From positions 248,001 through 312,000 of the forward strand of contig JAIBDZ010000001.1 of the NCBI GenBank assembly GCA_024685975.1: DNA of 64,000 nucleotides. Reading direction: 5' to 3'. Both the position numbers and the translations under genes were made by a program. Shown here in pieces: positions 1-64,000 of the stretch. The notes under the pieces were generated by a model. That model was not told where the DNA came from and did no database searches. It saw only the letters and a list, made by a program, of their open reading frames with translations. Every line of letters begins with the position of its first letter. Position 1 is the stretch's first letter. The DNA is from Piscirickettsiaceae bacterium. GTDB taxonomy: Bacteria; Pseudomonadota; Gammaproteobacteria; Nitrosococcales; Methylophagaceae.

Positions 1-903
1 GTTGGCATTACCAAAGTAGCTGAGGTTTTCTCGGTTAGGAATATTGGTTTCGGTGATTAATACGCTATCTGACTGAGCATGTTCGATTAGGCTTCGAATC
101 AAACGAACGACTTCATGTGTTTCTGGTAGGTTAAGGCAGTTTGTGCCTAATTTTTTCCATAAAAAGGCAACAGCATCTAAGCGGAAAATGCGGACACCTT
201 TGTCGAGGTAAAAACGAATAATCTTGATAAATTCTTTTAATACTTCCGTATTACGGAAATCGAAATCGACTTGGGTATGGCTAAAAGTACACCAAACATA
301 TTGTGCGCCTTGGCTTGTTTCTGTTTCTCTCAATAAAGGTGATGTCCGCGGGCGAACGATGAGAGAGCTATCCATATCTGATGGTGCTGTGTAGAAAAAA
401 TCCTTACCTTCACCTTCGCCTGCAATAAAGTGTTTGAACCATTCACTTTGACTAGAACAATGGTTAATTACTAAATCAGCCATTAAGCGATAATCTGATG
501 CAATATGTTCGATGTCTTCCCAATCACCTAATGTGGGATTAACTGCATAATAATCCATCACAGCAAAGCCATCATCAGAGCAATAAGGAAAAAAAGGTAG
601 GATGTGAACACTGTTGATGGTGTCTTTAAAGTGCTTATTTAAAAAATGATGGAGCGTTTTGAGTGGGGCTTCGCCCTCTTGTTTGATGCTGTTGCCATAG
701 GTGATGGCAATGATATCTTGTTCATCCCAATTGTTTTGGTAGGGCTCTATCGCTTGATAGTCTTCATTCAAACGCATGAGGTCGACGATTTCTTTCGCTA
801 ACTCTGTTAAAGGTTGCTCAGGAGGAACTTCGTTATAAATCGTCTCTAAGTGATAAAGAACGTTGTGATAGACCTGAGTAATGGGCGCGTTAGGAGCTGA
901 CAT
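1..903 (-). CDS. GH13 sucrose phosphorylase-family enzyme, probable glucosylglycerate phosphorylase (3' end outside window)
   Basis: The visible N-terminal 301 residues begin [10 protein letters not shown] at an ATG at 903 and run off the left edge. I read a GH13 barrel: an [16 protein letters not shown] strand, [27 protein letters not shown] (with the probable nucleophile Asp in RLDAVA) and LITETN (probable acid/base Glu). The SSDDGF/LVINH pattern is typical of GH13 subfamily 18, which phosphorolyses sucrose, glucosylglycerate or related glucosides to glucose 1-phosphate. It starts 5 bp after a glucosyl-3-phosphoglycerate synthase gene. The ribosome binding site AGGAAA overlaps that gene's stop. 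Neighbours make glucosylglycerate the likely substrate; sucrose phosphorylase is the alternative. The family is sure and the substrate is inferred. Confidence 0.85.
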
Positions 904-908
904 GGCGG

Positions 909-2138
909 CTATTTTCCTGAAAATTCTTGATAATCTTGTTCAACGGCATCATAAATGCGTTCAAAAATATCGGGAACTGCACTTTTTACGCGGTTCCAGC
1001 TTGGAATAAACGGAGTTTCCATTGGATTGTCTAAAAACATCTGGCCGGCATCGACGATATTTTTAGCAAACATTTCGACCGATTTTTCTTCTTTGTGAAT
1101 ATCGAATGATAAGCCATTCATTATGGCGTCATTTTTATAGGTTTCGACAAAGTCTAAGGCGATGCGTAAGTATGACGCTTTTAGTGTGCGGAAGGTATAA
1201 GGTGAAAACTCGGTGCCTTGGGTTGCCAGCTTTCTAAATAAAGATTTGGCAATATCGATCGACATCTTAGACAGGCCTTGTTGCACATCTTCAAGGGAAA
1301 GGTCTTGATGTTTATGATCATAGGTATGGGCAATATCAACTTGGCATAAGCGGCTATTGGCATGATTACGATGCATTTCGGATAATACGCCGATTTCTAA
1401 TCCCCAATCACTTGGAATCAAAATATCTGTTAATACATCGCGGTGGAATGAAAACTCACCTGCGAGAGGGTAACGATAGCTGTCCATATAATCGAGATAA
1501 CGATGGTTGTCATCTAACACCATTTTTAAGGCGCGGATGAGTGGCGTGATTAATAGACGACTGACGCGGCCGTTTAATTTGCCGCCAGCGACGCGGGCAT
1601 AATAGCCTTTGCAAAAGCGGTAGTTATACATGGGGTTCGCAACAGGATAGATAAGGCGTGCTAATAACTCACTGGTGTAGGTGAGAATGTCACAATCATG
1701 TAAGGCAATGGCTTTAGATTTGTTTGAGGCCAAGATATAGCCCATGCAATACCAAACATTGCGGCCTTTGCCCATTTCTTTAGGGGCTAAACCAAGCTCA
1801 GCTAGTTCAGCATCAATGGCTTTAAGTCTTGGGCCATCATTCCACAAAATACGATGATGTTGCGGCAGTGGTTCGAAAAATTCGAGTGCTTTTTTATACT
1901 GTGATTCATCGGCACGATCTAAGCCAATGACAATTTCAGAGAGATATGGCACGGTTTTGATGTGTTTGAGAATGTTCGGCATCGCATCGCCTTCTAACTC
2001 TGAATAGAGAGAAGGGAGAAGGAGTCCAAGTGGCCGTTCTTGACTAAATTGAACCAAGTCATTCTCAAGATCTGAGATATGGCGATTGGTTAGATTATGT
2101 AATGTGGTGATGATGCCATTTTGATAAAAGTCAGTCAT
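909..2138 (-). CDS. gpgS: Glucosyl-3-phosphoglycerate synthase (GT81-type)
   Basis: A 409-residue glycosyltransferase expected to move glucose from an NDP-glucose donor onto 3-phosphoglycerate in the cytoplasm, giving glucosyl-3-phosphoglycerate, precursor of the compatible solute glucosylglycerate. It has a GT-A fold: an early strand ([11 protein letters not shown]), [16 protein letters not shown] near residue 123, and a metal-binding DxD motif, DCD, at 148-150 in [10 protein letters not shown]. Length and motif order suit the GpgS/MpgS family. It lies between a kinase/phosphatase fusion (34 bp upstream) and a GH13 phosphorylase (5 bp downstream), so it is probably one operon. Use of mannose rather than glucose (MpgS) cannot be excluded from sequence alone. 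Confidence 0.85.
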
Positions 2139-2172
2139 GTGGTCCTTTCTTTCGTTTGGAGTGACATAAAAA

Positions 2173-3876
2173 TTAGTATAACGCTAACAGGTGCTCAATT
2201 GCTTCGGCCCATCCTTCGGGCCCCATTGCCTGTGGTGTGAATACATTGGTGTGTTGTAATTGCGGCAAGGCATGTGATGGGGATGGAATCAATACCGCAT
2301 AATCTGCACTATTTAACATGGCCACATCGTTATGGCTGTCACCTAAGGCAATAGTGGCAATCGGACGAGCATGGTGTTGCTGGTATTGTGCCGATAACCA
2401 TTGTAATGCTAATCCTTTATCACATTGACCTGAGACATGAATAAATCGCCCCCCTTCTAAAACGTTAGCGCCACGAGACTGTAAGGTCTTAATGAAGAGT
2501 TGCTTTTGTTCTGGGTTGCCAAGCCATTTTATAGGCTCACCGTATTGCCTTTGTCCAGCAAGCGCCGCTGCTTCTCTAGACAAACCTGTCATTTCGATAA
2601 TACCGTCAATTCCCGCATCCGCAAAGGAAATAAATTGGTTTTTAAATTCTGCTGAGATGTCTTTAATTAGGCCTTGCCATGTTTGGCGAGGTGCCACAAA
2701 GGATTTGACCCAATAGTCACCTTGCAATGTTGTTTCTTCGGGTTGGTTAGGAAAATAGTTTTTCGGAATATAAATTGCCGCGCCATTTTCGATAATAAAA
2801 GGGTGATGGTTGTTTAATGTTGAACGTAAGACTTCGATTTCGGCTTGGGTTTTACTACTGACTGGGATAACTGGAATGCCATTTTCTTCGAGTAAAGTTA
2901 ATGTCGGCAAAGCGGGATCAAAGGTGTAATCATGGTGATCTAATAATGTGCCATCCAGATCAGTATAAATTAAGCATTGTTCTAGTTTAGGGTTAGGCCG
3001 TGTCATAAGGTGTTGAATGTGACGCTGTTGATCCAATTCAAAAAGGAAATGGGTTTTAGCCGGTAACGATTCTAGAGAAGATTCTGTAATACGTTGGTAA
3101 AACTGAATAAAACGCGCGACTTGTTCTGGTGTCATGACATGGTGTTGTGCCGATTGTTCACGCTGTGCTTTTTGTCCTAGTTTTTGTTCTTGTTCTAAAC
3201 GCCAATTAAATACACTGTCAAAAGAAGGTGCTTTTAACATCACTAAAGTATCGAGCAAGCCGAATAGGCGTTGGTATTCTCCGGCTAATTGTTGATTCAC
3301 ATAGTGTCGCCAGATTTTATCGGGATCTTCTTTTTCTTCTAAATCATTGATGGATAGATCAAGTTCAGGAAGTGATTGAGGTAAAGCACCGATGCACCAT
3401 CCTTCAAGAATAATAATATCGACGGGGTCAGTGAGCGTATCAACAGTCTCGTGGCGGTCATCGATGGCTTTATTAAAACGAGGAATAGCGACAGGGTATT
3501 GTTGTGCGACTAATTGATTAATGACATCAATCGCTAACGAGACATCGTGAGTGCCTGGGACACCACGGGTCATTAATAGAGGATGAATTGTGTCGGCTAA
3601 AGTTCGGCGTTGCTGGCGAGTGAGGTAAAAGTCGTCAATTGATAAGGCAATAGCGTTGCGGTCAAAGTGATGTTGAAATAAAAAGACTAATAAATCTGAC
3701 AGTGTGCTCTTTCCAGAACCTTGAGAACCGTTAACACCAATGACTAGTGGGCGATTTAGGCTTTTGTGTAACGATATAAGCTGTTGTGCTAAAGGAAAAA
3801 ACCATTGATTTGCCGTCGTAATATAACTCTCTGGCAAGTGATGTTGTTTGATGAAACGACCGATGTCTAAATCCAT
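2173..3876 (-). CDS. Bifunctional glycerate kinase / glucosyl(mannosyl)-3-phosphoglycerate phosphatase fusion
   Basis: A 567-residue protein with two clear halves. Residues about 1-290 form a P-loop kinase of the plant/yeast D-glycerate 3-kinase type, with Walker A GSQGSGKST at 50-58, DDFYLTRQQR and IILEGWCIGA. Residues about 300-567 form a HAD phosphatase of the MpgP/YedP type, with TDLDGTLLD (nucleophile Asp about 306), PVSSKT, and GDSHNDVAML near the C-terminus. The kinase would make 3-phosphoglycerate from glycerate. The phosphatase would remove phosphate from glucosyl-3-phosphoglycerate made by the next gene. These are steps 1 and 3 of one pathway, on either side of GpgS. Separate kinase and phosphatase genes are usual. 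First gene of the operon. Confidence 0.85.
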   Translation of the reverse strand: MDLDIGRFIKQHHLPESYITTANQWFFPLAQQLISLHKSLNRPLVIGVNGSQGSGKSTLSDLLVFLFQHHFDRNAIALSIDDFYLTRQQRRTLADTIHPLLMTRGVPGTHDVSLAIDVINQLVAQQYPVAIPRFNKAIDDRHETVDTLTDPVDIIILEGWCIGALPQSLPELDLSINDLEEKEDPDKIWRHYVNQQLAGEYQRLFGLLDTLVMLKAPSFDSVFNWRLEQEQKLGQKAQREQSAQHHVMTPEQVARFIQFYQRITESSLESLPAKTHFLFELDQQRHIQHLMTRPNPKLEQCLIYTDLDGTLLDHHDYTFDPALPTLTLLEENGIPVIPVSSKTQAEIEVLRSTLNNHHPFIIENGAAIYIPKNYFPNQPEETTLQGDYWVKSFVAPRQTWQGLIKDISAEFKNQFISFADAGIDGIIEMTGLSREAAALAGQRQYGEPIKWLGNPEQKQLFIKTLQSRGANVLEGGRFIHVSGQCDKGLALQWLSAQYQQHHARPIATIALGDSHNDVAMLNSADYAVLIPSPSHALPQLQHTNVFTPQAMGPEGWAEAIEHLLALY

Positions 3877-4162
3877 TGTTAAATAATATAACCCAATAAT
3901 TCGGTTGACCTAAAGAGGCACAATCTAGAAAACATAGTGTTACTTATAGCATGACTTGATGTTTGTTTTATGGCAAGTTGAAACTTAAATAGGCGAAAAA
4001 ACAGCTTTACGCCATAGTGATATTTGTTTTCTTTTGAAGGAGAGAGGTGATGTTGTGATGTCATTCTAGTTAGTACACATACCGAATAACGTATAAGTTG
4101 TATTTGTGGTACTCTAATCCGCTTTATTTTGTTGATTTTAACCAAGAAAGTCATATTTTGTG

Positions 4163-5602
4163 ATGAGACTGTCGATTCAAAGCAAACTTTTTTTGAGCCA
4201 TTTTGCTGCCATTATCTTGGTGTCGGGGAGTGTCGGCACGTATTTTTATCACAGTGCAATAGAAAGTTTAATGACATCGGTACGGGCTAGGCTTCAAAAT
4301 AGCGCGGCATTATTGAGTCAAGGTCTTAGCGTGACTAATTTAGATGTTGTGCGACAAGAGAGTGATAAAAACAGCGAAACTTATCAAGATGGCGTTGGGC
4401 AGCTACGCGAGTTTGTTGAGGTTAATCCTGATATCGCTTTTATCTATGTGATGCGAAAAATCGGCGAGAAAGTGGTCTTTGTACTCGATTCTGATAGCGA
4501 TGAACCGGCGTTGCCGGGTGAAGTTTATCCTGATGTTGTGCCGGCCTTATTACAAGGTTTTGATGCGCCTGCCGTTGATGAAGAGATCACAACAGACCGT
4601 TGGGGCAGTTTTTTATCCGGTTATTCTCCTTTAGATGTTGGTCAAGATAATTATTTGATTGGCATTGATATGTTTGCCGATGAAGTGCAAGCAAAACTAC
4701 AGAAAATTCGCCTGACAGGGGTACTGTCTTTCACATTGTCGCTTTTACTTGCGCTGGTATTTAGTCGTTTTCTAAGTCAGAATTTTACCAGCCGTATTCA
4801 ACGAGTGATGAGTGGTTTGTCGACAATTGCGCCTGATGGGCATGCTAGAAAACACATAGAGCATAAAGGCGATGAACTGGCTCAATTAAAAGAGACTTTT
4901 GATGATATGTCTGCTCGTCTTAGTGATAATCATCAACAATTAGCAACAAAAGAAGCGGCTTTGCTTGCGTATAAAGACGATCTTGAAAACCGCGTTGCTG
5001 AGAGGACCACAGAGCTTGTCGAAGCAAATCAACGCTTAACACAAGAAATTGTGGAACGACGTGAAGTCGAATCGCGTTTGGCTATACTGTCTAAAACAGA
5101 TTATTTAACGGGCGCTTTAAACCGTAGAGCTATTACAGAGTCATTAGAACAATTATCAGACAAAATAGGCGAGCAAGATCATGCTTTTTGTTTGGTATTA
5201 GTCGATATTGACCATTTTAAAACGATTAATGATCAATATGGCCATGTTGTAGGCGACCAACTATTACAGCATGTGGTGAGTTGGTTTGAAGATAATTTGC
5301 GTGAAAAGGATAAGCTTGCACGTTGGGGCGGCGAAGAGTTCCTTATTTTATTACCTGATACAACGATTGCTAAAGCCAAAGATATCGCCGTTGATTTATG
5401 CCAAGCTTTAGCTGAAACAGCATTAGATTCGAATAAGGGCGCGGTGTCTATTACGGCGAGTTTTGGCGTGAGTCAGTACCATGTTAGTGAAGCGTTAGAT
5501 AGCTGTATTCAACGGGTTGATGATGCCTTATATGAGGCAAAAAATGCAGGTAGGAATCAAGTTGTTATCCATGATGTGAATAATGAAATAAAGCAATCAT
5601 AA
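4163..5602 (+). CDS. Membrane diguanylate cyclase (sensor-HAMP-GGDEF)
   Basis: It makes c-di-GMP from GTP. An N-terminal membrane helix (LFLSHFAAIILVSGS) is followed by a periplasmic sensor region of about 145 residues. A second helix (LTGVLSFTLSLLLALVF), a HAMP-like linker and a coiled coil (about 260-300) follow, then a GGDEF domain. The active-site motif is GGEEF at about residue 389. The I-site RxxD is present as REKD, five residues before it, so product inhibition is likely. The metal ligand region is LVLVDIDHFKTIND. ATG at 4163 is taken as the start; a GTG lies one codon earlier. The 286 bp upstream hold no convincing gene. The MscS channel gene follows 56 bp downstream. Confidence 0.9.
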   Translation: MRLSIQSKLFLSHFAAIILVSGSVGTYFYHSAIESLMTSVRARLQNSAALLSQGLSVTNLDVVRQESDKNSETYQDGVGQLREFVEVNPDIAFIYVMRKIGEKVVFVLDSDSDEPALPGEVYPDVVPALLQGFDAPAVDEEITTDRWGSFLSGYSPLDVGQDNYLIGIDMFADEVQAKLQKIRLTGVLSFTLSLLLALVFSRFLSQNFTSRIQRVMSGLSTIAPDGHARKHIEHKGDELAQLKETFDDMSARLSDNHQQLATKEAALLAYKDDLENRVAERTTELVEANQRLTQEIVERREVESRLAILSKTDYLTGALNRRAITESLEQLSDKIGEQDHAFCLVLVDIDHFKTINDQYGHVVGDQLLQHVVSWFEDNLREKDKLARWGGEEFLILLPDTTIAKAKDIAVDLCQALAETALDSNKGAVSITASFGVSQYHVSEALDSCIQRVDDALYEAKNAGRNQVVIHDVNNEIKQS

Positions 5603-5658
5603 GTTACGTGCTGTATGGTTTAAGGTATTCATTATTGCTGTTATGAGGTAATTCAAGC

Positions 5659-6714
5659 ATGTCATTACTGTCGTCGATTACGTTTATTGAGTGGGCGCTG
5701 ATTGTCATCAATATTCTGTTATTCCTATTGGCAGATGACATCTATGACCGGTTGACCACGGCATCAACTCAGCAACATGACAAGCAAGTTCACCTAATTC
5801 GCTTAGTGAATATCTTGATCGTTGGCCTTATTGTGTATCGCCATGCCGCGATTCAAACCCAAGATGCACAATGGCTGTCTAAAACCTTATACATCCTCGT
5901 GATTAGTTATGCTTTTTTCTTAGCATTCAAATTCTATAGTTATTTTGTTCATAGTCGCTATGGCAAACAAAGAGAGTCAGATTCGGGCATAAGGATCTCG
6001 GAAACCTATGCCTCACGTGGTTTAGTGGTGTTTGGCGGCATTTTGTTTTTTATCATTTGGTTGATTAGCTGCATTCAACTGCTTGAGTTTGATAATTTGT
6101 TAGAAGCGGGTGGTGTGTTAGGTTTTGTTGGTGTGATGTTGGCTTTGACGCAAGCGGCATGGGCACCCGATATGATTAGCGGCTTGATTATTCTCAACAG
6201 CAATATGGTTGAAGAGGGTGATATCTTACTGATTAATCATCATGGCGAGTCAGTGTATGCCAGTGTGTATAAAACCAAAATGTTTCATACCGAATTATTA
6301 GACGTCAGTAATAATCATCGGATGATGTTGAAAAATACCCAAGTGCGCGATTTATTTATACAGAACTTGAGTAAGTTTGCTTCAGCAAAAGGCTTGCGCG
6401 AAAAGTTGGTTTTTCATATTGGTTATGATGTGGCACCAAAAGCTGTCAGGCAATTATTCGAACAAATAGAACAACAACTACAAGAGCAATACAGTGACAT
6501 GTATGAATCCCAACATCCAATTGAGATCGTTGTTGATGATACTGGCGATCATGCAGTGCAATGGACGATGTTTTTTTATACTAAAAATATCAAACAACTT
6601 TTAAAAACACGGCAATTATTTCGAGAACTCATTTTGAATCAATCCTTGATTGACGGTGTCAGTCTGGCAACGCCATTAACGCATGTTGTGAATAAAAGTC
6701 AGGCGGCTGATTAA
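5659..6714 (+). CDS. MscS-family mechanosensitive channel-like protein
   Basis: A 351-residue inner-membrane protein. Helices are visible at about 10-27, 45-62, 72-92 and 118-140. A further Gly/Ala-rich segment (AGGVLGFVGVMLALTQAAWAPDMISG) resembles the MscS pore helix and the start of its beta domain (EEGDILLI for the usual vGD.v.i). The C-terminal half is a cytoplasmic alpha/beta vestibule domain (LVFHIGYDVAPKAVRQLFEQI). MscS proteins release solutes on hypo-osmotic shock, which fits the nearby compatible-solute genes. The pore helix deviates from E. coli MscS, so a specialised or regulatory role is possible. Start ATG has only a weak ribosome binding site. Confidence 0.75.
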   Translation: MSLLSSITFIEWALIVINILLFLLADDIYDRLTTASTQQHDKQVHLIRLVNILIVGLIVYRHAAIQTQDAQWLSKTLYILVISYAFFLAFKFYSYFVHSRYGKQRESDSGIRISETYASRGLVVFGGILFFIIWLISCIQLLEFDNLLEAGGVLGFVGVMLALTQAAWAPDMISGLIILNSNMVEEGDILLINHHGESVYASVYKTKMFHTELLDVSNNHRMMLKNTQVRDLFIQNLSKFASAKGLREKLVFHIGYDVAPKAVRQLFEQIEQQLQEQYSDMYESQHPIEIVVDDTGDHAVQWTMFFYTKNIKQLLKTRQLFRELILNQSLIDGVSLATPLTHVVNKSQAAD

Positions 6715-6841
6715 TTATCGCTTTTTCTATTTAAATTATTACTAATAAATAGAAAAACCTATTAATTTTTAACTTGTATTTCGATGATAGGAATGTTTAT
6801 ATGAGCTTAATTGCTTGATATAGCTAGTCTTTTACTTTTAA

Positions 6842-9136
<2,295 letters not shown>

Positions 9137-9176
9137 TGTTCAGATGATGCGTAATGTGTCATGATGATAATAGATT

Positions 9177-9207
9177 GCCCGGTAAATGATTTACCGGGCT
9201 TTTTTTA
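9177..9207 (+). terminator. Intrinsic terminator after katG
   Basis: GCCCGGTAAAT and ATTTACCGGGC pair around a single G and are followed by seven T. The hairpin lies 40 bp after the katG stop and 25 bp before the next gene, so katG is probably monocistronic. Confidence 0.9.
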
Positions 9208-9231
9208 TTTCGTTAATGAGTAGGTGGCTCA

Positions 9232-10215
9232 ATGTACAGTGATGAAGATTTAGCTGCAGCGGTTAAAGCGGGTGTTTTACGAGAATCAGATGTATCAGAT
9301 TTCCGAGATTTTATGCATTCCACATATCAAGGTGTGGCTGATGAAGAGCGTTTTAAACTCTTAAATAGTTTTAATGATATTTTTGTGGTGCTTGCCTGCG
9401 GTCTCGTACTTTTCCCTTTATTGTGGTTGTTTGAAGATATTAATTTATCATTGGCTTATGCTATTTTTGCTGGCGGATCTTGGCTTTTAGCTGAGTTTTT
9501 TGTACGCAAGAAAAAAATGGCATTGCCTGGCATTGCATTGATGATATCGTTTGCTGGTGGGATCTTTGCATTGGTGCAAACGTTGACAGTAGCAGATAAT
9601 GAGACTAGTGCAGGATTGGCCTTTTTAGCTGTTGTATTGGCAGCATATTGTCATTGGCGCCGCTTTAAAGTCCCCATCACAGTTGCGGCAATCACGGCAG
9701 CGATAGTCGGTGTGTTGGCCTCAATAGTATTGCAATTATTTCCGAATGTAGAAACTGTCTTTCTGGCTGTGGTGTTTATATCCGGTGTGATTGTGTTTGC
9801 ATTTGCCATGTCATGGGATAAACAAGATACACAACGTGTTAGCTATAAAACAGACGTGGCTTTTTGGTTACATGTTTTAGCTGCACCATTGATTGTTCAC
9901 CCCGTTTTTTCAGGTCTTGATGCCGATGGTGGTCAGCAAAGTATCGTTATTATTTTGCTCTATTTGGTCTTAACATTAGTGTCTATCGTGATAGATAGGC
10001 GAGTATTTATGGTGTCTGCGTTAGGTTATGTCGTTTATGCTTTATCTTTATTATTAACGCAATATGGCACGATTGGTAATCAACTTGGTTGGACAGCGGT
10101 GATAGTTGGGTTGTCATTGTTGTTAATGTCGGCTTATTGGCAAAAAATTCGGATAAAATGCGTGTCATTATTGCCGAAAAGGGTGAGACAATATTTACCT
10201 GTGACGGTGGAATGA
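9232..10215 (+). CDS. Multi-pass membrane protein of unknown function
   Basis: I do not recognise a precise family. The first 50 residues are soluble and acidic (DEDLAAAVKAGVLRESDV, then a short helix pair). About ten hydrophobic segments follow, arranged mostly in pairs (for example FVVLACGLVLFPLLWLF, ITVAAITAAIVGVLASIVL, AVVFISGVIVFAFAMSW, IVIILLYLVLTLVSIVI). The N-terminal soluble stretch plus helix pairs loosely recalls DUF2157/DUF4401 membrane proteins. It ends in a basic tail (PKRVRQYLP). The start overlaps a good GTAGGTGG ribosome binding site. The Ni-SOD gene follows after 57 bp on the same strand, so co-transcription is possible. No catalytic motif is visible. Confidence 0.6.
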   Translation: MYSDEDLAAAVKAGVLRESDVSDFRDFMHSTYQGVADEERFKLLNSFNDIFVVLACGLVLFPLLWLFEDINLSLAYAIFAGGSWLLAEFFVRKKKMALPGIALMISFAGGIFALVQTLTVADNETSAGLAFLAVVLAAYCHWRRFKVPITVAAITAAIVGVLASIVLQLFPNVETVFLAVVFISGVIVFAFAMSWDKQDTQRVSYKTDVAFWLHVLAAPLIVHPVFSGLDADGGQQSIVIILLYLVLTLVSIVIDRRVFMVSALGYVVYALSLLLTQYGTIGNQLGWTAVIVGLSLLLMSAYWQKIRIKCVSLLPKRVRQYLPVTVE

Positions 10216-10272
10216 TAACTGCGTCATTCAGTCATATTGAGCATTATAAGATTTTTAAAAAAGGAGAGTAGT

Positions 10273-10728
10273 ATGTTTACATGGGCAAAAAAATGGGTTC
10301 TATATAGCGGTATTTTAATGTTGAGTTTGATGACACAAGCCCAAGCACACTGCCAAGTTCCGTGTGGTATTTATGATGACCATATGCGAGTGAAAACGAT
10401 GTTAGAAGATGTCGCGACGACAGAGAAAGCGGTTAAGATGATGGAGCAATTGTCGGCCAAATCTGATATACAATCACAAAATCAAATGGTGCGTTGGGTC
10501 ATGACCAAAGAACAGCATGCTCAAAAAGTGATTGATACCATTAGTGATTATTTTTTAACACAACGCGTCAAACCAAAACAGGTTGATTATCCAACTCGTT
10601 TGGCCAAACACCATAAAGTGATTCTCGCTGCCATGAAAGTAAAACAACAGGCTGATATGACAGCCGTGACAGCTTTACATGACAGTGTTATGGCTTTAGC
10701 GCCTTATTACCCAGAACATAAGCACTAA
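10273..10728 (+). CDS. sodN: Exported nickel superoxide dismutase
   Basis: It converts superoxide to peroxide and oxygen. A 25-residue Sec-type signal (basic MFTWAKKWV, hydrophobic LYSGILMLSL, then TQAQA) ends directly before HCQVPCGIY. That is the Ni-hook HCxxPCxxY, which must sit at the mature N-terminus. Cutting after AQA would expose His1, Cys2 and Cys6. The rest (126 residues after cleavage) is the helical bundle of NiSOD. ATG at 10273 is chosen over a start 36 bp earlier because AAAGGAGAG lies 6 bp before it. No SodX protease gene is adjacent; signal peptidase may take that role. The protein would act in the periplasm. Confidence 0.88.
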   Translation: MFTWAKKWVLYSGILMLSLMTQAQAHCQVPCGIYDDHMRVKTMLEDVATTEKAVKMMEQLSAKSDIQSQNQMVRWVMTKEQHAQKVIDTISDYFLTQRVKPKQVDYPTRLAKHHKVILAAMKVKQQADMTAVTALHDSVMALAPYYPEHKH

Positions 10729-10731
10729 AAT

Positions 10732-11700
10732 TTAATCTTGGTCTGGCTGCTCTTGATCTTGTTTGAGAGCAGCTAAGACTTGTTTCATATCGTCAGGTAT
10801 ATCGACTCTCCAAGAGACATGTTCACCTGTTTTTGGGTGAGTAAAGCCTAATAAACCTGCATGCAATGCTTGGCGTTTAAATTGTTGTAAAACACTTAAA
10901 AATGCTTGGCTCGCACCTTTAGGAAGTTTTAACCGCCCACCATAGACTGGATCGCCCAATAGGGGATAACGGATATGAGCCATATGGACGCGGATTTGAT
11001 GTGTACGCCCCGTTTCTAATTTACAAGTAATGTGGGTATGTTCGCGGTAACGGTGAACGACACGATAATGCGTTGTTGCCGGTTTACCGGACGTTGTAAT
11101 CGCCATGCGCTTTCTGTCGATATGGTGACGACCTATCGCTCCTTCAACTGTTCCACCGGCGGTCATCACGCCGACAACAATCGCTTGATATTCTCTTTGA
11201 ACCGTTCTTTCTTGCAACTGTGTGACCAAACTATTGTGAGCTAATAATGTTTTCGCAATCATCAATAAGCCTGTTGTTTGCTTATCAATTCTATGGACGA
11301 TGCCGGCTCTTGGAATGTGTTCTAATGCGGGACAATGGTGTAATAAGGCGTTGACCAAAGTACCATCGTGATTACCTGCACCTGGATGCACGACCATACC
11401 AGCTGGTTTATTGATGATTAATATGTCGTCATCTTCGGCTACGATATCTAAGGCGATAGGTTCGGCTTGCCATGAGGTCTCTTTTTCAACTGGGCTTGCT
11501 GTGATCTGGACTTCTTCTCCGCCCCATACGGTGTCTTTAGGTTTTAATATTTTGCCATTAACTTCAACATGACCTGCTTTTATCCATTTAGTGAGTTGAC
11601 CACGAGAATAATCTGAAAAAGTTAAAGCTAGTGCTTGATCAAGCCGAAGGCCGGCACAATGTGGTTCTAAAATATTTTTTAGGTTTATAGTATTTGACAT
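10732..11700 (-). CDS. rluD: 23S rRNA pseudouridine synthase RluD
   Basis: It isomerises uridines in helix 69 of 23S rRNA (E. coli positions 1911, 1915 and 1917). The N-terminal S4 RNA-binding domain (LRLDQALALTFSDYSRGQLTKWIKAG) precedes the RluA-type catalytic domain. Its motif reads GIVHRIDKQTTGLL, with the catalytic Asp in RID. Later hallmarks are YQAIVVG and LETGRTHQIRVHMAH. ATG at 11700 (MSNTINLKN) gives 322 residues, the normal length. An upstream in-frame start at 11760 would add 20 unconserved residues. RluC/RluA are less likely given the sequence pattern and length. It converges with sodN, the stops three bases apart. Confidence 0.92.
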   Translation of the reverse strand: MSNTINLKNILEPHCAGLRLDQALALTFSDYSRGQLTKWIKAGHVEVNGKILKPKDTVWGGEEVQITASPVEKETSWQAEPIALDIVAEDDDILIINKPAGMVVHPGAGNHDGTLVNALLHHCPALEHIPRAGIVHRIDKQTTGLLMIAKTLLAHNSLVTQLQERTVQREYQAIVVGVMTAGGTVEGAIGRHHIDRKRMAITTSGKPATTHYRVVHRYREHTHITCKLETGRTHQIRVHMAHIRYPLLGDPVYGGRLKLPKGASQAFLSVLQQFKRQALHAGLLGFTHPKTGEHVSWRVDIPDDMKQVLAALKQDQEQPDQD

Positions 11701-11924
11701 AGTAAAAAGGCAATAAGAGCGGACAATGATTATAACTGATGCAGTCAAAATAACCGACAAATGGCGAGATTATTTACATGTAAATAGGTCATTTAGCACA
11801 ATGAGTATTTGAAAAGACACGATTTTTTTCGGCCAGACAACCGGGGCTTGATTTTTATCTCAGAAGTTGCTAGTGTGACAAAACGGTTATTTTTTATAGA
11901 TAGCCAGAGAAAAGGGGATAGTCA

Positions 11925-11978
11925 ATGAGAAAGGATTATCTCAGTATTAATTTGAATGAAGTGAGTTTTTATGTCTGA
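11925..11978 (+). CDS. Possible 17-codon leader peptide overlapping the cold-shock gene
   Basis: ATG at 11925 opens [17 protein letters not shown] and stops at 11976-11978, seven bases inside the cold-shock gene in another frame. It has a better Shine-Dalgarno (AAAGGGGAT, about 8 bp upstream) than the cold-shock ATG itself. If translated, it could couple or regulate cold-shock translation. I know no matching peptide, so this rests on ribosome-site quality and overlap alone. Confidence 0.35.
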
Positions 11979-12183
11979 ACGTGTAGTTGGAAGCGTTAAG
12001 TGGTTTGACGCAGCAAAAGGTTTTGGTTTTTTAGAACGTGAAGGTGGCGATGATGTTTTTGTCCATTTCCGTGCCATTAAAACTGAAGGTTTTAAAACCC
12101 TAGATGAAGGTCAACAAGTCGAGTTTACCGTCACTAAAGGCGATAAAGGTTGGCAAGCTGAAGATGTGGTCCCTGTAAGTTAA
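11971..12183 (+). CDS. Cold-shock domain protein (CspA family)
   Basis: A 70-residue single-stranded nucleic-acid-binding protein. RNP1-like KGFGFL and RNP2-like VFVHF are present ([26 protein letters not shown]), followed by [20 protein letters not shown]. This is the complete five-strand cold-shock fold at standard CspA length, acting as an RNA chaperone in the cytoplasm. Its leader is about 200 bp, AT-rich, and carries the short ORF at 11925. Its own ribosome site (GAAGTGAG) is weak. The terminator hairpin at 12199-12231 lies inside the 3' end of the convergent mutM gene. Which Csp paralogue it is cannot be decided. Confidence 0.93.
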
Positions 12184-12186
12184 ATA

Positions 12187-13011
12187 TTAGCTTGATTGAC
12201 ACAAAGGGCAATAAAATGTTGCCCTTTGTGTTTCTTTATAATGTTGGATGATGCTTCCGCAATGGAGGCAAGGTTCGTCTTTTCGTCCATAAACATTCAA
12301 CTGCTGAGCAAAATAGCCTGGTTTGCCATCTGATTGGGTGAAGTCTTTGAGTGTTGTACCGCCTGCTTTAATCGCTTTTGTTAATACGCACTTTATCTGT
12401 GTCGTTAAGGTATCGTATTGTTGTTGCGTTAATGCTTGAGCTGGTGTCTTAGGATGGATTCGTGCAAGAAATAAACTTTCATTAGCATAAATATTACCAA
12501 CACCAACGACCACTTTTCCATTCATAATTAATGTTTTAATGCTGCAACGTTTTCCACGACTCTGCTGGTAAAGGTATTGACTATTGAAGTCTTTTTCTAA
12601 TGGTTCAGGGCCCAGATGGCTAATTAGAGGATGTTCACTAATAGCATCGGATGTCCATAGAATCGCACCAAAGCGTCTTGGATCGGTATAACGCATTAGT
12701 CGGTCATTATTGAGAATAATATCAACATGGTCATGCTTGTTAGGCGTATTTGCCGCTGCAGCAGGTAATACACGTAAACTACCCGACATACCTAGATGAA
12801 TCAGTAAGATCCCGTTCTCGCACTGGAGTAAAATATATTTAGCTCGTCTCTCGACATGTTGAATGACTTGTTTGTTTAGCAGATCTGGAAGATCTGGATC
12901 GATAGGCCAGCGTAATGATGGTTGCCTGACGATAACTTGCTGAATCTGTGTTTGTTCAAGGTATGGTTTGATTCCTTGGCAAGTGGTTTCAACTTCAGGT
13001 AACTCAGGCAT
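12187..13011 (-). CDS. mutM: Formamidopyrimidine-DNA glycosylase
   Basis: It removes 8-oxoguanine and formamidopyrimidines from DNA and nicks the abasic site. The start PELPEVETT provides the catalytic Pro (after Met removal) and Glu. The beta-hairpin Lys lies in LLIHLGMSGSLRV, and the H2TH region in VVGVGNIYANESLF. The C-terminal zinc finger is CLHC...CPLC. At 274 residues it is full length. It is the last gene of a tightly packed minus-strand chain, starting 2 bp after the DUF4340-like gene. In E. coli mutM follows rpmBG directly; here a five-gene block lies between. Confidence 0.95.
   Translation of the reverse strand: MPELPEVETTCQGIKPYLEQTQIQQVIVRQPSLRWPIDPDLPDLLNKQVIQHVERRAKYILLQCENGILLIHLGMSGSLRVLPAAAANTPNKHDHVDIILNNDRLMRYTDPRRFGAILWTSDAISEHPLISHLGPEPLEKDFNSQYLYQQSRGKRCSIKTLIMNGKVVVGVGNIYANESLFLARIHPKTPAQALTQQQYDTLTTQIKCVLTKAIKAGGTTLKDFTQSDGKPGYFAQQLNVYGRKDEPCLHCGSIIQHYKETQRATFYCPLCQSS
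12199..12235 (+). terminator. Hairpin terminator for the cold-shock gene, inside mutM
   Basis: ACACAAAGGGCAA pairs with TTGCCCTTTGTGT (13 bp, 7-base loop) and is followed by TTCTTT. It serves the plus-strand cold-shock gene. It also encodes part of the last zinc-finger segment of mutM on the other strand, so two functions share the bases. Confidence 0.75.
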
Positions 13012-13013
13012 AA

Positions 13014-13871
13014 CTACTCTATAGGCAATAATAATTGTTGATAAATGGCGTGTGGAAATTGATAAACCAAACCAGCGTTGAAGTTGGTGATCATAACATT
13101 ATTACTGTCTATCTTAATGGCGAGTTCACTTTTCCCATGTTTGGTGTTCCATGACGCATTGATGTTGTTTTCAGTGTTATGGTATTGAGATAAAGGTATG
13201 ACTTGCATCGCTTGGGCATAGTGCCAATGGTCAATCAAAGTGGTTAACTTATCCATTGAACGCGGAGGAGAGCTGTGCCATTGCCCATCTATTTTATTGA
13301 GTGTGATGGTTTGATCGCTGATTTGACCTTCTTGTGTTAGAGGCAGTGTTAATGAGGTCAGTATCGTATTTTTAGCTAAGAGCTGATTATCGATAAAATT
13401 AGTTGCTGCGCTGTTGAGCAAGGGATAAACAGTATCTTCTAATAAATAAAGTTTGTTTTGGTGACGGACATAACGGTAATGATGGAGTGGATCAATATCG
13501 CCGAAAATAAAGCGAGAGTGATTCAGTATTAATGACATGCTGTGTTCATGAAAGCCAAACACGGTCATATCCTGCTCTGGTTTAATAGTTTGTTGTCGAT
13601 AGATTGGTTGCGACAATAATGATAGTAATAATTGAATACGAGTGTGATTGGCGGGTGCTGAAAAAGGGGAGTCGATTTGCCAATGCGCATTGTGTTGAAT
13701 GAGATTTAATGCGGCATGGCCATTTTTTTCTATCGTGATGATGTTGATGTCATCAGGATGTATTGTGCTAATGCTTTGGAGCGGCTCATCAATAACATCT
13801 TGGTTTAAATAAAAATATAAACCTAATAATACTGAAAATAATACTAGGTTAATGACAAAGGCTTTTTTCAT
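13014..13871 (-). CDS. DUF4340-like membrane-anchored protein of a Gld-type ABC system
   Basis: A 285-residue protein with one N-terminal helix (FVINLVLFSVLLGLYFYL). The rest is a beta-rich periplasmic domain with repeated short strands (INIITIEKNG, HWQIDSPFSAPANHTRIQLLLSLL, MSLILNHSRFIFGD, HYRYVRHQNKLYLL). This matches the DUF4340 pattern that often follows GldG-type ABC components. It overlaps the upstream gldG-like gene by 4 bp and is followed by mutM 2 bp later. The biochemical role is not known to me. The family call rests on layout and context. Confidence 0.65.
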   Translation of the reverse strand: MKKAFVINLVLFSVLLGLYFYLNQDVIDEPLQSISTIHPDDINIITIEKNGHAALNLIQHNAHWQIDSPFSAPANHTRIQLLLSLLSQPIYRQQTIKPEQDMTVFGFHEHSMSLILNHSRFIFGDIDPLHHYRYVRHQNKLYLLEDTVYPLLNSAATNFIDNQLLAKNTILTSLTLPLTQEGQISDQTITLNKIDGQWHSSPPRSMDKLTTLIDHWHYAQAMQVIPLSQYHNTENNINASWNTKHGKSELAIKIDSNNVMITNFNAGLVYQFPHAIYQQLLLPIE

Positions 13872-15208
13872 TGGCGGCGCCTATACCACCAGAGTCCAAG
13901 CCCAACTAGTAATAATAAGGCAGGTAGGACGACAAAAAAACCAAGGCCAATAAATAAGGAGGCAGTATTACTGAGATTAAGTTGATTATCTGTCGTGTGT
14001 TTGACGGGAATATGAATCAGTGCATCATCTTGTGCAAGCCAATCCATGAGCGCGATGCCGAGCTCAGAATTAGAGGCATTGCCTAAAAAACTATTGGATA
14101 AAAAGTCGCCATCACCAATAACAGCAATACGTTGTTGAGCGCTTGTTTTTGAGCTTAAAACGTAGGCTAAGTTAAGTGGCCCCATCATATCTCCATCATC
14201 TGAATAGGTGGCTTGTTGACTAGGATTACGATCACTCCACACATTATCTGGTGTCGTTAATAGTGCGTCATAATGCCATTTATCAACGGCAGACAGGACT
14301 GACATAGCTGTTGCCTGTGGGAATAAGGTGACGCTAGAAACTGCTTGGCTGATAGGATGTTGAGCATAATCTGTTACTAATGCATTCAATGGATCGGCTA
14401 TACCTAGAAAAGCAGTATTGGGATCAGTGATGGTCCCTGGAATCATTTCCAGACCTAAGTATTCGGCTAAAGCATTCAGTGATTCAGGCTGGTCTGGCTC
14501 AGTTAGCCACAATAAATTACCGTCATCATCGAGATAACGTTGGATGATGGCGATTTCACCTTCTAGCCAGTTTGTTTGCGGGCTTGCTATGATGACAGCG
14601 GCCGTATTTTGAGGGATATGTGGGTGAGTGACTAAATTAATGGACTTAAGTTTAAACCCTTTTTGTTTGAGTTGGTCTGCCCATAAGCTCAGATTAAAGT
14701 TAGCTTGGTGATCAGGGCGGCGTTCGCCATGACCCTCAATAAATACCAGCCACTTGTCTTGCTCTCGCGTCACGGCCATGATGGCATTGGTAATGGATTG
14801 TTCGGACAAATCAAAGGTATGCTGTTGGCGTTCCCCTTTTGAAAACACTATCTCACCTTGTTGTTGAATATTGTGTAAGCGAACTAAATCTGGAGAAAAG
14901 TCAGGATCAATATAATGGATGGTCAGTTGATTTGAGAGAGATTGGTAGCGATTCAGCAAGTTGACGATGCTTTGACGATAATCATGGTTAGGACTAATAA
15001 AGACTTGAATTGTTACGGGCTCGGTCAATTGACTGACAAAGTCTTGTGTCGTGTTAGATAAGCTATGGCGTTGATTACTGGTAACGTCAAATGGCGTATC
15101 GCTTTGTATTGCTAACTGAGATAATAAAACGGCGAATGCAATTAATAAAGCATAAAAAATACCATTTTGTAACTTGATATGGCGTTGTGTTTTCCGGTTC
15201 AGTTTCAT
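13868..15208 (-). CDS. GldG-type auxiliary subunit of an ABC transporter
   Basis: A 446-residue protein of the 'ABC-type uncharacterised auxiliary' (GldG-like) family. An N-terminal helix (FYALLIAFAVLLSQLAI) is followed by a large extracytoplasmic domain (FDVTSNQRHSLS, VTIQVFISPNHDYR, WLVFIEGHGERRPD, LWLTEPDQP). A C-terminal helix (LFIGLGFFVVLPALLLLVGLGLWWY) ends in RRRQ. GldG is named for Bacteroidetes gliding motility, but homologues occur widely in non-gliding bacteria with ABC-2 permeases. It sits one base after the permease gene and overlaps the DUF4340 gene, so the subunits are probably made together. The substrate is unknown. Confidence 0.8.
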   Translation of the reverse strand: MKLNRKTQRHIKLQNGIFYALLIAFAVLLSQLAIQSDTPFDVTSNQRHSLSNTTQDFVSQLTEPVTIQVFISPNHDYRQSIVNLLNRYQSLSNQLTIHYIDPDFSPDLVRLHNIQQQGEIVFSKGERQQHTFDLSEQSITNAIMAVTREQDKWLVFIEGHGERRPDHQANFNLSLWADQLKQKGFKLKSINLVTHPHIPQNTAAVIIASPQTNWLEGEIAIIQRYLDDDGNLLWLTEPDQPESLNALAEYLGLEMIPGTITDPNTAFLGIADPLNALVTDYAQHPISQAVSSVTLFPQATAMSVLSAVDKWHYDALLTTPDNVWSDRNPSQQATYSDDGDMMGPLNLAYVLSSKTSAQQRIAVIGDGDFLSNSFLGNASNSELGIALMDWLAQDDALIHIPVKHTTDNQLNLSNTASLFIGLGFFVVLPALLLLVGLGLWWYRRRQ

Positions 15209-15209
15209 A

Positions 15210-15950
15210 TTAATTAAGACGCTGATCGTTGAGCTTATGAATGGTCAACGCTAAAAAAAGTGCAATAATAATCAGATAATAAGCGATATCTTGACTATGA
15301 ATATCACCTTGAATAATACCGCTAAAATGACTGAGTAAAGAGAGCCAGCTTAACCAACTGTCTTGAGCTGTATTGCCGGCCCAATCAATGATCCATAATA
15401 AAAAAAGAACACTAAAAGTAGTCATGGCGGCCACAGCTGGGTGCTGAGTAAGAGACGATAAAAATAATCCGATGGCAGTAAAACTTGCGACAAGTAAGAA
15501 TAAGCCACCTAAACCAGCAAACAAGGCATAGTAGTCTAACTCTGTAGCGACGGATAAAGAGAGCGGCATGAGTTGCGTGATGCTTAATAAGATAACAAAA
15601 AAGCCTAATGCCCCTAAATATTTTCCTAGCACAATTTGGGTTGCTGATAAGGGTGCAGATAATAATAAAGGGAAACTATCATTACGGAACTCTTCTGCGA
15701 GCAAACGCATGGTAATAAGAGGCGTAATAATTAATAAAATAATAGCAGTATCAGAAAATAATGTTGTTGCTACTAATTGTGTCACACCAGGTGCACCGGG
15801 GATGGCAGCAATTTTACCTTGAACTTGCAGAAAATAATCGACGTGGCTAAGAAACAGATAAGCCAATATTAACTGTGTTAAAGCCAAAACCAACCAGGCG
15901 AATGGCGAGGCAAATAAACGATAGAGTTCATGGCGAGCTAGTGTGATCAT
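15210..15950 (-). CDS. ABC-2 type transporter permease (GldF-like)
   Basis: An inner-membrane subunit of 246 residues with six predicted helices, for example FAWLVLALTQLILAYLFL, TAIILLIITPLITM, FVILLSITQLMPLSLSV and DIAYYLIIIALFLALTI. MITLARHELYRLFASPFAWL at the N-terminus and LLAEEFRNDSFPLLLSAPLS are typical of GldF-type ABC-2 permeases. ATG at 15950 overlaps the ATPase stop as ATGA, so translation is coupled; a further-upstream start would run into the ATPase. It works with the ATPase and the GldG-like protein next to it. Substrate unknown. Confidence 0.82.
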   Translation of the reverse strand: MITLARHELYRLFASPFAWLVLALTQLILAYLFLSHVDYFLQVQGKIAAIPGAPGVTQLVATTLFSDTAIILLIITPLITMRLLAEEFRNDSFPLLLSAPLSATQIVLGKYLGALGFFVILLSITQLMPLSLSVATELDYYALFAGLGGLFLLVASFTAIGLFLSSLTQHPAVAAMTTFSVLFLLWIIDWAGNTAQDSWLSWLSLLSHFSGIIQGDIHSQDIAYYLIIIALFLALTIHKLNDQRLN

Positions 15951-16882
15951 TGTTGAGGACGTTCTTGTTGGATTATGTTCATAAACACTTCCTCTAAGGA
16001 GTGTTGTTCTGGCGTCATCATGGTTAATTTCCAATCATGGGTCACGGCTTGAGCCAAGATAGTCTGTGTTGGGTTGTGGTCTGGCTGGTAGTGTAGTTTG
16101 AAACGTCCTTCTGATAAAGCTGTTGTGGTGATAACACCTGCAATTTCTGTGAGTGTTTGTATTGCTGGCGGGGCTTCAAATTGCACTAATAAATGTGACG
16201 ATGAGAGTTGTGCTTGCAAACTTTGTGTTGAGCCCTCAAACATTAATTCGCCCTGATTAATAATTTTGACCTTGTCACACAGCATTTGAACTTCAGGTAA
16301 AATATGGGTCGATAAAATCACACTATGTTGTTGGGCAATATCTTTAATCAGGTGGCGAATTTCCAGAATCTGAATAGGATCAAGTCCTGATGTTGGTTCA
16401 TCTAAAATGACCACAGCAGGAGTATGGATGATCGCTTGTGCGATGCCAACACGTTGTTGATAGCCTTTGGATAAATGTCCAATAAGGCGATGGGTAACTT
16501 GGGTTAAACCACAACGTTCAATCGCTATTTCGATGGCTTGTTTTCTTTGTTGTCTTGGAATGGCATGAAGCTTGGCGCAAAAGCGTAAAAACTCTTTGAC
16601 GGTGAGTTCTTTATAGAGCGGTGGTTGTTCAGGTAAATAGCCAATATGGGCTTTGGCTTGTTTAGGGTTAGCCAATAAGTCGATACCATTGATCATGATT
16701 TCGCCTTCACTGGGTGCTAAGTTTCCCGTCAGCATTTTCATGCTGGTACTTTTCCCCGCACCATTGGGGCCTAAAAAGCCTAAAACCTCACCTTGATGAA
16801 CCTCAAAATCAAGTTGTTTAACAACTTGGTGTTGTCCAAAATAACGTGATAATGATTTGGCTGACAGTAGAGGGGTGCTCAC
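15947..16882 (-). CDS. ABC transporter ATP-binding protein (GldA-like)
   Basis: A 311-residue ATPase. Walker A is GPNGAGKST, the Q-loop lies in IGYLPEQPPLY, the signature is LSKGYQQRVGIAQA, Walker B is AVVILDEPTSGLDP, and the switch His is in ILSTHIL. A C-terminal extension (about 220-311) is typical of ABC-2 exporters. It energises the permease in the next gene. GTG at 16882 overlaps the stop of the EAL-HDOD gene (GTGA), so the signalling protein and transporter may be made together. Confidence 0.88.
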   Translation of the reverse strand: MSTPLLSAKSLSRYFGQHQVVKQLDFEVHQGEVLGFLGPNGAGKSTSMKMLTGNLAPSEGEIMINGIDLLANPKQAKAHIGYLPEQPPLYKELTVKEFLRFCAKLHAIPRQQRKQAIEIAIERCGLTQVTHRLIGHLSKGYQQRVGIAQAIIHTPAVVILDEPTSGLDPIQILEIRHLIKDIAQQHSVILSTHILPEVQMLCDKVKIINQGELMFEGSTQSLQAQLSSSHLLVQFEAPPAIQTLTEIAGVITTTALSEGRFKLHYQPDHNPTQTILAQAVTHDWKLTMMTPEQHSLEEVFMNIIQQERPQQ

Positions 16883-18111
16883 GGTGTTGCTTGTAATCCT
16901 TTAGCGGTTTGACTCGCCCAATCACTGGCATCGAGATAGGCTTTATTTACTTCTGTGACGGTTAATGTCGTGGGTATATGTTTAATCGTACCTCGCTCAT
17001 GAGAGCGGATAAAACTAATCAATTGACCTAAATCACCAGTACTTTCTTCCAGTGCTAGTTTAACAGACTCTGAAATGGGTAATGCCTTGAGTAAGAAGGG
17101 CATAGGTTTATTAAACAAAGCATCGGCAATGGAGAATAATCCCAACATAAATGCTGTATCGTTATCACAGCTAAATTTGGCAGCAAGTAGTTCAGCCATT
17201 CTAGCGCGAATCAACCCTGTCGTCAGTTGTTCATTTGCCATTTGACTCTCAACATTAGAAAAGACAATGATGCTCGTCCAAGACTTGATGGTATTTAAGC
17301 CTAGATAAATAACGGCTTGGCGTAATGAATCAACTTTTTTCGGTAAGGCCAATGCCGCAGAGTTGAGATAACGTAATAATTTATAACTTAAGGTGACATC
17401 TTGTTTAATGAGTAACTCGATTTCTTCGACAGTGATGCCGGGACGCTGGAGTTCTTTTAGAATTTTCAGTGCGGTTATTTTGCTATTTGGTAGTGGTTTA
17501 TCATCAATGACTGTGGGCTTGCAAAAGAAATAACCTTGATAGTAATCAAAACCAAGTTGTTGGCAGAACTGGTGTTGTTCGTGGGTTTCGACCTTTTCTG
17601 CGAGCAATTTGACGTGATGTTTTTTGAGGATCTTAACATGCTCTATTAGCTCTTTATCTGATAAAGCGAGCAAGTCTATTTTTATGATCTTCGCGCACTC
17701 GATTAGGGGTTCTGTATCGGTATGATAAATAAAATCATCTAATGCGATGGTGTAACCTTCGGAGGCGAGCCGTTTCACGCCTTCGATGACCTCATCGTCA
17801 ATGGCGATATCTTCTAATATTTCTAAGACGACTTGGTTGGGACTAAACGGGACGGGTATTTCACCTGTGATAAAAGCGCGAGTTAAATTGATGAATCCTA
17901 ATTTATTATTGAGAACACGATCGATACCAAACTCTAAAAAAGTAGTTGAAATGACTTGACTAGTAGCGATATCGCCATTTTCTACGGTGACGCCTGACAG
18001 ATTAGCTTGATTGCTACGAAATAATAATTCATAAGCGAATAGGTCGAGTTGCTTATCAAAAATAGGCTGCCTTGCCAAAAATAAGGTGTTGTCAGTATTT
18101 TCTAAAGACAT
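16879..18111 (-). CDS. EAL-HDOD signalling protein with degenerate EAL motif
   Basis: A 410-residue soluble protein. The N-terminal half is an EAL domain of the YuxH type. The signature position reads YELLFR instead of EALLR, and the later DDFIYHTD and IIKIDLLAL segments remain; the full catalytic glutamate/aspartate set of active c-di-GMP phosphodiesterases is not seen. The C-terminal half is an HDOD domain (VTLSYKLLRYLNSAAL, AVIYLGLNTIKSWTSI). Such proteins usually act as adaptors rather than enzymes. It is the first gene of a chain continuing through the ABC exporter to mutM, with a 4-bp overlap to the ATPase gene. Confidence 0.85.
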   Translation of the reverse strand: MSLENTDNTLFLARQPIFDKQLDLFAYELLFRSNQANLSGVTVENGDIATSQVISTTFLEFGIDRVLNNKLGFINLTRAFITGEIPVPFSPNQVVLEILEDIAIDDEVIEGVKRLASEGYTIALDDFIYHTDTEPLIECAKIIKIDLLALSDKELIEHVKILKKHHVKLLAEKVETHEQHQFCQQLGFDYYQGYFFCKPTVIDDKPLPNSKITALKILKELQRPGITVEEIELLIKQDVTLSYKLLRYLNSAALALPKKVDSLRQAVIYLGLNTIKSWTSIIVFSNVESQMANEQLTTGLIRARMAELLAAKFSCDNDTAFMLGLFSIADALFNKPMPFLLKALPISESVKLALEESTGDLGQLISFIRSHERGTIKHIPTTLTVTEVNKAYLDASDWASQTAKGLQATP

Positions 18112-18195
18112 TGTCGTCCTTAATCTGTTGTCACTATAAGGTGAGTATGGCGTATTTCAAACTCAATAGGGTTATTATCATAGCAACTTTTGTCA

Positions 18196-18227
18196 AAAAA
18201 AAACCTGCACTAAGGCAGGTTTTTTTA
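18196..18227. terminator. Bidirectional terminator between rpmG and the EAL-HDOD gene
   Basis: AAACCTGC (18201-18208) pairs with GCAGGTTT (18215-18222) around ACTAAG. It is flanked by an A-run on the left and a T-run on the right, so it can stop transcription in either direction. It should stop the rpmBG transcript before the EAL-HDOD chain. Confidence 0.85.
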
Positions 18228-18249
18228 ATCTTTATCGATGTTAAGAAGT

Positions 18250-18405
18250 TTATTTGATTTTAGCTTCTTTATACATGACATGTTTACGTACTACTGGATC
18301 AAACTTTTTAATTTCTAATTTTTCCGGCATGGTACGTTTGTTTTTATCAGTGGTGTAGTAATGACCTGTACCCGCTGATGAAACTAATTTGATTTTATCG
18401 CGCAT
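18250..18405 (-). CDS. rpmG: 50S ribosomal protein L33
   Basis: A 51-residue ribosomal protein: [19 protein letters not shown], then [18 protein letters not shown] and the tail [14 protein letters not shown]. Length and sequence match the Cys-free, zinc-independent form of L33. GGAGAATATC places a good ribosome site in front of ATG at 18405. It follows rpmB after 9 bp, as in most proteobacteria, and ends in the bidirectional terminator at 18196-18227. It is part of the large subunit near the E site. Confidence 0.96.
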
Positions 18406-18414
18406 GATATTCTC

Positions 18415-18651
18415 CTAAACTTTTTCGCCGCGTGCACGGATATCTGCTAATACAGTATCGATGCCTTTCTTATCGATAATGCGTAGGCCGTGATTACTGA
18501 CTCTTAATTTAACCCAACGATTTTCAGACTCAACCCAAAAACGATGTGGGTGTAAGTTAGGAAGAAAACGACGACGTGTTTTGTTATGGGCGTGGGAAAC
18601 GTTGTTACCAGTCATTGGACGTTTACCTGTTACCTGACATACTCTGGCCAT
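18415..18651 (-). CDS. rpmB: 50S ribosomal protein L28
   Basis: A 78-residue large-subunit protein: [34 protein letters not shown] and [18 protein letters not shown] are diagnostic. It lacks the CxxC pairs of zinc-type L28. A strong ribosome site (AGGAGCAGG region) precedes the ATG. First gene of rpmB-rpmG; the tlpA-like gene upstream ends 120 bp away. Confidence 0.97.
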
Positions 18652-18771
18652 GTTAGAACCTGCTCCTGATGGACTTTTAACTAATTAGGAAGAGCGACCA
18701 ATACGCCCACCTGCATCTACAAAGCAGGACTTTATACCATAGTTAATTTATATTGTGTAATGGAATTATTG

Positions 18772-19281
18772 TTATGCTGGCGAAAGCCCCATTGCATTTA
18801 GCTTTTCACGAAGCAGGTGAAAATCCATTGTGCCAATTTTGCGCATGACAATTTCACCATTTGGGTCGATTAAAAAGTGGGTCGGCGTGACGCGAACACG
18901 GTTGAACGCAGCAGCAATATCGTCATTATGATCCCATGTGATAGTGTACGGTAATTGCTTTTGTTGACGCATGGCTTCGATATGTTCAGGTGAATCATAT
19001 GACATTGCCACACCAATCATCGCTAAGCCTTTTTCACTATATTCTTGATACAAGGCATTAAGCTCCGGCATTTCTTGTACACAACCCGGACAGTCAGTCG
19101 CCCAGAAGATCATTAACACCGGTTGCTCGGCATATTGGCTTAGCGTGTGATGCTGACCATCAATATCTTCAAAACTGATATCTGGAGCTGCTTGTGTTTG
19201 ATTGTTTTTCAACCATGTAATGGCAAAAAGCAAAATAAATAAAGTGACAATAAAAAGTAACGGTTTATTGATCGTTTTCAT
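18772..19281 (-). CDS. Membrane-anchored thioredoxin-like protein (TlpA/ResA type)
   Basis: A 169-residue protein with an N-terminal helix (PLLFIVTLFILLFAITWL) anchoring a periplasmic thioredoxin domain. The redox site is ATDCPGCVQEMP (CPGC). The cis-Pro loop lies in RVTPTHFLIDPNGEIVMRKIG. It is expected to reduce or shuttle periplasmic disulfides, for example in cytochrome c maturation or redox defence. ATG at 19281 (MKTINKPLL) is chosen because it puts the basic residues directly before the helix; a start at 19320 would add 13 residues. It follows gatA where gatB would often lie. Confidence 0.85.
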   Translation of the reverse strand: MKTINKPLLFIVTLFILLFAITWLKNNQTQAAPDISFEDIDGQHHTLSQYAEQPVLMIFWATDCPGCVQEMPELNALYQEYSEKGLAMIGVAMSYDSPEHIEAMRQQKQLPYTITWDHNDDIAAAFNRVRVTPTHFLIDPNGEIVMRKIGTMDFHLLREKLNAMGLSPA

Positions 19282-19356
19282 TGTTATATAGCTCACGAAA
19301 ATGGAATGTGTATGTGACACTTATCAAGTGTGATAAGTGCCACGATAGAACAAAAT

Positions 19357-20811
19357 TTAAGCAAATGCTGAAGGCGATTGTTGATGCCAGTCTGTTGCTT
19401 GTTGGTAACGGTGAGCGACATTAAGAATGCGGCCCTCTTCGAAATAGTTACCAATGATTTGTAAACCAACGGGAAGACCATCAACAAAGCCTGCTGGAAT
19501 CGATACGCCGGGTAAGCCTGCTAAGTTAGTGCTGATAGTGTAAATATCAGCAAGGTACATCGCGACAGGATCGTCTGTTTTTTCACCTAATTTGAAGGCT
19601 GTTGTTGGTGCTGTTGGACTCATGATGACATCAACTTCTTCAAACGCCTGTTGGAAGTCACGACTGATTAAACGACGGCTTTGCTGGGCTTTTAAGTAAT
19701 ACGCATCGTAATAACCGGCAGACAGAGCATAAGTACCGGTCATAATGCGGCGTTTCACTTCTGGTCCAAAACCTTCGCCACGTGAACGTTGGTATAAGTC
19801 GAGTAAATCTTTAGGATCGTCACAACGGTGTCCAAAACGAACGCCATCCATACGCGATAGGTTCGATGAACATTCAGCTGGTGCAACAACATAGTATGTT
19901 GGTACAGCTAAGCCTGTATTCGGCAAGCTGATTTCATGGACCGTCGCGCCTAAGGACTCGTACATTTTAATCGCAGTATCAATGCTGGCAGCGACTTGGG
20001 CATCGAGGCCTTCACTGAAGTACTCTTTAGGTAGGCCAATTTTAAGGCCTTCAAGGCTGTCGTTTAATGTTGCTGTGTAATCTGGCACATCGCGCTCTAC
20101 GCTGGTGGAGTCACGGGTATCGAATCCAGCCATTTCATTGAGTAATAAAGCGGCATCTTCGGCATTTTTAGCCATAGGGCCTGCTTGGTCTAAGCTTGAT
20201 GCAAATGCAATCATGCCATAACGCGATACACGGCCATAAGTGGGCTTTAAACCTGTTAGGTTACAGAGTGATGCCGGTTGACGAATTGAACCGCCTGTAT
20301 CTGTGCCTGTTGCGATAGGCGCTAGGTTAGCGGCAACAGCGGCAGCAGAACCTCCCGATGAACCGCCGGGAACACATTGTTGGTTCCAAGGGTTTTTCAC
20401 TTCGCCGTAAAAACTGGTTTCATTGGATGAACCCATCGCGAATTCGTCCATATTTGTTTTGCCTAACATGACCATGCCGGCATCGTTAATTTTTTCGACG
20501 ACAGTGGCATTGTAGGGCGAAATAAAATTATCTAACATTTTTGATGCACAGCTGGTACGAACACCTTGCGTGCAGAAAATATCTTTGTGGGCAAGCGGAA
20601 TACCGGTTAATTTTCCGGCTGTTTTATTGCTGAGTCGTTCATCAGCTGCTTTAGCTTGAGCCAGCGCTTGATCATGACAAACGGTGATGTAGGCATTGAG
20701 TTGCTGGTTATGCTGGTCAATGCGATCAAGATAGTGCTGGGTTAATTCAACACTGCTGATGTCACCATTATGTAAAGCGGCAGAAAGTTGTGAAAGAGAT
20801 TGGGTGTGCAT
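19357..20811 (-). CDS. gatA: Glutamyl-tRNA(Gln)/aspartyl-tRNA(Asn) amidotransferase subunit A
   Basis: A 484-residue amidase that releases ammonia from glutamine for tRNA-bound glutamate/aspartate amidation. The amidase signature is [20 protein letters not shown]. The Lys-cisSer-Ser triad is visible: Lys in LAHKDIFC, Ser in GGSSGGS, and Ser in [12 protein letters not shown]. It follows gatC by 12 bp. The expected third gene, gatB, is not downstream: a thioredoxin-like gene follows 76 bp on. GatA needs GatB to work, so gatB must lie elsewhere in the genome. Confidence 0.96.
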
Positions 20812-20823
20812 AATAAGGCCTGA

Positions 20824-22282
<1,459 letters not shown>

Positions 22283-22304
22283 CATTTTGACGTAAACTAT
22301 TAAG

Positions 22305-22340
22305 ACCTTTGTAGATAATGTTATTTACAAAGGTTTTTTT
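22305..22340 (+). terminator. Intrinsic terminator or attenuator between mreB and mreC
   Basis: ACCTTTGTA pairs with TACAAAGGT (12-base loop) and is followed by a T-run. The mreC ribosome binding site begins only 8 bp later. It probably lets mreB be made in excess over mreCD, as MreB is far more abundant than MreC in other bacteria. Confidence 0.8.
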
Positions 22341-22358
22341 GTTTTTGGGTGAGCTGCA

Positions 22359-23330
22359 ATCAAACCGTTATTTACCAATAAAGCTTCATTAAATACTCGT
22401 CTTGTATTGGCTTTTATTGCCTCGTTGACAGTATTTATGCTCGATAGTCGTTTAAATTATTTTGCGGTGATGCGTAGTCATATGGCGACAGCATTGTACC
22501 CTGTGCAGTTAGTGGCTTCTTTCCCTAAAGATATGATGGGTTGGTTTGATAGTTTTTTTCAAACGCGTGAGGATCTTGCTGAGCAAAATCGTGCGTTGCA
22601 AGCTGATAATTTATTACAAAGTGTGCGCCTACAAAAACTGGCGGCTTTAGAACGTGAAAATATGCGTTTGCATGAATTATTAGGGTCTTCATTTAGGCTG
22701 ACAGAACGCGTGTTGGTCGCCGAATTATTAACGATTGATTCTGATCCTTTTTCACAACAAGTTGTGATTAATCGTGGTAAAAAATATGATGTATTTGAAG
22801 GACAGCCTGTTCTTGATGCCTCTGGTGTGATGGGGCAAGTGATGTCGGTGAGTCGGTTTTCAAGCCGAGTGATTTTACTGACCGATCCGAGTCATTCTAT
22901 TCCTGTACAAATTAACCGAAATGGCTTGCGCTCTGTTGCTACAGGGCGAGGTTTAGGTAAACCTTTATCTTTGGCTTTTTTACCGCATAATGCGGACGTA
23001 CGAGTAGGTGATTTATTGGTGACGTCTGGTTTAGGTGGGCGATTTCCTGTTGGATATCCCGTCGGCACCATTAGTCAAATTGAACATCCTCAAGGCAAAG
23101 CTTTTGCTGAAATCAGTGTTGAACCTGCCGCCCGCCTTGCGACCAGCCGTGAAGTGTTATTAGTCAGGCCTTCTGTGAATGCCGTATCAGTGTTAGATGA
23201 TGCAGAAACAACAGAAACAACAGAAACAACAGAAACAACAGAAACAACAGAAACAACAGAAACAACAGAAACAACAGAAACAACAGAAACAACAGAAACA
23301 ACAGAAACAACAGAAACGGAGGCGAGATAA
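22359..23330 (+). CDS. mreC: Rod-shape-determining protein MreC with a 12-unit Glu-Thr-Thr tail
   Basis: A periplasmic scaffold that links MreB/RodZ to the elongation synthases. After a short cytoplasmic tail comes one helix (VLAFIASLTVFMLDSRL), a coiled coil (REDLAEQNRALQADNLL, about residues 70-110) and the two beta domains of MreC. The C-terminus carries ETT x12, then ETEAR. No ATG/GTG/TTG gives the conserved tail IKPLFTNKASLNTRL. I place the start at an ATC codon, 22359, 5 bp after GGTGAG and 7 bp after an in-frame stop. A TTG at 22407 is the fallback, but it has no ribosome site and removes the positive residues before the helix. The last base overlaps mreD (TAATG). Confidence 0.85.
   Translation: MKPLFTNKASLNTRLVLAFIASLTVFMLDSRLNYFAVMRSHMATALYPVQLVASFPKDMMGWFDSFFQTREDLAEQNRALQADNLLQSVRLQKLAALERENMRLHELLGSSFRLTERVLVAELLTIDSDPFSQQVVINRGKKYDVFEGQPVLDASGVMGQVMSVSRFSSRVILLTDPSHSIPVQINRNGLRSVATGRGLGKPLSLAFLPHNADVRVGDLLVTSGLGGRFPVGYPVGTISQIEHPQGKAFAEISVEPAARLATSREVLLVRPSVNAVSVLDDAETTETTETTETTETTETTETTETTETTETTETTETTETEAR
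23205..23317 (+). repeat. Tandem 9-bp repeat in mreC, twelve perfect copies
   Basis: GAAACAACA is repeated twelve times without a mismatch from 23205 to 23312, followed by a partial GAAAC. Each unit encodes Glu-Thr-Thr. The unit length is a multiple of three, so slippage changes tail length without breaking the frame. The identical copies suggest recent expansion. Confidence 0.97.
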
Positions 23331-23809
23331 TGGCGAAAGTCGATCAAGCTCATGGAGGCATGATTATTTTGATTTCGGTGTTGTTTTCAATGATATTAAT
23401 GTTGATTCCTTTGCCTGATATTCTCCGTTTTGCACGACCTGAATGGGTGTTATTAACATTGATGTATTGGTCGATGGCATTACCTGACCGAGTAGGTATA
23501 GGTTATGCTTGGATTGTCGGCTTGTTTATGGATGTGTTGTTAGGTGGCATGTTGGGTATTCAAGCTTTTGCTTATGCTTTGGTGATTTATTTAGTCCTAC
23601 ACTTTCATCTCCAATTGAGACAGTTTCCGCTATGGCAACAAGCATTGAGTTTAATGTCATTAATTTTATTAGTGCATATTGTCACGGTGGTGATGACGAC
23701 CAAAGTCACGGGCTGGCAAGCATGGTTACCGGCGTTAGTGAGTACGATGCTATGGCCACTCATCTATATGTTTCTACGCGGTGTTCGCCGTACGTTTGAC
23801 GTTCGTTAG
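23330..23809 (+). CDS. mreD: Rod-shape-determining protein MreD
   Basis: A 159-residue inner-membrane protein of the elongasome with about five helices (GMIILISVLFSMILMLIPL, VGIGYAWIVGLFMDVLLGGM, IQAFAYALVIYLVLHF and two more). The motif GLFMDVLLGGMLGIQA is typical of MreD. Its ATG overlaps the mreC stop by one base. It bridges MreC to RodA and PBP2. Confidence 0.95.
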   Translation: MAKVDQAHGGMIILISVLFSMILMLIPLPDILRFARPEWVLLTLMYWSMALPDRVGIGYAWIVGLFMDVLLGGMLGIQAFAYALVIYLVLHFHLQLRQFPLWQQALSLMSLILLVHIVTVVMTTKVTGWQAWLPALVSTMLWPLIYMFLRGVRRTFDVR

Positions 23810-23814
23810 GTCAC

Positions 23815-25671
23815 ATGTCCACGCGCTTTACTCTTAAAGATCCCGTTAATGAAGGTCGCCTTGTTAATGATCGATTGATTATTGCATCGATTTTGGCGGT
23901 GATTTTATTTGCTGTTTTGCTTTTTCGTCTTGGTGTTTTACAGGTACTGGAACACGAGCATTTTACTTTTTTATCCGATAAAAACCGAGTTGATATTGCA
24001 CCATTACCTCCTCAGCGAGGCTTGATTTATGATCGAAATGGTGTCGTGTTAGCGGAAAATATTCCTACGTTTAGCTTGGAATTAATCCCCGAGGATGTGC
24101 CAGATTTAGCTAAAACATTGGCTGAATTGACGTCATTATTTGGTCTGACGGACGATGATCTAGCTGAAATAGATGAACGCGTAAAACAACAAAGGCGTTT
24201 TCGCCATGTGGTGATTCGACAGCGATTGACTGAAGAAGAAGTAGCTGTATTTGCAGCAAATCGACACCGTTTTCCGGGCGTCGATGTCGCTGGGCGATTA
24301 ATTCGCCATTATCCTCAAGGAGCGCTATTTGCGCACACAGTCGGCTATGTGGGCCGTATTAATGAACGTGACCAAGCTAGAATTGATGAGAAAGATTATA
24401 AAGGGACACAGCAAATCGGTAAGACGGGCGTTGAGCGGTTTTATGAAGATTTGTTACATGGTGAAGTAGGATATCAGCGGGTTGAGAGCAATGTGCGTGG
24501 AAGGGTTGTGCGTGAACTGGCTTATCAACCGTCTATACCTGGTCAATCGCTATATTTACATTTAGATTTGCAATTACAGAAAGTGGCTGCGGAAGTGTTG
24601 GAGGATTATAACGGCTCTATTGTCGCAATGGATCCTAGAACAGGAGGCATTTTGGCTATGGTGAGTAAACCTGATTTCGATCCTAATTTATTTGTGTCAG
24701 GAATCAGTCAACGTGATTACGCTGAATTACGAGATTCGATTGATCGCCCTTTATTTGATCGGTCACTGCGAGGACATTATCCACCTGGTTCCACATTAAA
24801 ACCTTTTGTGGCTTTGGCGGGTCTAGAGTTAAATGTGACAACAGAAAAATCGACGGTGTATTGTCCCGGTTGGTATACCTTACCGGGCAAAGATCATCGT
24901 TATCGTTGTTGGAAGTCTCATGGCCATGGTCATATGGATCTGAAACAATCTATCGCGCAATCGTGTGATGTCTATTATTACGATTTGGCGAATACTTTAG
25001 GCATTGATCGATTGCATCATTTTTTAGATCTGTTTAGTTTTGGTCGACGTTCTGGTATTGATTTACCTGGGGAAAGCAGCGGATTATCGCCGTCGAGTCA
25101 ATGGAAAAAGTCGGCACGTAATCAAGTGTGGTATCCCGGTGAAACTTTGATTTCAGGCATTGGACAAGGGTTTAACCAAACTACGCCAGTACAGCTGGCT
25201 TATGCAACATCACTTTTAGCTCGAAAGGGTGAAAATACATTGCCTCAAATAGCCAGAGGGGTACGATTTTCTGATGAAGAAGAATTGAGTCTATTACCGC
25301 CTAAACAAGCAGAAAGTTTACCTGTGAAGTCGTCAGCCCATTGGCAACAAGTGATTGATGCCATGGTGGAAGTGACTAGCGGTACAAGAGGTACAGCACG
25401 ACATGTTGGTGCGGGTTTACCGTTTAAGGTGGCGGGTAAAACAGGAACAGCACAAGTTTTTGGTATTAAGCAAGATGAAAAATATGATGCAGAAACATTA
25501 GAAAAACGTTTACATGATCATGCTTTATTCATTGCTTTTGCACCAGTTGAAAATCCCGAGTTTGTTGTTGCTGTCGTGGTCGAAAATGGTGGTAGTGGTA
25601 GCCGGACTGCAGCGCCGATGGCGAGAAAGATGATTGACCAATATTTTGGTGTCGAGAGTGAGGCTGAATAA
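23815..25671 (+). CDS. mrdA: Penicillin-binding protein 2 (peptidoglycan transpeptidase)
   Basis: A 618-residue class B PBP that crosslinks lateral wall peptidoglycan. One N-terminal helix (LIIASILAVILFAVLLFRLG) precedes the pedestal domain (ENIPTFSLELIPEDVP) and the transpeptidase. Active-site motifs: SxxK is STLK with Ser326 (YPPGSTLKPFV), SxN is SCD in IAQSCDVYYYD, and KTG is AGKTGTAQVFG. SCD at the second motif is normal for PBP2. It begins 5 bp after mreD and ends 3 bp before rodA. Confidence 0.97.
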   Translation: MSTRFTLKDPVNEGRLVNDRLIIASILAVILFAVLLFRLGVLQVLEHEHFTFLSDKNRVDIAPLPPQRGLIYDRNGVVLAENIPTFSLELIPEDVPDLAKTLAELTSLFGLTDDDLAEIDERVKQQRRFRHVVIRQRLTEEEVAVFAANRHRFPGVDVAGRLIRHYPQGALFAHTVGYVGRINERDQARIDEKDYKGTQQIGKTGVERFYEDLLHGEVGYQRVESNVRGRVVRELAYQPSIPGQSLYLHLDLQLQKVAAEVLEDYNGSIVAMDPRTGGILAMVSKPDFDPNLFVSGISQRDYAELRDSIDRPLFDRSLRGHYPPGSTLKPFVALAGLELNVTTEKSTVYCPGWYTLPGKDHRYRCWKSHGHGHMDLKQSIAQSCDVYYYDLANTLGIDRLHHFLDLFSFGRRSGIDLPGESSGLSPSSQWKKSARNQVWYPGETLISGIGQGFNQTTPVQLAYATSLLARKGENTLPQIARGVRFSDEEELSLLPPKQAESLPVKSSAHWQQVIDAMVEVTSGTRGTARHVGAGLPFKVAGKTGTAQVFGIKQDEKYDAETLEKRLHDHALFIAFAPVENPEFVVAVVVENGGSGSRTAAPMARKMIDQYFGVESEAE

Positions 25672-25674
25672 ACG

Positions 25675-26796
25675 ATGTTAATTGATCATACTCATCCCGA
25701 TCGCTGGAGCCTGACACAAGCGCTTAAAGTGATTCATATTGATGCTTTTTTATTGATGGGTTTATTGGTGCTATTAGGCACTGGCTTGATGGTGTTATTT
25801 AGTGCGGGTGATCAAAATACTGCATTGCTGATACGACAATTAATTCGTATGGGAACAGCATTTGCCGTGTTATTAGTGTTAGCTAATATTCATCCTGATC
25901 GCATGCGTGATATGTCGTATTGGGTTTTTGGTGCCGGCTTGATTCTGTTGCTGGCGGTGTTATTAGTAGGTGAGGAAGGTAAAGGGGCCCAACGTTGGCT
26001 TAATTTGGGTGTAGTGCGTTTCCAACCTTCAGAAGTAATGAAAATTGCAGTGCCGTTATCAGTTGCTGCTTTTTTAGCGGATCGTCCATTGCCTCCAACA
26101 TTTTCTCGCTTAAGCATTTGTGTTGCTATGGTGGCGATTCCTGCCTTATTAATTGCGAAACAACCTGATTTAGGAACGGCATTGCTTATTGCTAGTTCTG
26201 GACTAATTGTTATTTTCTTAGCTGGTATTTCATGGCGCCTTATCGTGAGTTTTGTTGTGCTTGCGGCATCAGCTTTGCCTGTTTTATGGTATGTCATGCA
26301 TGATTATCAGAAACAGCGGGTGTTAACATTTTTAAATCCTGAGAGTGACCCATTAGGTTCGGGTTATCATATTATTCAGTCAAAAATAGCGATTGGTTCG
26401 GGTGGTCTGTTTGGGCGGGGCTGGTTGGAGGGAACGCAATCTCAATTGGCTTTTTTACCTGAGCGAAAAACAGATTTCATTTTTTCAGTCATCGCGGAAG
26501 AATTCGGTTTGGTTGGGGTGGGTTTACTGTTATTGTTATATTTAATTGTCGCTGGACGCGGCTTATATATTGCGTCTCAAGCACAAAGTAGTTTTGCACG
26601 ATTATTAGCCGGCAGTATTTCGCTGACTTTTTTGGTCTATGTTTTTGTTAATGTTGGGATGGTGACAGGTTTATTGCCTGTTGTTGGTGTGCCATTACCG
26701 TTAGTGAGTTATGGGGGAACATCTATGGTGACCTTATTGGCTGGCTTCGGTATCCTGATGTCTATCCATACTCACAGAAGGATGATGAGCTCTTGA
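25675..26796 (+). CDS. mrdB: Rod-shape SEDS glycosyltransferase RodA
   Basis: The polymerase partner of PBP2, which builds glycan strands from lipid II. It has 373 residues and about ten helices. SEDS landmarks are GAQRWLNLGVVRFQPSEVMK, IAKQPDLGTALLI, SDPLGSGYHIIQSKIAIGSG, LPERKTDFIFSVIAEEFG and VPLPLVSYGGTSMV. The catalytic Asp is the D in PERKTDFIF. The gene overlaps mltB by 4 bp. Confidence 0.96.
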   Translation: MLIDHTHPDRWSLTQALKVIHIDAFLLMGLLVLLGTGLMVLFSAGDQNTALLIRQLIRMGTAFAVLLVLANIHPDRMRDMSYWVFGAGLILLLAVLLVGEEGKGAQRWLNLGVVRFQPSEVMKIAVPLSVAAFLADRPLPPTFSRLSICVAMVAIPALLIAKQPDLGTALLIASSGLIVIFLAGISWRLIVSFVVLAASALPVLWYVMHDYQKQRVLTFLNPESDPLGSGYHIIQSKIAIGSGGLFGRGWLEGTQSQLAFLPERKTDFIFSVIAEEFGLVGVGLLLLLYLIVAGRGLYIASQAQSSFARLLAGSISLTFLVYVFVNVGMVTGLLPVVGVPLPLVSYGGTSMVTLLAGFGILMSIHTHRRMMSS

Positions 26797-27779
26797 AACG
26801 ATTATTGTGTGGTATTGCCTTTATGTCGGCTTGTGTGTCAACGGTTTATGCTAATCCTGCGTTACCAGGGTTAACAGCATTCATTGATGAGATGCATCAG
26901 ACGCATGGTTTTAATAAAGCTGAGCTTGAGTCAACATTTGATGAGGTTCAGGTTAAAGATTCTATCTTAAAAGCGATTGCTCGCCCTGCTGAGAAAAGTA
27001 AACCTTGGTTTGATTATCGTAAGATTTTTATTACTGACAAACGTATTAATGGTGGTGTCAATTTTTGGCATGAGCATGAGTCTGCATTGACGCGTGCAGA
27101 AGAGGAATATGGCGTCCCTGCTGAAATTATTATTGCTATTTTAGGCGTTGAAACAAGTTATGGTGGCAATGTAGGAAGCTATCGTGTGATTGATGCGTTA
27201 TCGACATTGGCTTTTCGATACCCACCTAGAAGCCCATTTTTTCGTAAAGAGCTTGGCCATTTTTTACAATTAACACGTGAAGAAAATATGTCCGCATTGA
27301 GGCCGATAGGATCGTATGCTGGCGCGATGGGGTTGGGACAATTTATGCCGAGTAGTTATCTTGCTTATGCAGTTGATTTTGATCATGATGGCCATCGGGA
27401 TATCTGGACAAACCCTGTCGATGCGATTGGTAGTATTGCGAACTATTTAAAACGACATGGTTGGCAGCGTGGCGAAACGATTGCACATAAAACACAGGTT
27501 GAAGATGGCATTCCTACGGATTTACTAGAAAAAGGCACAAAGCCGAGTCTGCAACGTCATGAGCTAACGGCACAGCATGTGTCCTATCAAACACTTCCAT
27601 CTGATGCGGATAAAGTGGCTTTAATCACTTTAACGCAAGAAGAAGGTGAAGAGTATTGGCTGACACGACAAAATTTTTATAGCATTACGCGCTATAATCA
27701 TAGTCGTATGTATGCAATGGCGGTGACACAATTAGCAGAATTAATTCGCCAAGGTTACACAACAAGCAATGATGATTAA
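26793..27779 (+). CDS. mltB: Lytic murein transglycosylase B
   Basis: It cuts glycan strands in the periplasm, forming 1,6-anhydro ends. The signal MKRLLCGIAFMSACVSTVYA looks like type I cleavage at VYA-NP rather than a strict lipobox. The catalytic Glu is in IAILGVETSYGGNVG. Other family marks are AYAGAMGLGQFMPSSYLAYAVD-type residues (GAMGLGQFMPSSY) and DGHRDIW...DAIGSIANYLKRHGW. The start is a TTG overlapping rodA's stop (TTGA). The protein is 328 residues. Confidence 0.94.
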   Translation: MKRLLCGIAFMSACVSTVYANPALPGLTAFIDEMHQTHGFNKAELESTFDEVQVKDSILKAIARPAEKSKPWFDYRKIFITDKRINGGVNFWHEHESALTRAEEEYGVPAEIIIAILGVETSYGGNVGSYRVIDALSTLAFRYPPRSPFFRKELGHFLQLTREENMSALRPIGSYAGAMGLGQFMPSSYLAYAVDFDHDGHRDIWTNPVDAIGSIANYLKRHGWQRGETIAHKTQVEDGIPTDLLEKGTKPSLQRHELTAQHVSYQTLPSDADKVALITLTQEEGEEYWLTRQNFYSITRYNHSRMYAMAVTQLAELIRQGYTTSNDD

Positions 27780-28644
27780 ACAAACACATCGTGTTGTTAT
27801 CGCGATCTTTATAGCGCTGCTCTCTGCCTGTAGTAGTTGGGTTGATAAAGGGGATGGGCCACCTAGCACTCCGCCTGGAGATCTAACGGGCACACCTGAT
27901 GCCGTCCCGAAAGTTGAACCTGTGAGAGCGGCTAATCAAAAGAGTTATGTGGTATTCGGCAAACGTTATTATCCTATGTCGTCAAATGCTGGCTACCGTG
28001 AAAAAGGCGTTGCTTCTTGGTATGGCAAACAGTTTCATGGTAATCCCACTGCGACAGGGGAAAAATATAATATGTATGCCATGACGGCGGCACATAAAAC
28101 CTTGCCGTTACCAAGTTATGTGGAAGTACGAAATCTTGATACGGGACGTAAAATTGTTGTTCGCGTGAATGACCGTGGCCCTTTTCATGGTGATCGTATT
28201 ATTGACTTGTCTTATGCTGCAGCGAGTAAACTAGGCATTGTTGGTAAAGGGACTGGACGAGTAGAAGTTGTTGCGGTGGATGCGAGAAACTATCCTGCGA
28301 CGCAATATGTTGAAAAAACGCCGACCGTCAAAGTAACACCGGTGCCTAAAATACAGCCTACAACTTCAGTTGCAATGACGAAAGTGTCACCGATTAGTAC
28401 GACTATGGCACCTTCTGTTTATTTGCAGATTGGTACTTTTAGCTCTTTGGCGCGAGCTGAATCCTTAATGAAGGATGTTGCTCGTCATGTGTCGTCGCCT
28501 GTTTTTTTGATGCCTTTGTATCAATCGACCGGCGCGTTGTACCGGGTTCGTGTGGGACCTCTTGCTTCTGTTGATGCAAGTGAAGAGCTCGCCAGAACAT
28601 TACAATCTTTGGGTGTGCGTGATAGTCACGCAGTAGTGGAATAA
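27769..28644 (+). CDS. rlpA: RlpA: DPBB-SPOR lipoprotein, probable lytic transglycosylase
   Basis: An outer-membrane lipoprotein (lipobox LLSACSS, acylated Cys about residue 21). The double-psi barrel is seen as GVASWYGKQFHGNPTATGE, YNMYAMTAAHKTLP and VRVNDRGPFHGDRIIDLSYAAA. The catalytic Asp and His sit in this domain in other RlpA proteins. A Pro/Thr-rich linker and a C-terminal SPOR domain (VYLQIGTFSSLARAESL) bind denuded glycans. It overlaps mltB by 11 bp. ATG at 27769 and 27772 are both possible starts. Confidence 0.93.
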   Translation: MMIKQTHRVVIAIFIALLSACSSWVDKGDGPPSTPPGDLTGTPDAVPKVEPVRAANQKSYVVFGKRYYPMSSNAGYREKGVASWYGKQFHGNPTATGEKYNMYAMTAAHKTLPLPSYVEVRNLDTGRKIVVRVNDRGPFHGDRIIDLSYAAASKLGIVGKGTGRVEVVAVDARNYPATQYVEKTPTVKVTPVPKIQPTTSVAMTKVSPISTTMAPSVYLQIGTFSSLARAESLMKDVARHVSSPVFLMPLYQSTGALYRVRVGPLASVDASEELARTLQSLGVRDSHAVVE

Positions 28645-28665
28645 TCAAATTTTAAGAGTGTATTA

Positions 28666-29811
28666 ATGTTAAACAGATTTCAAATCTATGTGATTTCGTT
28701 TTTTTTCCTGTTAGCAGGGCAAAGTTTTGCGGCAGTGACGCCAACACCAAAAGCACCAGATGTAGCGGCAAAATCTTATATTATTCAAGACTTTCATAGT
28801 GGTGAAATATTAGCCGCCAATAATGCCAATCAGAGATTGCCTCCGGCTAGTATTACCAAATTGATGACGGCTTATGTCGTCTCACATGAATTACACGCTG
28901 GCAATATTGCGTTAGATGATGAAGTGTTAATCAGTGAAAAAGCCTGGCGCATGGTCGGATCTCGAAGCTTTATTGAAGTAAATAGTAAAGTTTCAGTGGA
29001 AGCCTTATTGCGCGGTATGATTATTCAATCAGGTAATGATGCAGCCGTCGCCTTGGCTGAACATATTGCAGGAAGTGAAGAGACTTTTGCGCAAATGATG
29101 AATCAATATGCTCAACAATTGGGCATGGTAAATACCAATTATAAAAATGCGACAGGCCTGCCTGCAAAAGATCATTACACAACAGCAGAAGATATTGCGA
29201 TTTTATCGGCGGCGGTGATTCGTGATTTCCCTGAGCATTATGCTTGGTATGCAGAAAAAGAATTTACCTATAATGACATTACACAACACAACAGAAATAA
29301 ATTGTTATGGCGTGATAAAAGTGTTGATGGCTTAAAAACAGGCCATACAGAAGAAGCGGGTTATTGCCTTGCTGCGTCAGCAGTTCGAAATGATATGCGT
29401 TTGATTACGGTTGTGTTAGGGACAAGAAGTGAGAATGCGCGAGCTCAAGAAACACAAAAATTGCTTAACTATGGTTTCCGTTTTTTTGAAACCCATGATT
29501 TGTATCAAGCAGGGCAACAAATCGCGGACAGCAAAATTTGGAAAGGGGAGAGCAGTGTTGTTCGTTTAGGTTTAAAAGACGCATTGACGATTACGGTGCC
29601 ACGGGGACGTTATCAAGAGTTAGTGGCGACAACATCTATTCAAAAACCGATTGAAGCCCCTGTCATGGCTGGGCAAGTATTAGGACAAGTTAATATTCAT
29701 TTAGCAGGTGAATTGGTCGCGTCAAAGCCTTTGGTTGCGCTAGATACCGTTGAAAAAGGGAGCTGGTGGCGTCAGTTGTTAGATATGTTATTGATGCTGA
29801 TTTGGGGATAA
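28666..29811 (+). CDS. dacA: D-alanyl-D-alanine carboxypeptidase (PBP5/6 family)
   Basis: A periplasmic enzyme that trims the terminal D-Ala from stem peptides. A signal ends near QSFAAV. Motifs: SITK (LPPASITKLMTAY), SGN (IIQSGNDAA) and KTG (DGLKTGHTEEAGYC). The beta-rich C-terminal PBP5 domain and a terminal amphipathic helix (SWWRQLLDMLLMLIWG) that binds the membrane complete the protein (381 residues). It follows rlpA and precedes a D-amino acid aminotransferase gene by 3 bp. Confidence 0.95.
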   Translation: MLNRFQIYVISFFFLLAGQSFAAVTPTPKAPDVAAKSYIIQDFHSGEILAANNANQRLPPASITKLMTAYVVSHELHAGNIALDDEVLISEKAWRMVGSRSFIEVNSKVSVEALLRGMIIQSGNDAAVALAEHIAGSEETFAQMMNQYAQQLGMVNTNYKNATGLPAKDHYTTAEDIAILSAAVIRDFPEHYAWYAEKEFTYNDITQHNRNKLLWRDKSVDGLKTGHTEEAGYCLAASAVRNDMRLITVVLGTRSENARAQETQKLLNYGFRFFETHDLYQAGQQIADSKIWKGESSVVRLGLKDALTITVPRGRYQELVATTSIQKPIEAPVMAGQVLGQVNIHLAGELVASKPLVALDTVEKGSWWRQLLDMLLMLIWG

Positions 29812-29814
29812 ATA

Positions 29815-30666
29815 ATGGCCGAAGTGTTTGTTAATGGTCAGTATCTCGATGCGGATAAAGCGCAGGTATCAGTATTTGATCGTGGCTTTTTATTGGGTGA
29901 TGGCGTGTATGAAGTCATTCCTGCTTATCAAGGCAAACTGTTTCGCTTAGGTGGACATTTAACCCGTTTAAAGCGTAGTTTAGCTGCGGTTAAGATGGAT
30001 AATCCCTATACAGATAAAGAATGGGGTGAGGTGTTAACCACGTTAATCGCACACAATGGCGGCGGCAATCAGGCTATTTATTTGCAGGTGACCCGCGGTG
30101 TGGCACCTAGAGATCATGTTTTCCCTGAAGGCGTGAGTGCTAGTGTTTTTGCGATGAGTAATCCTTTGCATGCCTTGCCTGAGTATTATCATCGAGATGG
30201 TGTGAAAGCGATCACGTTGAGTGATACACGTTGGCAACGATGTGATATTAAGGCGATTAGTTTGTTACCCAACAGCCTATTAAAACAAGAGGCGAAAGAA
30301 GCCGGTGCGGATGAAGCGTTATTGATTCGTGATGGTTATTTAACCGAAGGTGCTGCGAGTAACGCTTATATTGTTATGGATAAGGTGATTTATACTGCGC
30401 CACAAAGTCCTAAGATTCTATCGGGTATCACAAGAGATGTTGTCCTAGAGCTAGCTGCTGAAAAAGGACTGACTGTGATTGAGTCGGCAGTGAGTGAAAC
30501 AGATTTATTAGCGGCAGATGAAGTGTGGATCAGTAGCTCAACAAAAGAACTTGTGCCGGTGACGCGTGTTAATGATCAAGTCATCGGCACGGGTGTTCCC
30601 GGGCCGCTATGGCGACAAATATATGATTTATATCAACAAGTAAAATTGCAGGAGACATCATCATGA
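29815..30666 (+). CDS. dat: D-amino acid aminotransferase (fold IV PLP enzyme)
   Basis: It interconverts D-alanine and D-glutamate with their keto acids. The N-terminal DRGFLLGDGVYEVIPAYQGK is the fold-IV hallmark. The catalytic Lys is expected in CDIKAISLLPNSLLKQEA. YLTEGAASNAYIV and TKELVPVTRV finish the active site. Length is 283 residues. The genes alongside (dacA upstream, ybeD-lipB-lipA downstream) suit a role in D-Ala handling. 4-amino-4-deoxychorismate lyase or IlvE are family alternatives. It overlaps ybeD by 4 bp. Confidence 0.85.
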   Translation: MAEVFVNGQYLDADKAQVSVFDRGFLLGDGVYEVIPAYQGKLFRLGGHLTRLKRSLAAVKMDNPYTDKEWGEVLTTLIAHNGGGNQAIYLQVTRGVAPRDHVFPEGVSASVFAMSNPLHALPEYYHRDGVKAITLSDTRWQRCDIKAISLLPNSLLKQEAKEAGADEALLIRDGYLTEGAASNAYIVMDKVIYTAPQSPKILSGITRDVVLELAAEKGLTVIESAVSETDLLAADEVWISSSTKELVPVTRVNDQVIGTGVPGPLWRQIYDLYQQVKLQETSS

Positions 30667-30929
30667 CGGAAGAACGTGATACGTTAATTGAGTTTCCCTG
30701 TGATTTTAATATTAAAGCCATGGGGAAAACGTGTCTTGAGTTCGATGAAACAGTGAAAAACATTGTGAGCGAACATGTCAGTATAGATGAAAGTGCCATG
30801 ACTTCTCGCCAAAGTTCTGGTGGCAAATACACATCAATTACGGTGACCGTGCATGTGACAAGCCAAGTACAGCTAGATACTATTTATCGTGCATTAAGTG
30901 GTCATGATTTAGTAAAATACGTGTTATAA
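30663..30929 (+). CDS. ybeD: DUF493 protein YbeD
   Basis: An 88-residue ferredoxin-like fold protein of the YbeD family: TLIEFPCDFNIKAMG, SSGGKYTSITVTVHVTS, LDTIYRALSGHDLVKYVL. It has an ACT-like shape; its role is unproven but it sits between dacA and lipB in many gammaproteobacteria, as here. Its ATG overlaps the aminotransferase stop; lipB follows after 4 bp. Confidence 0.92.
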   Translation: MTEERDTLIEFPCDFNIKAMGKTCLEFDETVKNIVSEHVSIDESAMTSRQSSGGKYTSITVTVHVTSQVQLDTIYRALSGHDLVKYVL

Positions 30930-30933
30930 ACCG

Positions 30934-31533
30934 ATGCTGGTGAAGGATTTAGGCCATGTTGCCTATGAACCGACTTGCCAAGCAATGCAGGCTTTTACAC
31001 AAGCTAGGGTCGCGGAAACAGAAGACGAGTTATGGTTGCTTGAACACGAGGCCGTTTTTAGTCAAGGTACCAATGGTGATGCAGAGCATATTTTGCAGAC
31101 CAGCTCAATTCCTGTCATTCAATCTGATCGAGGTGGACAAGTTACGTATCATGGTCCAGGCCAGCTGATAGCCTATACTTTATTTGATTTGAAGCGCCGA
31201 CATATAGGTGTTAGAGACATGGTACATCGTCTTGAGCAGACGGTCATTGATGTGTTGTCGTTGTACGCGATTTCATCTTATGCTGATCCTGATGCGCCGG
31301 GTGTTTATGTTGATGGTGCTAAAATAGCTTCTTTAGGCCTGCGTGTAAAACGTGGTGCGTGTTATCACGGTATTAGCTTAAATGTTGATATGGATTTGAG
31401 CCCATTTTCATTGATTAACCCTTGTGGTTATCAAGGAATGAAGATGGTCGATATGAAGACGCTGAATTCGATGGCCACGATGGATAAAGTGAAAGAACAA
31501 TTTGTTGACTGTTTGTCAGCTCAGATGTCATAA
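30934..31533 (+). CDS. lipB: Octanoyl-[ACP]:protein N-octanoyltransferase
   Basis: It moves octanoyl from acyl carrier protein to lipoyl domains of 2-oxoacid dehydrogenases and GcvH, before sulfur insertion by LipA. Motifs: SDRGGQVTYHGPGQLIAY, the catalytic Lys region VDGAKIASLGLRVKRG, and the catalytic Cys in INPCGYQGMKM. Length 199 residues is normal. lipA follows 9 bp downstream. Confidence 0.95.
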   Translation: MLVKDLGHVAYEPTCQAMQAFTQARVAETEDELWLLEHEAVFSQGTNGDAEHILQTSSIPVIQSDRGGQVTYHGPGQLIAYTLFDLKRRHIGVRDMVHRLEQTVIDVLSLYAISSYADPDAPGVYVDGAKIASLGLRVKRGACYHGISLNVDMDLSPFSLINPCGYQGMKMVDMKTLNSMATMDKVKEQFVDCLSAQMS

Positions 31534-31542
31534 AGAGGATAT

Positions 31543-32499
31543 ATGTCGGAAATTAATTCAACGACGCGTGATGTACGCGCATTAAAAGGTGAGTCAAAAG
31601 TAGCTCGTATTCCGATTAAAGTTGTGCCTAGCGATCCAAAGCGTAAACCAGAATGGATAAGAGCTAAGGCTCCAGTTACGCCAGAAGTTATCCGCTTGAA
31701 AGCATTATTACGTGAACATAATTTAAATACCATTTGTGAAGAAGCGGCTTGTCCTAATTTGGGAGAGTGTTTTACTCACGGTACGGCAACTTTTTTAATC
31801 ATGGGTCAAATCTGTACGAGACGGTGTCCTTTTTGTGATGTTGCTCACGGTAAACCAGATCCGTTAGATCCTAATGAACCTGCTCATTTAGCTAAAACAA
31901 TTGCTGCAATGGCACTTAAGCATGTCGTGGTGACATCGGTTGATCGCGATGATTTGCGTGATGGTGGAGCTGGACATTTTAAAGCATGTATTGAAGCGAT
32001 TAGAACGCAATCGCCTGAGACTAATATTGAAGTATTAGTACCTGATTTTCGTGGTCGAATGAATTTGGCCTTAGATGTCTTAGCCGATACGCCGCCAGAT
32101 ATTTTTAATCATAATCTTGAAAGCATTCCTCGGCTTTATAAAGCCGTGCGACCGGGCTCTGACTATCAATGGTCTTTGGATTTAATCCAACAATTTCAAC
32201 AATTGCACCCAGATGTACCGACTAAATCAGGTTTGATGTTGGGTTTGGGTGAAACAATGGATGAGATTAAACAAGTCATGCAAGACTTGCGTGATCATGG
32301 TTGCCGAATGCTAACATTGGGACAATATTTACAACCGAGTCGTCATCATCTAGCGGTAGAGCGTTTTGTGACACCAGCTGAATTTGATGAGTTGGCTGAA
32401 GTTGGAAAAGCAATGGGGTTTGAGCATGTGGCCAGTGGCCCGATGGTACGATCCTCTTATCATGCCGATTTACAAGCGCAAGGTGAGCATGTTAGTTAG
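31543..32499 (+). CDS. lipA: Lipoyl synthase (radical SAM)
   Basis: It inserts two sulfurs into octanoylated proteins. The radical SAM cluster is CTRRCPFCD (CxxxCxxC). The auxiliary, sacrificial cluster is [12 protein letters not shown] (CxxxxCxxxxxC). The family tail MVRSSYHA supplies the serine ligand. AAAGAGGATA provides a ribosome site before ATG at 31543. The protein has 318 residues. It ends the long run from mreB. Confidence 0.97.
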
Positions 32500-32544
32500 T
32501 GTGTCGAGCTTAGCTATTGTTTTTGTTATAGAAACAAGGTTAAC

Positions 32545-32573
32545 CGTGACCAAGTCAGCGTATCACGTATAAT
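32545..32573 (+). promoter_or_regulatory. Candidate sigma-70 promoter for citrate synthase
   Basis: A perfect -10 TATAAT (32568-32573) lies 17 bp after CGTGAC, or 16 bp after GTGACC, a weak -35. It is 46 bp before the citrate synthase ATG and after the lipA stop, so gltA probably has its own promoter. Confidence 0.55.
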
Positions 32574-32619
32574 GATGCCATGAATTTGAACCCCCAAAGA
32601 CAGAACGTGAGGTCATAGG

Positions 32620-33777
32620 ATGAGTGATTTTTTACCCGGACTAGAAGGCGTAGCTGCTACAAAATCAGCGATTTCTTATATTGATGGCGAACAAGGCTTA
32701 TTATCGTATAGAGGCTATCCATTAGAGGAGCTAGCCGCTAATAGCAGTTTTGAAGAAACAACCTTATTACTCTTGGATGGTGAATTACCGTCTGCGACAG
32801 ATTTGGCTGGTTTTACGAACAAGCTACGTGGCCATTATCGTACTAAATACCATATCCGTGAAATGATGCGTCATTTCCCTTCGACAGCGCACCCGATGGA
32901 TATGCTGCAAACGGCGGTATCGAGTTTAGGTATGTTTTACCCCGGCACAGAATGTCTGACTGGTTCTGGTGTGTGTGAAGATTTGAACTATGTGCGCAAT
33001 ATGACGGTGAATATCATTGCTCAAATGGCACCGTTAGTCGCGATGTGGGAACACATTCGAAATGGTTACGATCCGATAGAGCCTCGTGAAGATTTATCTG
33101 TTGCAGAGAATCTGTTGTATATGTTTACCGGCAACGAACCTGATCCTATGATGGCTCGTATCATGGATGTGTGTTTGATTTTGCATGCTGAACATACTTT
33201 AAACGCTTCCACATTTTCTGCTCTAGTATCAGGTTCAACATTAGCGACACCTTATAGTGTGATTTCTGGTGCTATCGGTACTTTATCTGGACCATTGCAT
33301 GGTGGCGCAAACTCTAAAGTCGTCGAAATGCTACGAGATATTGGTTCAGCTGATAATGCTGAAAAATGGGTTGATAACGCGTTAGCCCGTAAAGAAGTTA
33401 TCTGGGGAATGGGTCACCGTGAATATAAAGTGAAAGATCCTCGGGCGACAATTTTGCATAATTTAGTAGTAGAGTTGATCGATGATCGCGGCAGTAGTTT
33501 AAATAGCAATTTCGAAACAGCGATGCGTGTCGAAGAAATCTGCGAGGATAGGTTAGGGCATAAAGGCGTTTATCCTAATGTCGACTTTTACTCTGGTATT
33601 TTATATACCGAAATGGGCATTCCAGAAGACCAATTTACCGCTTTATTTGCGGTAGCACGTTCAGCTGGTTGGCTTGCGCATTGGCGCGAACAAATCTCAG
33701 ATAACCGTATTTATCGTCCAACACAAATCTATATTGGTAGCGAAACGCGTAGTTACACGGCAATGGCAGACCGCTAG
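32620..33777 (+). CDS. gltA: Citrate synthase (short, dimeric type)
   Basis: It condenses acetyl-CoA with oxaloacetate. At 385 residues it is shorter than the NADH-sensitive hexameric E. coli type and fits the dimeric class also seen in Gram-positives and many methylotrophs. Catalytic residues: His in LHAEHTLNAST, His in GPLHGGANSK and WGMGHREYKVKDPRA, and Asp in YPNVDFYSGIL. AGGTCATAGG lies before the ATG. It converges with epmB, the two stops adjacent. A 2-methylcitrate synthase assignment is possible in this class, but no prp genes are near. Confidence 0.9.
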   Translation: MSDFLPGLEGVAATKSAISYIDGEQGLLSYRGYPLEELAANSSFEETTLLLLDGELPSATDLAGFTNKLRGHYRTKYHIREMMRHFPSTAHPMDMLQTAVSSLGMFYPGTECLTGSGVCEDLNYVRNMTVNIIAQMAPLVAMWEHIRNGYDPIEPREDLSVAENLLYMFTGNEPDPMMARIMDVCLILHAEHTLNASTFSALVSGSTLATPYSVISGAIGTLSGPLHGGANSKVVEMLRDIGSADNAEKWVDNALARKEVIWGMGHREYKVKDPRATILHNLVVELIDDRGSSLNSNFETAMRVEEICEDRLGHKGVYPNVDFYSGILYTEMGIPEDQFTALFAVARSAGWLAHWREQISDNRIYRPTQIYIGSETRSYTAMADR

Positions 33778-34785
33778 TTAGTAGATAACGGTTTTACTTT
33801 GTTCGCCTTGTTGCTCTCTGACGAGGCGGGGCACAAGGTAGCCTGAAAGTTGAGTCCGTAATTGTTGAACAAGTTTGATGCCTTGTTGATCGGGCACATC
33901 GAAGTGTGTTGCTCCCTGTACGGGATCTAGTAGGTGTAAATAATACGGAATCACTCCCAGTGAAAATAAACGTTCGCTTAGCTCTTTTAAGCTAATGACC
34001 GTATCATTAATACCTTTAAGCAAAACGGTTTGATTTAATAAGCTAATATTGGCGTGTTGTAATGCCGCTAATGCGACGGCGACATCATCCATTAATTCAT
34101 GACTGTGGTTGGCATGAATGACAAATGCGACAGAGAGTCGGGTTGTTGTCAGGATTGAAATTAACTCTGGTGTAATGCGATCAGGTAATACTATTGGTAA
34201 TCTAGTGTGAATGCGTAAGCGTTTGAGATGTGGAATAGTATCAAGGGATTGAATTAAAGCGCTCAACTTACCATCGGACAAGGTCAGTGGATCACCGCCA
34301 CTCAAAATGACCTCCTCAAGGCTACTATCTTCTTGCAAACTGGTCATTGTCTGTTGCCATTGACTCGCTAAAGGGTTGCTAGCTTGATATGGAAAATGTC
34401 GTCTAAAACAATATCGACAATGAATGGCACATGCACCAGTGGTCAGCAGTAGTGCTCTTCCTTGGTATTTTTGTAAAATGCCAGATTGGGTGATGGCTAG
34501 ATTATCTCCAACGGGATCAAGCACAAAGTCATCGTGCTGAATGCTTTCATCGATAAGGGGGAATACTTGGCGTAATAAGGGATCGTGAGGATCGCCATAC
34601 TGCATTTTATTGATATAACTTTGGGTGACGCGCAGTGGGAATTGCTTCAAGATGGCGTCGTTTACAGTTGTTAAACTCTTTTCTAACCCTAGTTGTTTGA
34701 GTAGCTCAGCCGGATCTTTAATGGCCTTGGCTAACTGTTGTTGCCAGTCTTGTTTTGGTAACACGGTCGGTGTTTGAGGTATCAT
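33778..34785 (-). CDS. epmB: EF-P beta-lysylation protein (lysine 2,3-aminomutase type)
   Basis: A radical SAM and PLP enzyme that converts (S)-alpha-lysine to (R)-beta-lysine for attachment to elongation factor P. The Fe-S motif is CAIHCRYCFRRHFPY (CxxxCxxC). Others are EVILSGGDPLTLSD and HANHSHEL; the PLP Lys is near the C-terminus. At 335 residues it is the short EpmB form, not the longer catabolic KamA. It is divergent from efp, and epmA follows efp, so the full modification set is together. Confidence 0.93.
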   Translation of the reverse strand: MIPQTPTVLPKQDWQQQLAKAIKDPAELLKQLGLEKSLTTVNDAILKQFPLRVTQSYINKMQYGDPHDPLLRQVFPLIDESIQHDDFVLDPVGDNLAITQSGILQKYQGRALLLTTGACAIHCRYCFRRHFPYQASNPLASQWQQTMTSLQEDSSLEEVILSGGDPLTLSDGKLSALIQSLDTIPHLKRLRIHTRLPIVLPDRITPELISILTTTRLSVAFVIHANHSHELMDDVAVALAALQHANISLLNQTVLLKGINDTVISLKELSERLFSLGVIPYYLHLLDPVQGATHFDVPDQQGIKLVQQLRTQLSGYLVPRLVREQQGEQSKTVIY

Positions 34786-34839
34786 ATGAGGTTTTAGTAT
34801 CTAATAAACTGACGTTGATCGTCCCTGAAAGAGGTTCTC

Positions 34840-35409
34840 ATGGCAAGTGTAAGTACAAATCAATTTAAATCTGGCTTGAAATTCATGTTGGATGGAGACC
34901 CATGCAACATTCTTGAAAACGAATTGGTTAAACCCGGTAAAGGGCAAGCATTTAACCGTGTGAAGTTCCGTAACTTAAAAACAGGGCGTGTGAATGAGCG
35001 TACTTTTAAGTCAGGTGAAAGTGTAGAAAGCGCTGACGTGGTTGAAGTCGAATTAGAATATTCTTATACCGATGGTGAGTTTTGGTACTTTATGGATCCT
35101 GAGACATTTGAACAGCATGCTGCAGATGCGAATGCCATTGAAGACTGCAAAATGTGGTTAAAAGAACAATATGTTTACACGGTAACGCAATGGGATGGCA
35201 CACCGCTTTTGGTGTCAGCACCTAATTTTGTTAACTTAGCGGTGACAGATACTGATCCTGGTTTAAAGGGCGATACGGCGGGTACAGGCGGTAAACCGGC
35301 GACATTAGAAACTGGCGCTGTAGTACGGGTTCCTTTATTTATGAGTATTGGTGATGTGTTGAAAATCGATACCCGTACTGGAGAGTATGTTGAGCGAGCA
35401 AAAGATTAA
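34840..35409 (+). CDS. efp: Translation elongation factor P
   Basis: It relieves ribosomes stalled at polyproline. It has 189 residues in the usual three beta domains. The lysylated Lys34 is in [11 protein letters not shown], the E. coli-type context. The C-terminal signature [11 protein letters not shown] is present. Divergent from epmB with 54 bp between; AGAGGTTCTC is the ribosome site. Confidence 0.97.
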
Positions 35410-35440
35410 GATAAGCGCTTTACTGATGACAATATTATAA

Positions 35441-36433
35441 ATGATGCGTTGGCAACCAACAGCAGATAAAGCAACATTAGAAAGACGGGCTCAGTTATTA
35501 GCTGATGTCCGTCTTTTTTTTGCTAAACGCGGTGTTTTAGAAGTCGATACGCCGGTATTGTCACCCTCAGCGCCGACGTCGCCCTATTTAGAGAGTTTCC
35601 AGACCGAGTTTACCCCGCTTGCAGGAGGTGAAGTACAAACGCTCTATTTACAGACTTCGCCTGAATTTGCGATGAAGCGTTTGTTAGCCGCAGACATCGG
35701 ACCGATATATCAAATAGCCAAAGTGTTTCGAAATGGAGAGCTAGGCCGTTGTCATTCTCCCGAATTTACGATGTTGGAATGGTATCGCCCTGACTTTAGC
35801 TTAGATGAGCTGATGGAGGAGGTGACCGCCTTATTGAACGACGTTGTTGATATTAGTGGTGCGATTAAATTGAGCTATGCAGCCGTTTTTTCACAGTATC
35901 TAGATGTCGATATTTTCAGTTGTACTGTTGAAACATTACGCGATGTGGCATTGAAACAGATTACGAGTATTGATTCGCAGTTGTCGTTGGATTGGAATGG
36001 CTGGTGTGAATTATTAATGAGTGAAGTGATTGAGCCACAACTAGCACAACGTCAGGTACCTGTTTTTATTTATGATTTTCCTGCTTCTCAAGCTGAACTT
36101 GCCAAAGTAAAACAGGATGATGACGGGCATGCTGTGGCAGCACGATTTGAGTTGTATTTTGCTGGTGTGGAATTGGCTAACGGTTATGACGAATTATTAG
36201 AAGCGGATGAATTAACGAAACGATTTGAGCGTGATAATCATTATCGTGAGCAAATAAATAAACCTTCGATGCCGGTTGATTCGCGCTTATTAGCAGCAAT
36301 GCAAGCAGGATTGCCTCCTTGTTCGGGTGTCGCATTAGGGCTAGACCGGTTAATCATGGCGGCATTAGACAAGAAAGATATTGCTTTAGTTCACAGTTTT
36401 GGTCGCGATTTGTCGTATATTTGCCACAAATAG
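35441..36433 (+). CDS. epmA: EF-P--(R)-beta-lysine ligase
   Basis: A truncated class II lysyl-tRNA synthetase lacking the anticodon domain, which attaches beta-lysine to EF-P Lys34. Motif 2 is IYQIAKVFRNGELGRCHSPEF with MLEWYRP; motif 3 is GVALGLDRLIMAAL. The length of 330 residues distinguishes it from LysS (about 500). It starts 31 bp after efp. A second ATG one codon later is equally possible. Confidence 0.96.
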   Translation: MMRWQPTADKATLERRAQLLADVRLFFAKRGVLEVDTPVLSPSAPTSPYLESFQTEFTPLAGGEVQTLYLQTSPEFAMKRLLAADIGPIYQIAKVFRNGELGRCHSPEFTMLEWYRPDFSLDELMEEVTALLNDVVDISGAIKLSYAAVFSQYLDVDIFSCTVETLRDVALKQITSIDSQLSLDWNGWCELLMSEVIEPQLAQRQVPVFIYDFPASQAELAKVKQDDDGHAVAARFELYFAGVELANGYDELLEADELTKRFERDNHYREQINKPSMPVDSRLLAAMQAGLPPCSGVALGLDRLIMAALDKKDIALVHSFGRDLSYICHK

Positions 36434-36453
36434 GAGAAATATTAAGAGATAAT

Positions 36454-36485
36454 TTGTTTTTTTACGTAGTCTACGTATTTATACT
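36454..36485 (+). promoter_or_regulatory. Promoter with operator-like palindrome before the LbtU-like gene
   Basis: A perfect dyad TACGTAG-T-CTACGTA (36463-36477) lies between TTGTTT (36454) and two possible -10 boxes, TATTTA (36476) and TATACT (36480). With TATACT the spacer is 20 bp and the dyad is centred in it, the layout of MerR-family promoters. With TATTTA the spacer is 16 bp and the dyad would be a repressor site. Confidence 0.45.
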
Positions 36486-36552
36486 CCTCTCCTTTGTTAT
36501 TCTGCTCCGCCTCTCTACGCCCTGTTTAGAGAGATACTTAAAAGGAGAGATA

Positions 36553-38010
36553 ATGAAGAAACTAAACCTATCCATTGCGTTAGCTTTAGCAACGTCGTTA
36601 GGAATGAGCAGTGTTGCTTCTGCCGTCACTGTAGAAGAATTGGCTGCAAAATTAGATGCGTTGGCTAAAGAGAATGCAGAGTTAAAGCAACGGTTAGACC
36701 AAATCGAACATCACAAAGCGTCTGTTGATACACATATCGCTAAGCTTGAAAAAGCGAGCAAATCATTTTCATTGCCTAAAGCCGTGGTAGCAACGGATCA
36801 CCAATATGGTTACGACATGTTGGATTCGACGACCAATATAAATAGTAAACAACGTCTATTGTTAGAAAGAAAAGCAGCGGGTGAATTAGACAGCAATGGT
36901 ATTTATCTAAGTGGTGCTGTCACTGCTATTGCTGATTATCAAAGAAGTGATACTGATAGTAAATTTGGTTATTTAATGCGTCATCCAACCTCAAGTAACC
37001 AACGCACTAGAGAGGTCTCGGAAGCGGTTATTCATTCTGCTCAAATTGGTGTGACAGCCAACTTAGGAGATTGGGTGTCAGGTTATATCGAGTTGCTTTA
37101 TGATCCTGAGCAAAGCTTCGGTTCTGGTACTTTAACAGATGTTAATCGTAACCAAGTTCAAGTACGTCGTGGTTATGTCATGTTAGGTAATTTGAAAGAG
37201 TCACCTTACTACGCTTCTATTGGTAAAATGGCGATTCCATTCGGTTTGACGGATACCGTGAATCCTTTCACAGCTTCAACCGTCTGGCATGCTTTCGGTG
37301 GTTTAGCTTATGGTTTAAATGCTGGCTATACCCATGATGGTTTAAATGTAAATGTCATGGCGGTACAAGGCGGATCACAATTCCGTGCTGCCAATGTACC
37401 CGTTGATGGTAGTAATGTACCGAGCAAGTTAAATAACTTTGCTGTTGATGCGAACTATACGTTTAATGTGATGAACGATGCAGACTTATTGTTAGGTGCG
37501 TCTTACATTAAAGGCAGTGCGTATTGCCAAGAATTCCCGATTACTCACTTCAATTCATGTGAAGAAGAGAACGGCGCTTATGATGTTTATGCTCGCCTAG
37601 ATACAGGGGCTTGGCAGTTTAAGGCTGAATTAGCTCAAACAGAAGATAAATGGCCTGGTACGTTTAATCCAAGTATTCCTGAATTCGGTGCGTCGAAAGT
37701 CACTAGCTGGGATGTCGGTGCAAAATACAGTACTGCCTTTTTCGGCAAACCAACAGATTATTCACTTGAGTTTAGCCGCTTTGATGCCGGTCCAAGTGGT
37801 GCTCCTTGGGAGAAACAAGATCAATGGGTGTTAGGTATGGCAAGTTTTATTACGCCATCAGCTAAGCTCTTTGGTGAATATATCCATACTCGTGGTTATG
37901 CGCCATTGAACTTCTTGAGTGGTTTTGCTGCGCCTAATAATAATGCGACACCAAGTGATGCTGGCTCAAGTTCAGATATTTTGATGATTGGTGCGAATGT
38001 CGCATTCTAA
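36553..38010 (+). CDS. LbtU-like outer-membrane porin/siderophore protein
   Basis: A 485-residue outer-membrane beta-barrel. Signal MKKLNLSIALALATSLGMSS ends at ASA. A coiled coil (VEELAAKLDALAKENAEL, about residues 25-70) precedes the barrel, and the C-terminal residue is Phe (GANVAF), as needed for BAM. Alternating aromatic strands (VSGYIELLYDPEQ, YYASIGKMAIPFG, VYARLDTGAWQFKAELA) recall LbtU, the TonB-independent legiobactin receptor of Legionella. ATG at 36553 with AAAGGAGAG is chosen; upstream in-frame codons overlap epmA and lack a signal. The substrate is unknown. Confidence 0.75.
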   Translation: MKKLNLSIALALATSLGMSSVASAVTVEELAAKLDALAKENAELKQRLDQIEHHKASVDTHIAKLEKASKSFSLPKAVVATDHQYGYDMLDSTTNINSKQRLLLERKAAGELDSNGIYLSGAVTAIADYQRSDTDSKFGYLMRHPTSSNQRTREVSEAVIHSAQIGVTANLGDWVSGYIELLYDPEQSFGSGTLTDVNRNQVQVRRGYVMLGNLKESPYYASIGKMAIPFGLTDTVNPFTASTVWHAFGGLAYGLNAGYTHDGLNVNVMAVQGGSQFRAANVPVDGSNVPSKLNNFAVDANYTFNVMNDADLLLGASYIKGSAYCQEFPITHFNSCEEENGAYDVYARLDTGAWQFKAELAQTEDKWPGTFNPSIPEFGASKVTSWDVGAKYSTAFFGKPTDYSLEFSRFDAGPSGAPWEKQDQWVLGMASFITPSAKLFGEYIHTRGYAPLNFLSGFAAPNNNATPSDAGSSSDILMIGANVAF

Positions 38011-38035
38011 TTAATCAGTTATTATGATGACCTAG

Positions 38036-38063
38036 AAAAGGCGCTCAATTGGGCGCCTTTTTT
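38036..38063. terminator. Terminator after the LbtU-like gene
   Basis: AAAAGGCGC pairs with GCGCCTTTT and is followed by T. The A-run on the left allows use in both directions, so it may also end the convergent haemoglobin transcript whose stop lies at 38045. Confidence 0.85.
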
Positions 38064-38452
38064 ATTGTTTTTCTTTGTTGTTGCATCGCTTTAATCATGC
38101 TTGAAAAACGATGGTTTAATTGTTGTTGTAGTTGTGTGTTTAGTTCGCAAGATCGCATGGCATGTTGCATACAGTCGAGCCAAAGTGCAGCATGGCGATC
38201 GTTTAAATCAATATGATGGTGTCGTCGTTCTAATAATTGAGCACTTGGAGGCTCAACGGTCAATAATGCTGGTCCGCCAAGCCAATGGGCTAATAAGCGA
38301 TACAGTTTCTTTTTCGTTGTTGTTAATTTCTGAGGGTGGAGGACTCGAAGCTCAAGATAAGCGGGGTCTTTATCCATGACATCATAAAACGTGTTAGCTA
38401 ATTGTTTAACAGCGCTTAAGCTACCTAATTGTTCAAATAAGCTCTTAGTCAT
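38045..38452 (-). CDS. Truncated haemoglobin, group II (TrHbO-like)
   Basis: A 135-residue 2-on-2 globin. Features are FYDVMDKDPAYLELRVLHP (B/E helices), the GP motif in HWLGGPALLT, and the F-helix proximal His in LLERRHHHIDLNDRHAALWL. Trp in ALWLDCM fits the conserved WL.C motif of group II. Such globins bind oxygen, NO or peroxide. The gene is 6 bp after the DctM gene, suggesting a shared transcript with the TRAP permease, an unusual pairing. Confidence 0.85.
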   Translation of the reverse strand: MTKSLFEQLGSLSAVKQLANTFYDVMDKDPAYLELRVLHPQKLTTTKKKLYRLLAHWLGGPALLTVEPPSAQLLERRHHHIDLNDRHAALWLDCMQHAMRSCELNTQLQQQLNHRFSSMIKAMQQQRKTIKKAPN

Positions 38453-38458
38453 ACTGGC

Positions 38459-39760
38459 TTATTCCATTAAATTCGGAAGCCAGAGAGTAATGTCAGGGAA
38501 AATAATAATGAGCGTCAGTACGATCAACTGAATCACAATAAAGGGCACAATACCCTTGTAAATATCTCCTAATGCCAACATTTGTGCACTGGCTTTTAAA
38601 TAAAACAGTGAAAAACCAAAAGGGGGCGTTAAAAATGATGTCTGTAAATTTAATGCAATTAATAAGGCAAACCATAAAGGATCAATGCCAAGGTGAATAG
38701 CAACAGGCGCGATAATTGGGACGACGATAAAACAGATTTCAATAAAGTCTAAGAAAAAACCTAATATAAAAATCAATAACATGCTAACCAGTAAGAAACT
38801 CCATTTTCCGCCTGGCAATTGATCAAAAATATCAAAGACTAATTTGTCCCCGCCCATGCCAACAAAGACTAAGCCGAAAGCGGTTGCCCCAATAAAAATT
38901 AAAAATACCATGCTGGTCAAACGAGTGGTTTGTTGCATTGCTTGGTTTAAATTGCTCAGGTTGAGCCTGCCATGAATAGCGGCAAGAATTAAAGCGCCTA
39001 ATGCACCGACAGCAGCGGATTCTGTTGGAGAAGCTATACCAAAGAAAATCGATCCTAAAACCGTTAATACCAATAATAATGGGGGAATGAGGCTTTTGAT
39101 AATAGCTAAGCCTAAATGCGTATTATTGTCAGATTGTTGTTCAATGGCAGGAGCAAAATCTGGTCTTCTCCATGCAATATAGGCGATATAGATCATATAA
39201 GCTGAAACCAACATAATGCCAGGGACAGCGGCACCGATAAATAATTGGCCAACGGGGACGCCAATAACATCACCCAATAAAATTAAAATAATACTTGGGG
39301 GAATAATTTGCCCTAAGGTGCCGGAAGCCGCGATAGTGCCAGCAGCAAGAGAAGGCGCGTAGTGATGCTTTAACATCGCCGGTAGGGCTATGACTGCCAT
39401 GGTGACAACAGACGCGCCAACGACGCCTGTGGTGGCAGCAAGTAGTGCCCCGACAATAACGACTGAAATGGCAAGGCCGCCACGAACACGACCGAAGAGT
39501 CGCCCCATTGTTTCTAATAATGATTCTGCAATGCCTGAGCGCTCTAAGACCACGCCCATAAAAACAAATAATGGCACAGCCAACAGAGTGAAATTGGTCA
39601 TAATGCCCCAAATTCGCAGTGGCAATAAATCAAAGAAACCTGTGCCAAGGAAAATACTGCCAAAGGCAACAGCGACTGCACCAAGCGTAAATGCAACCGG
39701 AAAACCAGCGAGTAACAAAATAAACAAAACGGCGAACATCACCAAAGCCCATATTGCCAT
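38459..39760 (-). CDS. dctM: TRAP transporter large permease (DctM)
   Basis: A 433-residue inner-membrane subunit with about 12 helices that drives sodium-linked uptake of organic acids or similar anions. Typical DctM segments: LLLAGFPVAFTLGAVA, VPLFVFMGVVLERSGIAE, GGLAISVVIVGALLAATTGVVGAS-type residues, ASGTLGQIIPPSIILILLG and FLDFIEICFIVVPI. It overlaps dctQ by one base. No binding protein (DctP) gene is beside it. Substrate unknown. Confidence 0.93.
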   Translation of the reverse strand: MAIWALVMFAVLFILLLAGFPVAFTLGAVAVAFGSIFLGTGFFDLLPLRIWGIMTNFTLLAVPLFVFMGVVLERSGIAESLLETMGRLFGRVRGGLAISVVIVGALLAATTGVVGASVVTMAVIALPAMLKHHYAPSLAAGTIAASGTLGQIIPPSIILILLGDVIGVPVGQLFIGAAVPGIMLVSAYMIYIAYIAWRRPDFAPAIEQQSDNNTHLGLAIIKSLIPPLLLVLTVLGSIFFGIASPTESAAVGALGALILAAIHGRLNLSNLNQAMQQTTRLTSMVFLIFIGATAFGLVFVGMGGDKLVFDIFDQLPGGKWSFLLVSMLLIFILGFFLDFIEICFIVVPIIAPVAIHLGIDPLWFALLIALNLQTSFLTPPFGFSLFYLKASAQMLALGDIYKGIVPFIVIQLIVLTLIIIFPDITLWLPNLME

Positions 39761-40269
39761 TAGTGTTGTTCCTGTAATGAGATGAGGTGACGAATAAATT
39801 CTGCAATACCTTGTAATAGCAACAAAGCAAAGCCAATTAAGATGCTGCCTTTAATCAAATAACGGTGTGGCAAGCCACCCGGGTCAGGAGAGCCTTCGTT
39901 GTAATAGAAGGCATTTTCAACAAATGACCAACTGCTGTAGAGAATAATGCTGCAAAAAGGCAATAAAAAGAGAAGGATACCCACTAAGTTGATGATGGCG
40001 CGATGTTTGTCGCTAAGCCGTTGGCTTTGATAAAAAATATCAACCCGAACATGGCAATCGTGTTTCAAGGTATAGGCTGATCCGAGCAAAAAAATCAGAG
40101 CGAAAAAGTGCCACTGTAATTCTTGTAGTGCGACAGAGCCTAGTTGGAAAAAATATCGCATCATGACGTCGTAACAAATCACAAGCACCATAGCCAATAC
40201 AAGCCAAGAGGCGAGCCGCCCGACGGATTCATTTAGCTTATCGATGGTGTTGAGTATGGTTTTTAACAT
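39760..40269 (-). CDS. dctQ: TRAP transporter small permease (DctQ)
   Basis: A 169-residue, four-helix subunit: [23 protein letters not shown], the [28 protein letters not shown] family core (in parts), [17 protein letters not shown] and [16 protein letters not shown]. Two in-frame ATG codons (40281 and 40269) are possible; I take the second. It pairs with DctM downstream and is divergent from yaaA. Confidence 0.9.
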
Positions 40270-40416
40270 AAAGATCCGCAATATATGACATCTAACCGTC
40301 TAGTTTCCCATAAACAAGGCATAAGCTCTAGTCGTAATAAAGATAATGATCAACAACTTGGTGTCCTAAAAGAAGAATATGATAAAGTACAAAGTGAAAA
40401 AATAATGGGGGTAACG

Positions 40417-41190
40417 ATGCTTACAGTGATTTCACCAGCAAAAACGCTTGATTTTGAGTCAGCGCCGATAACAGATTGTCATACACAACCGTCTTTTTTG
40501 ACAGAATCTCAACTGTTGATTGATGAGTTAAAACAACTGTCAGCGCCAGCGATTGCAAGTTTGATGAAGTTAAGTGATAAATTAGCGGGTTTAAACTTGG
40601 CACGTTATCAAACGTGGCATACGCCTTTTAGTTTAGATAATGCAAAGCAAGCGGTGCTGGCCTTTAAAGGGGATGTTTATACCGGATTAGATGCTGAAAC
40701 ATTAGGTGAAGCAGAGTTAGAGTTTGCCCAACAACATTTACGGATTTTGTCTGGTTTATATGGTGTGTTAAAACCATTAGATTTGATTCAACCCTACCGT
40801 CTAGAGATGGGGACTCAGTTTGCTAATGCCAAAGGTAAAAATCTTTACCAATTCTGGGGTGGACAATTGCGTGAGGCGATTGAAAACGAAGCATCAGAAA
40901 AAGGTGCGGTATTAGTCAATCTGGCGTCAAATGAGTATTTTAAAGCGCTTGAAGCTAAGAAACTCAATACTCGAATTATTACGCCGGTATTTAAAGATTG
41001 GAAAAATGGCCAATATAAAATCATCAGTTTTTATGCCAAAAAAGCACGGGGTTTGATGAGCCGATATATTATTGAGCATCAGATCATGGAACCGGAGCAG
41101 CTCAAACAGTTTGATACTGATGGTTATCGTTATAGTGCCGAGATGTCGTCAGGCGATGATTGGGTTTTTATTCGCGATCATGAAGAATGA
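40417..41190 (+). CDS. yaaA: Peroxide-stress protein YaaA
   Basis: A 257-residue DUF328 protein that limits free iron and DNA damage under peroxide stress in E. coli. Features: [47 protein letters not shown]-type core, and [16 protein letters not shown] at 40417 (after TGGGGGTAACG) is chosen over an in-frame start at 40285 because the conserved family N-terminus begins here. Divergent from dctQ. Confidence 0.93.
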
Positions 41191-41197
41191 CGCGACG

Positions 41198-41989
41198 TTA
41201 AGCTGGTAAGGCTACTTTTTGTTTTTGATGGCTGTTACAGATTTCAAACTGGGCAATCAACGGCGCATGGTCTGACAGCCTACGCCATAAATTGTAACGT
41301 GGTCTTTCACAGCTAATAGGTTTGACCTTGCGATAATAGACGCGATCCATTTTTAGAATCGGTAACCAAGCAGGAAAAGTGCGCGCATGTGAGTTGTGTA
41401 GCATATGATGTGTTTCTTGCAGGTTTAAGTGCTCATAAAAATGCTTTTCTGCTTTTTCTCCCCAATCATTAAAGTCGCCAGCAATAATCAAAGGCGCGTC
41501 ATCAGGGACATGGGCTTCAATTCGCTCACTTAAGATACGAAATTGCTGTTTACGTTCAACATTAATTAAGCCTAAATGAATGCAAATAATATGCAGTTCT
41601 TGGTCGATATTCGGCAGTCGAATGACTCCATGTAATAGGCTGCGGCTTGCCCAAGATAACGCTGATACATTGATATTTTCCCAGCGAATAATCGGATGTT
41701 TACTTAAGATAGCATTGCCGTGATGGCCTAAGTTGTAGAGGGCATTCTTACCATAGGCGATATGTGGCCAGTGGTTGCGGGCAATATATTCGGCATGCGA
41801 ACAGTTGGGCCAGCCTGGTTGGGTGATTTCGTGCTGTTTATGTTCGCCTTGTACTTCTTGTAACATCAAAATATCGGCGTCAGCATCGAGCAGGGCGTCA
41901 CGTAATCTAGGTAAGATAAAGTGACGGTTACCAGCGCTGAACCCTTTATGGATATTAAAGGTAAGAATTCGAAGATCTGCGTGCGACAT
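41198..41989 (-). CDS. Endonuclease/exonuclease/phosphatase-family protein
   Basis: A 263-residue EEP-fold metal phosphodiesterase. Motifs in order: LTFNIHKGFS, LMLQEVQGE (metal Glu), HGVIRLPNIDQELHIICIHLG, IIAGDFNDWGE (Asp/Asn) and RRLSDHAPLIAQF (SDH catalytic end). No signal peptide. It resembles E. coli YbhP, whose substrate is not settled; nucleic acid, phosphoinositide-like lipid or other phosphodiesters are possible. Confidence 0.85.
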   Translation of the reverse strand: MSHADLRILTFNIHKGFSAGNRHFILPRLRDALLDADADILMLQEVQGEHKQHEITQPGWPNCSHAEYIARNHWPHIAYGKNALYNLGHHGNAILSKHPIIRWENINVSALSWASRSLLHGVIRLPNIDQELHIICIHLGLINVERKQQFRILSERIEAHVPDDAPLIIAGDFNDWGEKAEKHFYEHLNLQETHHMLHNSHARTFPAWLPILKMDRVYYRKVKPISCERPRYNLWRRLSDHAPLIAQFEICNSHQKQKVALPA

Positions 41990-42121
41990 AAATTTTAATG
42001 TAGCGTAAGTGAAATACTAGTTTTTACTTTAGCAGATATCCTTGTGCCTTAGTCAACTATTTTCATCAGCAAAATGAAGCGTTTTTAGGCGTTTTGAGTC
42101 TGATTTTTTGACCCATATCGA

Positions 42122-42322
42122 TTATTTTAAGATAAAAGTGATTTTGAGTACGACTTTGTATTCTATGATTTTATTCTTTTTAATATCAACAGATTGATCC
42201 TTAACCCAAGCAGATACGACATTGTCTAAAGTTTCTGTGGCGCGTTTCACTCCGGCTTCAACCGCATGATCAAAACTTTTAGGTGAACTCGCAATAATTT
42301 CTGTGACTCTGGCAACGGACAT
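42122..42322 (-). CDS. Dodecin (flavin-binding dodecamer)
   Basis: A 66-residue dodecin that stores or buffers flavin. The pattern SVARVTEIIASSPKSFDHAVEA, TLDNVVSAWVKDQSV and YKVVLKITFIL is diagnostic. The flavin-stacking Trp is in AWVKDQ. ATG at 42322 is set by AAGGAAA at correct spacing; the ATG two codons upstream sits directly on that site. Confidence 0.92.
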   Translation of the reverse strand: MSVARVTEIIASSPKSFDHAVEAGVKRATETLDNVVSAWVKDQSVDIKKNKIIEYKVVLKITFILK

Positions 42323-42452
42323 AATCATTTCCTTTTAGAGATGAATGTCATTTGATTATAAAGAGTCAAACCTTAATCGAAACTGAACAAACAAGGAGGG
42401 TGAGGAGTCGGTAGTGGCGAAGAGTCATTTTTTTAGTTCCACCGTGTCAATG

Positions 42453-42468
42453 ATATGATGTATCATAT
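42453..42468. promoter_or_regulatory. Perfect palindrome (Zur-like operator) before the MerC-domain gene
   Basis: ATATGAT-GT-ATCATAT is a perfect 16-bp dyad 44 bp before the MerC-domain ATG. AT-rich dyads of this shape are bound by Fur-family regulators, particularly Zur. Regulator identity is inferred from the gene context only. Confidence 0.45.
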
Positions 42469-42512
42469 GGAAGGGCTTGCTTATTGCGAGCTGATTTATT
42501 TAATGATGAGGA

Positions 42513-42932
42513 ATGACAACGAACGTGAAAACAATTCAATATTTTTCAGATAAAGCGGCAATCGGACTTTCTTTGCTGTGTACATTACATTGTTTGGCTT
42601 TGCCCGTTGTTTTGACGTTACTTCCTTCAATTGCAGCATTACATTTGGCTGATGAGCAATTTCATTTGTGGTTACTTTTTGCTGTCGTTCCATTGAGCTT
42701 TTTTGCTCTAATGGCGGGTTTTAAGCGCCACCGCAGTTATCGCTTATTAGTGCTTGGTGCGACCGGTATAACCCTGATGTTATTAGCCGTTATTTTAGGC
42801 CATGATTTTGGTGAAACATGGGAGAAAGGCCTGACTTTAGCAGGTGCGATGTTATTAGCATTCGGACATTTAAGTAATTACCGTTTATGTCGGCACTTAG
42901 ATTGTCATTGCCATGAACAGAATGATGGGTAA
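42513..42932 (+). CDS. MerC-domain membrane protein, probable metal transporter
   Basis: A 139-residue protein with four helices. The first carries CTLHC (LSLLCTLHCLALPVVLTLL), the metal site of MerC. Later helices are FHLWLLFAVVPLSFFALMAGF, LLVLGATGITLMLLAVILGH and LTLAGAMLLAFGHLSNYRL, and the tail CRHLDCHCHEQ is Cys/His-rich. MerC moves mercury in mer operons, but chromosomal MerC-domain proteins without mer genes are often linked to zinc. ATG at 42513 abuts GAGGA; a GTG at 42525 is an alternative start. Confidence 0.8.
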   Translation: MTTNVKTIQYFSDKAAIGLSLLCTLHCLALPVVLTLLPSIAALHLADEQFHLWLLFAVVPLSFFALMAGFKRHRSYRLLVLGATGITLMLLAVILGHDFGETWEKGLTLAGAMLLAFGHLSNYRLCRHLDCHCHEQNDG

Positions 42933-42936
42933 CACA

Positions 42937-43101
42937 TTAGCTGATTAGACCTTTTAATGAGGTCGGTTTGCAAAGGCTTTTCTTTTTTGCTGCGCTACGA
43001 AGACATTTTTCACAAACATATTCCGCATCGTGAATGAGTTGGTAAATTAACTCGGCTTCCTTGCCGATGTCTTTTTTCTTTAATTTACACAGCGTAGTCA
43101 T
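42937..43101 (-). CDS. 54-residue Cys-containing protein next to ferritin
   Basis: Too short for most gene callers. ATG at 43101 gives a 54-residue protein beginning MTTLCKLKKKDIGKEAELIY. Cys5, Cys30, Cys33 and Cys44 form a likely metal or Fe-S site (VCEKC). It is rich in Lys. It starts 12 bp after the ferritin stop on the same strand, so it is probably co-transcribed. No Shine-Dalgarno is obvious, suggesting coupling. I do not know a named family; a ferredoxin-like ferritin partner (compare Bfd, which is larger) is a guess. Confidence 0.7.
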   Translation of the reverse strand: MTTLCKLKKKDIGKEAELIYQLIHDAEYVCEKCLRSAAKKKSLCKPTSLKGLIS

Positions 43102-43113
43102 GTGTATTAGGCA

Positions 43114-43629
43114 TTATTTATTAAGCTTGTCTGGAATAATAAATGTGCGAGCGCTGAGTTCTTTATCAATAAAAAACAAGCCATTGCTATCATCACCGAC
43201 TAATTTCAATTTGCCCAAAATATCGCTGACGCCAGCTTCCTCTTCGACTTGTTCGCTGATAAACCAGTCTAGATGTGCCTTGGTGGCATAGTCTTTTTCT
43301 TCAGTTGCCATCGCCATTAGATTATTGATAGCAGCGGTGACTTTTTGTTCGTGTTCGAGTGTTTTCTCAAACACTTCTAAAGGGCTGCTGTATTCAGCTT
43401 GTGGAGAAGGGATAGCGCCCAAATCAACCATACTGCCGCGCTCTAAAATATAGTTGAATAAAATCATAGTATGGGCAGCTTCTTCTTGTGCCTGCATTTT
43501 CATCCAGTTTGCAAACCCGACCAATGAGCGGTGATCAAACCATGATGCCATTTGCAGGTATAAATAGCTTGAATAAAACTCATTTGAGACTTGTTTATTT
43601 AAGGATGATAGTAGGTTATCGCTGAGCAC
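43114..43629 (-). CDS. ftnA: Ferritin (FtnA type)
   Basis: A 171-residue iron-storage four-helix bundle without haem. The ferroxidase Glu17 lies in VSNEFYSSYLYLQMASWFD. The E..H site is MQAQEEAAHTMILFNYILERG. Another Glu/Gln set is in EHEQKVTAAINNL and WFISEQVEEEA. It stores iron as a mineral core, limiting peroxide chemistry. It is followed by a 54-residue Cys protein gene in the same direction. Confidence 0.95.
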   Translation of the reverse strand: MLSDNLLSSLNKQVSNEFYSSYLYLQMASWFDHRSLVGFANWMKMQAQEEAAHTMILFNYILERGSMVDLGAIPSPQAEYSSPLEVFEKTLEHEQKVTAAINNLMAMATEEKDYATKAHLDWFISEQVEEEAGVSDILGKLKLVGDDSNGLFFIDKELSARTFIIPDKLNK

Positions 43630-44210
43630 GAGATTCTCCAGTACGTGAGGTTAGACTGATTACGATGATAGTGGCGGTATAAACACGCACTTAAAATCGT
43701 AGTGATAACTTAGACAGTAATGCATCACTTTATTTAAAGCAAGTTAAAGCATAGCTTGTGTAGCTTGTTTTCAAGGCCTACATCGAAAAAGGTCTGGGTG
43801 AGATTAATTGTGGTGTGGGGACACCTTGTCACTATGGAATGATTTTTGAAATAGCGCAGCTGAGAAAAATCATAGCAAAAAGGGTTTATTTAGGTGCTTA
43901 TTTGACGACTTATGTTTGTCATATGATGTTGTTATAACGAAGGCTAACAAATGCCTTAATCCCCTATGGTTTGCTAGTTATAACGGTGTGATGTGAGCGT
44001 GTTTCTTTATAAGTTAAAACGATAAAACAGGCGATGATATATAGGAGATGTTGTGTTGTGTTAATTGGTTGGTTTTGGTCTTGAAGATCACTTTGAATTG
44101 TGAAAATATGTTTGATCTCAAATAGATTGTTTTACCCAGATATACAAGGTTGTTTAGCGGTAACAGGAAAGCAATGATGCTTTTTTGTCTTAGTAAAGGA
44201 GAGGGAAAGA
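43630..44210. other. Non-coding interval between ferritin and haem peroxidase
   Basis: A 581-bp AT-rich region between divergent genes. I see no gene, tRNA or clear Fur box. The octamer palindrome GTTATAAC occurs twice, about 47 bp apart (near 43931 and 43977). A good ribosome site AAAGGAGAGGG lies directly before the peroxidase ATG. Both promoters must be here. Confidence 0.6.
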
Positions 44211-45620
44211 ATGAAAAGAAGTCATGGTTTGAATTCACTGAAAGGAATTGATGCGTTTTGTACGGTTGGGCACCAACGGCAGCGTGGCGAGAATTTCGGC
44301 AGAATGTTTAATATCGCCCCATTGAATACGCCGCCGAGTGCTTTAAAGAGCTTAGGCGTCCAAGGAGGGCCTTTGGATGGCGGCACCAATGCTAATAGGT
44401 CAGATAGTGTGGGTGTTGGCGATGTTTTCTTTGGTCAATTTATTGATCATGATATTACCTTAGATGTCTCAACGAGTTTGTCAGCGACGGCGGCTAATCT
44501 TAATTCATTTCAAAATGCGAGAACACCATCATTAGACTTGGATAGTGTTTACGGGATGGGCCCAGAGGCACAACCTTACTTATATGTTCAAGATGGCGAT
44601 TTTGCGAATATCAAATTGCTGACGGGTGCCGATACACCTAATGCAACTAACTTACAAAAAGAGGACTTGGCACGGGCGATTAATGGCCGTGCGGTGATTG
44701 GTGATCCTCGTAATGACGAAAATAGAATTATTAGCCAAATTCATTTAGCGATGATTCGTTTTCATAACCGCGTGGTTGATGAATTATCGACTAAATATCA
44801 TGGTGCTGAATTGTTTGAAGAAGCAAAAAAACTCACGACTTGGCATTATCAATGGGTTGTGATTCATGACTTCTTAGTCAAGATGTGTGGCGCAGCGGTG
44901 GTAAAAGATATTCTAGGCAACGGTCGTCAATGCTATCAAGCAGAGCCTGGAGATGCGTTTATTCCAGTTGAGTTTTCTGTTGCAGCTTATCGTTTTGGCC
45001 ATTCCATGATTCCACAAAAGATTCAAATTCAGAAAAATGAATCATCATTGGAATTATTTGGCACATTATTAGGACGTGGCTTTTCACCATTAACTGATGA
45101 AAGGGCGGTTGTTGACTGGTTAGAGTTGGTTGATAGTGATGCTGGCAGACGTGTGCAGATGGCAGAAAAATTAGATACTAAAATGGCAACAGATTTATTG
45201 AAGCTGCCTTTTATTCAACCTTCTGACGAACAATCATTAGCGACGCGTAATTTGTTAAGAGGTCAAACCTACTTACTACCTTCGGGTGAAAATGTTGCGT
45301 GGGAAATGGGACGTCCTGATGCTGAAATTGATACGGTGATGAGTAGCGCTATGGCAAAAGCGGGCAATGATATTGATTTATCGACTGGTATTCCTTTGTG
45401 GTTTTATGTGCTCACAGAAGCAGAAACCATTGGTAAAGAAGTACAAGCTAATCAATTTGAGCCTGGAGAAGGCCTAGGGCCTGTAGGCGCTCGTATTGTG
45501 GCGGAAACACTGATTGGGCTTATTGAGCTTGATGAACGATCATTTATGGCGGTGAACCGAAACTGGGAGCCAAGTGATGATTTAGGTGTGTCTACATTAG
45601 CAGAGATGCTGACTTTCTAA
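44211..45620 (+). CDS. Animal-type haem peroxidase
   Basis: A 469-residue member of the peroxidase-cyclooxygenase superfamily. Landmarks: DVFFGQFIDHDITLDVS (distal His in IDHDIT), GRAVIGDPRNDENRIISQIH (catalytic Arg region), MIRFHNRVVDEL, and AAYRFGHSMIP (proximal His). C-terminal VGARIVAETLIGLIELDE is also typical. No signal peptide is visible, so it appears cytoplasmic or exported by a non-Sec route. It oxidises small substrates with peroxide; halides are possible. It has its own terminator. Bacterial forms are uncommon. Confidence 0.85.
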   Translation: MKRSHGLNSLKGIDAFCTVGHQRQRGENFGRMFNIAPLNTPPSALKSLGVQGGPLDGGTNANRSDSVGVGDVFFGQFIDHDITLDVSTSLSATAANLNSFQNARTPSLDLDSVYGMGPEAQPYLYVQDGDFANIKLLTGADTPNATNLQKEDLARAINGRAVIGDPRNDENRIISQIHLAMIRFHNRVVDELSTKYHGAELFEEAKKLTTWHYQWVVIHDFLVKMCGAAVVKDILGNGRQCYQAEPGDAFIPVEFSVAAYRFGHSMIPQKIQIQKNESSLELFGTLLGRGFSPLTDERAVVDWLELVDSDAGRRVQMAEKLDTKMATDLLKLPFIQPSDEQSLATRNLLRGQTYLLPSGENVAWEMGRPDAEIDTVMSSAMAKAGNDIDLSTGIPLWFYVLTEAETIGKEVQANQFEPGEGLGPVGARIVAETLIGLIELDERSFMAVNRNWEPSDDLGVSTLAEMLTF

Positions 45621-45638
45621 GTAGAGAGTAGCTATAGG

Positions 45639-45676
45639 CAAATTTACGGGCGGTCATGAGGCCGTTCGTAAGTTTG
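45639..45676 (+). terminator. Terminator-like hairpin after the haem peroxidase
   Basis: CAAATTTACGGGCGG pairs imperfectly (15 bp with three G-T or mismatched pairs) with CCGTTCGTAAGTTTG, followed by TTTTG. Confidence 0.6.
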
Positions 45677-45693
45677 TTTTGTGAAGAGAGCAG

Positions 45694-45726
45694 AGCTAAT
45701 TGGCAGGTTTGACCCTACCAATTAGC
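45694..45726 (-). terminator. Strong hairpin at the end of the molybdoenzyme operon
   Basis: AGCTAATTGG-C-AGG pairs with CCT-A-CCAATTAGCT around TTTGA. It lies 17 bp past the reductase stop. It has no clear U-run, so it may be a mRNA-stabilising end or a processing signal rather than an intrinsic terminator. Confidence 0.5.
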
Positions 45727-45743
45727 TTGTCTCAATCAGAACA

Positions 45744-46871
45744 CTATTGCGTTCTTAGCGTTTTTGGAACTTGACCGTTATCTGGTGAGATAGCATCGTG
45801 AGGACAAGCATCCACACAAGCAAAACACCGAATACATTTTGATTCATCAATGTATAACGAGTTGTAGTAAATCCCCGATGTTTCTCTCGGTGATACTCTT
45901 GAAAAGTCTTCGACTTTTCTATTTTTACCAATTCCCATAATAGAGAAGTTAGTGGCTTCTACAATACAGTCTGCCACTGGTTTAACCAGTAGACATTCAT
46001 CGCAGACAACACATTTTGCATTATCGATAACAGGTGCTGGTGAACGTGCATCTTCAAACTTATCGTAATGGATGCGACTTTCTGGTACACCCGCTTGTTT
46101 CAATACTTCAGCACCATGGTCAATCATTGGAGGAGGACCACAGAAGAAAGCACTGACTTTGTTGATATCTAATTTACCTTGAGTCAGATAGTTTTCATTG
46201 AAGTACTCTGTGACGAATCCACGAGGACCATCCCAATCACTGTCTTCAGGTTCTTCTGATAACACTGGAATGAATTCAAAATGACATTCAGGGTTCCATT
46301 GTTTTGCAATCTCAGCCATTTCTTGCTGACAATACAAATCTTCTTGTGTACGAGCACCGTAGAAGAAGTAGCAATCACGCGCTAGGCTATTGTGATTAGC
46401 ATGTTCAACTAAGGCTTTAATCGCACTCATACCACTACCACCCGCTATGCAGACGATAGTGTTATCAGTTTTGTCTAAGCCAAATTTCCCCATAGGGCCA
46501 CTGACAACGACATTTTCACCTGAGCGGTCTTTCTCTTGGAACCAGTTAGATAAGCCACCACCTTCAACCATACGGATGAAGAAGGTTACTTCATTAGGGT
46601 TCTCTAACTCTGGAGACTTAGCAAACGAGTATGCACGTGGACGGTCAAGGTCTTCGACTTTGATCGTGCCGTATTGGCCTGCTGTTGCTCCTAGGAATCC
46701 TTCTTCTGATTCATAAGAGACAGTCACCTCGATGGTGTCGTGGGTAAGGGGTTTGACCCGACTGATGACACCATCGAAGTTACTGACGCGTTTACGTTGA
46801 ATTTCTATATTAGGTATATGAAATAAATTATCAAAAGGATCATTGAAATGATCTAATTGTGAATTTGCCAT
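45744..46871 (-). CDS. FNR-type flavoprotein reductase with C-terminal [4Fe-4S] ferredoxin domain
   Basis: A 375-residue electron carrier. Residues about 30-130 form the FAD domain (RPRAYSFAKSP supplies RxYS). Residues about 130-270 form the NAD(P) domain (VCIAGGSGMSAIKAL, FFCGPPPMI). The C-terminal 90 residues hold two Cys sets, CVVCDEC...C and CIRCFACVDACP, for two [4Fe-4S] clusters. Order is the reverse of BoxA-type reductases. It overlaps the molybdoenzyme gene by one base, so it most likely passes electrons between NAD(P)H and that enzyme. Direction is unknown. Confidence 0.85.
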   Translation of the reverse strand: MANSQLDHFNDPFDNLFHIPNIEIQRKRVSNFDGVISRVKPLTHDTIEVTVSYESEEGFLGATAGQYGTIKVEDLDRPRAYSFAKSPELENPNEVTFFIRMVEGGGLSNWFQEKDRSGENVVVSGPMGKFGLDKTDNTIVCIAGGSGMSAIKALVEHANHNSLARDCYFFYGARTQEDLYCQQEMAEIAKQWNPECHFEFIPVLSEEPEDSDWDGPRGFVTEYFNENYLTQGKLDINKVSAFFCGPPPMIDHGAEVLKQAGVPESRIHYDKFEDARSPAPVIDNAKCVVCDECLLVKPVADCIVEATNFSIMGIGKNRKVEDFSRVSPRETSGIYYNSLYIDESKCIRCFACVDACPHDAISPDNGQVPKTLRTQ

Positions 46872-49168
46872 TATTCGAATACTCCTGTGTGTACTTTTTT
46901 AGCTGCTTCAAGGATTTCTTCATCGGTTGCTTCGATATCTTTGTTGCGAGGATCTTCTCTCCAACGTTTGATATATCCTTCAACACCGCCCCAACGTTTT
47001 AGAATGTCTTTTCTGACTTCATCAGTCGCTAACTCTACTTCAACAAGACATGAGTAGAATGTTGGGCTGTTACCAAAGTCAGTTAACATTTCTGAGTTCA
47101 AGGCGTTGACATTGACGCCACCATAAGTGTTACTACCTTTGAATTGTTTCTGTGTATTACAGACACCTGGTAATAACTTCTCGATGATTACGGCATGAGC
47201 GTATGTTTCACCACGGTCATTATAAATACGACATAGTTGACCATCTTGGATGTTACGTTTTTTCGCATCTTTAGGACTGATTTCCAAAGTAGGGCGAGAC
47301 ATCATTGCTTGAAGTCTTGGTACTTGTTGGAATGAGTCACCAATGAAGTGATGAGACGCACAACTTAAGATTTGTAGTGGGAATTGCTCACGTTTCGGAT
47401 CGTCTTGGCCTTCAATTTCAGCCACATAACTTGGCATTGGATCAATACCTTGATCTTTCAATGTGGCACTGTAGATTTCAATCTTACCACTTGGTGTTGG
47501 CCAGCCTTTGTTGAGGAAGTCACGACGACTACTACTTGTATTCGCACGAGCCCAACCATTTTTCTTCAACTCTTCGTAGTCAATGCCTTCCATTAATGGA
47601 TTTGCTTCACCATCGACTAAGATATCACGAATGATTTCTTCATCTGTTTGAGTGAATGCATTGTCTTCTGGGTCAACATAACCCATTTTGTCAGCAAGTT
47701 TACGGAACAACTCTGAGTTACGAAGACTTTCACCTAATGGTTCAATGACAGGTTCGTTCATACCGAAGTACCAGTTACCATATGTGGCAACTAAATCCAT
47801 ACGTTCTAATTGTGTATCGGCTGGTAAGACGATATCCGCATATTGGCATGTATCAGACCAGAATGTGTCATGGACAGCCATAAATAGGTCATCACGCATC
47901 ATACCTTCACGAACGGTTTTACTGTTTGGTGTGCAGTTCGCAGGATCTGAGTTATAAACAAATAGTGATTTGATAGGTTTTGCAAATGGTTTGCCTTGTT
48001 CACCAAGGTGATCTCTTAATGCACTACCTAATTGAACCATGCTGATTTGACGTTTTGAAGCACGGTCACCTAAGTCTGGGCGGTGTAATTTTTCAAGGTT
48101 ATGACGTAACCACATTTCTTCTAAGTTACCGAAACCTGCACCACCACATTTTTCACGCCAAGAACCAGTAATGGCTGGCAATGTTAGGATTGCACGACAT
48201 GTTTGACCTGAGTTTTGATGGCGGTTTAAGCCGTAGTTAGCACGAATAACTGATTTCTTCGTTGAACCGTATTCTATTGCTAATTTCTCAATTTCACTTG
48301 CTGGAACGCCAGTAATTTCTTCTGCTTTCTCTAAAGTGTATTCAGGAAGTTGGTTTTCGATAAAGGCTTTCCAGCCTAATGTTTGTTCTTCTAAGAACTC
48401 AACATCATGCATGTTTTTATCAACGATGACTTTCATCATTGCTAATGCCATGGCTGCATCTGTACCTGGGCGAGGCTGGATATGCCAATCAGCCATCATT
48501 GTGGTACGTGTTTCACGTGGGTCAATAACAACTAGTTTCGCGCCACGTTCTTTTGCTTCACGTAAGAATGGGATAGCGTGTACACCCGTACTGACTAGGT
48601 TAGCACCCCATAAAATAATAAGATCTGCTTCTTGTGCTGCTTCATGAATAGAAGTGTCAGCGTGTGCCATACCATAAGTATGTAGGCCAGCCCACATTGC
48701 AGCAAAAATACAGATAGATTGTTCTAGACGGGCTGCTTCCATTTTATTCCAGAAGCGAGTGTCCATTGTCCAGTAACCGACCATACCCATCGTACCTGAA
48801 TACGAATAAGGTTGAACTGATTCTGAACCGTATTTTTCAATCGTTTCTTTAAAGTTATCTGTAATGGTATCAAGCGCTTCATCCCAACTGATACGTTCGA
48901 ATTTAGCTCCTGGTCCTTTTGGCCCAACACGTTTGTGTGGGTAGAGAACACGGTTGTCGTTATAAACATAATCAAGGTAGTGGTTAACCTTGTTACATAA
49001 ATGACCACGTGTAATAGGGTGAGTAGGATCACCTTGGACTCGGATCGCTTTTCCTGTTTTATCGTCTTTTGTTACCAGCATTGAACATGAGTCTGGACAG
49101 TCATGTGGACAGACGACGTGATGGACTGAATAGCCCTCTTTTACTTCGATTTTTGTATTAGCATTCAT
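46871..49168 (-). CDS. Cytoplasmic molybdopterin (bis-PGD) oxidoreductase
   Basis: A 765-residue DMSO-reductase-superfamily catalytic subunit. The N-terminal [4Fe-4S] site is CPHDCPDSC plus GHLC (Cys20, 24, 28, 58). The likely Mo ligand is Cys153 in LEQSICIFAAMW. Further family marks: LIILWGANLVSTGVH, KLVVIDPRETRT, MADWHIQPRPGTDAAMALAM, and a C-terminal molydopterin-binding domain with ISPKDAKKRNIQDGQLCRIYND. No Tat signal, so cytoplasmic. ATG at 49168 with AAAAGGGGTAAC is preferred to a TTG at 49216. It belongs to the CPHDCPD branch, mostly of unknown substrate. Formate dehydrogenase is less likely. Confidence 0.85.
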   Translation of the reverse strand: MNANTKIEVKEGYSVHHVVCPHDCPDSCSMLVTKDDKTGKAIRVQGDPTHPITRGHLCNKVNHYLDYVYNDNRVLYPHKRVGPKGPGAKFERISWDEALDTITDNFKETIEKYGSESVQPYSYSGTMGMVGYWTMDTRFWNKMEAARLEQSICIFAAMWAGLHTYGMAHADTSIHEAAQEADLIILWGANLVSTGVHAIPFLREAKERGAKLVVIDPRETRTTMMADWHIQPRPGTDAAMALAMMKVIVDKNMHDVEFLEEQTLGWKAFIENQLPEYTLEKAEEITGVPASEIEKLAIEYGSTKKSVIRANYGLNRHQNSGQTCRAILTLPAITGSWREKCGGAGFGNLEEMWLRHNLEKLHRPDLGDRASKRQISMVQLGSALRDHLGEQGKPFAKPIKSLFVYNSDPANCTPNSKTVREGMMRDDLFMAVHDTFWSDTCQYADIVLPADTQLERMDLVATYGNWYFGMNEPVIEPLGESLRNSELFRKLADKMGYVDPEDNAFTQTDEEIIRDILVDGEANPLMEGIDYEELKKNGWARANTSSSRRDFLNKGWPTPSGKIEIYSATLKDQGIDPMPSYVAEIEGQDDPKREQFPLQILSCASHHFIGDSFQQVPRLQAMMSRPTLEISPKDAKKRNIQDGQLCRIYNDRGETYAHAVIIEKLLPGVCNTQKQFKGSNTYGGVNVNALNSEMLTDFGNSPTFYSCLVEVELATDEVRKDILKRWGGVEGYIKRWREDPRNKDIEATDEEILEAAKKVHTGVFE

Positions 49169-49311
49169 AAAAGTTACCCCTTTTAAACTTCTGCTTTGTA
49201 GTAGTGCATGGAACAAACTGCCATTATTTTTTATTGGATAAGTTTGTTTATGTTCTGTGCTCCTTGCAGTGCAACTACCGTTCTCATAATTATTTTCGTT
49301 AAAAAATAAAG

Positions 49312-49340
49312 AATAGAGCTAGCACATTGCTAGCTCTATT
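49312..49340 (-). terminator. Terminator between porin and molybdoenzyme genes
   Basis: AATAGAGCTAGCA pairs perfectly with TGCTAGCTCTATT around CAT. On the minus transcript it is followed by a U-rich run. It lies inside the operon, so it probably lowers enzyme expression relative to the porin and channel, with a second promoter or read-through feeding the reductase genes. Confidence 0.7.
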
Positions 49341-49352
49341 TTTCGCTTTGAC

Positions 49353-50147
49353 TTAAAAGCTTTTTGATACCCCAAGAACATAATGTTCTTGCCAGATTCT
49401 GGTTGTATCTTTACTTGTGTCGTAATTGGTATCATGGAAACGAAGGTCGACTTTCCAACCTTTAGAGAATGATTTCGCAATACCAACATCCCAGTAGTTC
49501 CATGGGTTGACGCGATCACTTGTGAATGATTGTCTACCGAATGTTGCTGATACGCTGTAACCATCACCTAAGTCATAGGTTGGTGTAAGTTGGTAAGAAA
49601 GACCTTTTACGCCATCAGTACCAAACCAATCATTTAGCGTTGGTACGACTTCACCAGCTAGATTCCAGCGGCCGAACTGTTTGTTTGCTTGAATATATAA
49701 TTCGGTGTAATCGTAGTTATCGCCTTTCGGTTTATAACCATTGTCATATGTAGGTTCACTATTGCTGTCATTATCAACATGGTACATGTAGTGCCATAAA
49801 AGGACGTTATAGTTGATACCAGTGTCGCCAATGGTGCCAGCTTTACCAATATAAGGACCTGATTCAGCATAAACATCTGGTACTAAGTCAAACTTAACAG
49901 TAGCAGTCCAATAACCTAAATAGATGCCTGTGTCTTCGTGAGTCCAAGTGATCATGCCTTGCAGTGCTGGGATTTCACTGTTTTGTGTTTCTGAGTTACC
50001 GCGGAACATACGTTCGTTACCAATATAACCCCAGTATGAGAAGTTACCGCCCAAAAAGTCTGCGCCTTCTTCTTCTGCATAAACTGTTGTTGAGGTTACC
50101 CCTAATGCTGTTAAACCTAAAACAGCTGCTTTTAATGTGTTTTTCAT
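49353..50147 (-). CDS. TorF-family putative porin
   Basis: A 264-residue outer-membrane beta-barrel. The signal MKNTLKAAVLGLTALGVTST ends at VYA-EE. The strand pattern is typical of the Gcw_chp/TorF family: FLGGNFSYWGYIGNERMFRGNS, IPALQGMITWTHEDTGIYLGYW (in parts), LAGEVVPTLNDWFG, and terminal Phe (VLGVSKSF). TorF members often sit beside molybdoenzyme or oxide-reduction genes. ATG at 50147 with GGAAGT is chosen; a start six codons earlier is also open. A terminator follows. Confidence 0.82.
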   Translation of the reverse strand: MKNTLKAAVLGLTALGVTSTTVYAEEEGADFLGGNFSYWGYIGNERMFRGNSETQNSEIPALQGMITWTHEDTGIYLGYWTATVKFDLVPDVYAESGPYIGKAGTIGDTGINYNVLLWHYMYHVDNDSNSEPTYDNGYKPKGDNYDYTELYIQANKQFGRWNLAGEVVPTLNDWFGTDGVKGLSYQLTPTYDLGDGYSVSATFGRQSFTSDRVNPWNYWDVGIAKSFSKGWKVDLRFHDTNYDTSKDTTRIWQEHYVLGVSKSF

Positions 50148-50192
50148 GTTATTTACTTCCTTCACTTCTAAATGTCGATGTGTACTTCGGGC

Positions 50193-50717
50193 TTAAAGTG
50201 GTAAGTGGTCTAGAATTGGCCAGTAACCATATAAGTAAACCCAACCTGTAATTGCGACTTCAATACCAACAAAGTAAGTACCGAAGATAGTGATGCCCAT
50301 TACATTAGTATTACCTTTAGCAAGTACTAAGTAGAATAGGTACCAAAGAATACCGTAAGTGACCCACTCAAATGCCCAACCCATATCGCCACCTTGGAAG
50401 GCTTTGATTGCATATGGGATAGTTGTAATAGCAACTAAAAGGCAGTAGTAACCTAATGCACGTTGGTCTTCTGCACCACGTAATGCATTAATACCGATCC
50501 AAAGATAAGTGATGGCGAAAAGTAATCCACCCGCTGATAATGGAATGTTGTTTTGAACTAAACCAAAGAAGAGTGCACCAATAAATGCGAGTACACCAAC
50601 GATAAGGTTAAATACCCCAACGTCCTTAGACTCTACTTTGCCCTGAAGCCACATCGCATTGACGATGAGGATGAAACCGATAAAGAGTAATGGAACCCCT
50701 AAAAAGTGACCTGTCAT
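50193..50717 (-). CDS. AmiS/UreI-family channel for small neutral solutes
   Basis: A 174-residue protein with six or seven helices: VPLLFIGFILIVNAMWLQG, VFNLIVGVLAFIGALFFGL, LSAGGLLFAITYLWIGINAL, YYCLLVAITTIPYAIKAF, WAFEWVTYGILWYLFYLVLA and FGTYFVGIEVAITGWVYLYG. This is the AmiS/UreI pattern; known members pass urea, acetamide and similar amides. AAGGATACATT gives a good start. It is the first gene of the porin-molybdoenzyme-reductase chain, with no urease or amidase genes next to it. Confidence 0.82.
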   Translation of the reverse strand: MTGHFLGVPLLFIGFILIVNAMWLQGKVESKDVGVFNLIVGVLAFIGALFFGLVQNNIPLSAGGLLFAITYLWIGINALRGAEDQRALGYYCLLVAITTIPYAIKAFQGGDMGWAFEWVTYGILWYLFYLVLAKGNTNVMGITIFGTYFVGIEVAITGWVYLYGYWPILDHLPL

Positions 50718-50852
50718 AATGTATCCTTATAAGTGTGTTTAAACTGGACTAACATGTATTACTTTTTTGTTAGGTGTTAAAAAGAACTTTTGTGAATAAA
50801 AGGTAGTCACAGGTCGTGAGAATGTCGGCACCGTTATTTTGTTAAAATATAT

Positions 50853-50867
50853 TTGAATCATATTCAA
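50853..50867. promoter_or_regulatory. Operator-like dyad upstream of the channel-porin-molybdoenzyme operon
   Basis: TTGAAT-CAT-ATTCAA is a perfect 6-3-6 dyad, 136 bp before the first ATG. It resembles FNR/CRP half-sites (TTGA...TCAA) but the spacing is one base longer than the FNR box, so the regulator is uncertain. Confidence 0.35.
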
Positions 50868-52049
50868 CATAATTAACCCTGATGATTACTGTCTAATGGA
50901 AATCATTGCATCCCTTGCTAAGGGACGGAGCAGATGTGTTACACATAAAGAATTGATATCGTAACTAGTGAGTGATTTTTCGATTTGTCTCATTAGTAAG
51001 TAATCTCCTCTTAGCACCTACCGATCAATGAATACCTGTTTATTCATAAAATCCCGTAAACAACTTCCCACAAGCACAGTGACAAATCGCTTACGTAGGT
51101 TGAAAACTATGCCTATTTTTGGGGATGACAAATACGTAATAATACCGAGGGTATGGTACGTAAATATACTAACCAGTTAGTCGTGGCAGTAAGGCTTAAA
51201 CGTTATAAATATCGGTGATAACGTATAGGTAGTCCGATACCGAAAAAGTGATGCTAATTCAGCTGTTTAATATGAAGGGTGGGTGTTTTTTCTAGTCCAA
51301 ATAGCCTAATAAAAAGCTTGGTTTTTTACACGACTAAATTGCTCGGTTTTTTCGATTATTCTTATAAAAAAAATTGTCTTTTATTTGTCACAAAGGTAAC
51401 AACTGTGGTTATTTGACCACTTTTTGATATAAAGAAGGGCAAATCGCGCAAAAGAAAAAAGGGTTTTGCGGGATATTAATGCTTTGTTAAATAAGCTTTG
51501 TTTATATTCATATAACTGTAAACTCGTGTTATATCAGCAAAAATTTCATTTTGCCATCATAATTAAGCCCACTTATCGAAAAAAACGATGGTGTAAAAAG
51601 TCGATTTGGACTTGAAATGGGAAAAGTTCGTATAAATCGATTTTTTCGATATATCACTTGTTCTGAATAAATTAAAAAAAGAGATAATTTCAATCAAATT
51701 GGGTCTGTTTACTCGTGACGGCCATGATGGTTTTCTTATATGTATTATTAATAATATACTTATATATATTATTGATAAGTAGATGACTCAACGCTTCGAT
51801 AAGGATATAAACGGTTGCGAAACCTGACTTTTGGATAACGATAGTAAACTTACTATTTAGCCAGAATGGTTAATCTTAGATCGTCTTTTCTTAGTGTGAT
51901 GTTGCTATTCTTTTCAGAGCATAGCAAACACATCATTTATTGATCAGAGAAAGTGTGATTTCGGGTATTCGATGAGGGAAATTAGGCGGCGAGATGGCCT
52001 ATAAGCTTATAGAATAGATGAGAATAAGCTGAACAGCTTGCTGGAGATA

Positions 52050-52238
52050 GCTATATATAAGGTATATAGCCAGCTAAAAAGAATAAAACTAACAAGCTAA
52101 AACAACGTGTATTGAAGACGTTTGCACGTTCTTCCATTGCATTTATGATTGTTAGGTGCTTAATTTACCCTATTTAGCTGGCAGTTAGCCCCAGTTTTTG
52201 GCACTTCTATATAAGATATAGTTTTTTTCGGGGCTAAC
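52050..52238. repeat. Nested inverted repeats, possible structured RNA or attC-like site
   Basis: GCTATATA/TATATAGC (52050-52070); GCCAGCTAAA (52069-52078) with its exact reverse complement at 52173-52182; CTAACAA (52089-52095) with TTGTTAG (52149-52155); and GTTAGCCCC (52184-52192) with GGGGCTAAC (52230-52238) enclosing CTATAT-AAG-ATATAG. The GTTAG/CTAAC borders and about 69-bp and 55-bp sizes recall integron attC sites, but no integrase is near. Confidence 0.5.
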
Positions 52239-52323
52239 TATTCCATAAATGGCGTATATAGGCAAGTTTTTTTGTACCTAGAATCAGTCTAGAACGTCAT
52301 TTTGTTCGGGTACAATATGAATC

Positions 52324-53217
52324 ATGACAATTTCTTATCCGAAATTAAGCCAATCTGTACAGCGTAACTTGCCAGCTTTAGTCCGTGAGCCGCTTTCATT
52401 GCTGAGTCCATATGACGATAGTTCACATGACATTTTCTTCTGCGAGACTGTGGCGGGGAAGATGGTGTTGAAAATCTGCCGGCATGATGTGATTGAGCAC
52501 TCTCAGTTTTGGTGTGGTATTAATCATTTATTTGCGGCTGATTTTCCACAGAATCTTGGGCAAGCGGCTGAAACCTATACATTACTCCGCTCGGTTGGAA
52601 CATTAGCTGTGCCAGAATTAATACAAGCCAAAGCAGGGCAATTTGTATTAACACGGTTTGTGGCGGGGCAAGATATGTCACCGACATTAGCGAATCAAAG
52701 CAGTATTAGTGATTTAGCTCACCATATTAGTCATTATCATCAATATGTTCATTCTCTATGGGGGGAGCTTTTAACTCCTCAATTTCCAGCAATAAGCTGG
52801 CCCGAACGGCTGATGAATACTCTGTTATGGCTGATTCAACAAAATAAGATCTCAGTTCCTGTAACGATGATGGATGATATCAGGCAACGAATGGAGATAT
52901 TGACCGAGACGCATTTTGTGCCTGTGATGCTCGACTTGAGGTGGGATCAGTTTCGTGTGATGGCAAGTGGTCAATTAGCATTAATTGATTTAGATGCCTT
53001 TGTGTTAGCGCCACCGGCTTTGGAATTGGTGTTATTAGAGTATGTCTTAACAGCTGAACAGTTTGCACAGTTTAAGACTATATATAAAGCGTCTATCCCG
53101 TGGCCTGATTACGAATTACAAAGGCCTTGTTATCAACTATTATTATTTTTGATGAATGTGCTGGGTGAGCAGGATCTTAACAAATGGATGGCACATTCAA
53201 TCAATGAGCCGATGTAA
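52324..53217 (+). CDS. APH-type kinase-like protein at the thiamine locus
   Basis: A 297-residue protein with an aminoglycoside-phosphotransferase/choline-kinase fold. The ATP lobe shows DIFFCETVAGKMVLKICRHD-type strands (VLKI with Lys). The catalytic loop reads VMLDLRWDQFRV where HGDLHxxN is usual, and the metal loop is LALIDLDAF. The first His is lost but Asp residues remain. Thiamine kinase (ThiK) belongs to this fold. Its 3' end overlaps the last gene of the thiamine operon by 21 bp, tail to tail. The substrate is inferred from position only; other small alcohols are possible. Confidence 0.6.
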   Translation: MTISYPKLSQSVQRNLPALVREPLSLLSPYDDSSHDIFFCETVAGKMVLKICRHDVIEHSQFWCGINHLFAADFPQNLGQAAETYTLLRSVGTLAVPELIQAKAGQFVLTRFVAGQDMSPTLANQSSISDLAHHISHYHQYVHSLWGELLTPQFPAISWPERLMNTLLWLIQQNKISVPVTMMDDIRQRMEILTETHFVPVMLDLRWDQFRVMASGQLALIDLDAFVLAPPALELVLLEYVLTAEQFAQFKTIYKASIPWPDYELQRPCYQLLLFLMNVLGEQDLNKWMAHSINEPM

Positions 53218-53856
53218 TCTTGACAGGTTGAGTTGCTGCATAGAGTCGACGATTAAATCAGCTTGATGATATTGAGCGAGGTTTTGTGGTGTTGCCACGG
53301 TCACAACCACTGTGGTGAGTTGAGCTTGTTTGGCTGCTTTTAGCCCCGTTACGGAGTCTTCTATTGCAATAGTATGGTTTGATCTAGCTTGTAACTGCTG
53401 CAACGTTGCTTGATAAAGAGCAGGGTGTGGTTTCCCTTTTTCGACATGATCAGCTGTTGAGATACTATGAAACATATCTTGTAAATCTAATGTATTTAAG
53501 ACAACATCGACTAGATATTGGGGAGAGTTGGTTGCCAAGCCGATGGGAATATCGTTAGATTTTAACGCATCAAGCAGCGATGTTACGCCTGGTAAAGCTT
53601 GTCCTTTTCCTTTAATAAGCTGTGCAACGTGATCCATCACGTCTTGTTCGACCTGTTGATGTGACTTTCCTTGCCATGGTTGTTGCTGATACCAAAATTC
53701 GGTGACCTGACGAGTGGTCATCCGGGCTGTTTTAGCAGCATCATTAGCAGTAATGGTGACACCTAAATCGGTGAAGATGTGTTTTTCAGCTTGTTGCCAC
53801 ATGGGTTCTGAATCGATAAGGGTGCCATCCATATCGAAAATAACGGCATCTAACAT
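53197..53856 (-). CDS. HAD-superfamily phosphatase, candidate thiamine-phosphate phosphatase
   Basis: A 219-residue class IA HAD hydrolase with a helical cap. Motif I DMDGTLIDSEPMW, motif II IGLATNSPQ, motif III Lys in HVEKGKPHPALY, and motif IV IAIEDSVTGLKAA are complete. It resembles the sugar-phosphatase group (YniC-like). It is the last gene of the TPP-riboswitch operon, 6 bp after pnuT, so a role in removing phosphate from thiamine phosphates or related pyrimidines is plausible but unproven. Confidence 0.75.
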   Translation of the reverse strand: MLDAVIFDMDGTLIDSEPMWQQAEKHIFTDLGVTITANDAAKTARMTTRQVTEFWYQQQPWQGKSHQQVEQDVMDHVAQLIKGKGQALPGVTSLLDALKSNDIPIGLATNSPQYLVDVVLNTLDLQDMFHSISTADHVEKGKPHPALYQATLQQLQARSNHTIAIEDSVTGLKAAKQAQLTTVVVTVATPQNLAQYHQADLIVDSMQQLNLSRLHRLID

Positions 53857-53862
53857 CAGCGG

Positions 53863-54480
53863 TTATGACGTGGCCATGGCTGAATGATATTGTTTTTGCC
53901 AACGAATAAACCCTATTGCAGCTAACACAATATAAAGCGTGAATAACAGCGCTGTCGCATAATAAGCGGTATCAATATAAAGCTGTACTGCTGCAGCATC
54001 AATCACAACCCAATAGAGCCAGTTTTGTAATACTTTTTGCGCCATGAGCCAAGTGTTCATAACCGAAAAAATAGTAATCGACGCATCGAGAAAGGGACGT
54101 TGTGAGCTGTTTGTGATATCTAAATAATAGGCCGTAATGGCAGATAAGATCAGTCCTGTGAGGATAAATAGACCTTGCTTAAACCAAGGCCAACTATGAA
54201 TCGTTAAGCTGTCTTGTTGCTGATTGACCTTACGCCATAATAAGAAACCATAAATGGCCATCGCCATATAATAAAAGTTTAATATCGCCTGCATGGGAAG
54301 CTGACCTTCCCAAAACAAAACGGTATAGATGAGCGTGCTGATGAATGCCATTGGCCAACACCAACTAGATTCTCTAGCAGCAAGCAGTATATAGGCGACA
54401 CCGAGTAAGGAAGCGATGACTTCCCAACCAGACATGACAGCAAACCCGTCTAAAATAGCGCTTACCCAATCAGCTTGCAT
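53863..54480 (-). CDS. pnuT: PnuT thiamine transporter (PnuC family)
   Basis: A 205-residue inner-membrane protein with seven helices, typical of PnuC/PnuT facilitators. Family positions: VAYILLAARESSWCWPMAFIST, LNFYYMAMAIYGFLLWRK, NWLYWVVIDAAAVQLYI and TALLFTLYIVLAAIGFIRWQK (partly quoted). Placement behind a TPP riboswitch and a TonB receptor points to thiamine rather than nicotinamide riboside. Its ATG overlaps the YkoF-like stop (TGATG), so the two are translationally coupled. Confidence 0.88.
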   Translation of the reverse strand: MQADWVSAILDGFAVMSGWEVIASLLGVAYILLAARESSWCWPMAFISTLIYTVLFWEGQLPMQAILNFYYMAMAIYGFLLWRKVNQQQDSLTIHSWPWFKQGLFILTGLILSAITAYYLDITNSSQRPFLDASITIFSVMNTWLMAQKVLQNWLYWVVIDAAAVQLYIDTAYYATALLFTLYIVLAAIGFIRWQKQYHSAMATS

Positions 54481-54740
54481 CAAGTATCCACAACATCAGC
54501 GCGATCAGTGCCGATAAACTTCATCGCGAATACACTATGGGGGAGTCTGGTAAAGACGGTTTCCATTTCAGCATCAATACAATCCATTACGTCACGATAC
54601 TCCCCAAACACTTGTGTGCTTAGACTATTACGTTTGACGATAAGCTTGTCATTCATTTCAAGCTGTTTAATGAAATGTAAAATGGGCTCAACATAGTCTT
54701 CTGTGAGTGGGTATAGGCTGATGTCTAGAGAAATTCTCAT
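54480..54740 (-). CDS. YkoF/MTH1187-like thiamine-binding protein
   Basis: An 86-residue ferredoxin-like-fold protein: ISLDISLYPLTEDYVEPILHF, STQVFGEYRDVMDCIDAEM and SVFAMKFIGTDR. This is the single-domain thiamine/HMP-binding group related to YkoF. AAGGAAAATAGA places its ATG. It sits in a TPP-riboswitch locus with pnuT, so it may bind thiamine in the cytoplasm. A terminator separates it from the TonB receptor gene upstream. Confidence 0.78.
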   Translation of the reverse strand: MRISLDISLYPLTEDYVEPILHFIKQLEMNDKLIVKRNSLSTQVFGEYRDVMDCIDAEMETVFTRLPHSVFAMKFIGTDRADVVDT

Positions 54741-54758
54741 TCTATTTTCCTTGAGTTT

Positions 54759-54791
54759 AAAAAGGGTTATGCGATTGGCATAACCCTTTTT
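54759..54791. terminator. Hairpin between the thiamine receptor and ykoF-pnuT-HAD genes
   Basis: AAAAAGGGTTATGC pairs perfectly with GCATAACCCTTTTT around GATTG. It is flanked by A and T runs, so it can act in both directions. It would reduce transcription of the three downstream genes. Confidence 0.85.
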
Positions 54792-54802
54792 TTAGACCTT
54801 GG

Positions 54803-56854
54803 TTAGTAGTCGTATATTAATGTGAGACCAACGACGCGAGGTTCAGCATATTGTTTGTATGTCTTAGAGTTTGAACCGTCATAGAGTGGTGGCGTATTAT
54901 CGAAGAAGAATCCGCGAGTGTAATAGTCTTTATCAAACAAATTACGTCCCCATAAAGAGACTTTCCAGTTTTTGTGTTGGTAATCAAGACTTGAGTTGAC
55001 GATAGCATATGAACTAGATTTGGAGTCATGGCTGTTTGAAAAGTAAAACTCATCTTTACCCTCGATATTCGCTCTGAAAGTCCACGCATTTGTCATGTAA
55101 ACTTCAGCCCCTAGACTAAATTGATACCTTGGAGCATGTGCTTGATCACGTCCGTCCGCATCGTACGAAGTAGGGTCAGGGTTTTCGTAGTCATCGAATT
55201 CGGCTTTTAGTAACCCGATAGATGAAAGAATACGGAGATGGTCGTTGACTAACCAATCAAGTTCAGCTTCGACACCATAATTTTTACCTTTAGCCGCATT
55301 TGCTATGTAATCTTTGAAAGCGCCGCCTCCAATATCAACCGAGCTTTTGACTTGTGCATCACGTCTTAAAGAATAAAAGACATTGAAACTGGTTATTAAA
55401 TCGCCTTCTAACCAAAGTGATTTTATCCCAGACTCAATATTCCACATATATTCTGTGTCGTATTGTCTTTGTGATGGTAATAGAGAAGAATTATTGTTCA
55501 CGCCACCTGAGCGGTATCCTCTGGATAGCGTGCTATAAACCATATGGTCATTATGTACTTGGTATTGTAAACCAAGTTTACCGCCAATTAGGTTCTCACT
55601 AGTATGTATGTTTAAACTGTTTGAGTCGTCATAGTCTGCTTCAAAATGTTCTAGCCTTAACCCAGAAATCAAAGTTAATTTATCTGATAAGTGAGTATTC
55701 AATTGTCCAAATATAGAAGTGTTTTTGGTGTCGTACTGACTCATTAAATTACCAAAATCCGAGTTAAGGTTTAACCCTTCATCTTGATCAAGGTGATAGA
55801 GCCCGATTGCCCAATCAGTAGAGCCATTGAAAATCAGACCATTTTCGTTTGAAAGTAGTTTAAATTCTACAGAGTAGTTTTCTCTTTCACGGTCGTAGTC
55901 TTCAGCAGCATTAAAGGCGGCTACATTTGACCAATCTGCATCATAACTGTATTTCAAATTAGACTTGGAGTAAGTGATAGCACTTTGAAGTTGTGCTTTG
56001 CTATTTATTCTATAGTCGGTTTTTAACGCAACAGCATTTGTATTTTGCGCATCAGTTCCTGGATTATCAGACGTGCTATTACGGCTGTTATCAAATGTAA
56101 ATGCATCATAGCCATTATCAATGCTTAAATGTAGTAGGTTAAGATCAATATTTAGTCTATCTGAAACTAACCATTTTAGATGTCCCCGAGCCGTGATTTC
56201 ATCATGATTCTGGGTATTGTCTCTACCTAAAAAAACATTATCCATATATCCATCAGATTGATGGCTATAGATAGATAATCGCCCAAGTAGTGAATTTTCA
56301 ATTAATGCACCACCGACGGCCAAACCTAGATTATGGGTGTTGTACTCAGCTAACCCCGCTTCCATATGTAATTCAAAATCTTCAGTTGGTTCAGTGCTGG
56401 TCATATTAATGACGCCGGCTAATGCATTGGAACCAAATTTCGTGCCTTGTGGCCCGCGAAGTACTTCTACAGACTGAATATCAAAGAGCGTTCCTGCGCC
56501 GCCACTACGGCTGAAGTCTATGCCATCAATGGTTAGGCCTACAGCTGGGTTAACGGGGGCTTCGCTGAATTTGCTCCGCTCACCAATACCACGAATTTGA
56601 TAGTACTGACCACGAGACGCGCCACTTGAAACGTTTACATTGGGTGCGAGGTTTAATATATCTTCGACATGCTGTGCACCACGGGCTTCAATGGTTTGTT
56701 CATCAATGGTTGTTAAGCTGACAGGTGTTTCTAACGCGGTTGTAGGGCGAAAATCAGCACTGATCACTAAATCAGGTAATTCAACTGATGCGTCAGCGAA
56801 AGCGTTGCTGGATAATAATGTCGCGATGCTGAGAGAAAGTGTTCTAAGTTTCAT
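54803..56854 (-). CDS. TonB-dependent outer-membrane receptor for thiamine
   Basis: A 683-residue outer-membrane receptor. Signal MKLRTLSLSIATLLSSNAFA, then a TonB box-like ELPDLVISAD, a plug domain (ETPVSLTTIDEQTIEARG, YQIRGIGERS, SVEVLRGPQGTKFGSNALAGV), and a 22-strand barrel ending ...GLTLIYDY with a terminal aromatic residue. Start 56854 has AGGA at good spacing; an ATG eight codons upstream lacks it. A TPP riboswitch lies 99 bp upstream, so thiamine or its precursor is the substrate; earlier studies named such receptors omr1. Confidence 0.9.
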   Translation of the reverse strand: MKLRTLSLSIATLLSSNAFADASVELPDLVISADFRPTTALETPVSLTTIDEQTIEARGAQHVEDILNLAPNVNVSSGASRGQYYQIRGIGERSKFSEAPVNPAVGLTIDGIDFSRSGGAGTLFDIQSVEVLRGPQGTKFGSNALAGVINMTSTEPTEDFELHMEAGLAEYNTHNLGLAVGGALIENSLLGRLSIYSHQSDGYMDNVFLGRDNTQNHDEITARGHLKWLVSDRLNIDLNLLHLSIDNGYDAFTFDNSRNSTSDNPGTDAQNTNAVALKTDYRINSKAQLQSAITYSKSNLKYSYDADWSNVAAFNAAEDYDRERENYSVEFKLLSNENGLIFNGSTDWAIGLYHLDQDEGLNLNSDFGNLMSQYDTKNTSIFGQLNTHLSDKLTLISGLRLEHFEADYDDSNSLNIHTSENLIGGKLGLQYQVHNDHMVYSTLSRGYRSGGVNNNSSLLPSQRQYDTEYMWNIESGIKSLWLEGDLITSFNVFYSLRRDAQVKSSVDIGGGAFKDYIANAAKGKNYGVEAELDWLVNDHLRILSSIGLLKAEFDDYENPDPTSYDADGRDQAHAPRYQFSLGAEVYMTNAWTFRANIEGKDEFYFSNSHDSKSSSYAIVNSSLDYQHKNWKVSLWGRNLFDKDYYTRGFFFDNTPPLYDGSNSKTYKQYAEPRVVGLTLIYDY

Positions 56855-56952
56855 TCGTGTCCTAATGTATTGGGTCATAATTGAGGACAGGGGAGATCAA
56901 GCATTGTTGCAAATGAAAGCAAAACAATCCAAATAGAGTGAGTGGTTGATCA

Positions 56953-57035
56953 GCCTGTCCCTACGCCAGTATTAACTGGATCAGGTTCATTGGGTTCTTC
57001 GACGAAATCTCAGGCTTTGCAGCCACCCCAAGGCG
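56953..57035 (-). promoter_or_regulatory. TPP riboswitch (THI box)
   Basis: On the minus strand the conserved elements are GGGGTGGC, GCCTGAGA, GAACCTGATC, GTTAATACTGGCGTAGGG and a final ACAGG-type P1 strand, in proper order. The P1 arms are near CGCCTTGG and the end at 56953. It binds thiamine pyrophosphate and should shut off the receptor gene when vitamin is plentiful. Confidence 0.97.
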
Positions 57036-57136
57036 TTATGATTTTGAAATCAATGGGTTAATTATACGCATAAAATGGCTTGATGAGTTAATGAGCTTGG
57101 GTGACTATAGTAAAGAATAGAAAAACAACTCTTCCC

Positions 57137-57164
57137 CTTGAACTTTAAAACCTTGCCCCCATTT
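57137..57164 (+). promoter_or_regulatory. Sigma-32 heat-shock promoter for htpG
   Basis: CTTGAAC, a 13-bp spacer, then CCCCATTT match the sigma-32 consensus (CTTGAAA, CCCCATNT) almost perfectly. It is 45 bp before the htpG ATG. Confidence 0.85.
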
Positions 57165-57208
57165 GTTGTGTTTAAGATAAACAACGCCAAGATGGAGGCA
57201 GAATTTCA

Positions 57209-59119
57209 ATGACCGTTGATGCACATAAAGAGACATTAGGGTTTCAAACTGAAGTAACGCAATTATTGGATCTGATGATCCATTCGCTTTATAGCAATAA
57301 AGAAATTTTCTTACGTGAATTAGTCTCTAACGCAGCTGATGCGTCAGACAAATTACGTTTTGATGCGTTATCAAATGATAGTTTGTATGAGAATGATGCT
57401 GAGCTTAAGATCAAAGTAGAGTTTGATAAAGACGCGAAGACAATCACGATTACCGACAATGGTATCGGTATGAACCGTCAAGAAGTGATCGAGAATATCG
57501 GTACGATTGCCAATTCTGGTACTAAGAAATTCTTCGATAAAATGACCGGTGATCAATCAAAAGATTCACAGTTGATTGGTCAATTTGGTGTTGGGTTCTA
57601 TTCTGCATTTATTGTGGCGGATAAAGTGACATTACGGACTCGTCGTGCTGGTGAAGCCGCTGATACCGGTGTGGAGTGGGCATCTGAAGGCAAAGGCGAG
57701 TTTACCATTGAGACGATTGAAAAAGCGGATCGTGGTACAGAAATCACATTACATTTGCGTGAAGATCAAGAAGAATTCTTAAACAGCTGGCGTTTAAGAA
57801 ATTGCATTACTAAGTATTCTGATCATATCGATTTGCCGATCATGATGCGAGCTGAGCCTGTGCCTGATGAAGAAGGCAATATTGATGAGTCGGTAATTCA
57901 AGACTTTGAAACGGTCAATAAAGCGACGGCATTATGGACGCAATCAAAAAATGATCTTAGCGACGAAGATTATAAAGAGTTTTATAAAACCATCGCACAT
58001 GACTTCCAAGATCCATTAACGTGGAGTCATAATAAAGTAGAAGGTAATACAGAATATACCTCATTGCTTTATATTCCATCTAAAGCGCCGTTTGATCTTT
58101 GGGACCGTGAACGTACACATGGCTTAAAACTCTATGTGAAGCGCGTTTTCATTATGGAAGATACTGATCAATTAATGCCTCGTTATTTGCGTTTCATTCG
58201 CGGTATTATTGATACCAACGATTTGCCGTTGAATGTGTCACGTGAAATTCTACAAGGCAGTAAAACGATTGATACCATTCGTGCCGCCTCAGTGAAAAAA
58301 GTACTGAGCGAATTGGCTAAAATGCAGAAAAATGATCCAGAAACATATGCAACATTCTGGCAAGAATTTGGCCAAGTTATTAAAGAAGGTCCGGGCGAAG
58401 ACTTTGCAAATAAAGAAGCCCTAGCCAAATTGATGATGTTTGCGACTACTGAAACAGGTAGTGAAGAGCAAACGGTGACTTTGGCTGACTATGTGTCAAG
58501 AATGAAAGACAAACAAGACAAAATCTATTACATCACGGCAGAAAGTTTTGCTGCAGCGAAAAATAGTCCGCATCTTGAAGTCTTCCGTAAGAAAGGCATT
58601 GAAGTTTTATTGTTGGCAGAACGTGTTGATGAATGGTTAACGAATTCATTAACGGAGTTTGATGGCAAACCATTACAATCAGTGGCTAAAGGCGATTTAG
58701 ATTTAGGCGAATTGGCTGACGAAGAAGAGAAAAAAGCACAAGAAGAAACCGATAAAAACTTCTCTGATTTAGTTGAGCGCGTTAAAACAACTTTGGGTGA
58801 TAAAGTGAAAGATGTGCGAATTACGCATCGTTTAACAGATTCACCAGCGTGTCTTGTTGTCGATGAGATGGATATGAGTGCCAACCTTGAACGTATGTTA
58901 AAAGCAGCGGGTCAGCAAGTGGGTGGTACAAAACCGATTTTTGAAATCAACCCAGAACATCCGATGGTCGTGCGTTTGAAAGAGGAATCAGATGATACTC
59001 GTTTTGAAGATTGGTCATCTATTTTGTTTGATCAAGCGCTCTTAGCAGAAGGTGGGCAGTTAGAAGATCCAGCAAGCTATGTTAAACGATTAAATACCTT
59101 GTTATTGCAAGTTGCTTAA
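57209..59119 (+). CDS. htpG: Chaperone protein HtpG (Hsp90)
   Basis: A 636-residue ATP-driven chaperone. N-terminal ATPase: [38 protein letters not shown], and [16 protein letters not shown]. Middle domain: [22 protein letters not shown]-terminal dimer domain: [11 protein letters not shown]-like [13 protein letters not shown]. No linker or ER tail, as in bacteria. It has a sigma-32 promoter and a terminator at 59185. Length is normal. Confidence 0.98.
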
Positions 59120-59184
59120 TGTGCTGAACATGTAATGTTGTCATGTGCGTTTTGCACTGCGACTAGCATATAAGAAAACAAGAA

Positions 59185-59220
59185 AAGGCGGGGCATCGAA
59201 AGGTGAACCGCCTTTTTTTT
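59185..59220 (+). terminator. Intrinsic terminator after htpG
   Basis: AAGGCGG pairs with CCGCCTT across a 16-base loop and is followed by eight T, 66 bp past the stop. Confidence 0.85.
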
Positions 59221-59551
59221 AACTGACATTTCATCGAACACATCTTAAAACCATATTCAAAAATATAAGATAGTAATCGGGCTTTATAGGTTGCTGGATT
59301 AAGGGCAATACTGAGTGAAAAAGTAAGGATGATACTACTTTAGATTAGGTATATGATGGAATTGTAAGGTATTGATTTTGTCATGAATGTTTGTGGCAAA
59401 TAGAGACGAAAAAATGTTTGATTATATTGTTTGCAAGACACATTATGCTTAAAACCGGTCCGGTGTTGATGTGAGTAACAATATAATGCTCATTATGATG
59501 TTTTATCCATGAGATGAAGCATTCCAGTGACCGGATTTGGAGGTTTCTGAT
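59221..59551. other. Non-coding interval before the dehalogenase-like gene
   Basis: 331 bp, AT-rich, no gene or RNA recognised. A small GC-rich dyad ACCGG-T-CCGGT stands out near 59454-59464. TTGGAGG (about 59537-59543) is the ribosome site for the next gene. Confidence 0.6.
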
Positions 59552-60499
59552 ATGACTGCAACGAAGCAAATTTCAGCGGAATTTTCATACGAACCCCACT
59601 TTGTCGAGGTGAATGGAAGCCAATTACATTATATCGATGAAGGTGAGGGTGATCCGATACTTTTTTTACATGGTAATGGCTGCTCGTCTTATATTTGGCG
59701 AAATGTTATTCCTCATGTGACTTCTGTTGGTCGATGTATTGCGCTAGATCTAATTGGCATGGGTAAATCGGATAAACCCGATATCGATTATCGATTTGTT
59801 GACCATTATGACTATGTGAAAGGCTTTATTGAGGCGTTAGGGTTAACGGAGCTGACACTGGTATTACATGACTGGGGCGCTGCATTAGGCTTTTATTATG
59901 CGATGAATGAGCCGAGTCGGATCAAAGCATTGGCATTTACCGCGGATGCGATGTTTACCCCTATTGAGAGTTGGGATAAATTCACCAAACAACAAAAAGA
60001 GTTATTCCAAGCGTTTCGATCTGCTGAGACAGGCTGGGACATGGTGGTGAAGCAAAATATGTTTTTAAATTTGGTGATCCCTGCTGGTATCGTGCGTAAA
60101 TTGTCAGAGCAAGAAATGGCCCATTACCAGGCGCCTTATCTTGAGCCAGCGACGCGTACAGCATTATGGCGTTGGCCTCAGGAATTACCCATTGAAGGTG
60201 ATCCTGCCGATGTGACGCGCATTGTTCGGGAATATGGTGAGAAACTAAAACAATCTGATCTACCTAAATTATTATTACACGCAACCTTACCCCAAGATGT
60301 ACGGCCTGTCCCGATGTCGGGTGTGATTGATGCTTCTTTAACCAATGCCAAAAAGCACCCTGCGGTCGATTGGTGTGCAAGCAATTTAAAGAATATAAAA
60401 GCGGTTGATATAGGCATTGGCATCCATTACGTCCAAGAAGATAATCCACACCAAATAGGACGCGCTTTGCATGAATGGATAAGCGAACTACCGTCGTGA
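59552..60499 (+). CDS. Haloalkane dehalogenase-family alpha/beta hydrolase
   Basis: A 315-residue hydrolase that would split carbon-halogen bonds. Nucleophile Asp107 and halide-holding Trp108 are in VLHDWGAALG. Asn42 in FLHGNGCSSYIWRN (family HGNPTSS) is the second halide ligand. Base His lies in GIGIHYVQEDNPHQIG. At the usual Glu position of the HLD-II subfamily (after strand 6) I read Asp132 in TADAMFTPIE. ATG at 59552 is set by TTGGAGG; upstream TTG is part of that site. Epoxide hydrolase or luciferase-like dehalogenases are alternatives. Confidence 0.8.
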   Translation: MTATKQISAEFSYEPHFVEVNGSQLHYIDEGEGDPILFLHGNGCSSYIWRNVIPHVTSVGRCIALDLIGMGKSDKPDIDYRFVDHYDYVKGFIEALGLTELTLVLHDWGAALGFYYAMNEPSRIKALAFTADAMFTPIESWDKFTKQQKELFQAFRSAETGWDMVVKQNMFLNLVIPAGIVRKLSEQEMAHYQAPYLEPATRTALWRWPQELPIEGDPADVTRIVREYGEKLKQSDLPKLLLHATLPQDVRPVPMSGVIDASLTNAKKHPAVDWCASNLKNIKAVDIGIGIHYVQEDNPHQIGRALHEWISELPS

Positions 60500-60536
60500 T
60501 ATGAAAGCGGAGCATCATTGCTTTTATAGATAAGGT

Positions 60537-60573
60537 AAAATGCTGGGTATTCGTCGTACTCAGCATTTTTTTT
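60537..60573 (+). terminator. Terminator between dehalogenase-like gene and hslO
   Basis: AAAATGCTGGGTA pairs with TACTCAGCATTTT (13 bp, one G-T) and is followed by T, ending 11 bp before the hslO ATG. Confidence 0.88.
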
Positions 60574-60583
60574 GGAAACCAAT

Positions 60584-61507
60584 ATGACAGACAGCAATGA
60601 CATTGCCAATATGCAATCAGATCATTTACAACGCTTTATTTTTGATGATGTACAAGTTCGTGGTGAATGGGTGCATTTGAACAAAACGTGGCAAGAAGTA
60701 ATTTCACGTAGAGAATATCCTGCACCAGTTCAACGTATGTTGGGTGAAATGATGTCGGCAGCAGCACTATTAGCCGCGACAGTTAAAATGGATGGCAGAC
60801 TTGTTTTGCAAACAAAATCAACAGGGCCTGTAAGTGTCTTAATGGTGGAATGCACTAGCGCTAATACCTTACGTGCCTTTGCACAATGGGATGATGAAGC
60901 AATATTGGACGATGATGCTGAATTGATGACCTTAACTGGTGAAGGAACATTGGCGATCACGATTGAGATGAATGGTGCTGCTAAACCTTATCAAGGTATT
61001 GTCAGTTTGGCTGGCGATTCGATGGCGGGCTTATTAGAGACTTATTTTAATCAATCTGAACAATTGGCAACACGCGTTTGGTTATCTTCTGATGAGAATG
61101 TGTCTGCTGGGCTATTAATACAGCAATTACCTAATGCGGTTAAAGAAGATCAAACAGAACAAGAAGCGTGGTCTCGCATTAACCATTTAGCGTCAACTGT
61201 CACTGACAATGAACTCTTAACATTACCGGCAGAAACCTTATTACGTCGTTTGTTCCATGAGGAAAATTGCCGGTTATTAACCGTGACGGCATTAATGTTT
61301 GCTTGTAATTGTTCACGTCAAAGAGTGGCGAATACGATTGGTTTATTAGGTGAAGAAGACGCGACTGCCTTGGTCGAAGAGCAAGGCCAAGTAGAAGTGG
61401 CGTGTGAGTTTTGCAATGAACATTATTATTTTGATAAAGCCGATGTGGCGATGATTTTTGCTCATGCTGGCAGTAGTACACTGTTTGATTCATCAACCAT
61501 TCATTAA
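60584..61507 (+). CDS. hslO: Redox-activated chaperone Hsp33
   Basis: A 307-residue cytoplasmic holdase switched on by oxidants. The N-terminal core has LQRFIFDDVQVRGEWVHL and LGEMMSAAALLAA. The C-terminal zinc/redox switch is CNCSRQRV (CxC) and CEFCNEHYYFD (CxxC). ATG at 60584 is chosen; a TTG four codons earlier overlaps the terminator. Fits the peroxide-defence theme of the window. Confidence 0.96.
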   Translation: MTDSNDIANMQSDHLQRFIFDDVQVRGEWVHLNKTWQEVISRREYPAPVQRMLGEMMSAAALLAATVKMDGRLVLQTKSTGPVSVLMVECTSANTLRAFAQWDDEAILDDDAELMTLTGEGTLAITIEMNGAAKPYQGIVSLAGDSMAGLLETYFNQSEQLATRVWLSSDENVSAGLLIQQLPNAVKEDQTEQEAWSRINHLASTVTDNELLTLPAETLLRRLFHEENCRLLTVTALMFACNCSRQRVANTIGLLGEEDATALVEEQGQVEVACEFCNEHYYFDKADVAMIFAHAGSSTLFDSSTIH

Positions 61508-61653
61508 ATAAGTTGATGCTAAGGGGCTAGGATATGTACGTATTTGTTACAAAATTTGGGCAATTCACACATCGTTAGTTGAAATGACACGAAATAGTGC
61601 TCAACGGCGTTGTTAGACTCCACGGTCAGTTCATTTAAGAGTAGGAAAAGACC

Positions 61654-63774
61654 GTGTTAACAAAACAAAAACAGTTCAAACCTCAGGCCTTAGTCGGTTT
61701 GATGGCGTTGGCGTTATCCCAGAATGTCGCCATTGCTGAGGAATCACAACAGCTGCCAAACCTTGTCGTTGAAGGCGAAACATCAACAAAGCTGGCCACA
61801 CCCACATCAACGGGTTCATATCTTGGGTTAACTCCTTTAGAAACAGCCGCCAGTGTCGAAGTATTAGATCGTCAAAAAATTGAGCAATTCGGTGATATTC
61901 GTTTGATTGATGTCATCAGTCGCTCTACCGGTATGACGGGTATTGGCCATAATGGTAATGGTAATCAAGATCTATCATCACGTGGTTTTACCGGCGTTGC
62001 GTCAGTATTACGCTTATATGATGGACAACGTCAATACGCTGCAGGTGTAGCATTTCCATTCGATACTTGGTCGGTTGACCAAATTGAAATTCTACGTGGC
62101 CCATCATCTGTCTTATATGGTAATGGTGCGATTGGGGGTGTGGTGAATGTCATTCCTAAAAAACCGAGTCGTGAAGCGCCTCAACATGAGTTATTAGTCA
62201 CGGTTGGTAGTGATGATACACGTCGATTTGGTTTAGGCAGTGGCGGTGCAATCAATGACCGTGTGGCTTACCGCGTTGATTTAAGTCATGATAAAACCAA
62301 TGGTTGGATCGATCATGGCGATGCTGAAAACGTGACATTTTCAGGGGCATTATTATTTGATGTGACTGATGATTTAGAAATGACGTTGAGTTATTCAAAG
62401 GGCAATAATGAGCCGACGCGTTACTTTGGTACGCCATTAATTAATGGTGAACAAGATAAGTCATTACGCGGTAACAATTACAACGTTAAAGACAGTAAAA
62501 TTCAGTTTGATGATGAATGGTTTGCATTCAATATGGATTGGCAATTGAATGCGGCAACGTCATTGGTGAGTAAGTTTTATCACCTAGAGTCAAAACGGGA
62601 ATGGAAGAACACGGAACATTATGTTTATAACAATGTTACTGGTTTAATCGATCGTGATTGGCAAACTGAAATTACGCATGATCAGAGTAGTTTTGGTAAT
62701 ACTACGGTGTTAAATAATGAACACCAATTATTTGGGCTTAATCATAAAGTGTCAGTGGGTTTTGATGTCAATAAAACCATTTTTGAGCACACTAATAATA
62801 CCTATTCAGGAAGTTCAACATCGGTTGATTTGAATAATCCTGAAGCGGGATATTACAACCCGAGCAATTCTCCTGCATTTATTCCAAGATATAAAAATAA
62901 GGTCGAGCAATATTCGATCTTTATGGAAAATAATTTAGAGTTAACCGAGCAATTATCTGTCACCGGTGGCTTACGATATGATCATGCGGAAGTGAAACGG
63001 AAAGATCTGACCACTAATCTGCAAACCGTTGATACGAATTTCTATAATCTTGGTTGGCGTTTAGGGTCTGTTTATAAGTTGACGCCGAGCTTTTCTGTCT
63101 ATGCTCAATACACGCGCGCAGCTGATCCTGTCGGCGGTTTGGCATTCTTGTCTAACCCTGATTTGAAATTAGCGAAAGGGCGCCAAATCGAAGCTGGTGT
63201 CAAAAAAATGTTTTGGAACGATACCGCTGAATGGACATTAGCTGTTTATGATATCGAGAAAAAAGATTTATTGACGCGTGATCCATTAAATATTGGTAAC
63301 CGGATTCAAGTTGGACAACAATCCTCAAAAGGGGTTGAAGCGACCTTATCATTGCCAGTGACATCGACCTTACATTTTGATGCGAATGCAACCATATTAA
63401 AAGCTGAGTTTGATGAATTTACTGACCGTGTGGCTGGCATGGCTGTTTCTCGTGAAGGTAATGTACCAACCAATGTTCCTGAACGTGTGGCCAATGCAAC
63501 ATTAGCATGGCAGATGATGCCTGACTGGCGTTTGAATACAACAATGCGTTATGTCGGTGAACGTTATGCTGATACGGCTAATGAACTGAAATTACCGTCA
63601 TATACGGTGACAGATTTATCGTTAGCTTGGCAGGCAACAGCTGATACAGCCGTGACATTACGTGCCAATAATGTATTTGATAAATACTATTTCACAACGG
63701 CTTACTATGAGCCAAATCAATGGCATTATGGAGCAGAAAGAAGCTATGAATTGAGTGTGCATCATTCGTTCTAA
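61654..63774 (+). CDS. TonB-dependent siderophore-type receptor
   Basis: A 706-residue outer-membrane receptor. A signal (PQALVGLMALALSQNVAIA) precedes a TonB-box-like LPNLVVEGE. The plug contains LIDVISRSTGMTGIGHNGNG, LSSRGFTGVASVLRLYDGQR, SVDQIEILRGPSSVLYGNGAIGGV. The barrel ends with SYELSVHHSF, aromatic C-terminus. It resembles ferrichrome-type receptors (FhuA/FhuE group). Start is GTG with AGGAAAAG. I see no clear Fur box in the 146 bp upstream. A strong terminator follows. Confidence 0.9.
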   Translation: MLTKQKQFKPQALVGLMALALSQNVAIAEESQQLPNLVVEGETSTKLATPTSTGSYLGLTPLETAASVEVLDRQKIEQFGDIRLIDVISRSTGMTGIGHNGNGNQDLSSRGFTGVASVLRLYDGQRQYAAGVAFPFDTWSVDQIEILRGPSSVLYGNGAIGGVVNVIPKKPSREAPQHELLVTVGSDDTRRFGLGSGGAINDRVAYRVDLSHDKTNGWIDHGDAENVTFSGALLFDVTDDLEMTLSYSKGNNEPTRYFGTPLINGEQDKSLRGNNYNVKDSKIQFDDEWFAFNMDWQLNAATSLVSKFYHLESKREWKNTEHYVYNNVTGLIDRDWQTEITHDQSSFGNTTVLNNEHQLFGLNHKVSVGFDVNKTIFEHTNNTYSGSSTSVDLNNPEAGYYNPSNSPAFIPRYKNKVEQYSIFMENNLELTEQLSVTGGLRYDHAEVKRKDLTTNLQTVDTNFYNLGWRLGSVYKLTPSFSVYAQYTRAADPVGGLAFLSNPDLKLAKGRQIEAGVKKMFWNDTAEWTLAVYDIEKKDLLTRDPLNIGNRIQVGQQSSKGVEATLSLPVTSTLHFDANATILKAEFDEFTDRVAGMAVSREGNVPTNVPERVANATLAWQMMPDWRLNTTMRYVGERYADTANELKLPSYTVTDLSLAWQATADTAVTLRANNVFDKYYFTTAYYEPNQWHYGAERSYELSVHHSF

Positions 63775-63794
63775 TATAAGTCGATAGCTTAATG

Positions 63795-63831
63795 AAAAGG
63801 GGAGGCAAGGTGACTTGCTTCCCCTTTTTTA
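63795..63831 (+). terminator. Intrinsic terminator after the TonB receptor
   Basis: AAAAGGGGAGGCAAG pairs with CTTGCTTCCCCTTTT (15 bp, one G-T) around GTGA, followed by T. Confidence 0.92.
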
Positions 63832-63893
63832 TTTAATAGAATAATTTATAATCAAACACACGATTCATTTTCATCTTGTTAAAAGGAAAGACC

Positions 63894-64000
63894 ATGACTC
63901 TGCTTAAACGCGTACTTACGATAACATTGACGCTAGTGCTGACAGCTTGCGGTCATGGCTTTGAAGGCGAATATGAAAGTAAGGCGGGTTCTTCAATTGA
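63894..64000 (+). CDS. Lipoprotein (5' end only; runs out of window)
   Basis: ATG at 63894 after AAAGGAAAG begins MTLLKRVLTITLTLVLTACG. Lys-Arg, a hydrophobic helix and lipobox LTAC define a lipoprotein signal with acylated Cys19. The visible mature part is GHGFEGEYESKAGSSI. Function cannot be told from 35 codons. Confidence 0.8.
   Translation, partial: MTLLKRVLTITLTLVLTACGHGFEGEYESKAGSSI

Follow-up and report, generated by a model that had tools for sequence, protein, structure and literature searches.

The window analyzed here is a stretch of 64,000 nucleotides from a Piscirickettsiaceae bacterium. We re-examined the open reading frames between positions 45744 and 50717 and confirmed four, all on the minus strand, which we assigned to families using Pfam and NCBIfam profiles with curated cutoffs. 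The most upstream gene (50193–50717) encodes a 174-residue inner-membrane channel of the AmiS/UreI family (PF02293, 119 bits against a cutoff of 25). It is followed by the gene for a TorF-family outer-membrane porin with a signal peptide (49353–50147; TIGR02001, 119.8 bits against a cutoff of 47.15; PF09694), which probably starts with the ATG at 50147, the alternative being a GTG at 50165. The third gene (46871–49168) codes for a cytoplasmic Mo/W-bis-MGD oxidoreductase of the CPHDCPD type (MOX, 765 residues) without a signal sequence. The ATG at 49168, which has a good ribosome site, is its probable start; a TTG at 49216 is less likely. The start of the fourth gene (45744–46871) overlaps the MOX stop. 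Its product (FNR, 375 residues) is an FNR-type NAD(P)H:flavin reductase with FAD_binding_6, NAD_binding_1 and Fer4 domains, and with the motifs RAYS at residue 79, GGSGMSA at 144, and CGPP at 244. Eight cysteines in its C-terminal adapter (45804–46013, minus strand; CxxCxxCx8C ... CxxCxxCxxxC) account for two [4Fe-4S] clusters. These assignments bear out the four same-strand gene families named in an earlier, sequence-only reading, and also its statement that genes for an amidase, a urease, a chaperone, or a quinol subunit are missing from the cluster. No Rfam elements were found near the four genes. The 1.6-kb gap 5′ of AmiS shows no conservation among sister genomes.

A strong terminator in the gap between TorF and MOX, at 49340–49312, had been overlooked in the sequence-only reading. 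This intrinsic terminator lies 3′ of TorF on the minus strand and consists of a 13-bp stem, a loop of 3, and a T-rich tail. Its RNA fold has a z score of −4.68, and none of 200 shuffled sequences was equally stable. The sister genome carries a different hairpin at the same position (z = −6.9), and a terminator is present in both of the two genomes with the order AmiS-TorF-MOX-FNR. These genomes belong to the same genus and represent the only 2 of 63 MOX loci at which AmiS-TorF adjoins MOX; the pair is absent from the other 61. Two sister species contain AmiS-TorF without MOX (G018 and G022). The terminators and the neighborhood counts led us to reject a single four-gene operon, and by computation AmiS-TorF and MOX-FNR are separate transcription units. 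The earlier proposal that all four genes form one uptake-and-redox module is not supported by these observations.

We compared the channel with the residues that we take to form the constriction of UreI (F84, Y88, W142, W146, W149, and W153). Residues F67, Y71, W114, W118, and W125 of AmiS correspond to F84, Y88, W142, W146, and W153, and W149 is replaced by Y121. AmiS therefore shares family and most of the constriction with known UreI/AmiS channels, retaining the Phe, the Tyr, and three of the four Trp. It differs by its TorF porin partner, by the lack of a gating histidine, and by the lack of a formamidase or clear urease in the same genome. No His occurs in the pore half, so acid gating is not expected. 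The AmiS-bearing genomes contain no formamidase and no convincing urease, the only borderline urease-profile match being in G022; by itself, this missing overlap is not significant (n = 29 genomes). Formamide or urea hydrolysis behind AmiS was dropped as an explanation because these enzymes are missing. Their absence, together with a gene order that is common to two species (MOX 83% and AmiS 84% identical), would also fit one module in which AmiS and TorF import the substrate of MOX. We consider such a module unlikely. The argument for import is one of proximity, since the arrangement is shared by two genomes, a terminator separates the halves in both, 61 of 63 MOX loci lack AmiS-TorF, and AmiS-TorF also occurs without MOX. 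Our preferred reading is that the locus comprises two neighboring, independent two-gene units, MOX with FNR and TorF with AmiS. We assign a probability of roughly 0.4 to this explanation in its entirety, including the direction of electron flow and the substrate proposed below.

MOX contains the domains PF04879, PF00384, and PF01568 in this order, all above cutoff, as members of the DMSO-reductase (bis-MGD) superfamily do. The predicted structure (pLDDT 90) matches several superfamily members with a TM score of ∼0.75 and overlays on formate dehydrogenases. Cys153 (codon 48710–48712, minus strand; C152 in the alignment), the presumed metal ligand, is conserved without exception in 35 aligned relatives, the most distant of them at 31% identity. 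Its counterpart in formate dehydrogenases is the Cys/Sec, behind which the alignment has a one-residue insertion. The residue that follows Cys153 in the aligned relatives is Ile, Val, Gly, or another amino acid, and never His. The RGQNNVQG stretch of formate dehydrogenases, which includes an active-site Arg, is FGNLEEMW in MOX. The best NCBIfam score is that of TIGR02166 (DmsA/YnfE) with 312 bits against a cutoff of 777.7. MOX also stays below the cutoffs of TIGR01591 (formate dehydrogenase; 275 against 666), the assimilatory nitrate reductase model (242 against 1100), and TIGR01701 (YdeP/Fdh4A; 61 against 582). MOX lacks the tested hallmarks of all four. It is predicted to be a Mo/W bis-MGD enzyme of a distinct, Cys-ligated clade of the superfamily, which supports its earlier placement as a cytoplasmic molybdoenzyme in the unassigned CPHDCPD branch. 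With DmsA/YnfE, MOX shares the CxxxCxxxC cluster motif, but it scores far below the cutoff, has no signal sequence, uses Cys instead of Ser as the ligand, and has neither DmsB nor DmsC among its neighbors. Assimilatory nitrate reduction offers an analogy for the pair: the flavoprotein NasB uses NAD(P)H to supply NasC, a catalytic subunit of the bis-MGD type that is likewise located in the cytoplasm. However, the low profile score separates MOX from this family, and the source genome encodes a separate NasA (G000:C4).

The association between MOX and its reductase is conserved. A reductase gene adjoins MOX in 57 of the 63 loci, which come from marine and sponge-associated Gammaproteobacteria, and the two genes mostly overlap or lie at most 70 bp apart. 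The partner is FNR-type in 43 cases and GltD-type in 14. One pelagic lineage has a GltD-type domain in place of the FNR-type flavin domain and retains the 2[4Fe-4S] tail; the adapter of FNR and that of the GltD-type partner are 44% identical over 81 residues (E = 4e-19). More distant relatives of MOX (36–40% identity), found on a Methylophaga plasmid and in Allorhizobium, Agrobacterium, and Thioclava, occur with a separate 2[4Fe-4S] ferredoxin and a separate FAD oxidoreductase, among which the roles of the reductase are divided, and with a moaA or moeA-like gene alongside. The pairing, the exchange of the flavin domain, and the split roles in distant relatives make a predicted electron path of NAD(P)H-FAD-2[4Fe-4S]-Mo well supported. 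The sequence-only reading had named FNR as the likely partner of MOX and suggested a neighborhood search for AmiS, MOX, and FNR together. The partnership was supported, and the co-occurrence of all four genes elsewhere largely was not (2 of 63 loci).

By sequence, the best match of MOX among solved structures is acetylene hydratase from Pelobacter acetylenicus (2E7Z, E = 4e-57). Both are Cys-ligated bis-MGD proteins with one [4Fe-4S] cluster, and the ligand is followed by a similar Cys-Ile...Ala-Gly-(Leu/Val)-His stretch. MOX could by analogy catalyze hydration or hydroxyl transfer, with the reductase serving only to keep the metal center reduced. This seems very improbable. The close conservation of an NAD(P)H partner suggests that electrons are consumed stoichiometrically, and acetylene hydratase has no dedicated reductase. 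Its cluster motif is CxxC instead of CxxxC, and the Asp that follows its second cluster Cys has no exact counterpart in MOX, which has Pro at this position and Asp one residue later. A quick tree, in which we disregarded a truncated and out-of-frame BisC row, tentatively places MOX apart from acetylene hydratase, but its branches are long.

The main rival to our reading, although an unlikely one, is a noncanonical dehydrogenase: MOX would oxidize formate or another C1 compound, and FNR would reduce NAD(P)+. The superfamily includes formate dehydrogenases on which the MOX model overlays. MOX shares the fold of formate dehydrogenase H and of the NAD-dependent Fds-type enzymes and has Cys at the Sec position, and the Fds-type enzymes are likewise coupled to NAD. 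Moreover, the sponge symbiont Porisulfidus, which has a single-contig genome of 1.59 Mb, contains formate-producing Fhc (formyl-H4MPT hydrolase) genes, and profile searches identified MOX as its only bis-MGD enzyme. Fdh4A, a YdeP-family protein, reportedly takes part in the oxidation of formate (PMC10308882), so noncanonical enzymes of this sort exist. Fdh4A is, like MOX, a soluble molybdoenzyme of methylotrophs. We had suspected that MOX is Fdh4A itself, but MOX belongs to a separate branch outside the YdeP family in which Fdh4A has been placed (PMC10308882). Against a C1 dehydrogenase, MOX has neither the active-site Arg nor the His that follows the ligand (Cys/Sec) in formate dehydrogenases, and its partner is FNR-type instead of the NuoF/NuoE-type of Fds enzymes. 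FdhD was not found in the Porisulfidus genome in a search that included a control, 72 kb (4.5%) of the genome being masked. In addition, the source genome encodes FdhD and, apart from MOX, a complete formate dehydrogenase that depends on NAD, and pelagic relatives have another enzyme of 919–946 residues. By the features tested, namely the active-site alignment and the missing FdhD in Porisulfidus, MOX is not an ordinary formate dehydrogenase, the identity that would have counted against the sequence-only reading.

The neighbors of MOX point in several directions. SfnG and an FMN reductase are encoded near MOX at one locus (L087), and members of the NtaA/DmoA family at three others (L059, L068, and L073). 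The queries used for SfnG and DmoA found no match in the MOX-bearing Porisulfidus genome, so this organosulfur context, which would favor the substrate proposed below, is not general. AmtB is encoded downstream of MOX in one further lineage and would rather suggest a link to nitrogen. An XoxF query from a sister locus, used as a sign of methylotrophy, gave no match at a strict limit. Other neighbors would be consistent with MOX acting on inorganic sulfur (sulfite, thiosulfate, tetrathionate, or polysulfide) in the service of sulfur oxidation. SoxYZ and SoxA-like genes lie directly 5′ of a reductase-MOX-reductase arrangement (L069), SoxY is located next to the MOX-reductase pair in Porisulfidus, and TusA and YeeE/YedE are neighbors in two lineages. 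We regard a role in inorganic sulfur metabolism as quite improbable: SoxB occurs in 26 of 48 MOX genomes, only slightly more often than in the class (147 of 369), and is absent from all eight MOX-keeping genomes of a 1-Mb "Thiothrix"-like lineage. An association with Sox, suggested by the neighbors, was dropped because the frequency of SoxB hardly exceeds the class background.

For the two independent units we infer the following mechanism, which covers the direction of electron flow, the preferred nucleotide, the substrate, and a possible connection of one unit to the other. The FNR-type flavoprotein would take a hydride from NAD(P)H. Electrons would then travel one at a time, via the two [4Fe-4S] clusters of the flavoprotein and the single one in MOX, to the Mo (or W) bis-MGD center ligated by Cys153. 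There, in the cytoplasm, a small substrate would most likely be reduced. Our leading guess is an S- or N-oxide that carries no charge, for instance dimethylsulfone (DMSO2) or DMSO. TorF and the ungated AmiS channel would form an uptake pair for neutral solutes, attached 5′ of MOX-FNR in this genus, which may, but need not, feed MOX-FNR. What counts against reduction is that FNR- and GltD-type modules can also run toward NAD(P)+. A literature search found nothing on UreI with acetylene hydratase, AmiS with a molybdopterin oxidoreductase, the CPHDCPD motif, or dimethylsulfone reductase.

The natural exchange of flavin modules on the same 2[4Fe-4S] adapter provides a clean experiment on NAD(P)H coupling, and a direct biochemical assay is possible. 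The MOX-reductase pair is retained in tiny pelagic genomes and in the 1.59-Mb genome of the sponge symbiont. Since MOX is, by profile searches, the only bis-MGD enzyme in Porisulfidus, its role justifies carrying moaA, moeA, and mobAB, all of which are retained there. A bolder proposal, which we hold to be doubtful, is that MOX and its exchangeable NAD(P)H partner represent an undescribed family of cytoplasmic reductases in marine and sponge-symbiont bacteria. Such enzymes would have a small methylated sulfur oxide as their substrate, one candidate activity being that of an NADH-dependent dimethylsulfone reductase, and MOX would be important enough for a genome-reduced symbiont to keep the whole bis-MGD pathway. 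If the substrate is a methylated sulfur oxide, the pair would close a gap in the cycling of organosulfur compounds in the sea.

The genes for an AmiS/UreI-family inner-membrane channel (AmiS), an outer-membrane porin (TorF), a CPHDCPD-type molybdoenzyme of 765 residues (MOX) and an NAD(P)H:flavin reductase with a C-terminal 2[4Fe-4S] domain (FNR) occupy four open reading frames, in this order, on the minus strand (50717–45744). Profile searches concur with these names, which had been assigned from the sequence alone: AmiS matches PF02293 with 119 bits, TorF matches TIGR02001 with a score of 119.8, MOX contains all three Pfam domains of the DMSO-reductase superfamily, and FNR combines FAD and NAD domains with eight cysteines for two [4Fe-4S] clusters. 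MOX most likely starts at the ATG at 49168, preceded by a GGGG ribosome site; with this start, the presumed metal ligand keeps its earlier number, Cys153. The MOX stop overlaps the FNR start. Since the GC content of the genes (41–42%) equals that of the window, there is no sign of recent import. The AT-rich 1.6 kb upstream of AmiS (50718–52323, 33.6% GC) contains no long ORF and is not conserved in sister genomes. Elsewhere (22407–23330), a short tandem repeat gives an MreC-like protein a long (TTE)n repeat tail at its C terminus.

The sequence-only reading had combined the four genes, whose presence is confirmed, into a single uptake-and-redox module. This grouping does not hold. Directly after TorF lies a terminator-like 13 bp hairpin with a T-rich tail (49340–49312; −19.4 kcal/mol, z = −4.68, no equally stable shuffles). 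The sole other genome with the same gene order, a Piscirickettsiaceae-labelled MAG (G010, locus L035), has a sequence-unrelated, stronger hairpin at the equivalent site (z = −6.9). Each pair is also found alone: MOX-FNR in four genomes of the same genus (G003, G011, G012 and G013; MOX 83% identical), and AmiS-TorF in sister genomes G018 and G022 (L106:4757–9749 and L105:269–5100), adjoining a mobA-mobB/moeA/ttcA cluster. Of the 63 MOX loci that are intact and come from named genomes, two have AmiS and TorF, the window counted. This AmiS subtype is itself rare, with 6 of 369 genomes of the class encoding it. AmiS-TorF and MOX-FNR are two units. With G018 and G022, AmiS-TorF lies near a molybdenum cofactor or molybdoenzyme gene in four genomes, a proximity that may be due to chance.

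Two observations point to nitrogen, namely AmtB downstream of MOX in nine loci and AmiS in the window. Service of AmiS to a formamidase or urease in this genus can be rejected, as none of five AmiS genomes encodes a formamidase and a borderline urease match appears at most once. AmiS largely retains the UreI pore residues and lacks the gating His, making it plausible that small neutral molecules pass through it as an open channel.

A reductase adjoins MOX at 57 of the 63 loci, mostly overlapping or at most 70 bp away (43 FNR type, 14 GltD type). The GltD-type partner joins an N-terminal Fer4_20/pyridine-nucleotide-disulfide oxidoreductase to a C-terminal 2[4Fe-4S] domain that it shares with the FNR of the window (44% identity across 81 aa, E 4e-19). 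On annotated plasmids of Methylophaga pinxianii, Allorhizobium, Agrobacterium and Thioclava, MOX relatives at 36–40% identity share an operon with a 2[4Fe-4S] ferredoxin and an FAD oxidoreductase. The next gene is moaA in three of these records and moeA-like in one; an AraC regulator adjoins in the three alphaproteobacteria. Because the same parts occur fused, domain-exchanged and separate, these arrangements support an electron path of NAD(P)H – flavin – 2[4Fe-4S] – MOX, along which we infer the direction of flow. Loci L059 and L087 contain neither reductase; a lipoyl-domain/dihydrolipoamide-dehydrogenase-like gene directly 5' of MOX (L059:283–1977 and L087:8251–9948) possibly encodes a third kind of electron partner. 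Five loci (L066, L067, L069, L073 and L097) contain two molybdoenzyme and/or two FNR genes; in most of them a MetX-like hydrolase or an AlkB-like (FA_desaturase) membrane di-iron protein is encoded close by, possibly as part of a larger oxygenase cluster. A Streptomyces plasmid carries a 37% MOX relative in what is presumed to be a biosynthetic cluster (L128:5406–16411), together with dapF and genes for PLP enzymes, a 2OG-Fe oxygenase and a haem-oxygenase-like iron enzyme. The MAGs behind L059, L066 and L097, titled Winogradskyella and Klebsiella pneumoniae, bear a gammaproteobacterial marine-type MOX gene and are probably mislabelled or mixed bins.

Cys153 and the cluster ligands Cys20, Cys24, Cys28 and Cys58 are invariant in 35 aligned relatives (identity down to 31%). 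MOX lacks both the His and the Arg of formate dehydrogenases. Assignment as DmsA, Fdh-alpha, NasC or YdeP was rejected, every curated model scoring far under its cut-off (312/778, 275/666, 242/1100 and 61/582, respectively). The top PDB match by sequence is acetylene hydratase, and the predicted structure (pLDDT 90) fits formate dehydrogenase, perchlorate reductase, acetylene hydratase and Nap about equally (TM ~0.75). Two of these roles are already filled in the window genome: it encodes an assimilatory nitrate reductase and, together with FdhD, an NAD-dependent formate dehydrogenase.

The most informative genome is that of the sponge symbiont Porisulfidus (single contig, 1.59 Mb). Its molybdopterin profile matches are MOX, NuoG and an FhcB-type protein adjoining FhcA and FhcD genes; moaA, moeA and mobAB are retained. 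A tblastn search with 72 kb of the genome masked found no FdhD, and the E. coli query recovers the FdhD of the window genome at 46% identity. By this evidence, MOX is the only bis-MGD enzyme there and does not need FdhD.

Several loci point to sulfur: an FMN reductase and SfnG, the latter scoring above its cut-off, lie upstream at L087, NtaA/DmoA-family monooxygenases lie close to L059, L068 and L073, and genes for SoxY, SoxZ and a SoxA-like cytochrome directly precede reductase-MOX-reductase on the same strand (L069:601–7464). YeeE/YedE, SoxY and TusA occur in Porisulfidus and small 'Thiothrix'-like genomes. The small difference in SoxB frequency (26 of 48 MOX genomes vs 147 of 369 class genomes) and the absence of SfnG and DmoA matches in the Porisulfidus genome speak against a general sulfur link. 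Dimethylsulfone and DMSO, two small uncharged compounds, are common in seawater. Hyphomicrobium sulfonivorans reportedly reduces both with NADH; no dimethylsulfone reductase gene is known for this activity. A substrate of this type is our tentative candidate, at roughly three chances in ten, and a non-canonical C1 dehydrogenase ranks next.

In a quick tree, MOX sequences form a single, fully supported clade separate from the other enzymes included, with long branches that leave its neighbours unsettled. The MOX family is a variant inside a known superfamily, an uncharacterised, conserved and NAD(P)H-coupled enzyme of marine bacteria with an exchangeable electron-input module.
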